From positions 1-32,883 of the forward strand of contig JAJPHX010000041.1 of the NCBI GenBank assembly GCA_021325075.1: 32,883 bases of DNA, in the 5' to 3' direction. This document shows positions 1 through 32,883 of the stretch, in pieces. Positions within the stretch are counted from its first letter, which is position 1. Every line of letters starts with the position of its first letter. The notes beneath the pieces were generated by a model, which was not told the origin of the DNA, searched no databases, and worked only from the letters and a program-made list of their open reading frames with translations. Both the position numbers and the translations under genes were made by a program. This stretch comes from Nitrososphaeraceae archaeon. Lineage in GTDB: Archaea; Thermoproteota; Nitrososphaeria; Nitrososphaerales; Nitrososphaeraceae.

Positions 1-1837
<1,837 letters not shown>

Positions 1838-1865
1838 AGTTTCACTCCAAGCTCTGCATTTTAAC

Positions 1866-3113
1866 CTAACTCGAATCCCGATAGCGCCTTTGCTCTTTTG
1901 TGATAGAGTCTATCCTGACGCCCATTGCGCCAAGTGCATATCTTGCAACGTCATTATCTATTTTTTCCGGCACTGCGTGCACCCTTGGTTCCATCTTGTA
2001 ATGGTTCTTGGCAACATGCAAGATGGACAAGAGCTGGTTTGCAAACGACAGCGCCATCACTTCCGGCGGGTGCCCTTCTGCAGCGACTAGGTTGACCACC
2101 CTTCCTTCCGACAGCAGGAACAGCTTTTTCCCGCTGATGCTGAAGCGCTCGACGTTTGGCCGCACTTTGGCCGGCCTGCTTGCATTATACAGATAATCTG
2201 CGTCAATTTCGACGTCAAAGTGGCCGGCGTTTGCAAGAATCGCGCCGTCCTTCATTTTTGCAAAATGCTCCTTCCTTATCACGCCCGTTTGGCCGGTACA
2301 GGTCACAAATATGTCGCCGTAGGCAGAAGCGTCAGATAACGCAGTCACCTCAAAGCCGTCCATCTTGGCTTCAAGTGCCCTGACTGGGTCAACCTCGGTC
2401 ACTGTCACGATTGCGCCCATGCCCCTTGCGCGCGAGGCCACCCCCTTGCCGACCCAGCCATAGCCGCACACTATTACGCGCTTGCCGGGCAGAAAAACGT
2501 CAGTCGCCCGCAAGATGCCATCAAGCGTGCTCTGGCCGGTGCCGTGCCGGTTGTCAAACAGGTATTTCGTGCGGGCATTGTTTACTGCAATGACAGGATA
2601 CATCAGCCTGCCCTGCTTTTCCATCACAGCCAGCCTCTTGACGCCAGAGGTTGTTTCCTCCGTGCCGCCGACAATGCTTTTTGCTCTGGCTCTGTGGGCA
2701 GCGACATGCAGGTCGCCTCCGTCATCTGTAACTATCGCCGGCTTGAAAGAAATGACTTGCTTGATGCATTGTTCGTATTCTGATTTTGTTTCGCCACGCC
2801 ACGCGTACACATCCACGCCTTTTTCATAGAGAAATGCTGCAATGTCGTCCTGTGCCGACAGCGGGTTTGCAGCGCAAATGGCAACATCCGCGCCCAGAGT
2901 CTTTGCAGCCATGACCAAGACGGACGTCTCTTTTGTGATGTGCAGGCAAAACCCAATACGCAATCCTGCAAGCGGCAGGCCGCGCTCGTTTTTTGCCCTT
3001 ATCTTTTCAACTATCGCCATGCGCGCCTGCGCCCACTCAAAAGACAGTCTGCCACTGCTGGCAAGCTTTGCATCAGCTATTTTGCCGGCCACAAATGGAG
3101 CATCTTCGCACAT
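1866..3113 (-). CDS. ahcY: Adenosylhomocysteinase (SAH hydrolase)
   Basis: A 415-residue NAD-dependent enzyme that reversibly hydrolyses S-adenosylhomocysteine to adenosine and homocysteine, relieving product inhibition of methyltransferases. The N-terminal half has the substrate region with CLHITKET and the TDDGGDLH and GGTEETTSG blocks; the Rossmann NAD-binding motif GYGWVGKG lies near residues 214-222; the C-terminus ends in a YRDSS-type tail. The length matches the short archaeal form without the insertion of plant and many bacterial enzymes. It begins 10 bases after the preceding membrane-protein gene and is followed after 28 bases by metG, so it sits in a methionine/SAM-linked transcription unit. 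Confidence 0.97.
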   Translation of the reverse strand: MCEDAPFVAGKIADAKLASSGRLSFEWAQARMAIVEKIRAKNERGLPLAGLRIGFCLHITKETSVLVMAAKTLGADVAICAANPLSAQDDIAAFLYEKGVDVYAWRGETKSEYEQCIKQVISFKPAIVTDDGGDLHVAAHRARAKSIVGGTEETTSGVKRLAVMEKQGRLMYPVIAVNNARTKYLFDNRHGTGQSTLDGILRATDVFLPGKRVIVCGYGWVGKGVASRARGMGAIVTVTEVDPVRALEAKMDGFEVTALSDASAYGDIFVTCTGQTGVIRKEHFAKMKDGAILANAGHFDVEIDADYLYNASRPAKVRPNVERFSISGKKLFLLSEGRVVNLVAAEGHPPEVMALSFANQLLSILHVAKNHYKMEPRVHAVPEKIDNDVARYALGAMGVRIDSITKEQRRYRDSS

Positions 3114-3123
3114 GCAATAAAAG

Positions 3124-3639
3124 CTACTGGTTCTCGTACTCTTCTCTGAACTTTGCCCTGCCCCTTCTCATGATCGCAAACAGTCCCAGTATGACAGCAA
3201 TCCACACAATGCTGAACATGATGTTAGTGGTGCTGACGTAGAGGTACGGCATCGCGTCGATGAGGTCTTCCTGTATCGCCTTGAGCGACAGGTGCATGTC
3301 TGTCATGCCGGTGTTGTACTCTGTGCTGTACTGCTCTAGCGACGATATCGAGTTGGCGCGTGAGAGTATGCTGTTGAGCTCCTTCTGGATGAGGCCAAAG
3401 TCAGTCCTTGCAGTGGGGAACGACCACACTGGGTTGCCGCTATCTGGCAGTTCTCTCTGGGCCTTTGCGACGTAGCTTGCCAGCTCTTCAGGAGTCTGGG
3501 CGGTCTCGGCCCTGTTGAGGTAGCCTAGCGCGCTGTCAACAGGATAGATGGCCCTATCGTACCCATAGTACGCCATGGCTGCGCCGATTATGATAAGCGC
3601 CAGAACGCCTGCCATCATGAGCTTGTACGAAGACGTCAT
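3124..3639 (-). CDS. Membrane protein with two TM segments and an extracytoplasmic helical loop
   Basis: A 171-residue protein I do not recognise by function. It has one hydrophobic segment at about residues 8-25 and another at about 139-158, followed by a positively charged tail (MRRGRAKFREEYENQ), suggesting both termini are cytoplasmic and the ~110-residue loop is outside. The loop is rich in helix-forming residues (ETAQTPEELASYVAKAQREL, then an LSRANSISSLEQY segment) and could form a coiled coil. It is the first gene of the minus-strand run leading to ahcY, 10 bases away, and is divergent from the Rieske gene. A TATA-like TAAATA element lies about 30-35 bases upstream. Confidence 0.8.
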   Translation of the reverse strand: MTSSYKLMMAGVLALIIIGAAMAYYGYDRAIYPVDSALGYLNRAETAQTPEELASYVAKAQRELPDSGNPVWSFPTARTDFGLIQKELNSILSRANSISSLEQYSTEYNTGMTDMHLSLKAIQEDLIDAMPYLYVSTTNIMFSIVWIAVILGLFAIMRRGRAKFREEYENQ

Positions 3640-3714
3640 AGAACCGACGGGCGATATGGACCCCTGAGCGATATTTAGGTGTGGCGGAATATTGCTCTAT
3701 AAATTCCCGGATAA

Positions 3715-3730
3715 GCATTTTATAACCAGA
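3715..3730 (+). promoter_or_regulatory. TATA-box region of the Rieske gene
   Basis: The sequence GCATTTTATAACCAG places a TATA-like box about 30-40 bases upstream of the Rieske ATG, inside the divergent spacer shared with the minus-strand membrane-protein gene. It is followed by a GGGTGA Shine-Dalgarno-like sequence at 3743-3748. Seen in the sequence; promoter function is inferred. Confidence 0.4.
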
Positions 3731-3757
3731 TTTCTTACAGCAGGGTGATTGGCACTC

Positions 3758-4054
3758 ATGAAGGTCGCCCAGCGGGGCGAAATAAAGGAAAACGGCGGTA
3801 AGGAGCTCAACATCAACGGCACGAGGGTTGCCCTCTTTTACGCAAAGGGCAAGTACTACGCGATTGAGGCGCTCTGCCGCCACCAGGACGGCTCGCTTGC
3901 ACCCGGCAAGATAGACGGCGAGGTCGTCGAGTGCCCGCTCCATTCGTGGCACTACAACATCAGGACCGGCGAGCTTTTGGACTACCTTGAAGGAGTGAAG
4001 CTGACCACCTACAAGGTGGACGTCAAGGGAAACGACATCTATATCGAAGTCTAA
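3758..4054 (+). CDS. Rieske [2Fe-2S] ferredoxin
   Basis: A soluble Rieske-type electron carrier of about 98 residues. The cluster ligands are in CRHQDGSLAPG and CPLHSWHY (Cys43, His45, Cys62 and His65 if counted from the upstream TTG). There is no transmembrane anchor and no catalytic domain, so it resembles stand-alone Rieske ferredoxins that feed dioxygenases or act as general electron carriers. A TTG at 3749 is in frame, but GGGTGA at 3743-3748 directly abuts it and is well spaced (9 bases) from the ATG at 3758, so I chose the ATG. The partner is not evident from context; cysS follows after 37 bases. Confidence 0.92.
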   Translation: MKVAQRGEIKENGGKELNINGTRVALFYAKGKYYAIEALCRHQDGSLAPGKIDGEVVECPLHSWHYNIRTGELLDYLEGVKLTTYKVDVKGNDIYIEV

Positions 4055-4091
4055 AGGTAAAATACCGGGCAAACCTGCTTCCATACCGGCC

Positions 4092-5480
4092 GTGAAATTA
4101 TACAACACGCTCACCCGGCAGATCGACGAATTGCAGCCGCAAGACAGCACCGTCAGGATCTACGTCTGCGGGGTCACGGTCTATGACAATTCGCACATCG
4201 GCCATGCAAGGACTGTCATTGTCTTTGACGTCCTCCGGCGGTACCTGATGTCAAAAGGCTACAAGGTTGTCTTTGTCCAGAACTTTACAGACGTTGACGA
4301 CAAGATAATCAACAGGGCAAAGGCGGAAGGCAAAAAGGCAGAAGAAATTTCAAAAAAATACATCGACAGTTATTTCCGGGATTTTGGCGGGCTGAACGTG
4401 CTGCCCGCTGACTACCATCCAAAGGCTACAGAGCACATCGATGAAATGATCCAGCTCATCAAAGGCTTGATCGACAAAGGTCACGCCTACCTCACGCTCA
4501 ATGGCGTCTACTTCCGGGTCAAGTCTTTCCCGGGGTACGGCAAGCTGTCAAGAAAGCCCGTGGAAGAGCTGGAGTCAGGCGCAAGGATCGAAGTTGACCA
4601 GTCAAAGGAGGACCCGCTTGACTTTGCGCTGTGGAAGTTTTCATTCGAAGACCCGGCGTGGAATAGCCCGTGGGGCAAGGGGAGGCCGGGCTGGCACATC
4701 GAGTGCTCTGCCATGTCGCTGAAATATCTGGGCGACACGTTTGAGCTCCACGGAGGCGGCCATGATCTGGTGTTTCCACACCACGAAAACGAGATAGCGC
4801 AGTCGGAATCCTACACGGGCAAGCAGTTTGCAAAGGTGTGGATGCATTCCGGTATGGTGACAATAAATTCGCAAAAGATGAGCAAGTCGCTTGGCAACAT
4901 TGTGACTATCGAGCAGGCGTTAAAGAGCTGGGGCATGAACTCTCTTCGGCTCTACTGCCTGTCGGTGCACTACGCTAAGCCACTTGACTACACCGATGAC
5001 CTGCTGAAAGAATCGGTGCAGAGGTGGCGCCAGATAGAGACATGCGCATACGAGCTGCGCTCTGCATCCGGCAGCGGAGGCGAAGTCGACAGCATCCGCA
5101 AGACATGCGATGAATCACTGAAAGCTTTTGGAGCCGCGATGGACGAGGACATGAACACTTCACTTGCGCTGACCGAGTTCCTGAAGCTTGTGACAAGGAT
5201 AAACCAGTATGCCGCAAGCGACAAGCTGACAAAGGACATGGCTGATGCCGCGCTGCCTGCTTTTGACAAAATAATGGACATCCTTGGGCTCAGGGTCATC
5301 GAGCCTGATGACGGGGAAAGGCAAGAGATCGAAGGACTGGTGGCAGATCGTAACAGGCTGCGGGCAGAGAAAAAATTCAAAGAAGCCGACGAGCTCCGGA
5401 AAAAGCTGCTTGACCGCTCTGTAGAGCTGATGGACCATAAAGGGCGTACTGTCTGGGTCAAAAGGGAAAGGACAGCATAA
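4092..5480 (+). CDS. cysS: Cysteinyl-tRNA synthetase
   Basis: A 462-residue class I synthetase charging tRNA-Cys. The HIGH motif is exact at residues 35-38 and KMSKS is exact at 262-266. The catalytic zinc site that selects cysteine is visible as Cys26 (in YVCGVT), Cys205 (in HIECSAMS) and the HxxE-type region in HDLVFPHHENE. The DALR-type helical domain follows, and the C-terminal KKFKEADELRKKLLDR region is typical of the family. The start is GTG; no in-frame ATG precedes the conserved KLYNTLTRQ strand, so GTG is accepted. Its 37-base distance from the Rieske gene allows cotranscription. Confidence 0.97.
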   Translation: MKLYNTLTRQIDELQPQDSTVRIYVCGVTVYDNSHIGHARTVIVFDVLRRYLMSKGYKVVFVQNFTDVDDKIINRAKAEGKKAEEISKKYIDSYFRDFGGLNVLPADYHPKATEHIDEMIQLIKGLIDKGHAYLTLNGVYFRVKSFPGYGKLSRKPVEELESGARIEVDQSKEDPLDFALWKFSFEDPAWNSPWGKGRPGWHIECSAMSLKYLGDTFELHGGGHDLVFPHHENEIAQSESYTGKQFAKVWMHSGMVTINSQKMSKSLGNIVTIEQALKSWGMNSLRLYCLSVHYAKPLDYTDDLLKESVQRWRQIETCAYELRSASGSGGEVDSIRKTCDESLKAFGAAMDEDMNTSLALTEFLKLVTRINQYAASDKLTKDMADAALPAFDKIMDILGLRVIEPDDGERQEIEGLVADRNRLRAEKKFKEADELRKKLLDRSVELMDHKGRTVWVKRERTA

Positions 5481-5549
5481 TTTTACACGTTGGTGCAACA
5501 AGATGTACTCGTGCGCTAATGTGGTTGCATGCCACGGTAATGGCGTAGA

Positions 5550-5867
5550 ATGAAGATAGTGGACGGAAAGCGCATGGGCTCAGTTACCGTCTTTGAGGAC
5601 ACCCTAATGCTTGCAGAAGTTGTAGGCGATGTCATACTCAACAATGGCCACCTCGAGCTCAAGGGCAAGGTCCTTGGCAACCTCTACGTGCGCAAGGGGA
5701 CGTGCAGGATGCTCGGCATCGTCCGCGGCAACCTCGAGAATGAGGCTGGCGACGTCGAGGTCTTTGGGACCGTCCACGGCAAGGTCGTCACAAAGAACGG
5801 CTATACCTACGTCAACCCCGGAAGCAAGGTCGGCACCATCGAGAATGCGCCGATCAGCGGCGCCTAG
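5550..5867 (+). CDS. Bactofilin-like / polymer-forming beta-helix protein
   Basis: A 105-residue protein made almost entirely of short repeating beta-strand turns (VVGDVILNNGHLELKGKVLG, then GIVRGNLENEAGDVEVFGTVHG). This pattern of Gly plus alternating hydrophobics is typical of the right-handed beta-helix of bactofilins (DUF583), which polymerise into filaments in bacteria and occur in some archaea. There is no signal peptide or membrane segment. An in-frame stop just upstream of the ATG fixes the start. The stop overlaps the stop of the convergent zinc protein by four bases. The fold is a reasoned guess from repeat pattern; the cellular role is unknown. Confidence 0.7.
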   Translation: MKIVDGKRMGSVTVFEDTLMLAEVVGDVILNNGHLELKGKVLGNLYVRKGTCRMLGIVRGNLENEAGDVEVFGTVHGKVVTKNGYTYVNPGSKVGTIENAPISGA

Positions 5868-6055
5868 CCCTGTTTTATCTTCTCAAGGTCCTTCTGCAGT
5901 AACTCGATGGTTTTCGGTATCTCTTTCTCGGCGCACTCTAGGCAGACCTGCTGCAGCGACAGCGGGTAGGTGAAATATTTCTCGTTGAGGGCAATGTCGC
6001 GCTTACATGACACGCATTTTTTCATCTTGTAAGGGTCAGTGTTCTTTACTATCAA
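5864..6055 (-). CDS. Small zinc-ribbon protein
   Basis: A 63-residue protein with two CxxC pairs (CVSC near residue 14 and CLEC near residue 38), separated by a short strand-rich region, and a C-terminal basic/acidic helix (ELLQKDLEKIKQG). This is a treble-clef or ribbon-type zinc fold with no recognisable function. Its ATG overlaps the stop of the upstream nuclease gene (6052-6055, ATGA), so the two are probably translationally coupled. This hints at a role connected with RNA processing, which is inference from position only. Confidence 0.75.
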   Translation of the reverse strand: MIVKNTDPYKMKKCVSCKRDIALNEKYFTYPLSLQQVCLECAEKEIPKTIELLQKDLEKIKQG

Positions 6056-7314
6056 ACGTCCACTATTTCTCCCTGGTCAGGAGCGCGCGCGTCATAGCCA
6101 TATTTCTCTTTGATTTCCTCGGCAAACTTCACGCATGAGGGTCCGTCGCCGTGCACCGTGAGCACCTTCGGGTTGCCCTTGATGCGATCGAGTATCTCAA
6201 ACAATTCATGCCTGCTGTTGTGCCCGGAGAACTCGAAGCGTTTGACATCCGCGTAGCACTTCTTTATCTTGCCGTCGATGTTGGCCATCTTTTTGTCAAG
6301 GAGCATCCTACCCGGCGTCCCTTCTCCCTGGTACGAAACAAGCGCGATGCCGTTCTTGTCGCTGTCTGCTATCTGCTGCGTGTAGAAAATGGCAGAGCCC
6401 CCGACTAACATTCCTGCCGGCGAGATTATGGCACACGGCTCATTTACCACCTTGCGCCTCCTGCTCCATCCTTGAATCCATTCCGCCTCTCCAACCGCCT
6501 TTCTGAACAGCTCGGGATCCCGGAGGTAGGCCGGGTGGCTGCCCATTATCTGGTTGGCCTTGAGCGCCATGCCGTCCATCACTATCTTGTGCTTGAAGTT
6601 GTAAGCCTTGAGAACGCAGGCAATTTCCTGCGCGCGCTCTACAGAAAACGACGGGATGAAAAGCGTGCCCCCGCGCTCTATCACCTCGTTTGCAAACGCT
6701 ATCAAATCCTTTTCAGCCTCTTCGCGGGGCTGCTGCTCGTTCTGGGAGTACGTGCTCTCTATTATCATCATGTCTATTTCGCCAAAGTCGAGATCCGCCG
6801 GGCGCAAAAGCTTTGACCCGCGGGTGTTGATGTCGCCGGTGTAGAACACCTTCTTGCCATCGTGCTCTACAATGACAGTCCCGCCGCCCACCACGTGCCC
6901 CGACTCGTGCAGAGTCACCTTGGCGTCGTTTACCATGTACGGCTCTCTGTACTGCAGGTGCTTTGAGCTCTTTAGCATCGTCATAAGATCGAGATACTCA
7001 AAGGGCAGGTAGAACCCGGACAGCTTTATCATATCTTCAATCAAGAGCTCGGACAGCTCAAAAGTGGGAAGAGTCCCAAGCGCCGGGATGTCTGTCGACC
7101 CAGACAGATAAAGTGACGGTACAAAGCCGGAATGATCAAGGTGCGCGTGCGTGATAACTACGGCATCAACTTCTTTTGGCTTGATGTGCATAGGGAATAT
7201 CGGCTCCCTCTTTAGCAGGACGCCATAGTCCATGAGTATGTTTGTGTGGTCGCAATTTACTAGAAACGCTGAGCGGCCGACCTCTTTGGCCGCTCCCATA
7301 ACCTTTACTTTCAA
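6052..7314 (-). CDS. Beta-CASP metallo-beta-lactamase ribonuclease, aCPSF2-like
   Basis: A 420-residue MBL-fold nuclease. The motif 2 HxHxDH is at residues 56-61 (THAHLDHSG); further metal ligands are in HESGHVVGGG and the FYTGDINT aspartate block. Beta-CASP signatures follow, including the SFSVERAQE region, SGHNSRHELFE and the terminal VHGDGPSCVKFAEEI histidine motif. No N-terminal KH domains are present, which separates it from aCPSF1 and fits aCPSF2, an RNA endo/5'-exonuclease. The start is TTG at 7312-7314: the next ATG would remove the first beta-strand (KVKVMG). A GATTTAAAGC TATA-like element lies at 7347-7356. It is followed by the coupled zinc-ribbon gene. Confidence 0.9.
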   Translation of the reverse strand: MKVKVMGAAKEVGRSAFLVNCDHTNILMDYGVLLKREPIFPMHIKPKEVDAVVITHAHLDHSGFVPSLYLSGSTDIPALGTLPTFELSELLIEDMIKLSGFYLPFEYLDLMTMLKSSKHLQYREPYMVNDAKVTLHESGHVVGGGTVIVEHDGKKVFYTGDINTRGSKLLRPADLDFGEIDMMIIESTYSQNEQQPREEAEKDLIAFANEVIERGGTLFIPSFSVERAQEIACVLKAYNFKHKIVMDGMALKANQIMGSHPAYLRDPELFRKAVGEAEWIQGWSRRRKVVNEPCAIISPAGMLVGGSAIFYTQQIADSDKNGIALVSYQGEGTPGRMLLDKKMANIDGKIKKCYADVKRFEFSGHNSRHELFEILDRIKGNPKVLTVHGDGPSCVKFAEEIKEKYGYDARAPDQGEIVDV

Positions 7315-7346
7315 TTTGTTTTACTGTTAAAACTCAATCCATAAGC

Positions 7347-7356
7347 GCTTTAAATC
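7347..7356 (-). promoter_or_regulatory. TATA-like element for the aCPSF2-like gene
   Basis: On the minus strand the sequence reads GATTTAAAGC, about 33-42 bases upstream of the TTG start. It lies partly within the 45-base gap after the methyltransferase gene, so the nuclease probably has its own promoter even though the genes are co-oriented. Confidence 0.4.
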
Positions 7357-7359
7357 TTG

Positions 7360-8157
7360 CTAATTCCACTGCACCTGCCAGAGCGGTTCCGGCGCAGCAG
7401 GGTTTTCCAGCTTTTGCAAATATTGGTAGCCGCATTCGTCAAGCACGTATTCAAAATCGTAGCGGCCTGCCGGCTCTTTTTCAACCTGCTTTTTGATTGC
7501 TTCCCTGATAGCATTGCTCTTGTGCGGCCTGCAATACACGTACCAGAGGTTGTGCGCGCCTCTCAACTTGGCTAGTCTCCCGCGCTTGTCCTCCGGCATC
7601 TTTGTGTAATGCCTGTTCATGACCTCGGTGTTGACATCCTCCCATGAGGGAGTCCTCCACCATGCAACTTTCTCAAAGCCATGGCCGTCAAATTCTGCGG
7701 CCAGGCTGATCCCCTGATCAAGCGTCGTGACAATGACATCTGTGCTTTTCGCCACCGCATCGCGAAAGTCCTGTCCCGGCTCCATCCACCCGACAAAGAT
7801 CAGGTCGTACTTCCTGTCTATCCAGTGCGCGTCAGATACCGTGATATAGTCAGGCTTTTCCGTGCCAAGGCCGTAGAAAATCCCCGCGTCCTTTTCGATG
7901 CCCTGCGCGTCTGGAAGGAACTCCCTGATTCTTTTCAAAAAGTCGCCGTAGCCGCAGCCGACATCAAGGTAGCTCGGGCTTGGCGCTATTGACTTGGCGA
8001 TTGCGGCAACTCGCAATACATCGACCTTGCGGTAGGCAAAGTACGTCCCCCTAAAGAATGGAAAGCTGTAGCGCTCGTGGTGCGGAGATTTTGCATTTGC
8101 CCGGAACTGCGCCAGAGCCTGCCTTGCCTTTTGCAGATCGTCGAGGTTGAACGGCAT
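7360..8157 (-). CDS. Class I SAM-dependent methyltransferase-like protein, copy B
   Basis: A 265-residue protein with the Rossmann SAM-binding motif YLDVGCGYGDFLKRI near residues 64-78 and the acidic motif QGIEKDAG about 20 residues later. Conserved blocks FPFFRGTYFAYRKVDVLRVAA, VGWMEPGQDFR, AWWRTPSWEDVN and NRHYT recur in the upstream neighbour, so the two are tandem paralogs. The substrate cannot be told from sequence. Its ATG overlaps the upstream TGA (TGATG at 8155-8159), so translation is coupled and the pair may form a heterodimer. The WWRTPSW block resembles nothing I can name. Confidence 0.82.
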   Translation of the reverse strand: MPFNLDDLQKARQALAQFRANAKSPHHERYSFPFFRGTYFAYRKVDVLRVAAIAKSIAPSPSYLDVGCGYGDFLKRIREFLPDAQGIEKDAGIFYGLGTEKPDYITVSDAHWIDRKYDLIFVGWMEPGQDFRDAVAKSTDVIVTTLDQGISLAAEFDGHGFEKVAWWRTPSWEDVNTEVMNRHYTKMPEDKRGRLAKLRGAHNLWYVYCRPHKSNAIREAIKKQVEKEPAGRYDFEYVLDECGYQYLQKLENPAAPEPLWQVQWN

Positions 8158-8969
8158 CAGTCAAACCTTGCTTCCCACAGCTTTTTGCTGTTTGTCAGGG
8201 CGGGCAGCTCCTCCATGTAGCGAAAGCCGCATTCGTCAAGCACGTCTTCAAAGTCAAACCTCTGGCCGGGTTCCTCCTTTTCAAGCCACGACTGCAAAGC
8301 TGATTTTACCCTGCCTGCAATTTCCGGCTTGGCGTAAACGTACCAAAAGTTGTGCGCCGTGCGAAGCTTGGCTAGCTGTTCCTTTTTTGCAGGATCAAGC
8401 CCAGGCGTGTAGTAGCGGTTCATGAGCTCTGCGTTGATGTCTATCCAAGATGGCGTTCTCCACCACGCGACCCTCTCAAATCCAAACTCGTCGTACTCGC
8501 ACCCCCCGTTGATGCCGCACTGGCCGCCTGCGTCAAAAGTGGTGATCACACATTTCGCACTCTTTGCAACAAACCTCCTGAAATCCTGCCCCGGCTCCAT
8601 CCATCCGACAAAGGCGACGTCGACCGGCGTCAAGCTTTCGACCGGCGTCAGGTCGATATAGTCAGGCTTTGCAACCTGAAACGCGTAAAAAATGCCTCCT
8701 TCCTTTTCTATCCCCGTCGCGCCGGGCAGGTAACCGCGTATTTTTTTCAAAAAGTCGCCGTAGCCGCAGCCCACGTCGACATAGCTTGGGTTGTCCGCAA
8801 CGGATTTTGCTAATGCCGCCACGCGAAGCACATCGATCTTGCGGTAGGCGAAATAAGAGCCGGCGAAAAACGGAAAGATATACCGGGCATGGTGAAGCGG
8901 CGGGCCGCGGGCCAAGAACTGGCGATAAGCTTGGTGGGCGCTCTGCAGCTTTTGGATCGCGAAAGGCAT
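8157..8969 (-). CDS. Class I SAM-dependent methyltransferase-like protein, copy A
   Basis: The first of two tandem paralogs, about 270 residues, with YVDVGCGYGDFLKKI (SAM motif I), TGIEKEGG, VGWMEPGQDFRRF and AWWRTPSWIDIN. It carries a short insertion (GGQCGINGGCEYDEFGF) not present in copy B. I chose the ATG at 8967-8969 because it aligns with the MPF start of copy B and a TATA box (AAAAATATAG on the minus strand) is 25 bases upstream, as expected for a leaderless mRNA; an upstream TTG at 8987 would lie inside the promoter. The methyl acceptor is unknown. Confidence 0.82.
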   Translation of the reverse strand: MPFAIQKLQSAHQAYRQFLARGPPLHHARYIFPFFAGSYFAYRKIDVLRVAALAKSVADNPSYVDVGCGYGDFLKKIRGYLPGATGIEKEGGIFYAFQVAKPDYIDLTPVESLTPVDVAFVGWMEPGQDFRRFVAKSAKCVITTFDAGGQCGINGGCEYDEFGFERVAWWRTPSWIDINAELMNRYYTPGLDPAKKEQLAKLRTAHNFWYVYAKPEIAGRVKSALQSWLEKEEPGQRFDFEDVLDECGFRYMEELPALTNSKKLWEARFD

Positions 8970-8990
8970 GCAGATCCGTACTTGCAATCC

Positions 8991-9000
8991 CTATATTTTT
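8991..9000 (-). promoter_or_regulatory. TATA box of the tandem methyltransferase operon
   Basis: AAAAATATAG on the minus strand, centred about 26 bases from the ATG of methyltransferase copy A. The spacing predicts transcription starting at or next to the start codon (leaderless), and it decides the start choice for that gene. Confidence 0.55.
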
Positions 9001-9030
9001 ACTGCGTTGCGAAAACCGTCACGGTTGTAT

Positions 9031-9118
9031 ATAACGGCGTTTGCAAAAACCCAGCTTTGTTAAATAACTCGATTTTGAAGGTGACTTTTTTAACAGAATA
9101 CCGATTATTTTAACAAAA
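9031..9118. repeat. Left-border spacer with repeated TTTAACA motifs
   Basis: The gap between the core methyltransferases and the AT-rich island (8970-9207) holds no gene I can support. It contains ATAACGGCGTT at 9031-9041, AAAAACCCA nearby, and three TTTAACA-type motifs (one inverted within AGCTTTGTTAAA, then TTTTTAACAG and TTTTAACAAA). The same words recur at the right border (20784-20850), which suggests a boundary repeat or a common regulator site. No tRNA gene was found here. Confidence 0.35.
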
Positions 9119-9207
9119 ATGTTCTATGGGCAGAATTGACCTTTTTGCTGGTCGAAGGTGCGGCGGGGAAAATAGTGCTGCTGCACAAATGATCGAATTT
9201 GCTTATT

Positions 9208-10428
9208 TTACGGTTTGCTTCGAACTACCAAAATCCTCTTAATAACTCTTAGTCCAAAAGAACTGAATAATAGCAACAGATAGCTCGCAATAACTATCTC
9301 ACTCTCTATTTCGAGGGTATGAGCACGCGCCTCCAATGGGCTGGCGCGAAAGTGCCAAGAAGTAATTCCATTTATTATCATATTTTGTATTTGTCGATCA
9401 TATTCTGGATCTATTTGTGGAATAGTATTAATTAACAATCTCGCTGAATGCAAGAACAAGATAGGGCTTAATCCAATTATTATAAGTCGGAAAAATTCAT
9501 ATCTCGATATGGGAGTTGAAACCGATCTAGCGGTGTGCTTCAATTTCAGAAAAAGAAAGATTCCTATTAGACTTATGGATCCTAATATGTAAATGCCTAG
9601 TCCAATGGCATACCAAATTTCCAAAATATCAAATATTGGAGTCATGCCGACGATCAGTTTATTCAAAGCAATTATCGTGGCACCGCTCCAACTAAACATG
9701 GGATTCAATATGGTGCTAAGATTAAGAGTAAAGAACCCGATAAAAAAGACCAAACAATATCCAATAGAGACCCGATTAGTCAGAACTGATGAATCATTAT
9801 TCGCAGGCATGTAATTAACAGTCTTTGTCAATACCCTTGTAGTCCTTGATGCCCACGCGTTTGGTAATCTTGGGGAAGTAATTTTGCTAAAAACGCTTAC
9901 AATCCCACTTAGGTGCCCAAGTCTATAAGCAAGAACGAAAGTTGTGATAAGATATGAAACAGATAATATTGTGCTAAGAATTCGTTGCTCTACAGTTATC
10001 CCAAGAAATAGCTGAAGGGAGTCGAAATTCTCCACTCCAGCTGGCCAATATTCAGGTCCTGAATTGGCAAAGATAGCCAAGAATAGTCCTGAGCGGCCTA
10101 ATACCATAAAAGGAGAAAAACCAACTAGAGTAAGTAAGACCTTCTCAAGTAGTCTATTATCTCTAGTTCTAGGAGGATAATTGATGAAATTATTTCCGAA
10201 AGTTCCCAATGCTATTATTGCAGACAGGATGAAAATGACGAAGGCAAGTGCATACCATGGTTCACGTAATTCGAATGGATCTGAACCATTGTGTGATAAC
10301 TGAACGAATGCCTCGCCAACGGCATAGGTCCAGTCATATGGATAGTGTGCTAGAAAGAAAATTGTGATTGAGAAAGTAGCTGTAAACAGTCCAAAACAAT
10401 ATGCTAGTAACCAGATCCTACGAACCAT
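9208..10428 (-). CDS. Polytopic membrane protein built from an internal duplication (2 x 4 TM)
   Basis: A 406-residue protein with about eight hydrophobic segments. Residues ~8-175 and ~225-400 repeat: LAYCFGLFTATFSI matches IGYCLVFFIGFFTLNLS, EPWYALAFVIFILS matches EIWYAIGLGIYILG, and LLTLVGFSPFMVLGRSGL matches LIIIGLSPILFLHSARLL, followed in both by a PEY motif. The loop between halves is ~50 residues and basic. No catalytic motif is evident and I do not recognise the family. The gene is AT-rich compared with the left neighbours and marks the start of the island. An AAAGGA Shine-Dalgarno-like sequence lies just before the ATG. Confidence 0.8.
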   Translation of the reverse strand: MVRRIWLLAYCFGLFTATFSITIFFLAHYPYDWTYAVGEAFVQLSHNGSDPFELREPWYALAFVIFILSAIIALGTFGNNFINYPPRTRDNRLLEKVLLTLVGFSPFMVLGRSGLFLAIFANSGPEYWPAGVENFDSLQLFLGITVEQRILSTILSVSYLITTFVLAYRLGHLSGIVSVFSKITSPRLPNAWASRTTRVLTKTVNYMPANNDSSVLTNRVSIGYCLVFFIGFFTLNLSTILNPMFSWSGATIIALNKLIVGMTPIFDILEIWYAIGLGIYILGSISLIGIFLFLKLKHTARSVSTPISRYEFFRLIIIGLSPILFLHSARLLINTIPQIDPEYDRQIQNMIINGITSWHFRASPLEARAHTLEIESEIVIASYLLLLFSSFGLRVIKRILVVRSKP

Positions 10429-10523
10429 TCCTTTATCCTACCATGTCATGGTCGCATTATTAAGGAAGTATTTTGAGAAAGTGCGGCGAGTGAGGCTGCT
10501 GCAAATGACCAATTTATCATTGG

Positions 10524-10736
10524 TTAGATATTTTCGCTCTGAAGTTTGAAATACTTGGAATATTCTTCCTCCAACAATTTTTGATTATGACAGACAAGAT
10601 GTGAATAGCCCCGTCGTTTGATGCTTCCAGACTGCTTATCGATGACATGCATTGAAGCATACTCTTCTTTATCAAGATTGAATTCACTGTTGCAGATTTC
10701 GCATTTGACAATACGAGGCGCTGCGGGGCGATACAT
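10524..10736 (-). CDS. Small zinc-finger-like protein
   Basis: A 70-residue protein with CEIC near residues 12-15 and HLVCH near residues 46-50, an arrangement (CxxC...HxxCH) that could bind one zinc ion. The remainder is charged and predicted helical (LLEEEYSKYFKLQ). It is transcribed divergently from the RHH gene at 10872, and the 135-base spacer holds repeats and a palindrome that could control both. Function unknown; zinc binding is inferred from residue spacing. Confidence 0.65.
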   Translation of the reverse strand: MYRPAAPRIVKCEICNSEFNLDKEEYASMHVIDKQSGSIKRRGYSHLVCHNQKLLEEEYSKYFKLQSENI

Positions 10737-10763
10737 GATGAGCTATCTTTGCATGACAGGGTA

Positions 10764-10790
10764 TTAGCTTAAAAAGATTAGCTTAAGCTA
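10764..10790. promoter_or_regulatory. TTAGCTTAA direct repeat containing a 12-bp palindrome
   Basis: TTAGCTTAA occurs at 10764-10772 and 10778-10786 (14-base period), and the second copy is part of the perfect palindrome TAGCTTAAGCTA at 10779-10790. The site is in the divergent spacer, roughly 30-50 bases upstream of the small zinc-protein ATG, where the TATA/BRE of that gene would be. It looks like an operator; the protein that binds is unknown. Confidence 0.45.
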
Positions 10791-10839
10791 TCTTATTTTT
10801 GAAGCAATTGATAGTATAAGGTCTAGAGGGACGGAGAAG

Positions 10840-10871
10840 AGATTTAAATAAAGTAATACTAAAGTAATACT
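10840..10871 (+). promoter_or_regulatory. TATA box and tandem 11-bp operator of the RHH gene
   Basis: GATTTAAATA at 10841-10850 is a good TATA box ~25 bases before the ATG at 10872. It is followed by two exact copies of AAAGTAATACT (10850-10860 and 10861-10871) that end at the start codon. Each copy holds AGTA-A-TACT, a 4+1+4 palindrome, so operators recur every 11 bp, about one helical turn. That is the geometry used by CopG/Arc-type RHH repressors, and it would block the transcription start; autoregulation is inferred. Confidence 0.6.
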
Positions 10872-11057
10872 ATGGGGGTAAAAAAGGCCAAATCTGCTGA
10901 AAGGTCTTTTGTTCTCAGACTTCCTGAAGAACATGCAGCGGCATTAGAGGGCTTGGTTAAAGCAGGATTGGCAAAATCCACTAATGATCTTGTTGTTAGG
11001 ATTATAGCGTCTTTTCTTAAAGATATGAAGAGGAAAGCAGAAGATGCCAAGCGATAA
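10872..11057 (+). CDS. Ribbon-helix-helix DNA-binding protein (CopG/Arc-like)
   Basis: A 61-residue protein with a basic N-terminal arm (MGVKKAKSAE), a beta-strand with alternating residues (RSFVLRLPEE) and two helices (EHAAALEGLVKAGL and STNDLVVRIIASFLKDM), the standard RHH arrangement. Such proteins dimerise and insert the paired strands in the major groove. It sits directly behind tandem 11-bp palindromic sites, so it probably represses its own operon. It overlaps the next gene by 14 bases, linking it to the small membrane zinc-ribbon protein. Confidence 0.75.
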   Translation: MGVKKAKSAERSFVLRLPEEHAAALEGLVKAGLAKSTNDLVVRIIASFLKDMKRKAEDAKR

Positions 11058-11241
11058 TGAAGGTTCAGCTCTTGGTGCATTAATAGGACTTGGAATAGCT
11101 TTGCTAGGAGCAGTTGTCGTTGCCTCAATAATTGACGACGCCACAAAGAAAAGAAAGTGGATATGTCCTGATTGCGGAGCCGAACTTCGGCAGGGAGTTG
11201 TCAAGTGCCCTAATTGTGGTATAAGGCTAAGGTGGGCTTGA
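11044..11241 (+). CDS. Small membrane-anchored zinc-ribbon protein
   Basis: A 65-residue protein with one transmembrane helix (about residues 9-31, ALGALIGLGIALLGAVVVAS) followed by a cytosolic-type double CxxC zinc ribbon (CPDC at ~41 and CPNC at ~54). It begins inside the 3' end of the RHH gene (14-base overlap), so the two are one transcription unit. Membrane-tethered zinc ribbons act as adaptors in several systems, but no specific role can be assigned here. Confidence 0.7.
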   Translation: MPSDNEGSALGALIGLGIALLGAVVVASIIDDATKKRKWICPDCGAELRQGVVKCPNCGIRLRWA

Positions 11242-11248
11242 TAGCATA

Positions 11249-11269
11249 TTAGTATGATTATGATACTAA
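11249..11269. promoter_or_regulatory. Inverted repeat TTAGTAT-N7-ATACTAA
   Basis: A perfect 7-bp inverted repeat with a 7-base spacer lies between the membrane zinc-ribbon gene and the small amphipathic-helix gene at 11304. The arms contain the same AGTA/TACT half-sites as the RHH operator at 10850-10871, so the same repressor could control this second promoter. A TATA-like CTTAAATA follows at about 11273-11280. Confidence 0.45.
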
Positions 11270-11303
11270 AATCTTAAATAGCTGACATCCATTGCTATAG
11301 GTA

Positions 11304-11504
11304 ATGGCACAGCAAATAGTGCTTGAAAAGGAAAGGAAAAGACGCAAGTCTGCAGCCGAATTTTTACAATGGCTAGAATCAATAGGCGGTATCTTCGTTG
11401 CGATTGCTGAATTATTGAAATTTATTGGATGGACTATCATTAGAATTGCTCAGTTTATTCGCAATGTCATGGGATTAAATGATTGGAGGGAGCAATACAC
11501 ATGA
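11304..11504 (+). CDS. Small basic helical membrane-associated protein
   Basis: A 66-residue protein with a very basic N-terminal helix ([17 protein letters not shown]) and a hydrophobic stretch (about residues 27-55, [25 protein letters not shown]) that could be a membrane helix. It ends in TGA overlapping the next ATG (ATGA at 11501-11504). No family is recognised. Its location between a regulator and the large kinase-HD protein suggests it belongs to that module. Confidence 0.55.
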
Positions 11505-11869
11505 CACTTTACTATCCGCCCACTAGGCGATCATATGATTGGAATGAGGTCATTAACATGGTATTGCAATTACCAAAACATACTGATCTGAGAATGGAAG
11601 ACTGGATGGTACCGTTTCCTACTGAAGCAGGCTTTACCGAAAGACCTGCTGATCAAGATGGGCAGTCTGCTGATTATGGGATCAAGGTGAGGGATGGAAG
11701 GGCAATTCATGTCAAAGTATACGAAGGTTTCTACAAGGTTCATTGGGATGCACGTGACCCTATTACAGACCCGATTGGTCATTTGATATATGATGCAACA
11801 CATTGGATTGTCTTTGGTGCATTTGCAGCAGTGATATTGTATTCAATATTCAAGACATCAAGACGATAG
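11501..11869 (+). CDS. Tail-anchored protein of unknown function
   Basis: A 122-residue protein with a soluble N-terminal part containing strand-rich segments ([29 protein letters not shown]) and one C-terminal transmembrane helix (about residues 96-115, [16 protein letters not shown]) followed by KTSRR. This is a tail-anchor layout with the soluble part facing the cytosol. I chose the ATG at 11501 because GGAGGG at 11485-11490 is a clear Shine-Dalgarno; an upstream TTG lies inside that site. It is translationally coupled to the preceding gene and lies 72 bases before the kinase-HD fusion. Function unknown. Confidence 0.6.
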
Positions 11870-11941
11870 CATCCTTGGCGGGCGAAAATAACTGAAGGCA
11901 TTGATAATTTTTGTCATTTGGACATATGCAGATTGCGGGAT

Positions 11942-14900
11942 ATGTCACAGAATAACTCCGAATTATTTATCTATGACATTCTTTATCGCCTAATTAGGCA
12001 AATGTCGTGTCCCCATTTCGTTGAAGGAAAGTGCAAAGTCATTAGCAACATTCCGCCGAAGGGATTCATAGAAGAATATTGTAATAGCGATGAAGATCAC
12101 TATGGAAGGTGCCCTCATTACGTCTTACGACAAAAAGCTGAGAACAAAGCCTTTGATCTTAGGCTTCAAACTGCGGGTTCCAAATATACGCGCCTAGCTG
12201 AAATGAATCTTGTATCAGTAATCAACGGCGTAGTTCGTCATATGATGCGCTTCATCGATAAGTGTGAAAGTTGCAAGGCAGCTCAGGCAAGTACCGCTTT
12301 GGATAAAGGAAGATTATGCAACGTACACGAATTTTATTTGCAAAAGACTGTCTACATGTTACAGGAAGTACATGGTTTCAATAATAAATCCCCTACTCCA
12401 TTCAGACCTATACAGCATGGACCTGTAAGTGACGAAGTGAATCGCCTTGCAACACGACAGAAACCAATAACATCTTGGGCAGATTCGAAAATTGATGCTG
12501 CGGCACTGGAAGGCATTGAGAAAGGTATGTTCGACCAGCTTGTAATTAGATACGTGAATATGCCCTACAAACAACTCGAGACCCTCACAAGTGTAATTTA
12601 TGAAAAATCGGCGGCAAAACCGGAGCTTCCAGGCATCATTGAACAAATAAAAGAAAAATACAAGGAACAAGATGCGTTTGATAGCGAGGTAAAGCTTTTT
12701 GCCAATCCACTAAAGAAAGCCCTTGACGGAATCAAGGGAACTTTTGAAACAGTTGAACCGCTTCCAGTTGGAAGTTCTGGAATCCTTATCAAATTGAAGG
12801 AAAAACATCTTGCTGGCCAGGCAGGAAATGCCATTTATAGTGTCATGAAATTCCCTAGACCACGAGGTGGTGCATTTCGAATAGCTAATTTACAAATAAT
12901 CAAGGAAGAAGCTGATTTGTTATCCAGCTTGAATCACGACAGAATTGTAAAGGTCATTATGGCTGGAGAAACTGAATACGAAGGGCTACAATTGCCTTGG
13001 TACATTATGGAGTTTATTGGTCCCTCAAAGGATCTAGGTGGCTACTTGCAGACAATCAAGGAGAAAGGCCTAAGTCTTGCAACTTTTACGAGCATTATAA
13101 CAGATATTGCTTCAGCTCTTTCGTATTTGCATCAAAGCAAGATTGTGCACTGTGACATTAAGATGGACAACATTCTGATAAAGATGGATAATGACCACCC
13201 AATAGGCATGTTGACTGACTTAGGTTATGCACGTGCAAAAGACGGAGATCAGGAGGAAATAATAGCCATTAGGTTCGATGATGCAAATGCCCATCCATTT
13301 TTGAAGAAAAAACTTGTGAAATCATCTGACCCGGCTGCAGTTACTGCTAAAATTGCAAGGAAGGAGTTGGACTTTAGATTCGACTTGCACGCTCTTGGAA
13401 AAACCATACAATCAATGTTTGCTGTAGTGGATGGCAAAATAATTGATAGCAAAAGCCAAGAGTCCGTCGAGACTAGTTACGATTACAGATACTTGAACTT
13501 GCTAATGGCTCGGTTGATCTACTCAGGAGCATATCCCACAATAGATGATAAACCTAACGACCTTCCTTCGTTAAATAGACATTTCCAAGGACTGGATCAT
13601 GATGCTATGCGGGAGCTTGCATATGACTCTTCTAAGGATATGTATGAGGATCTTCTCAAACTCAGTGGGATCAGCCTTGAATCTTGGATACCAGAGCTAA
13701 ATCCCTTCGCACCGGATGTAATTTCTCTCGGTGCCAAAGAAACCAGAGTCGTCTTGACCAAAAGACTACTCAGGATACTAGAACATCCTGACTTTGACCG
13801 ACTTGGATCAATTAGTCAGCTTGGTCTGATAAATTTCGTATATCCTAGTGCTAAGCATACCCGATTTGAACATGCACTAGGTACGTATGCTCATGCATGC
13901 GAATACATTAGAAGCCTTTGGTATAACACCAACGATCCATTATTCAGATCAATAGTTCGCAAGAAGGACTTATACTCAATTATGCTTGCATCTTTACTGC
14001 ATGATTTAGGGTACTATCCAATGGCTCACGACCTAGAGGATTGCTCCAAATGGCGAACCTCGAATATTAAGCATGAAATTTTTAGTTGCAAGATAATATC
14101 CGAGGAAATGGCTACACAAATCCAAAACGACTGGCAACTCAATTCTGAAGAAGTAAATAAGATAATATGTGGTGACACGAATTCAATTGTAGGAAAAATC
14201 CTTCACTCTATTATTAGTGGACCAATTGATGCAGACAAACTTGATTATTTACTTAGAGATGGAATGCATCTCGGCTTGCCCTTTCCAGAGGGGATTGACA
14301 AGCAATGGTTGTTGAGGAATCTCACAATAGCATATGGGGAGTCGATAGTACCCGCGTTGGCAGTGACGAGCAAGGGAAAGGTCACAGCCGAATCACTAGC
14401 TACAGTTAGATTTGACATGTTTACCGTTGCATATTGGCACCATACTATTAGAGCAATAAAGACAATGTTAAGATATGCAGTTGATAGGCTCGATGCGGCG
14501 AAGAAATATGATGAAAATGAGTTCTATGATTGGGTACGTACCCTTCCATACGTAAAACCGAATTTTGAATTGGTAGAGAACGCCAGAAAAGGTATCATGT
14601 ACACCGATTATCTACTATTGTGCTGGCTAAGGGATAAGCTGGACAGTGAAGGTAAAGTAATGATCGATATGATCTTACAACGAAAATTATTCAAGAGGAT
14701 ATTAGTTCTAGATAGTACTAAGGAAGACACCCAAGCAATTCATACGCATCTTATCAAAGCGCAAGATTCTGACATCGAACGAATGCGTATAGATCTTGAA
14801 TCGAAGATCCGTGACGTTCTCGTTGGTACGAGTATAAAAAATATCGCTGACATTAAGCCCTTGGTTCTTATTGATGTGCCAAGGTCTCAAGCAGATCCGA

Positions 14901-15121
14901 ATCCACTTTATGCGGTAACTGAAATGGGATGCAATCCGATGTCCCAGAACTCAGTAGTATGGAAGGAGCTTGTTGAGAAGTTTTCGCAAACTGTTGAATC
15001 AGTTAGGGTTTTTGTTCACCCAGATATTGTACATACTCTCGAATCCGCCTTGCCCAACAAGGAGTTAGTGAAAATGCTTCAACAAGTTGTTCAGTCTCCT
15101 AGAGGATATAGGCGTCAATGA
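11942..15121 (+). CDS. SocA/Panacea-like - protein kinase - SAMHD1-like HD phosphohydrolase fusion
   Basis: A 1059-residue multidomain protein. (1) Residues 23-59: Cys23, Cys31, Cys47, Cys57, probably a metal site. (2) About 105-260: Cys108, Cys111, Cys126, His129, then LQKTVYMLQE and HGPVSDEV (159-166), resembling SocA/DUF4065 (Panacea/YwgA) domains. (3) About 270-530: kinase-like domain with Lys303 (VMKF), HCDIKMDN (403-410; Asp405, Asn410) and DLG (426-428, DFG variant). (4) About 610-800: HD domain with His644 (RFEH), His687-Asp688, His696 and Asp765 in the block at 762-773 (IDADKLDYLLRD), matching SAMHD1 metal-ligand positions. The rest is helical plus a strand-rich C-terminus. An in-frame TTG at 11918 would add eight residues. 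A role in defence by protein phosphorylation and dNTP hydrolysis is inference. Confidence 0.85.
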   Translation: MSQNNSELFIYDILYRLIRQMSCPHFVEGKCKVISNIPPKGFIEEYCNSDEDHYGRCPHYVLRQKAENKAFDLRLQTAGSKYTRLAEMNLVSVINGVVRHMMRFIDKCESCKAAQASTALDKGRLCNVHEFYLQKTVYMLQEVHGFNNKSPTPFRPIQHGPVSDEVNRLATRQKPITSWADSKIDAAALEGIEKGMFDQLVIRYVNMPYKQLETLTSVIYEKSAAKPELPGIIEQIKEKYKEQDAFDSEVKLFANPLKKALDGIKGTFETVEPLPVGSSGILIKLKEKHLAGQAGNAIYSVMKFPRPRGGAFRIANLQIIKEEADLLSSLNHDRIVKVIMAGETEYEGLQLPWYIMEFIGPSKDLGGYLQTIKEKGLSLATFTSIITDIASALSYLHQSKIVHCDIKMDNILIKMDNDHPIGMLTDLGYARAKDGDQEEIIAIRFDDANAHPFLKKKLVKSSDPAAVTAKIARKELDFRFDLHALGKTIQSMFAVVDGKIIDSKSQESVETSYDYRYLNLLMARLIYSGAYPTIDDKPNDLPSLNRHFQGLDHDAMRELAYDSSKDMYEDLLKLSGISLESWIPELNPFAPDVISLGAKETRVVLTKRLLRILEHPDFDRLGSISQLGLINFVYPSAKHTRFEHALGTYAHACEYIRSLWYNTNDPLFRSIVRKKDLYSIMLASLLHDLGYYPMAHDLEDCSKWRTSNIKHEIFSCKIISEEMATQIQNDWQLNSEEVNKIICGDTNSIVGKILHSIISGPIDADKLDYLLRDGMHLGLPFPEGIDKQWLLRNLTIAYGESIVPALAVTSKGKVTAESLATVRFDMFTVAYWHHTIRAIKTMLRYAVDRLDAAKKYDENEFYDWVRTLPYVKPNFELVENARKGIMYTDYLLLCWLRDKLDSEGKVMIDMILQRKLFKRILVLDSTKEDTQAIHTHLIKAQDSDIERMRIDLESKIRDVLVGTSIKNIADIKPLVLIDVPRSQADPNPLYAVTEMGCNPMSQNSVVWKELVEKFSQTVESVRVFVHPDIVHTLESALPNKELVKMLQQVVQSPRGYRRQ

Positions 15122-15140
15122 GTATTTACGATAAAAATAA

Positions 15141-16252
15141 GCGCCCAAACTCTATCATAATTAGATATCTTGTTCAAACTTTGGATTAACTCCAAGTTCC
15201 TGCATCTCCTGAATTACCACGCATATGTTATGACAAAGTATCTTCAAAAGTACTTCATTCAGCTGTGCTACCTTATCTTTGCTTCTTATATTATCCTTGA
15301 ACTTGGACTTGATCATGTGAAATACAGTTTCACAATTAGAACGTTGGTGATAGTGTTTCATGAAATCATCTTGGTTTAACATAAAGTAGTGATACATCTT
15401 TCTCCATGCGTTTGAGCCATTTGCATTTTGTACTGCATTCTTTCTAAAGGGAATGAAGGGCGTTGCTCCTAGCATGTCAACAAATCGATAATTGGCGCGG
15501 CTAGAATATGCCTTGTCGGCAAGAACCTCTTGAATGTCAAAACTCTTGGCTGTTTTTTCAACTAATGGAGGCAAGAAGTGAACGTCATTACGATTTTCTT
15601 CTGACAACTGAACTGCTGTAATAATGCCTGTTTTCACTCCGCAGATTATGTGCGCCTTGATCCAAGTGCGATACTTTGTGTCTTTTCCATGCTTGAAATC
15701 GAAATATCTTGCAAAGCGTGATGTCGAAAATCCACTGCTATCTACGGCAAAGTTCTTTTCTACAGTCCTCAGCGGTAGGCTGCTTATTGTTATCAGATCA
15801 TCTAATATTGGCATCAACTCTGGCTTTCTCATAAAGTTGCTAATTGACACATATGTGCAGGATGTTTGGATGTAACCTTCGGCCATTGCTTTTTGCATTG
15901 AAGCCATAAAGCGGCGTAATGAAAAGCCCGTGTAGGTCCGAAGTGCTGAAGCAAAAATCATATCAGCAATAGACAAACGCGGCCGACCACGTTCATACAG
16001 CGGCTGCTCTACAGTAGCGCAAATATCTGTTAGTATTTTCATGAATGTCAATTGCTCTGAGCATTTGGCTTCATTGTAAGCCTTCCAATCTTGGGAATAT
16101 GATCGTCTTTCTTTAGCAACATATGCTGTCAATTTTGTTTGCCCCCATTTCAGCTTGGGTAATGGAATTCGCTTTTTCCTCCGCTTTTTTGATAGGGTGA
16201 GCGATCGAGTTGTCATTTGTACCACGACTTCTGTCAGCAGAGCCTATGCCCA
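15141..16252 (-). mobile_element. Insertion sequence with DDE transposase (ends uncertain)
   Basis: The transposase gene (15161-16225) fills nearly all of the space between the kinase-HD gene and the next RHH gene. A weak candidate terminal inverted repeat pairs 15141-15160 with the reverse complement of about 16232-16251, with roughly 10 of 20 positions alike including a shared CTCT core. No target-site duplication was found. The ends given are therefore approximate. Confidence 0.35.
15161..16225 (-). CDS. DDE transposase, IS4/IS5-like
   Basis: A 354-residue RNase H-fold transposase that appears complete. The N-terminus is strongly basic (KKRRKKRIPLPK). Catalytic acidic residues are placed in FAVDSSGFSTSRF (first D), VLADKAYSSRANYRF (second D) and RSNCETVFHMIKSKF (E), the YREK-like region of IS4/IS5-type enzymes. 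The N-terminal PRLSIADMIFASALRTYTGFSLR segment is the usual helical DNA-binding part of this group. It is convergent with the kinase-HD gene, only 40 bases from its stop. An apparently intact reading frame suggests recent arrival. Confidence 0.88.
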   Translation of the reverse strand: MVQMTTRSLTLSKKRRKKRIPLPKLKWGQTKLTAYVAKERRSYSQDWKAYNEAKCSEQLTFMKILTDICATVEQPLYERGRPRLSIADMIFASALRTYTGFSLRRFMASMQKAMAEGYIQTSCTYVSISNFMRKPELMPILDDLITISSLPLRTVEKNFAVDSSGFSTSRFARYFDFKHGKDTKYRTWIKAHIICGVKTGIITAVQLSEENRNDVHFLPPLVEKTAKSFDIQEVLADKAYSSRANYRFVDMLGATPFIPFRKNAVQNANGSNAWRKMYHYFMLNQDDFMKHYHQRSNCETVFHMIKSKFKDNIRSKDKVAQLNEVLLKILCHNICVVIQEMQELGVNPKFEQDI

Positions 16253-16335
16253 TTACCATTATACCACATTACCATATGTGGAATTGGTATAAGTAGTTTG
16301 TGGTAAATACCGCCAACTTTATTTACCATTATACC
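16253..16335. promoter_or_regulatory. Cluster of TACC/GGTA repeats upstream of a small RHH gene
   Basis: TTACCATTATACC occurs exactly twice (16253-16265 and 16323-16335). Between the copies lie ATTACCATATG, GGTATAA and the palindromic GGTAAATACC (about 16302-16311). All share GGTA/TACC half-sites. The cluster directly precedes the small gene at 16349, so it is most likely its operator array. Confidence 0.45.
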
Positions 16336-16348
16336 TGATATTTGCTTT

Positions 16349-16507
16349 ATGAGCAAAAGTCGTGAGAAGGCCAAGACTTCTATAAACATTGACAAGCAGA
16401 CATGGCAGGACTGGATCAAGTACGTTGTAAATAAGACAGGTTCGGCGAGGAAGGTTAGTGAGGAGACAGAGAAGGCTATTCTAGAGTATATGAAAAAGCA
16501 TCCATAA
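16349..16507 (+). CDS. Short RHH-like / antitoxin-like protein
   Basis: A 52-residue gene read directly from the sequence: ATG at 16349-16351, TAA at 16505-16507. The product starts MSKSREKAKTSINIDKQTWQ, continues with a helix (DWIKYVVNKTG), a turn (SARKVS) and a second helix (EETEKAILEYMKKH). A basic arm, a strand with alternating polar and hydrophobic residues (KTSINID) and two helices fit a minimal ribbon-helix-helix fold. It lies immediately behind the TACC/GGTA repeat cluster. No toxin partner is recognisable next to it, so it may be a plain regulator of the neighbouring repeat region. Confidence 0.6.
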   Translation: MSKSREKAKTSINIDKQTWQDWIKYVVNKTGSARKVSEETEKAILEYMKKHP

Positions 16508-16518
16508 GATGATAAGGC

Positions 16519-16543
16519 TTTTATATATGATACATGCATGTAT
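16519..16543 (+). promoter_or_regulatory. TATA box overlapping a 14-bp palindrome
   Basis: CTTTTATATATG is a strong TATA-like sequence at about 16518-16529. It abuts the perfect palindrome ATACATGCATGTAT (16530-16543), whose right half is the beginning of the 13-bp repeat array. It probably forms the core of a promoter or replication-control region upstream of the wHTH gene. Confidence 0.45.
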
Positions 16544-16585
16544 AACTAGGATGTATGACATCAATGTATAACATAAATGTTGTCG
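16538..16585 (+). repeat. Four 13-bp iteron-like direct repeats
   Basis: Units start at 16538, 16551, 16564 and 16577, exactly 13 bases apart. The first three carry ATGTATAAC, ATGTATGAC and ATGTATAAC; the fourth is degenerate (ATGTTGTCG). Regular phasing of this kind is seen in plasmid iterons and in operators of RHH proteins. It lies between an RHH gene and a wHTH gene, either of which could be the binding protein. Confidence 0.6.
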
Positions 16586-16589
16586 TTAT

Positions 16590-16611
16590 AGTATCACTTC
16601 TTAGTGATACT
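16590..16611. promoter_or_regulatory. 9-bp inverted repeat AGTATCACT-TCTT-AGTGATACT
   Basis: A perfect 9-bp inverted repeat with a 4-base loop, 45 bases before the wHTH gene. It could be an operator or a hairpin in the 5' leader; no T-run follows, which argues against a terminator. The outer AGTAT/ATACT arms resemble the half-sites found at 10850-10871 and 11249-11269. Confidence 0.5.
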
Positions 16612-16655
16612 AGTAGGAAAAAGTACGGCGTTTATCGAAGGAGGAAATATTGAAA

Positions 16656-17153
16656 ATGCCACCTTTGAGAGTCCCAGACAATGTGAAGCTGATAGGAAAA
16701 GAGAAGGTGCTCAAAATGCCGCCGCAAGACCGAGAAAGGTATTATGAAAAAGTCATTCTTGATATCTTGCTTGCCAACAGAGAGGGTGCCACAGCAAACG
16801 AGATTTCCACCAATACAGGTTTTGCGGAACGGACTATCAAGGTTCACTTGGACAAACTGGCTGCACGTGGTGAAGCATACGCTGTATCAAGGGGCGGAGC
16901 TGCGTTCTACTTTGCGCGTGGACTTTCACAAGAAAAGGCTTTGACCATAAAATCAAAAACGAAGGAAGGGCTGTACTATGTCATAACAAACCTGAAAAGT
17001 GCAGATGGTGACTTTTTCTATATCCAGCAAAAGGAGCTTGACGAATATCGAGCTTTGCGAGTAAAAGGTGCAATAATGATAGCAAAAGCTGATGGACAGG
17101 ACTTTATAAAGCAGTTCCATACTCATATGGCTAAGGAGCTAGAACGGGAATGA
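16656..17153 (+). CDS. Winged helix-turn-helix protein
   Basis: A protein of about 165 residues. Residues ~28-85 form a winged-helix domain: ILDILLANREGATANEIS, then TGFAERTIKVHLDKLAARGEAYAV as recognition helix and following helix, and RGGAAFYFARG as wing. The C-terminal half is strand-rich (GLYYVITNLKSADGDFFYIQQKELDEYRALRVKGAIMIAKADG) and has no family I recognise. GGAGG at 16640-16644 is 11 bases from the ATG at 16656; an in-frame TTG at 16650 is also possible. The stop overlaps the next ATG (ATGA at 17150-17153), so it is coupled to the TGT-like gene and may be its regulator or DNA-targeting partner. Confidence 0.72.
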   Translation: MPPLRVPDNVKLIGKEKVLKMPPQDRERYYEKVILDILLANREGATANEISTNTGFAERTIKVHLDKLAARGEAYAVSRGGAAFYFARGLSQEKALTIKSKTKEGLYYVITNLKSADGDFFYIQQKELDEYRALRVKGAIMIAKADGQDFIKQFHTHMAKELERE

Positions 17154-17656
17154 CCAAGCTTTCCTTCAGCAAGACAGATTCCGATGGTGTCGTTAGTACT
17201 GGCAGGCTTATCATAGGCGATATTGTAATTGAAACGCCCGCGGTCTTCCCAGCTGTGCGAACCACCCAAGCTCCAAATGAGTTAGAGCTCCTGATCAATG
17301 AGAAGGGCAAATACATGCTAGAGCATGTAAACGGCGCAGTTCTCAGGCTTTATCATGTTCCCACATTGATTGAACCAAACACTGCAAGACTTGCAGCAGA
17401 AGAGCGGCAGCGGCAAGGACAAAAAACAATCGATGGTGCACCCATTCCTAGAAGCCCATACGGTACTTTCTACAATGACAGCCTGCCTATTTGCGATCCC
17501 TGTCTTGAATATACAAAAATCCTTAATTCAGAAATGGATAAGCGGATGGCTCGTGTGGAAGCAGTGCCAGTACTTCATACATATTTTGCACAGTTTGAGC
17601 GAAACAAGAACCTGCTAGAGAACCCTGATGACAAAGCGATACGTACGCTACGCTAG
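17150..17656 (+). CDS. TGT-superfamily (tRNA-guanine transglycosylase-like) protein, N-terminal half before an in-frame TAG
   Basis: A 168-residue reading frame whose start (LSFSKTDSDGVVSTGRLIIG, then DIVIETPAVFPAVR) matches the first strands of TGT enzymes; compare YSDLAARIGRLETPHGVVETPAFVPVV in the genuine tgtA of this window. The general-acid motif TDSGGYQ of true TGTs is not seen. The frame ends at TAG (17654-17656), but the same frame continues GCA-ATG into the next entry without a shift, so both pieces were one gene. The region includes SPYGTFYNDSLPICDPCLEY, a possible metal or structural Cys pair. It is either a pseudogene by nonsense mutation or a gene split into two polypeptides. Confidence 0.6.
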   Translation: MTKLSFSKTDSDGVVSTGRLIIGDIVIETPAVFPAVRTTQAPNELELLINEKGKYMLEHVNGAVLRLYHVPTLIEPNTARLAAEERQRQGQKTIDGAPIPRSPYGTFYNDSLPICDPCLEYTKILNSEMDKRMARVEAVPVLHTYFAQFERNKNLLENPDDKAIRTLR

Positions 17657-17659
17657 GCA

Positions 17660-18487
17660 ATGTATAACAATCTTTGGTTTGGCTCAAGCAAAGAAGCAAG
17701 AAAAGACAGAGATAGGATGCTAACTGACTTGACAAAGTATCAGCTTCAACACTTCCGCATATCCCTGCCCGGCGTACACATTGTTGAAACAATGGATGAT
17801 CTCAAAAGCTGTCTTGAGATTAACGACTTCTGTCAGACTTTGGCATACCAGGCGGAAAAAGAGCGCGTGACATACCTGCTATTCCATAGAAAAGCGATAA
17901 AGGATTCTGACATAATGGACAAAGCAATAGAATACCTACGCGAGAACAAACAATCGAAACTGAATGTCATTAAATTCAAAGACCTGGACCTGCACTGTCC
18001 TGTAGATTATAAGGCAAGAACTGCATTCAGGCGTTTCCTAGCAGACATAAACAGTATCAAAGAGGAGCAAAAAGATAGAGCATTCATGATGTTAGAAGCT
18101 GGAACGCAGTACTATGTATCGATGCAAGTCTTTGACATTGTCTCGACCACACTGACAGGCTTTGATCGTGACATTACTGGGGGCAAGAGAGAAGAGGGAA
18201 AGAAATACTATCCTCTATGGTACGATGAGGCAAAGATGTGGCCTAGACCCACAGACGATGCGCCAAAACCACACCCCGAACACTGTCATGTATGCGCAGA
18301 AACACAGAGTTTTGACAACCTTGATGACGATACAGTGGCGCGCAGGAAAAGATTACACCGGTTGAATGACCTAAGCAAAGACGCCAAAACGCTCTGTGAA
18401 GCAGTAACTGCAAAAGATGCAGCCCTGATTATGAAGCAGAGAGTAGCTTTTGCCGAGTTCTCTTATGCTAGAGACTTGATTTTTTAG
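17660..18487 (+). CDS. TGT-superfamily-like protein, C-terminal half after an in-frame TAG
   Basis: A 275-residue frame, in phase with the preceding entry and separated from it by TAG-GCA only. Near residues 145-175, LEAGTQYYVSMQVFDIVSTTLTGFDRDITGG parallels the TGT block [37 protein letters not shown] that carries the nucleophilic Asp, here in FDIVST. A HCHVC segment near residue 209 and a following long helix correspond in order to the TGT zinc site and helix, though fewer Cys are present. The combined length (445 positions) suits a TGT/DpdA-type protein. Members of this superfamily in mobile DNA can insert 7-deazaguanines into DNA; that role is only a possibility here. Confidence 0.55.
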   Translation: MYNNLWFGSSKEARKDRDRMLTDLTKYQLQHFRISLPGVHIVETMDDLKSCLEINDFCQTLAYQAEKERVTYLLFHRKAIKDSDIMDKAIEYLRENKQSKLNVIKFKDLDLHCPVDYKARTAFRRFLADINSIKEEQKDRAFMMLEAGTQYYVSMQVFDIVSTTLTGFDRDITGGKREEGKKYYPLWYDEAKMWPRPTDDAPKPHPEHCHVCAETQSFDNLDDDTVARRKRLHRLNDLSKDAKTLCEAVTAKDAALIMKQRVAFAEFSYARDLIF

Positions 18488-18498
18488 CTTTAGCCCAT

Positions 18499-18511
18499 CT
18501 TTCTTTTTCTT
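18499..18511 (+). terminator. T-rich termination signal after the TGT-like gene
   Basis: CTTTCTTTTTCTT within the 113-base gap before the DUF3800 gene. Archaeal transcription commonly ends at such T-runs without a hairpin. The rest of the gap shows nothing else I can support. Confidence 0.4.
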
Positions 18512-18600
18512 AAATCGCATTATCACATCCAAAACATCATTACCCGATAACTCGATAGAACCAATTTTCCCTTTTCAATCAAGTTTTTCTACAAGTCTGC

Positions 18601-19389
18601 ATGATGCAACATAGGCAGACGATGACGTATATCATGTATGTTGACGAAAGCTACGATTCGAGTCGTAAGTTCGTTATTCTAGCGGGTTTCATAATTCCCC
18701 TGAAATTTTGGCATAAATTAGATAATGATTTGAAGCATCTAAAGCAGGAGTTTTTCCTTGACCGGCACATCAATCTGAAACACCTCCGAAGGCACAAGTA
18801 CGATGCGCATGGGCTTTGGGAAAAGTTATCAGAGAAACAAAAATGTGATTTTGATGATAAGTTATGGGGGATAATTGCGGCTCCTGAAAATACTGCCATT
18901 GTTGCGGTTATTAACAGGGAAAAAATGGAGAAGGACGATAAAAGCCTCCTCTTCTATCTGCCCTATAGTTTCATTCTTGAAAGATACGAATACTTCCTCA
19001 GTGAAAATCATACTATGGGGATTGTCATCATGGATAGGGCGAATAACAGCATGGAGATAAAGGATTTGTACTATTCTCATCGCAAGTTCCTGCGTGGTGG
19101 GATAGCAGTCAAGAAACTACCCGACCCTCCTATGAAAGGAAATATGATAAGGCTTGGTAAAAGCTACCAATACAAGCAGTTAACTCATGTATGTGAAGGA
19201 CTGGGATTCATGGACGATGATGATAGTAACTTCTTGCAGATAGCTGATCGTATTGCCTCCGCAGTCTCAAGCAAATTTAATCAAAATATCAACAAATGGT
19301 ATGACAGGTTGGAACCCATACTAAGAAAGGGTGATGATGGTAAGCCTGATGGCTATGGTTTGAAACTATTTCCATCGCCCGACACTTGA
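18601..19389 (+). CDS. DUF3800 domain protein
   Basis: A 262-residue protein with the diagnostic N-terminal YVDES at residues 13-17 on the first strand, a second strand FVILAGFIIP, acidic IVIMDRANNSM in the middle, and the C-terminal helix FLQIADRIASAVS. DUF3800 proteins have an RNase H-like fold with conserved acidic residues and are common in mobile elements and defence islands, so a nuclease activity is suspected from family knowledge. ATGs at 18601, 18604 and 18622 are in frame; the last (MTYIMYVDES) would put the first strand closest to the N-terminus. It is transcribed alone, between T-rich gaps. Confidence 0.82.
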   Translation: MMQHRQTMTYIMYVDESYDSSRKFVILAGFIIPLKFWHKLDNDLKHLKQEFFLDRHINLKHLRRHKYDAHGLWEKLSEKQKCDFDDKLWGIIAAPENTAIVAVINREKMEKDDKSLLFYLPYSFILERYEYFLSENHTMGIVIMDRANNSMEIKDLYYSHRKFLRGGIAVKKLPDPPMKGNMIRLGKSYQYKQLTHVCEGLGFMDDDDSNFLQIADRIASAVSSKFNQNINKWYDRLEPILRKGDDGKPDGYGLKLFPSPDT

Positions 19390-19449
19390 CAGCCCAAGAA
19401 TTGCGACACTGGTAATTCTTAGGGTGTTTCTCCCAATAAGGCATTGATT

Positions 19450-20037
19450 CTAGACACAGCCGATGCTCCCATGAGTATGGTCAATACTCGTTGATAGAAT
19501 ATCAGTATCATCACAATCTACAATGAGCACTCCGTTATCCAATATGAACCCCGTCTTGTTATCAAAGTCGCCTAATGCATACAACGTGCCATCAGTTGGA
19601 ATAAGAATTGCACCGCGATTTACAAAGTGACCGCTAGCAGCAATATTTGTGAATGTTGTACCCGTAGCAATTTGACCATGAATTGTATTTCTTATGAAAT
19701 TGTAATTATCAAAGGTGCCATGACTTAGAATAAGTCCCTTATTGATGATATTGCCACTGTTCTGAAAGTCTGAAGTAAGTATTAGCGCATTACCAGTAGG
19801 AATTTCTAGTGTCAAGCCCAGAGTAAGAGTAAAGCTATTCACGGTGCAACTATGGAACTCCCTTGAATCAAGCGGGTAGTCAACTCGTTTCCAGTTTCCA
19901 CCAAAAAAGATACAACTCGTCTTGTTAAGCTTGATAAAAGTATCAGCGTAAGCTTGTTGTGCCAGCTGAGCGGGAAATAATAATAACATGAATAAGCTTA
20001 ATCCAACCATGTATGATAGTGCTGGTCGGTTAACCAT
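19450..20037 (-). CDS. Secreted beta-helix-like protein
   Basis: A 195-residue protein with a signal peptide: basic start (MVNRPALSYM), hydrophobic core (VGLSLFMLLLFPAQLAQ) and a likely cleavage after AYA at residues 29-31. The mature part has repeated turns such as FQNSGNIINKGLILSHGTFDN, FVNRGAILIPTDGTLYALGDFDN and FILDNGVLIV, with regularly spaced N-G or N-K turns, suggesting a parallel beta-helix surface protein. Four cysteines could form disulfides. No enzymatic motif is seen. It may be a small cell-surface or adhesion protein; AT-rich like the rest of the island. Confidence 0.75.
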   Translation of the reverse strand: MVNRPALSYMVGLSLFMLLLFPAQLAQQAYADTFIKLNKTSCIFFGGNWKRVDYPLDSREFHSCTVNSFTLTLGLTLEIPTGNALILTSDFQNSGNIINKGLILSHGTFDNYNFIRNTIHGQIATGTTFTNIAASGHFVNRGAILIPTDGTLYALGDFDNKTGFILDNGVLIVDCDDTDILSTSIDHTHGSIGCV

Positions 20038-20160
20038 AACCGAAGGTAGAATCTACTATTAGTTAAGTATTCTTTAGAATTAGCAATAACAGCATCTACC
20101 ATGCGACTTGAACATTCAAGTTTAGACATGCAAACAATGGACAGTTTAGGTTTATGAAGC

Positions 20161-20724
20161 TCAGCGTAGTTTCAGTTGGATAAGTTTAAGCTCCCGATTC
20201 AATATTGAGTACGTTTTTGTAAAGTCGGTTGTCTCGTTCACGATATACTCTTCAATTGCGGGCCAGTTCATTTCATAATACCATTGAGCCATATTTGCTG
20301 CTCGTCCTGACTTTCCCAATAATCTCTGATATCCCTTGAATGATCCGTTATTTGCAATTACCAGAACATGCTTTAGGTCAATCATCGGCCTATGTCCAAG
20401 CTTCAAACCTTCAAGACCACAATATTGCTTAAGCTTGTATTTCATGAACTTGCATTCAAATGCCAAGTTATTGCCAACTGGAATAAACGCCCAAATCCCA
20501 TTATCAAGGAATATTTTCTTGAACATCTCAACTATTGCTCTTTCTGATGAGCCAGGCTCCCATTCTTTCAGAATTACTAGCTGCGCGCTCGCCGCACCAT
20601 CAAGCATCTGATATTGTATTGAAATGATCTTTGATTTGCAAGGGTCAAAGCTTGCGCCCGCATCATTGCGGTATTCGTCTAAGGGTACTGTTTCGATGTC
20701 GAAATAGTAGAGCGGCAAGCACAT
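20161..20724 (-). CDS. DnaQ/PolB-like 3'-5' exonuclease domain protein
   Basis: A 187-residue single-domain protein. Exo I is clear as YYFDIETVP (Asp9, Glu11). Exo II appears as GNNLAFECKF (residues 84-93), with Glu90 at the place of the usual Asp. IDLKHVLVIANNGSFKGYQRLLG follows as in family B polymerase-type proofreading domains. The third motif is less clear in the C-terminal VNETTDFTKTYSIL region. Such stand-alone RNase H-like exonucleases degrade single-stranded DNA or RNA ends. It lies near the right border of the island and could serve DNA repair or defence. The Glu replacement leaves activity uncertain. Confidence 0.75.
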   Translation of the reverse strand: MCLPLYYFDIETVPLDEYRNDAGASFDPCKSKIISIQYQMLDGAASAQLVILKEWEPGSSERAIVEMFKKIFLDNGIWAFIPVGNNLAFECKFMKYKLKQYCGLEGLKLGHRPMIDLKHVLVIANNGSFKGYQRLLGKSGRAANMAQWYYEMNWPAIEEYIVNETTDFTKTYSILNRELKLIQLKLR

Positions 20725-20783
20725 GGAGCATGATTACACTTGTATTTTAGCTTGAAAAAACGATTGATGTCGAGAAGCTGAAT

Positions 20784-20850
20784 TATTTAACAGCGGAATT
20801 CGTTTTTTAACATAACGGCGTTGTTTAACAAAGCTCAAAAACCCAAAACG
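20784..20850. repeat. Right-border spacer with repeated TTTAACA motifs
   Basis: The 157-base gap before the next core gene carries ATTTAACAG, TTTTTAACATAACGGCGTT and GTTTAACAAAGCT in close succession, plus AAAAACCCA. The words ATAACGGCGTT, AAAAACCCA and the 12-mer TTTAACAAAGCT (inverted) are also in the left-border spacer at 9031-9118. It includes a TATA-like CTTATTAAG about 30 bases upstream of the next ATG. Confidence 0.35.
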
Positions 20851-20881
20851 CTTATTAAGTTCGGTATCGCCAACTGGTGGT

Positions 20882-21100
20882 ATGGTTAGGAAATTCGACG
20901 ACTGGTGGAAAACAGTTCCAGCTGACTTGAAGGCAAAAGCTCGCAAGGGCGACGAGGCAAACAAGCCGTTGCTAAACCAAGTTAACTACGTTCTTCTGCA
21001 TCTTCACCTACAGGGCAAGCACGATGCAAAGCCATCCCATGAAGAGCTGAAGGATTGGCTGCACAGTGGCCAAGTAGACGTCCTCAGAATGAACAAATAA
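20882..21100 (+). CDS. Small conserved hypothetical protein
   Basis: A 72-residue soluble protein rich in Lys, Asp and Trp (MVRKFDDWWKTVPADLKAKA at the start; EELKDWLHSGQVDVLRMNK at the end). It is predicted mostly helical, with no cysteine pairs, signal or membrane segment. Base composition is again like the core genes, so it marks the end of the island. A T-rich termination signal follows. I do not recognise its function. Confidence 0.7.
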   Translation: MVRKFDDWWKTVPADLKAKARKGDEANKPLLNQVNYVLLHLHLQGKHDAKPSHEELKDWLHSGQVDVLRMNK

Positions 21101-21102
21101 GA

Positions 21103-21130
21103 TTTCTTTTTCCCTTTCTTTTCTATTTTC
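21103..21130 (+). terminator. T-rich termination signal
   Basis: A pyrimidine tract (TTTCTTTTTCCCTTTCTTTT and onward) directly after the stop of the 72-residue gene, typical of hairpin-free archaeal termination. Confidence 0.5.
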
Positions 21131-21246
21131 ATCAGCAGAAGTGGACGCTCTTCACAACACAACAAGGGGATTGTTATAACAGCGTTTTGCAGCATCCATA
21201 GGGTTTAAATAGTTTCGAACAATACTGACGACTAAGTGAATTATAG

Positions 21247-21540
21247 ATGCCAATTGCTATACTTCCAGACGTCGATGAGCAAAGATGTATTGGCTGTGCA
21301 CTCTGTGTAGAGATTTGCACCGCCCTCGGTCCAGACGTTCTCAGAGTAAAACCAGTAGAAGGATGGAAGAGGGGTAAGGCATTCGTGTTTTATCCAGAAA
21401 GATGCATTTCAGACGGCGCGTGCATTGGCGTATGCCCAACACACGCTATCTTCTGGATGAGGCCGATGGAATACACAGCAGGACAGCCAGTTCCTCTGCA
21501 CAAGAACGGTGTGTTCAGCAAGGGCTGGGAAGAAGGTTAA
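21247..21540 (+). CDS. Ferredoxin with two Fe-S clusters, one with Asp in place of Cys
   Basis: A 97-residue electron carrier. Cluster I motif is complete: Cys14, Cys17, Cys20 plus Cys24 (CIGCALCVEIC). The second motif reads CISDGACIGVCP (Cys53, Asp56, Cys59, Cys63), i.e. CxxDxxC, the Asp-for-Cys change known from Pyrococcus furiosus ferredoxin, where it gives an easily converted 3Fe/4Fe cluster. About 29 residues separate the motifs, longer than in clostridial ferredoxins. GTTTAAATAG near 21203-21212 may be the TATA box, leaving a short leader. A strong T-rich terminator follows. Confidence 0.9.
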   Translation: MPIAILPDVDEQRCIGCALCVEICTALGPDVLRVKPVEGWKRGKAFVFYPERCISDGACIGVCPTHAIFWMRPMEYTAGQPVPLHKNGVFSKGWEEG

Positions 21541-21555
21541 GTCCCAACTAGAACC

Positions 21556-21580
21556 TCTTTTCTTTTTTCATTTTTATTTT
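21556..21580 (+). terminator. T-rich termination signal after ferredoxin
   Basis: Runs of four to six T separated by single bases over about 25 bases, starting 16 bases after the ferredoxin stop. A clear hairpin-free archaeal terminator. Confidence 0.55.
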
Positions 21581-21599
21581 AATCTACCAGTCAGCCGGC

Positions 21600-21657
21600 G
21601 CTTACCTGATCCTGTCAAAAATACCTGCTAAGTAAGTTATTGCTACCTGATTTAAAT
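21600..21657 (+). promoter_or_regulatory. Composite promoter of the pirin gene (shared with TFB)
   Basis: Reads GCTTACCT, 15 bases, ACCTGCTAAGTAA, 3 bases, ATTGCTACC, 4 bases, TTAAAT (TATA, 21652-21657). The ATG is 28 bases from the first base of the TATA box, so the mRNA is probably leaderless. The same elements with identical spacing precede the TFB gene at 22632-22689, so a common activator or specialised TFB may read both. Confidence 0.7.
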
Positions 21658-21679
21658 AATTAACCAGCCATATCTAAGC

Positions 21680-22600
21680 ATGGTCAAAACCAAATACTCA
21701 TCCGTGAACAATATTGATTCGATAAAATCCCGCTCTGTCCTCCGCGTCGTAAACAGCGCCAAGACGATAGAGGGCGAGGGCTTTGTGGTGCACAGGTCGT
21801 TCCCGACACACTTCCTTTCCGACTTTGACCCGTTCATGCTGCTGGACGAAATGGGTCCGATGGACCTCGCTCCCGGAGAAGCCAAGGGCGCGCCGGACCA
21901 CCCGCATCGCGGCTTTGAGACGGTGACGTACCTGCTTGACGGACGGTTTGAGCACAAGGATTCTCATGGGCACTCTGGCAAGCTCGAGCCCGGGGACGTG
22001 CAGTGGATGACCGCCGGAGCCGGCGTGATACACTCGGAAATGCCGGAAAAAGAATTTGCCAAGACAGGCGGGCGGCTGCACGGCTTTCAGCTGTGGGTCA
22101 ACCTGCCAAAGAAGGACAAGATGGCAAAGCCGCGCTATCAGGACATCAAAAGTGATAGAATACCTGTCGTCAAAAGCGATGACGGTCGCGTGCAGGCCAA
22201 GGTGATTGCAGGAGAAGCTTTTGGCAAGCATGCCGTGATGGATACGCGGACTCCTATAACATACCTGCACTTTACGCTCCAGCCAGGCGGCAAGGTAGTG
22301 CGGCCAGTGCCGCAAAACCACAACGCGTTTGCGTACGTTGTCGGCGGCAAGGGACTCTTTGGAGCAGACGAAAAGCCGGCGCAGCGGGAACAGGTCGTGC
22401 TGTTTGCCAATGATGGTAACGAAATATCAATTAAAGTGCCGGACGACGCGGCATCGCCACTGGACGTGCTTTTGATAGCCGGCGTGCCCCTGAATGAGCC
22501 GGTTGCCCGCTACGGGCCGTTTGTGATGAACACCAAGGAAGAGATCTATCAGGCAATAGGGGACTATAGAAGTGGCAGGATGGGCCAGATAGACTTCTAA
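21680..22600 (+). CDS. Pirin family protein
   Basis: A 306-residue bicupin. The N-terminal cupin has the metal ligands His74, His76 (DHPHRGFETVTY), His118 and Glu120 (AGAGVIHSE), equivalent to the iron-binding set of human pirin; the C-terminal cupin (TYLHFTLQPGGKV and FAYVVGGKGLFG) lacks ligands as usual. Pirins act as iron-dependent quercetinase-type enzymes in bacteria and as transcription cofactors in eukaryotes; the archaeal role is not established. Its promoter is almost duplicated before the next gene, a transcription factor B, so a functional link with transcription is plausible. Alternative downstream starts are unlikely given the leaderless spacing. Confidence 0.93.
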   Translation: MVKTKYSSVNNIDSIKSRSVLRVVNSAKTIEGEGFVVHRSFPTHFLSDFDPFMLLDEMGPMDLAPGEAKGAPDHPHRGFETVTYLLDGRFEHKDSHGHSGKLEPGDVQWMTAGAGVIHSEMPEKEFAKTGGRLHGFQLWVNLPKKDKMAKPRYQDIKSDRIPVVKSDDGRVQAKVIAGEAFGKHAVMDTRTPITYLHFTLQPGGKVVRPVPQNHNAFAYVVGGKGLFGADEKPAQREQVVLFANDGNEISIKVPDDAASPLDVLLIAGVPLNEPVARYGPFVMNTKEEIYQAIGDYRSGRMGQIDF

Positions 22601-22636
22601 TTTTTTTAACGAGAGAAGCAGGTCAGTTCCTGCTTA
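22601..22636 (+). terminator. T-run and inverted repeat after pirin
   Basis: TTTTTTT immediately follows the pirin stop (22601-22607). A 7-bp inverted repeat AAGCAGG-N6-CCTGCTT (22616-22635) follows and touches the first promoter word of the TFB gene. The T-run probably terminates pirin transcripts; the inverted repeat may instead be an operator for TFB. Confidence 0.4.
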
Positions 22637-22689
22637 CCTAGACAGGTGTTGTTAACCTACTAAGTAACCAATTGCTACCATAGTTAAAT
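22632..22689 (+). promoter_or_regulatory. Composite promoter of the TFB gene (shared with pirin)
   Basis: GCTTACCT, 15 bases, ACCTACTAAGTAA, 3 bases, ATTGCTACC, 4 bases, TTAAAT (22684-22689), and ATG exactly 28 bases from the start of the TATA box. Every spacer length equals that of the pirin promoter while spacer bases differ, which indicates selection on the words rather than a recent copy. Confidence 0.7.
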
Positions 22690-22711
22690 GCAACTTTGCC
22701 GATAATAACGC

Positions 22712-23623
22712 ATGGCAAAATCTGCAAAGCAGTCGTTGCACAACCTGATAACCGACCCGGAGACAGGCGAGGTCATCAGCACAGACAGCGGGCAGGTTGT
22801 TGCAGACATTAATCTATCGTTAGAGCCAGAATGGCGCTCTTTTGATTCTGAAGGAGACCAGAGCAGGGCAGGAGCCCCAAGCTCGCTTGCCCGGCACGAC
22901 ATGGGGCTGTCTACAATGATAGGCAGGACCGACAGGGACGCCGGCGGCAATTCTATCGCTACCGACATGCGCTACCGGATGGAGAGGTTAAAGATGTGGG
23001 ACAGCAGGAGCAGGATGCATTCGCCGTCAGAGCGAAACTTCCAGCAGGCGTTCAGTCAGCTTGTCAAGGTAAAGGACAGGATGGGTCTGCCAGACTCGGT
23101 CATGGAAAAAGCCGCCTACGTCTACAGAAAGGCGCAGGAAAGGGGGCTTATCCGGGGCAGGACAATAGGCTCTGTCCTTGCCGCTTCAATATACATCGCA
23201 AGCAGGCAGATGGGCGTATTGAGAACGCTAGACGACATTTCAGCAGACAGCGGAATCAAGCCAAAGGAAGTCGGGAGATCATACAGGCTCTTGGTGTCAA
23301 GCCTTGACCTGAAGGTGCCAGTCATAGACTCCAACAAGTACGTGGCCAAGGTTGCAAACAGCACAAACTTGAGCGAGCGCACAAAGAGAAAGGCGCTAGA
23401 GATAATGGCAGAGGCGCAGAGCAGGGGAGTCTCTGTCGGCAAGGACCCGATGGGGATTGCGGCATCCGCACTCTATCTTGCGACCCGGTTCACAAGGGAG
23501 CTCAGGACGCAGGCCGACATCGCCAAGGCTGCGGGCGTGACAGAGGTTACCGTAAGGAACAGGTCAAAAGAGCTGAAGGTGCGCCTGCGAATCAAGGTTC
23601 CAGACATCGAAATCCCTGCATGA
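22712..23623 (+). CDS. tfb: Transcription initiation factor B, variant without zinc-ribbon cysteines
   Basis: A 303-residue TFB/TFIIB homologue that recruits RNA polymerase to TBP-bound promoters. Two cyclin repeats are clear at about residues 108-195 (IGSVLAASIYIASRQMG) and 205-295 (GIAASALYLATRF), the second with the BRE-contacting HTH (TQADIAKAAGVTEVTVRNRSKEL). The B-reader/linker EPEWRSFDSEGD and ARHDMGLSTMIG are conserved. The N-terminal ribbon position is kept (ITDPETGEVISTDSGQVV) but all zinc ligands are gone; the whole protein contains no Cys. A stop codon just upstream of the ATG excludes a missed ribbon. It is likely an alternative TFB. Confidence 0.93.
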   Translation: MAKSAKQSLHNLITDPETGEVISTDSGQVVADINLSLEPEWRSFDSEGDQSRAGAPSSLARHDMGLSTMIGRTDRDAGGNSIATDMRYRMERLKMWDSRSRMHSPSERNFQQAFSQLVKVKDRMGLPDSVMEKAAYVYRKAQERGLIRGRTIGSVLAASIYIASRQMGVLRTLDDISADSGIKPKEVGRSYRLLVSSLDLKVPVIDSNKYVAKVANSTNLSERTKRKALEIMAEAQSRGVSVGKDPMGIAASALYLATRFTRELRTQADIAKAAGVTEVTVRNRSKELKVRLRIKVPDIEIPA

Positions 23624-23660
23624 AAAGCCTTATCTGCAATGACTTGCATATCGTCTAGCA

Positions 23661-23771
23661 ATGTGCGACTACATGTACTACGAGCACAAGCAAAGGGCAA
23701 AGATAAAGCTGCCAGAAGCCGAGCCAGAGCTTGAAAAAGTCGAAGAGCAGCCAGTGATAGTAAAAGCCTAG
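23661..23771 (+). CDS. Very short charged protein (36 residues)
   Basis: A 36-codon frame starting at ATG 23661: MCDYMYYEHKQRAKIKLPEA, then an acidic Glu/Pro-rich part ending VIVKA. It lies 37 bases after TFB and its stop overlaps that of the convergent endonuclease V gene by four bases, like other genuine small genes in this genome. Composition (Tyr-rich start, KIKLPEAEPELEKVEE) looks protein-like. Function unknown. Confidence 0.5.
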   Translation: MCDYMYYEHKQRAKIKLPEAEPELEKVEEQPVIVKA

Positions 23772-24349
23772 AGCCCTTTCCTTCTTTTTTGCGCCTTTGA
23801 ATTGGCGTCTGCAAGCCTCAATGGTTCCGTGCCAAGCTTCACGATTTCTATCGCAGTTTTCAGGCTTATCCTGTGGCCGACGCTTATGTACAGCCTGCCT
23901 AGCAGGTAGCCAAGGGCCTGGCCGCCAAGCTCGACAAATCCGTCGGGTTGGACAGTGCCGCATAGCCGGCTCTTTGCCACTCCTATCGCGGGCTTGTCCA
24001 GAGTCACGCCGACATAGCAGGCAAGGCCGCACCTCCTTGGGTGCAAGAGCCCATGGCCGTCTATCAACAGCAAATCATAATCATCCTTTAGCATTCTGAC
24101 TGTCTGGAAGATGGGCTCTGCCTCTCTCAGCATCAATAGCCCGGGTATGTACGGGTGCGTCACTCTAGTTTTGTTGTCAGCTGTTTCAATGATCTGGTTT
24201 TTTTCCATAACCAATGCGGAGCAATATGCGATATTGCCGTCATAGGCAACGTCTACTCCGCAGATGCGCTTGATCTCGCTAAAGTCATCATACGCAACTA
24301 CCTTTCCTGCAATTTCCTTCTGCAGCCTGACCGCGTCACCGTACTTCAA
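23768..24349 (-). CDS. nfi: Endonuclease V
   Basis: A 193-residue metal-dependent nuclease that cleaves one nucleotide 3' of deaminated bases (inosine in DNA or RNA, also uracil lesions in DNA). Catalytic residues are visible: Asp33 (GVDVAY), Glu76 in YIPGLLMLREAEP, and Asp97 with the DGHGLLHPRRCGLA block (97-110). The usual His after GLA is Tyr here (GLACYVG), a minor deviation. The length is slightly below typical bacterial Nfi. Its ATG overlaps the TGA of tgtA (24346-24349), so it is coupled to an RNA-modification operon, which may favour an RNA-related role. Confidence 0.93.
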   Translation of the reverse strand: MKYGDAVRLQKEIAGKVVAYDDFSEIKRICGVDVAYDGNIAYCSALVMEKNQIIETADNKTRVTHPYIPGLLMLREAEPIFQTVRMLKDDYDLLLIDGHGLLHPRRCGLACYVGVTLDKPAIGVAKSRLCGTVQPDGFVELGGQALGYLLGRLYISVGHRISLKTAIEIVKLGTEPLRLADANSKAQKRRKGL

Positions 24350-25842
24350 AGCTCTAAAGTATCATCTACGACTCGTGCATTTAGCCTTGCAGCCGCCACT
24401 GCTTCTTTCATGAAGCCATCGGCTACTATTGTCACTTCGTCAAATCTGGATGCAAACCTGCTCAATGACTCGACAAAAGTGGGAAAATCCTGCGGCCTCT
24501 GGCCTGTCCTTGTAGCAAGGTTGTGCGACGCGGGGAACACATCAGATATTTCGGCCGGGATAATCCCGAGGAACGGGCTGTAGCTGCACACCTGCGCGTC
24601 AGGGAACTTTTTCACGATCTCCCTAAATCTTCTGGTGGAATAGAACGGGTGGAGCTCGCCTTCGGGACACAAGATTAATTTTTTCTTTGACGTCTTGAAT
24701 TGTTCAACCGCTCGCCTGAATCGCTTTGCCTCCGGCCTGTGCTGGTCTACCGGGCCGTAGAAAAAGATCGCCCTTTCCTTGAACATCGGCGTCCCGTCTT
24801 CAAGCATCTCGATGTCCTTGAAAAGCTGCACTGCCTCCATCAGCTTTGGGTGCGCTCTGGCCTTTTGGACAACGTATTCCCACAGTCTGCCGTCCATTAT
24901 CGCCTGCTTTACCGAGTCCACTTCCGCCTTTAGGATGTGCAGATTGTGCTTTGCAACCTCGATCACCCTCTCGTCATTCTGCATACCGCGGAGCTCCTGC
25001 AGGTTGTGCGAGCTGCAGACGGGACACTGGCAGGGCAGATATGTCAATTCATCCAGCCTGACTGTGCCATTTGGGGTCATGTACCTGCCGTCCTTTGCGT
25101 ACAGCATGTAGGAAGCCGAATCAAACATGTCGCAGCCAAGGGCAACTGCAAGCGGGATTGTCAGCGGGTGGCCTGCTCCAAACAGGTGCACCGGCTTTGC
25201 CGGGATGACTTTCTTTGCGGCGACTATCATTTTTGCAAGCGTCGCAAATTCATACGCCTCCATCACTTCAACCGGGCTTCCAAGCGCCATCAGCCTGAAG
25301 CCCATTTTGTCAAGCTCCCTTGCGGAGTGCTCCACAAGGTCAGAATGCTCTGCGCCCTGCACAGGTCCGACCCATATCGCGTCCGTGTCGCCTACGACGC
25401 GCAGAGTCTCCTTGCAGTTCTCCAGAGTGGTCGCGACATATTCCTTTGCGCGATGGTAGTCTAGGCCATAGCCAGTGGGCTTGTCAAGCGGGATCGGTAT
25501 GTCGCTTCCGATGTCTTTTTCAAACTGCGCCATGACAGCCGGCTCGACGTCTACGGAGCCGTATTCGATCACCTGGTAGCCGCCCGAGTCGGTCATGACC
25601 GCGCCATCATAATTTATGATGTCGTGGATGCCGCGTTTCCGGGCCTCGTCACCAAAGTGCCGGAGCGTGATGTAGGCATTCGTGATCACGATGTCAAAGC
25701 CCATCTTTTTTAGAAATTGCGTGCTGACGGTCTGTCTCACAGGGTGTACAACCGGCACAAAAGCCGGGGTCTCGACGACCCCATGGGGCGTCTCAAGCCT
25801 GCCTATCCTTGCAGCCAGATCCGAGTACCGGACCTCGAACAC
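24346..25842 (-). CDS. tgtA: Archaeosine tRNA-guanine transglycosylase
   Basis: A 498-residue enzyme that replaces guanine-15 of archaeal tRNAs with preQ0, the first step to archaeosine. The TIM-barrel domain (1-340) has the Asp85 motif (MTDSGGYQ), nucleophile Asp241 (GCDMFDSASY) and zinc ligands Cys271, Cys273, Cys276 and probably His299. Residues ~345-498 form the archaeal C1-type domain (FFYGPVDQHRPEAKRFRRA, then LILCPEGELHPFY and PFLGIIPAEISDVFPASHN). No PUA domain follows, unlike the longer euryarchaeal enzyme. It starts two bases after the Lsm gene and overlaps endonuclease V. Confidence 0.95.
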   Translation of the reverse strand: MFEVRYSDLAARIGRLETPHGVVETPAFVPVVHPVRQTVSTQFLKKMGFDIVITNAYITLRHFGDEARKRGIHDIINYDGAVMTDSGGYQVIEYGSVDVEPAVMAQFEKDIGSDIPIPLDKPTGYGLDYHRAKEYVATTLENCKETLRVVGDTDAIWVGPVQGAEHSDLVEHSARELDKMGFRLMALGSPVEVMEAYEFATLAKMIVAAKKVIPAKPVHLFGAGHPLTIPLAVALGCDMFDSASYMLYAKDGRYMTPNGTVRLDELTYLPCQCPVCSSHNLQELRGMQNDERVIEVAKHNLHILKAEVDSVKQAIMDGRLWEYVVQKARAHPKLMEAVQLFKDIEMLEDGTPMFKERAIFFYGPVDQHRPEAKRFRRAVEQFKTSKKKLILCPEGELHPFYSTRRFREIVKKFPDAQVCSYSPFLGIIPAEISDVFPASHNLATRTGQRPQDFPTFVESLSRFASRFDEVTIVADGFMKEAVAAARLNARVVDDTLEL

Positions 25843-25844
25843 AA

Positions 25845-26258
25845 CTACTTCTTTGACTCCCTCATGAAATCGTCATAGATCTGCCTGACCCTGTCGGCAG
25901 ACAGCCCAGAGCCTTCCTCAACTCCCGCCTGCGTGACCTTTATCTTGTCCATGACGATTATCGCGCCGACGTCTTCGCGTATCTTGACAAGGCCGGGGAA
26001 CACCCGCGCCAGCCTCTCTGCAAGGGCCTTGAAGTCAAACGGCTTTTCCATCAGTCTTATCTCTTTTACAAACGCGCCGTTCAAGATCAGTTTCAGGATG
26101 CCGTGGCCTTCCACGTTGTCAATCACCACGTCAAGCTTTTCGTCAATGCCGGCGAGCGTGCCGTTGTAAACTTTGTTATCTGAAGTTTCTATGGAGACTT
26201 TTTTCCCAAGGAACTGGAGCGTCTCCTCTCCAAATTTGCGGGTAACAACTGCTGCCAT
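25845..26258 (-). CDS. Lsm/Sm-like archaeal protein with C-terminal extension
   Basis: A 137-residue RNA-binding protein. The Sm1 motif (FLGKKVSIETSDNKVYNGTLAGIDEKLDVVIDN) and the shorter Sm2-like IRLMEK region occupy residues ~12-72. The C-terminal ~65 residues (ALAERLARVFPGLVKIREDVGAIIVMDKIKVTQAGVEEGSGL) form an extra domain as in SmAP3-type proteins. Lsm proteins assemble into heptameric rings that bind U-rich RNA and contact tRNA-processing factors. It is the first gene of the Lsm-tgtA-endonuclease V operon. Its own promoter should lie in the ~38 bases before it, where TATATATAC is seen on either strand. Confidence 0.9.
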   Translation of the reverse strand: MAAVVTRKFGEETLQFLGKKVSIETSDNKVYNGTLAGIDEKLDVVIDNVEGHGILKLILNGAFVKEIRLMEKPFDFKALAERLARVFPGLVKIREDVGAIIVMDKIKVTQAGVEEGSGLSADRVRQIYDDFMRESKK

Positions 26259-26296
26259 CCTGAACGGTATCTTGACGGTGGTATATATACGAATTT

Positions 26297-26830
26297 TTAG
26301 GCAAGTGCATCTTGCAAGCGTACAAGAGCAGCCTTCCAGTATGATCTCGCGCCCTCTACCTGCTTTGAATCTGCTAGCTTGCTGTGCTGCACAGCCACCT
26401 GGCTCTTTGATCCGTTCTTTTCATAGAAATTCACTTCGACGCTAGTGTTGTCATTCCAAGTGATCCGCATCGATTTTTCTTTTGTTGCCTTGTGGATAGC
26501 GAACCTGTCCTTGAGCCACTTGCTCCGCAATTTTTCGTCGCTCCAGTGTTTGTACATGGTGCTCAGCGGAACGTCAAATGTCTTGCTTGCGCTCACAGAG
26601 TAGCCGTCAGGCCTCTCGTGCTTTTCGCGCAGGCCGCGCTCCTGTTCGTAGGTGACTGTCACCATCTGGCTCCACCAGCCGGGCACACCCTGCTTTTCGT
26701 AGAGGTATCCTGCAATCTCTTTGTGGGTCATTTTTGTCGCGCCCATCCTGTCAAGGATTGAAAACCACTGCTGCCAGTTCTTGCCTGTCTTTGCCTGAAC
26801 AGCATCGTCGCTCATGCGCGCCCTGCCCAT
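26297..26830 (-). CDS. DUF4287-like plus SRPBCC (START-like) domain protein
   Basis: A 177-residue soluble protein. The N-terminal ~75 residues (GKNWQQWFSILDRMGATKMTHKEIAGYL, then GVPGWWSQMVTVTYEQERGL) match a DUF4287-like helical module common before SRPBCC domains. The C-terminal part has the AHSA1/SRPBCC pattern: SKTFDVPLSTMYKHWSD, SMRITWNDNTSVEVNFYEK, QVAVQHSKL and a long final helix. Such proteins bind hydrophobic ligands or chaperone clients; the ligand is unknown. The start may be the first ATG (26830) or the sixth codon (MSDD). Confidence 0.8.
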   Translation of the reverse strand: MGRARMSDDAVQAKTGKNWQQWFSILDRMGATKMTHKEIAGYLYEKQGVPGWWSQMVTVTYEQERGLREKHERPDGYSVSASKTFDVPLSTMYKHWSDEKLRSKWLKDRFAIHKATKEKSMRITWNDNTSVEVNFYEKNGSKSQVAVQHSKLADSKQVEGARSYWKAALVRLQDALA

Positions 26831-26834
26831 ACTG

Positions 26835-27015
26835 TCATCGCTGCCTGGCTTTCCTAAATATGTATAACACAGCTGCAGCTCCTGCTATCCCGATTCCTGC
26901 AATTGCGCCTATCCGGCCAGTCACTGTCCGGGCCGCATTCTGCGTGGGCTGGCCGCATGGAAGCCATCGCCGCAACGCCTAGTATGAACATAATGGGCAG
27001 GAGCCATTTTTTCAA
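26835..27015 (-). pseudogene. Possible small membrane-protein gene with a frameshift
   Basis: On the minus strand a TTG at 27013-27015 begins LKKWLLPIMFILGVAAMASM and reaches PAHAECG, a good signal peptide; the +1 frame then reads QNAARTVTGRIGAIAGIGIA and AAAVLYIFRKARQR before a TGA at 26835, a good C-terminal membrane anchor. Neither frame alone joins both halves. This looks like a short secreted, membrane-anchored protein broken by an indel near 26945, or a chance pairing of two hydrophobic runs. Otherwise the 212-base gap holds nothing. Confidence 0.3.
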
Positions 27016-27042
27016 CGGTATTTTATCATCTGATCCTGTTAA

Positions 27043-27615
27043 TCAGTATTCAAAGAATTTCTGCATGTCGCCTTTTTCTGACACCATCGCCAGCCAGTCT
27101 ATCCCAGTTTTTTTCGGCGATTTTTTTTGCAGAGTGGATATTATTTCGCCAGCAGTTTGCTCTGGCGTCTTGCCGGTGGTGTCAAACTCGGCTACCTTGC
27201 GCTTGCCAAACGTCTTTAATGAATCATAAAGCGACACGCCGAGAATCTCGCTTGCCATGTTCTCGCGGCTCTTTTCTGCCGTGTATTTCCTCTTCTCAAA
27301 TGTTTTTTCAAGCTCGTAGGGCGACCTGCGCAGGACAGCTACCATGTCAACGCCGGCGGGCTTGAGCACGTACGGCGCAAGATGCCCGACTATTATCAGA
27401 TCTTTTTTTGCGGCAAGCGCCTTTGCAAGCAGCCTGGATAATTTCTTGGTGTCAACGTCAAGACCCTTGCTTGTCTTTTTTGCAATAGCGTTGTTGCCGA
27501 TTGCAACCTTGTTGATGTCGATTATTTCTGCATCAAGTTTTTCCGCGATTATCTTGGCGCTTGTGTGCTTGCCTACCCCCGGGTTGCCCGTGATGACTAG
27601 CCTGAAATGCTTCAA
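27043..27615 (-). CDS. AK6/Fap7-type adenylate kinase-like P-loop NTPase
   Basis: A 190-residue nucleotide kinase. The Walker A motif is GNPGVGKHT at residues 10-18, followed by a DINKVAIGN switch region, IIVGHLAPYVLK, and the lid segment VLRRSPYELEKTFEKRKYTAEKSRENMASEILGV, which is characteristic of AK6 (hCINAP/Fap7) proteins. These act both as adenylate kinases and, in archaea and eukaryotes, in 18S/16S-type small-subunit maturation. The C-terminal ~35 residues (KSPKKTGIDWLAMVSEKGDMQKFFEY) extend beyond the basic domain. It is transcribed alone. Confidence 0.88.
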   Translation of the reverse strand: MKHFRLVITGNPGVGKHTSAKIIAEKLDAEIIDINKVAIGNNAIAKKTSKGLDVDTKKLSRLLAKALAAKKDLIIVGHLAPYVLKPAGVDMVAVLRRSPYELEKTFEKRKYTAEKSRENMASEILGVSLYDSLKTFGKRKVAEFDTTGKTPEQTAGEIISTLQKKSPKKTGIDWLAMVSEKGDMQKFFEY

Positions 27616-27673
27616 CCATGCTGCATGCTGCCATGCGCTATTTGCATTTTGCTGTAGGTTTATCCGCCGGCTC

Positions 27674-27805
27674 GTGCCAGCATTATGTGTGCGCGCCTGC
27701 GAGTCCTGCGGCAGAGTAAGGTTCTACTCACTCAATTTCCTGTTCTCGAAAACCATCTGCAACGAGTGCTACCTGAAAATGAAGGAAAAAGAGAATAAAC
27801 GCTAG
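27674..27805 (+). CDS. Small double-CxxC zinc protein
   Basis: A 43-codon frame starting with GTG (27674) or GTG (27689). The product contains CESCGRVRFYSLNFLFSKTICNECYLK and a Lys/Glu-rich tail. Two CxxC pairs 21 residues apart resemble the small zinc protein at 5864-6055. Its TAG overlaps the stop of the convergent zinc-ribbon gene by four bases. No ATG exists, so the exact start is uncertain. Function unknown. Confidence 0.5.
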   Translation: MPALCVRACESCGRVRFYSLNFLFSKTICNECYLKMKEKENKR

Positions 27806-28215
27806 CTCTGCGCGCTACCGCACTTTGTGCAGAACCTTGCATTGATTTTTAGCTTGTTGCCGCAAGAAATGCAGAATTTCCCTTCCGGCTCCAGAGTCTC
27901 CCTGTTTAGCGGCGTTAATTGCGGCGCCGTCTCCTCTGTCGGCATCGATGATTCGGCGCCCTTGTACATGTCGGTGACTGCACCACTTGGCCTGAACGAG
28001 TCGTCCGTGTCAGGCGCTAGCTCCGAGTCTTTTTTACCGCCCTTTTCTTCAAGATAGAGCAGTAGGCGCGGGCCCTGCCCTGTTCCGGCTAGGTTCACCT
28101 GTTCCCCGAGCCACAACGCAAACTTTCTCAGTGTCATCTCGGGAGTGGAAAATGTAAGCGAGTGAGTGGACATGTACTCCTCAGTGGCAGACCTGCCATT
28201 GAAAACCTTGGTCAT
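27802..28215 (-). CDS. C-terminal zinc-ribbon protein, copy B
   Basis: A protein of about 137 residues. It begins MTKVFNGRSATEEYMSTHSL, continues with a helical region (MTLRKFALWLGEQVNLAGTG), an acidic Ser/Pro-rich linker, and ends in a zinc ribbon FCISCGNKLKINARFCTKCG. The ribbon and the layout (helical N-domain, disordered linker, terminal ribbon) parallel the upstream neighbour. I chose the ATG at 28213-28215 because longer versions would overlap the coding sequence of that neighbour. It is probably cotranscribed with it (29-base gap). Role unknown. Confidence 0.75.
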   Translation of the reverse strand: MTKVFNGRSATEEYMSTHSLTFSTPEMTLRKFALWLGEQVNLAGTGQGPRLLLYLEEKGGKKDSELAPDTDDSFRPSGAVTDMYKGAESSMPTEETAPQLTPLNRETLEPEGKFCISCGNKLKINARFCTKCGSAQS

Positions 28216-28244
28216 GGTTTTGGTTGTCCAGCCGTGGCTATTAA

Positions 28245-28745
28245 TTATTGCGAACGCCCGCACTTGCTGCAGAACTTGGCCTTTGCCGGTATGGAGGCGC
28301 CGCATATTATGCAGTTCTTTGTGCCTGACTGCGGCCTTGGAAGCTCGATCTCTACAGGCTTGAACGAGGGCTCTTGCATCTGGGGCGAAGGCATCGTATA
28401 TTCGCTTGAAGGTCCGGCCATGCCGCCTGCATTAACAAAGCCGCCCATGCCAAATCCAGCCTGCTGCCCCGACGGAGTCGGGGTTCCGCCTGTCGGGCTC
28501 TTGATGGTCGTGCCCTTTTCCATCGCGGTCTTTAATTCAAGTATTACGCGAACAGCAAGAAAGTTCATCGCGGAGGTAGCGACAAGGTACTCGCCTATCT
28601 TGGCAAAGAATTCCTTGTCATTCATCTTGCCCTGCTTGTACAGTTGGTTTGCGTCGATAAACGACTCGTACAAATTCTGCGTATCATTGACCAATAGCTT
28701 CAGCTTCTCAGTCAGACCGCCGAGGGTATCGACGCCAAAAGACAT
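28245..28745 (-). CDS. C-terminal zinc-ribbon protein, copy A
   Basis: A 166-residue protein. The N-terminal ~90 residues are helical (VDTLGGLTEKLKLLVNDTQNLYESFIDANQLYKQG, then FFAKIGEYLVATSAMNFLAVRVILELKTAM). A low-complexity linker rich in Gly, Pro, Met and Ser follows, and the end is a double-CxxC zinc ribbon (CIICGASIPAKAKFCSKCG). No catalytic motif is present; such proteins often act as adaptors. It lies upstream of a second ribbon protein in the same orientation. Confidence 0.82.
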   Translation of the reverse strand: MSFGVDTLGGLTEKLKLLVNDTQNLYESFIDANQLYKQGKMNDKEFFAKIGEYLVATSAMNFLAVRVILELKTAMEKGTTIKSPTGGTPTPSGQQAGFGMGGFVNAGGMAGPSSEYTMPSPQMQEPSFKPVEIELPRPQSGTKNCIICGASIPAKAKFCSKCGRSQ

Positions 28746-28800
28746 TGAAAAATGAAAAGCGAGCGGGCTTTAAAAATGATTGGTATGCCCGCTTGTTGTT

Positions 28801-30258
28801 TTAGTACTGGGTGCTTCCGCCGGTGTAGCCGTGCTCGTAGTTAGTGTTGCTGTAGCTGCTGTTATTGTTCTCGCCATAGCTGCGCCTGCCACCGCCGCCA
28901 TAGCTCCTGCGTCCACCGCCATATCCGCCACCGCGACTTCCGCCGCCATAGCTCCTGCGTCCACCGCCATATCCGCCGCCACTGCTGCCACCGTAGCTGC
29001 TGCGCCTGCCACCGTAACCTCCACCGCCGCCATAGCTCCTGCGTCCACCGCCATATCCGCCACCGCGACTTCCGCCGCCATAGCTCCTGCGTCCACCGCC
29101 ATACGACTGGCGCTGCTGCACCACTGGCACGGCAATTCCCATCTCATCGTTTAGCTTGCGTATCGGCAATTTTGTCTGGGCTAGTATCCTGTCAAAGTCG
29201 GCAACCCTGTCCTGCGACACAAGCGAGATGGCCTTGCCCTCTGCGCCTGCCCTCGCGGTCCTTCCGATCCTGTGGAAGTAGATGTTCGGGTCGTCTGGCA
29301 CGTCGTAGTTGATGACGTGGCCGACTGTCGGGACGTCGATTCCCCTTGCCGCAATGTCTGTCGCGACAAGAATTTCCTCGCTTCCCTTCCTGAACCTTTG
29401 CATCGAGTTGTCCCTCTGCCTCTGCGACAAATCGCCGTGTATTGTTACTGCCTTGAACCCTTCGCCCCTGAGGTTGTGCGATACTCTGTCAGCCCTCTGC
29501 TTTGTCGCTGCAAACACTATTGTTTGCTCCTTTGCGTCGTGGTTCTTCTTTATGAATTCGCACAGGTACTTGAATTTCTCGCGCTCTTCAATCACCAGGT
29601 ACGACTGGTCGATTGTTTCAAGCGTGATCTCTTCTTCGTTCAGCCTGATGTTCTCGACGTCGTCTTCCATGTACTCTTCTGCGAGCCTCAGTATCTCTGG
29701 CGGCATCGTGGCCGAGAAAAGGCAAGTCTGCCTCTTGTCGCTCACGTAGAACAGGATGAACTTGATGTCGTCAATGAACCCCATGTCCAGCATCCTGTCT
29801 GCCTCGTCGAGCACTACGAACTTGACGTCGTCTAGAATTATCGAGCCCTGCTTGATGTGGTCAATCAGCCTGCCTGGCGTCGCTACTATTATCTGCACGC
29901 CGTGCCTGAGCCTGTCCAGCTGGACTCCGATGCTCTGCCCGCCATATATCGCGGCCGTCCTGATTCCTGTGTACCTTGCGAACCGGTTGATCTCGTTTGT
30001 CACCTGCACCGCAAGTTCCCTTGTCGGGGCAAGTATCAATGCCTGCACTGGGCCGTTTGGCTTTATCTTGGCCAAAATTGGCAGACCAAAAGCTGCCGTC
30101 TTGCCGGTTCCTGTGTGCGCCTGGCCCACGACATCCCTACCCTGCAAAATAAGGGGTATGGCTGCCTCTTGTATGGGAAATGGCGCCTCAAATCCATTTT
30201 CGGAGAGTGCCTTTGTTAGTTCTGCACTCAATCCCAATTCCTGAAACGTTTTCGTCAT
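28801..30258 (-). CDS. DEAD-box RNA helicase with Gly/Arg/Tyr-rich tail
   Basis: A 485-residue ATP-dependent RNA helicase. The Q motif (FPIQ, Gln30), Walker A AHTGTGKT (47-54), PTRELA, the DEAD box (LDEADRMLDMGF, near 152), SAT (FSATMP), ATDIAARGID and HRIGRTARAG are all present. After about residue 385 the protein becomes a low-complexity tail of GGGRRSYGGG and GGYGGRRSSYGG units, an RNA-binding and phase-separation-prone sequence like that of eukaryotic and cold-shock DEAD proteins. An 83-bp exact DNA repeat lies within the tail. A long upstream region with inverted repeats suggests regulated expression. Confidence 0.96.
   Translation of the reverse strand: MTKTFQELGLSAELTKALSENGFEAPFPIQEAAIPLILQGRDVVGQAHTGTGKTAAFGLPILAKIKPNGPVQALILAPTRELAVQVTNEINRFARYTGIRTAAIYGGQSIGVQLDRLRHGVQIIVATPGRLIDHIKQGSIILDDVKFVVLDEADRMLDMGFIDDIKFILFYVSDKRQTCLFSATMPPEILRLAEEYMEDDVENIRLNEEEITLETIDQSYLVIEEREKFKYLCEFIKKNHDAKEQTIVFAATKQRADRVSHNLRGEGFKAVTIHGDLSQRQRDNSMQRFRKGSEEILVATDIAARGIDVPTVGHVINYDVPDDPNIYFHRIGRTARAGAEGKAISLVSQDRVADFDRILAQTKLPIRKLNDEMGIAVPVVQQRQSYGGGRRSYGGGSRGGGYGGGRRSYGGGGGYGGRRSSYGGSSGGGYGGGRRSYGGGSRGGGYGGGRRSYGGGGRRSYGENNNSSYSNTNYEHGYTGGSTQY
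28889..29103 (-). repeat. 83-bp perfect direct repeat inside the helicase tail
   Basis: 28889-28971 and 29021-29103 are identical and lie 132 bases apart, a multiple of three, so the reading frame is kept. Both encode arrays of GGRRSYGGGSRGGGYGGG-type units. It points to recent tail expansion by unequal exchange or slippage. Confidence 0.8.
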
Positions 30259-30519
30259 TTTCTATTTTTCACTTTTGTGTTGTTTTTGTAGTTCTAAACT
30301 ACCGCAAAAGCAACGGAAGACATGAAAAGTTTTTTCCGTGCAGTTTTTCATGCACACTTGACAAATCCGCCGTAATACCTTTGTCTGCTCTTTGATAGAC
30401 CGGACGGAGATATAAGGTATACGGTGTGCATGTTTACGAAACTGCGGTAAGGTCAGACTTACTGACTTGGTCCTAAATCACTACCGTCTTTATTAGAGAG
30501 GCGTGGCATTATTGCTACT
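30259..30519. promoter_or_regulatory. Divergent regulatory spacer between helicase and VOC dioxygenase genes
   Basis: A 261-base gap without genes. It holds three inverted repeats: GTAGTT-CTA-AACTAC (30288-30302), CATGAAAA-N16-TTTTCATG (30321-30352) and GTCAG-ACTTA-CTGAC (30452-30466). A TATA-like CTTTATTAG lies about 30 bases before the dioxygenase ATG. The first repeat is 30 bases from the helicase start, so it could be a 5'-leader element of that gene. Confidence 0.4.
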
Positions 30520-31395
30520 ATGAGCAGGATCGAAGGGCAGTTGTTCAGGATGAACCCGTCCATGAAAATAGGAGACGTCAGTCTGAACGTGTCGGATCTT
30601 TCGCGCTCGCTCGACTTTTACCAGAATATTCTGGGTTTCAAAATAATTGGAAAACCGTCAGGCGAGAAAGCATTGCTTTCCGCAGCCGGTGCCTCTTCGT
30701 ATCTAGTCGAATTGCTGCAGGTAAAGGAGAACCCTGAACCAAAAAGAGCAGGACTATACCACTTTGCGATATTGCTTCCAGAGAGAAAGTACTTGGCAGA
30801 TATGCTCCAAAATCTTCGCGAAAACCGCGATCAGGTGCATTTCGACGGCCTTGCAGACCATCTCGTGTCAGAAGCAATCTACCTACGCGATCCAGACTTT
30901 AACGGAGTCGAGATTTACAGAGACAGACCAGCGTCAGAATGGAGCTGGAGCGGCAGCCGGATAGAAATGGCAACGCTTCCCCTGGACACAAGTGACCTGC
31001 TCAGGGAATCAACTGATCAAGGCTGGAAGAAAATGCCGATTAAGACCACGATAGGCCATGTCCACCTACATGTTCGCAATGTAGCCAAGGCAATAAAGTT
31101 CTACAATGAAATTCTTGGGTTGAACTTGACTGCGACTATTCCAAGCGCTGCCTTTTTTGCAGCAGGCAAGTATCATCACCATATAGCAGCCAATACTTGG
31201 CTTGGAACCGATATTTCACCTGCTTCATCGGAAAGCGTCGGGCTGAATCATTTCAGCATCGTGATGCCAAATAAAGAGGAGTTTCAAAGACTGGCAGATC
31301 AATTGTCAAAGTCAGGAATGGCATCGACCATGTCCGAAAGATCAGGTTTTGTTTACGATATGGACGGAATCAAGATACAAGTGCAACACGGCTAA
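30520..31395 (+). CDS. Two-domain VOC-family protein, catechol-2,3-dioxygenase-like
   Basis: A 291-residue protein with two vicinal-oxygen-chelate modules: IGDVSLNVSDLSRSLDFYQNILGFK at residues ~17-41 and IGHVHLHVRNVAKAIKFYNEILGLN at ~178-202. AGLYHFAILLPER, FNGVEIYRDRP and VGLNHFSIVMPN are typical of CatE/glyoxalase-type proteins. Candidate metal ligands are His of VHLHV, His of LNHFSI and a Glu/Gln near the C-terminus (GIKIQVQHG); in the final strand the usual Glu appears replaced. Substrate unknown; ring-cleaving dioxygenase or detoxification enzyme are both possible. ATGs at 30520 and 30550 are in frame. Confidence 0.87.
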   Translation: MSRIEGQLFRMNPSMKIGDVSLNVSDLSRSLDFYQNILGFKIIGKPSGEKALLSAAGASSYLVELLQVKENPEPKRAGLYHFAILLPERKYLADMLQNLRENRDQVHFDGLADHLVSEAIYLRDPDFNGVEIYRDRPASEWSWSGSRIEMATLPLDTSDLLRESTDQGWKKMPIKTTIGHVHLHVRNVAKAIKFYNEILGLNLTATIPSAAFFAAGKYHHHIAANTWLGTDISPASSESVGLNHFSIVMPNKEEFQRLADQLSKSGMASTMSERSGFVYDMDGIKIQVQHG

Positions 31396-31412
31396 GCGTG
31401 CGATTCTGATAA

Positions 31413-31568
31413 CTATTTGAAGACATTCGTGTGGCCATTCTTGCAGGTCCATTCCCCTTTCCAACTGCCCTTGATCCAGTCGACCTGCAAGTCATTCTTT
31501 TCCATCTTGCTGCTTCCACAAATTATGCAAGGAGGGCGAACCCGCATATTGTCAGCAAAGCCGGCCAT
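31413..31568 (-). CDS. Small zinc-binding protein
   Basis: A protein of about 51 residues: MAGFADNMRVRPPCIICGSS, followed by a charged stretch and WTCKNGHTNVF. CxxC plus CxxGH gives a plausible four-ligand zinc site. I chose the ATG at 31566-31568 because an AATTAATATGCAT TATA-like sequence is 25-35 bases upstream; an ATG at 31613 would add 15 residues. It is convergent with the VOC gene. Function unknown. Confidence 0.55.
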   Translation of the reverse strand: MAGFADNMRVRPPCIICGSSKMEKNDLQVDWIKGSWKGEWTCKNGHTNVFK

Positions 31569-31635
31569 AATTAGAGATACCTGTTTTATGCATATTAATT
31601 TGTCAGCTTGCATTACATCAATCTAAAATGCCAGG

Positions 31636-31642
31636 TTTAAAT
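31636..31642 (+). promoter_or_regulatory. TATA box of the wHTH regulator gene
   Basis: TTTAAAT, 31 bases before the ATG at 31667, consistent with a leaderless or near-leaderless transcript and supporting that start. Confidence 0.5.
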
Positions 31643-31666
31643 CCCTACCCTAGCGAGCAGTAATAC

Positions 31667-31978
31667 ATGCCTGACCCGTACGCCAAGCGCCTGCTGTGGT
31701 ATCTTTTTGCCGGCTCGCGGGGCGGCGAGAACCGGATCAGGATAATCGACCTACTAAAAGATCACCCGTACAACATGAACCAGCTTGCCGAGGCGCTCGG
31801 GGTAGACTACAAGGCCGCGCAGCACCACATCGGCGTGCTTGAAAAGAACAACATGGTCAGCAAGGCAGGCGAAAAATACGGCGTGCTTTACTTCATCTCG
31901 AACTATCTCGAAGCCAACATCGAGGCGTTCAACGAGGTCAGGGCGACGATAGAGAAACGTAGATCTGGAAAAAAGTAA
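31667..31978 (+). CDS. ArsR-like winged-helix transcriptional regulator
   Basis: A 103-residue DNA-binding protein. NRIRIIDLLKDHPYNMNQLAEALGVDYKAAQHHIGVLEKNNMV is a clear winged helix with recognition helix DYKAAQHHIGVLEK; the wing is GEKYGVLYFIS. The C-terminal helix (ANIEAFNEVRATIEKRR) probably dimerises. No Cys metal site is present, so it is not a classical metal sensor. It directly precedes a small membrane protein (27-base gap), which is probably its functional partner or target. Confidence 0.88.
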   Translation: MPDPYAKRLLWYLFAGSRGGENRIRIIDLLKDHPYNMNQLAEALGVDYKAAQHHIGVLEKNNMVSKAGEKYGVLYFISNYLEANIEAFNEVRATIEKRRSGKK

Positions 31979-32005
31979 ATAAGGCTAGTTCAATCGCGTA
32001 ATATC

Positions 32006-32326
32006 ATGTCTTTGCTGATGGACATCAGCTCCATTGTTGGCATGGCAAACATGGCGATACTTGTTGCCCTGCTCGCAGTATATGCAAACATATACAGCAA
32101 GACCAAGGCCACGTTCACGGTCGGCCTCATGATATTTGCCGGCATGTTGATGCTGCATAATGTGATAGCAGTCTATGGATATTTCGCGATGGCAAAGCTG
32201 TATGCTGATGACTTGCTGCCGTATTTTGTGGTGATACACATCGCCGAGCTTGGCGGCCTGATTGCTCTCCTGAAGGTCACTGTATGGCCTGAAGGAGTGA
32301 AGCAGCCTCCAAAAGCTGCGGAATAG
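32006..32326 (+). CDS. Small integral membrane protein (3 TM)
   Basis: A 106-residue protein with three hydrophobic segments at about residues 9-29, 36-60 and 72-93 and a short soluble tail (PEGVKQPPKAAE). Charged residues are few inside the membrane. Its pairing with an ArsR-like wHTH gene is a recurrent archaeal arrangement in my experience of such genomes, but no activity is known to me. The GTAATATC just before the ATG leaves little room for a Shine-Dalgarno, so it may depend on the upstream gene or be leaderless. Confidence 0.75.
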   Translation: MSLLMDISSIVGMANMAILVALLAVYANIYSKTKATFTVGLMIFAGMLMLHNVIAVYGYFAMAKLYADDLLPYFVVIHIAELGGLIALLKVTVWPEGVKQPPKAAE

Positions 32327-32440
32327 ATACAATTGATGTCATAAAATGTGACAACATGAAACCTCTTGCCATATATTGTTGTAATTTGGTGCAAATCTGG
32401 AAAAAAGGATAAAAGCGAAATCGGCGAGCTCCCTCTTGAA

Positions 32441-32883
32441 TTGGTAGAAGCAAGCATTCTGGTATCTGCACTTGCGGGAGCCGGCTCGTTCTTCTCGCCT
32501 TGCATTCTGCCAATAATACCGGCGTTTGTCTCATATTTGTCAGGCACAACCCTCAGCGAGGTTTCCGGCCAGCAGAACGCCGGCGGCTCTTCAGTCACGA
32601 TCAAAAAGTCCACCCGGCTTAACATATTCCTAAACACCGTCTACTTTGTGCTCGGGTTCTCGCTGGTGTTTGCGGTCCTTGGAGTCATACTGAACAGCGT
32701 CCTTGCCAATGTCGGCACGGGCTTTCAGAGCACACTCCAGTCGATAGGTGGGATCGTGATAATCGTCTTTGGCGCGTACCTTATCCTGTCTACAAAGCTG
32801 CGCATCCTGAACTTTGAGAAAAAGATGACAAACATCCCGCGCTTCAAGACCAGCTACCTGACTTCGTTTGTGTTTGGCGCGGC
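32441..32883 (+). CDS. CcdA/DsbD-like thiol-disulfide transmembrane protein, N-terminal part (cut by window edge)
   Basis: An open frame that runs off the right edge. Its translation, LVEASILVSALAGAGSFFSPCILPIIPAFVSYLSG, contains the FFSPCxLPxxPAxxSYLSG signature of CcdA/DsbD membrane domains; the Cys would shuttle electrons from cytosolic thioredoxin to extracytoplasmic partners, for instance cytochrome or copper-protein maturation. Further TM segments NIFLNTVYFVLGFSLVFAVLG and IGGIVIIVFGAYLILS follow. An insertion (SEVSGQQNAGGSSVTIKKS) sits in the first loop. No ATG precedes the first helix; the frame is open back to 32360, with TTG at 32441 and 32366 as candidate starts, so the start is uncertain. 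Confidence 0.82.
   Translation, partial: MVEASILVSALAGAGSFFSPCILPIIPAFVSYLSGTTLSEVSGQQNAGGSSVTIKKSTRLNIFLNTVYFVLGFSLVFAVLGVILNSVLANVGTGFQSTLQSIGGIVIIVFGAYLILSTKLRILNFEKKMTNIPRFKTSYLTSFVFGA

Follow-up and report, generated by a model that had tools for sequence, protein, structure and literature searches.

The HxlR protein of Bacillus subtilis, a formaldehyde-responsive activator, recognizes sites arranged in tandem, upstream of the operon that it controls. Other members of the HxlR/DUF24 family, such as YodB and CatR of B. subtilis and QsrR of Staphylococcus aureus, carry a sensor cysteine near the N-terminus and repress bacterial promoters. The targets of YodB/QsrR-type regulators include nitroreductases, quinone/flavin reductases, an FMN-linked monooxygenase and VOC-type dioxygenases (PMC6798810, PMC8063818). 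In archaea, regulators from other protein families are known to exert opposite effects depending on the location of their site. Thus, OxsR of Haloferax volcanii activates from a motif located upstream of the BRE/TATA region and represses from a downstream motif (PMC9426492). In the same way, TrmBL1 and Tgr of Thermococcales are dual regulators that recognize one motif and whose effect is set by its position relative to BRE/TATA (PMC4158304).

The window analysed here (the whole stretch of 32,883 nucleotides) carries a pirin gene and a gene for the general transcription factor TFB whose promoters match. Judging from sequence comparisons, each of them is a copy of one control switch that is widespread in ammonia-oxidizing archaea. 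The composite operator that they share is probably bound by a cysteine-bearing HxlR protein that would activate a redox/detoxification regulon including a TFB and repress its own gene. The likely regulator belongs to the same family as YodB, CatR and QsrR, but its sites are those of archaeal promoters, upstream of the TATA box, and, unlike in the YodB/QsrR regulons, pirin is the main target and a general transcription factor is found among the targets. It differs from HxlR of B. subtilis, whose targets are involved in formaldehyde fixation and which works with the bacterial transcription machinery. OxsR, also archaeal, resembles it in having a single winged helix and one key cysteine, but belongs to the TrmB family, recognizes a CG-rich motif, controls hypochlorite/thiol targets and is restricted to haloarchaea. 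TrmBL1 and Tgr differ by their sugar signals, their protein family and their motif.

Paired promoters and anatomy of the operator

The original prediction described four words with equal spacing in both promoters, GCTTACCT-N15-ACCTRCTAAGTAA-N3-ATTGCTACC-N4-TTAAAT. This composite is indeed found with 0 mismatches at 21600-21657 and 22632-22689, and the dinucleotide-shuffled window gave 0 matches, even when 3 mismatches were allowed. The TATA boxes start at 21652 (pirin) and 22684 (TFB) and the ATGs are located at 21680 and 22712, which agrees with the 28 bp announced for both genes. The features of the two promoters, and those of a third, weaker copy found in the window, are as follows:

21590-21605, + strand: distal inverted repeat GTCAGCCGGCGCTTAC of the pirin promoter (sequence; profile dyad at -30.5)
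21609-21624, + strand: middle repeat ATCCTGTCAAAAATAC of the pirin promoter, weak/degenerate here (profile dyad at -11.5)
21623-21647, + strand: conserved core ACCTGCTAAGTAAGTTATTGCTACC of the pirin promoter, containing the proximal repeat GTAAGTTATTGCTAC at 21632-21646 (pattern and profile)
21652-21658, + strand: pirin TATA box, TTAAATA, starting 28 bp from the ATG
21680-22600, + strand: pirin A gene (PF02678 and PF05726)
22622-22637, + strand: distal inverted repeat GTCAGTTCCTGCTTAC of the TFB promoter (sequence, profile)
22641-22656, + strand: middle repeat GACAGGTGTTGTTAAC of the TFB promoter (sequence, profile)
22655-22679, + strand: conserved core ACCTACTAAGTAACCAATTGCTACC of the TFB promoter, containing the proximal repeat GTAACCAATTGCTAC at 22664-22678 (pattern and profile)
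22684-22689, + strand: TFB TATA box, TTAAAT, starting 28 bp from the ATG
22712-23623, + strand: TFB gene with TFIIB repeats and without zinc-ribbon cysteines (PF00382; no CxxC before the core domain)
30426-30497 (approximately), + strand: third, weaker composite promoter GGTAAGGTCAGACTTACTGACTTGGTCCTAAATCACTACCGTCTTTATTA (profile E 0.006)
30520-31395, + strand: two-domain VOC glyoxalase/dioxygenase-type gene, predicted regulon member (PF00903)

Conservation extends beyond the four words. The conserved unit spans about 70 bp, comprises three imperfect GTnA...TnAC inverted repeats whose centres are about 19 and 22.5 bp apart, and ends 4-5 bp before the TATA box, its position upstream of TATA being fixed. 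The word GCTTACCT is the right half only of an inverted repeat, which reads GTCAGCCGGCGCTTAC at the pirin gene and GTCAGTTCCTGCTTAC at the TFB gene. A profile built from 140 sites (effective number 66) has centres of dyad symmetry near -30.5, -11.5, 0 and +11, relative to the C of CTAAG, and direct-repeat spacings of 19 and 23 bp. The simplest reading of this profile would be three GTnA...TnAC inverted repeats separated by about two helical turns. The strongest single dyad, ACTTACTAAGT, is centred at 0. Furthermore, the TTA of a TATA-like box is located at exactly N4 in 25 of 25 promoter sites, which were retrieved with a pattern that does not include the TATA box.

The third copy of the window scores 30.1 vs a maximum of 7.0 in 200 shuffled windows. 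An ArsR-type HTH gene (31667-31978), downstream of the VOC gene, carries no operator copy. Elsewhere in the window, an ORF on the minus strand (15161-16225) resembles, by eye only, an insertion-sequence transposase.

Distribution of the operator and predicted regulon

A scan of named genomes with the TFB gave two relatives only, and such relatives assign the window to Nitrososphaera. A 35-bp core was searched in the draft genome to which the window belongs (1.58 Mb, 86% complete), and a 20-bp pattern without TATA was searched in 400 genomes of the order. The genome scan, which had been proposed as a check, gave three occurrences of the core and 0 with the reversed pattern. The third occurrence (3 mismatches) precedes the gene of a quercetinase-type pirin, pirin B, which is followed by an NADPH-dependent FMN reductase gene (contig C163). 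Among the 400 genomes, the words of the 20-bp pattern were found before pirin genes in two families, that of the window and f9, which is probably Nitrosopumilaceae as far as its name can be deduced, and also before second-type pirins, TFBs and one DsbA-like gene. At 1 mismatch, the raw order-wide counts are not significant alone. The reversed-pattern controls also give scattered matches, so the argument is carried by the position before TATA and by the type of gene rather than by raw counts. Five matches without TATA box and gene start (L010, L011, L031, L032 and L035) were discarded as chance.

A sequence profile derived from the sites of the 20-bp pattern matches 53 of the 70 genomes of the family (E up to 0.01) and 82 of the 400 genomes of the order (E up to 0.001). 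Among about 146 distinct sites, 65 are followed by pirins, 19 by LLM (luciferase-like) flavin oxidoreductases and 10 by TFBs. The other downstream genes encode a small protein without Pfam match (5 sites), nitroreductases (4), luciferase-domain proteins (4), Rieske proteins (3), NmrA-like proteins (3), and HxlR, FMN reductase, SDR and PNPOx-like proteins (2 each); DsbA, DoxX, LUD and others were found once. A regulon of the YodB/QsrR type would be expected to consist of quinone/nitro/flavin reductases and ring-cleaving dioxygenases. Genes for FMN reductase, nitroreductase, LLM monooxygenase, NmrA, DoxX and VOC-type proteins are found here, but pirins dominate.

The pirin A protein of the window contains the Pirin and Pirin_C cupin domains (PF02678, E 1e-35; PF05726, E 1.6e-28). 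Order-wide, 40 of the 57 homologues examined have a site directly upstream, as have all six TFB orthologues of the genus (6/6); the words are thus retained in orthologous promoters. In the genome of the window, the predicted members are pirin A, the TFB, the VOC gene at 30520, pirin B with the FMN reductase (C163), an LLM oxidoreductase (C154) and an HxlR gene (C189). This provides a candidate regulator, an operator and a list of targets that can be tested in cultures.

Searches in the open literature combining pirin, TFB or regulon with ammonia-oxidizing archaea returned no mapped regulon of this kind, nor its regulator. A 2025 biofilm study reports the induction of a TFB and of a nitroreductase in biofilms; pirin and HxlR do not occur in its text. 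In genus g6, a protein of about 123-134 aa with a Cys-rich head and without Pfam match is repeatedly encoded after the operator (L115, L142, L152, L183 and L185), and the operator core is slightly different (ATGACTACCATATTTAATTAT).

The candidate HxlR regulator and its proposed mode of action

The likely binder is an HxlR/DUF24 winged-helix protein with an invariant N-terminal cysteine, as suggested by its domain and by its linkage to the sites. The candidate of the genome of the window (contig C189) matches PF01638 with 87.6 bits vs a cut-off of 20.8. Profile comparison gives HxlR, YodB, YybR and QsrR as its nearest solved relatives, HxlR of B. subtilis (PDB 7bze, 7bzd, 7bzg) being the closest. 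Its Cys14 is invariant in 10 diverse archaeal sequences. The sensor cysteine is Cys6 in YodB and Cys5 in QsrR; Cys14 would correspond to Cys6 of YodB, according to its location before the HTH domain.

An HxlR gene is present within about 2.3 kb of about 45 distinct sites. It is found divergent upstream, next in the pirin operon, next after the LLM gene, convergent downstream or directly under the site. In the window itself, there is no adjacent HxlR gene, the candidate being located on another contig of the same genome. In Nitrososphaera, an orthologue occurs in 15 of 18 genomes (68-79% identity over the 68-residue query), and it lies about 5-10 kb from the pirin B site in the six checked genomes that have both on one contig. 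HxlR/site co-occurrence (both, site only, HxlR only, neither) amounts to 45/5/6/14 genomes in the family and 19/13/4/294 in the rest of the order. Among the 57 genomes with pirin A, 36 have both, 4 the site only, 2 HxlR only and 15 neither (Fisher p 2e-8, such p-values being optimistic since they ignore relatedness between genomes). Where genomes have diverged, some sites may have escaped the profile.

The promoter of hxlR shows another arrangement: a TATA-like box is followed by the operator (e.g., CAAGTMAGTAATTACTACTAGGT) and then by the ATG. In 15 of 15 orthologues, the operator match that ranks first at the locus, on one strand or the other, is the one in this promoter, and the operator was not found at the seven HxlR paralogue loci examined. 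In the genome of the window, this operator reads TTATTAGCAAGTCCATTATTACTACCAGGTATG and is located downstream of TATA. At L262 (C189, 1209-2890), the hxlR gene and an ORF resembling a proteasome beta subunit are convergent, and the coding sequence neighbouring hxlR recurs beside its orthologues in the genus.

The operator is therefore upstream of BRE/TATA at target genes and downstream of TATA at hxlR, a layout that matches the positional one of TrmBL1 and OxsR. Because of this archaeal positional rule (upstream activates, downstream represses), HxlR is expected to activate its targets and to repress its own gene. From sequence, we infer the binding, the direction of control and the signal, the latter from the resemblance of the targets to bacterial quinone-stress regulons. 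HxlR dimers would bind the GTnA...TnAC repeats upstream of TATA. Exposure of the sensor cysteine to an oxidant or a quinone-like electrophile could lead HxlR to aid the assembly of TBP, TFB and RNA polymerase, and thus to induce the genes of pirins, of flavin and NAD(P)H oxidoreductases and of a dedicated TFB, as well as the VOC dioxygenase-type gene. At hxlR, where the site is downstream of TATA, the bound protein would cause self-repression. The targets seem to fit electrophile stress, but they fit general redox or nitrosative stress too.

The original prediction held that both promoters contain, 5' of BRE/TATA, a dedicated activator site through which the pirin and an alternative TFB are coordinated. 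The present data support this reading: the site is conserved in orthologous promoters, and its activating nature is deduced from position. Three points had been missed: the site marks a wider regulon, the words belong to three inverted repeats, and the likely binder is an identifiable HxlR.

HxlR could also be a repressor at all sites, the oxidation or alkylation of its cysteine freeing the BRE-proximal repeat and leading to derepression in the manner of YodB and QsrR, two solved relatives whose repressor activity is lost in the presence of quinones. Since only 4 bp separate the proximal repeat from TATA, this repeat overlaps BRE, which makes repression possible. This mode of action nevertheless seems rather doubtful, as three repeats extending in fixed phase to about 60 bp upstream of TATA better fit an activator, and sites over or downstream of the start, the usual position for archaeal repressors, were found only at hxlR itself.

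It is very improbable that a different, unlinked transcription factor binds the sites while HxlR controls its neighbours through other sequences. A few genomes do have sites without a close HxlR: four genomes with pirin A, two of them incomplete, and seven genomes of family f10 in which the HxlR is a more distant one, adjacent to the site in two. But the operator is also found in the hxlR promoter, at another position relative to TATA, across the genus. Furthermore, HxlR and site are jointly absent from genus g5 and from some f9 genomes that keep pirin A, although relatives of these genomes have both.

The words could also be an extended BRE or core promoter read by the alternative TFB, which would regulate itself and directly control the pirin. 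TFB genes with a site occur in two families, and the proximal word abuts the TATA box. As the main account, this very improbable explanation is largely ruled out by the operator of hxlR, whose location downstream of TATA is impossible for a BRE, and by the many genomes in which a site precedes a pirin and no TFB is under a site; the unit also extends about 60 bp upstream of TATA, past the contacts of TFB. Lastly, a recent local duplication of promoters without regulatory meaning, which the adjacency of the two genes in the window might evoke, can be dismissed, since the spacer bases differ, as had been noticed from the start, and the unit, spaced identically, is met again ahead of non-homologous genes as well as in other families.

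The TFB genes under the operator

In the reading retained here, activation by HxlR, the TFB would be an output of the switch that may feed back on the promoters of the regulon. The TFB of the window matches PF00382 (E 3.2e-36) in two stretches that correspond to the TFIIB core repeats. Of the 24 further TFB genes that were compared, none carries the site in its own promoter. The pirin and TFB genes are also adjacent in two other genomes (G056 and G161).

CxxC zinc-ribbon cysteines were looked for in the TFB of the window and in its five orthologues of the genus, and none was found. L033, which is the regulon TFB in genus g3, has them, like most of the paralogues shown. In the N-terminal region, which was compared between the TFB of the window (22712-22850) and the orthologues L233-L237, one finds for example LITDPETGEVISTDSG where other TFBs read ITDPESGEVVCRSCG. 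Since these TFBs have no zinc-ribbon cysteines, they are not expected to dock RNA polymerase in the usual mode.

In a quick tree, the TFBs of the genus group with L033, and the site-bearing TFBs of family f10 form a separate, well-supported branch. These two branches suggest that TFBs entered the regulon twice, or that one was swapped for another; the f10 TFBs look like an apparent independent recruitment. It can be tentatively proposed that a redox-sensing HxlR switch makes a ribbon-less TFB that reshapes initiation under stress, as a specificity factor or as a competitor, and that two TFB lineages were recruited. If this is true, the cell would make, by its own switch, a specificity factor for the regulon or a stress-time competitor of the housekeeping TFB. 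With the predicted regulon, a specific stress switch would control one of the numerous additional TFBs of ammonia-oxidizing archaea, so that the purpose of multiple TFBs becomes directly testable.

The TFBs of family f10 (L009, L168 and L177) form a separate lineage with an intact zinc ribbon, under the same operator. Another ribbon-less TFB of the genus, which has no operator (L242, genome G086), sits beside the regulon TFBs and has a long branch.
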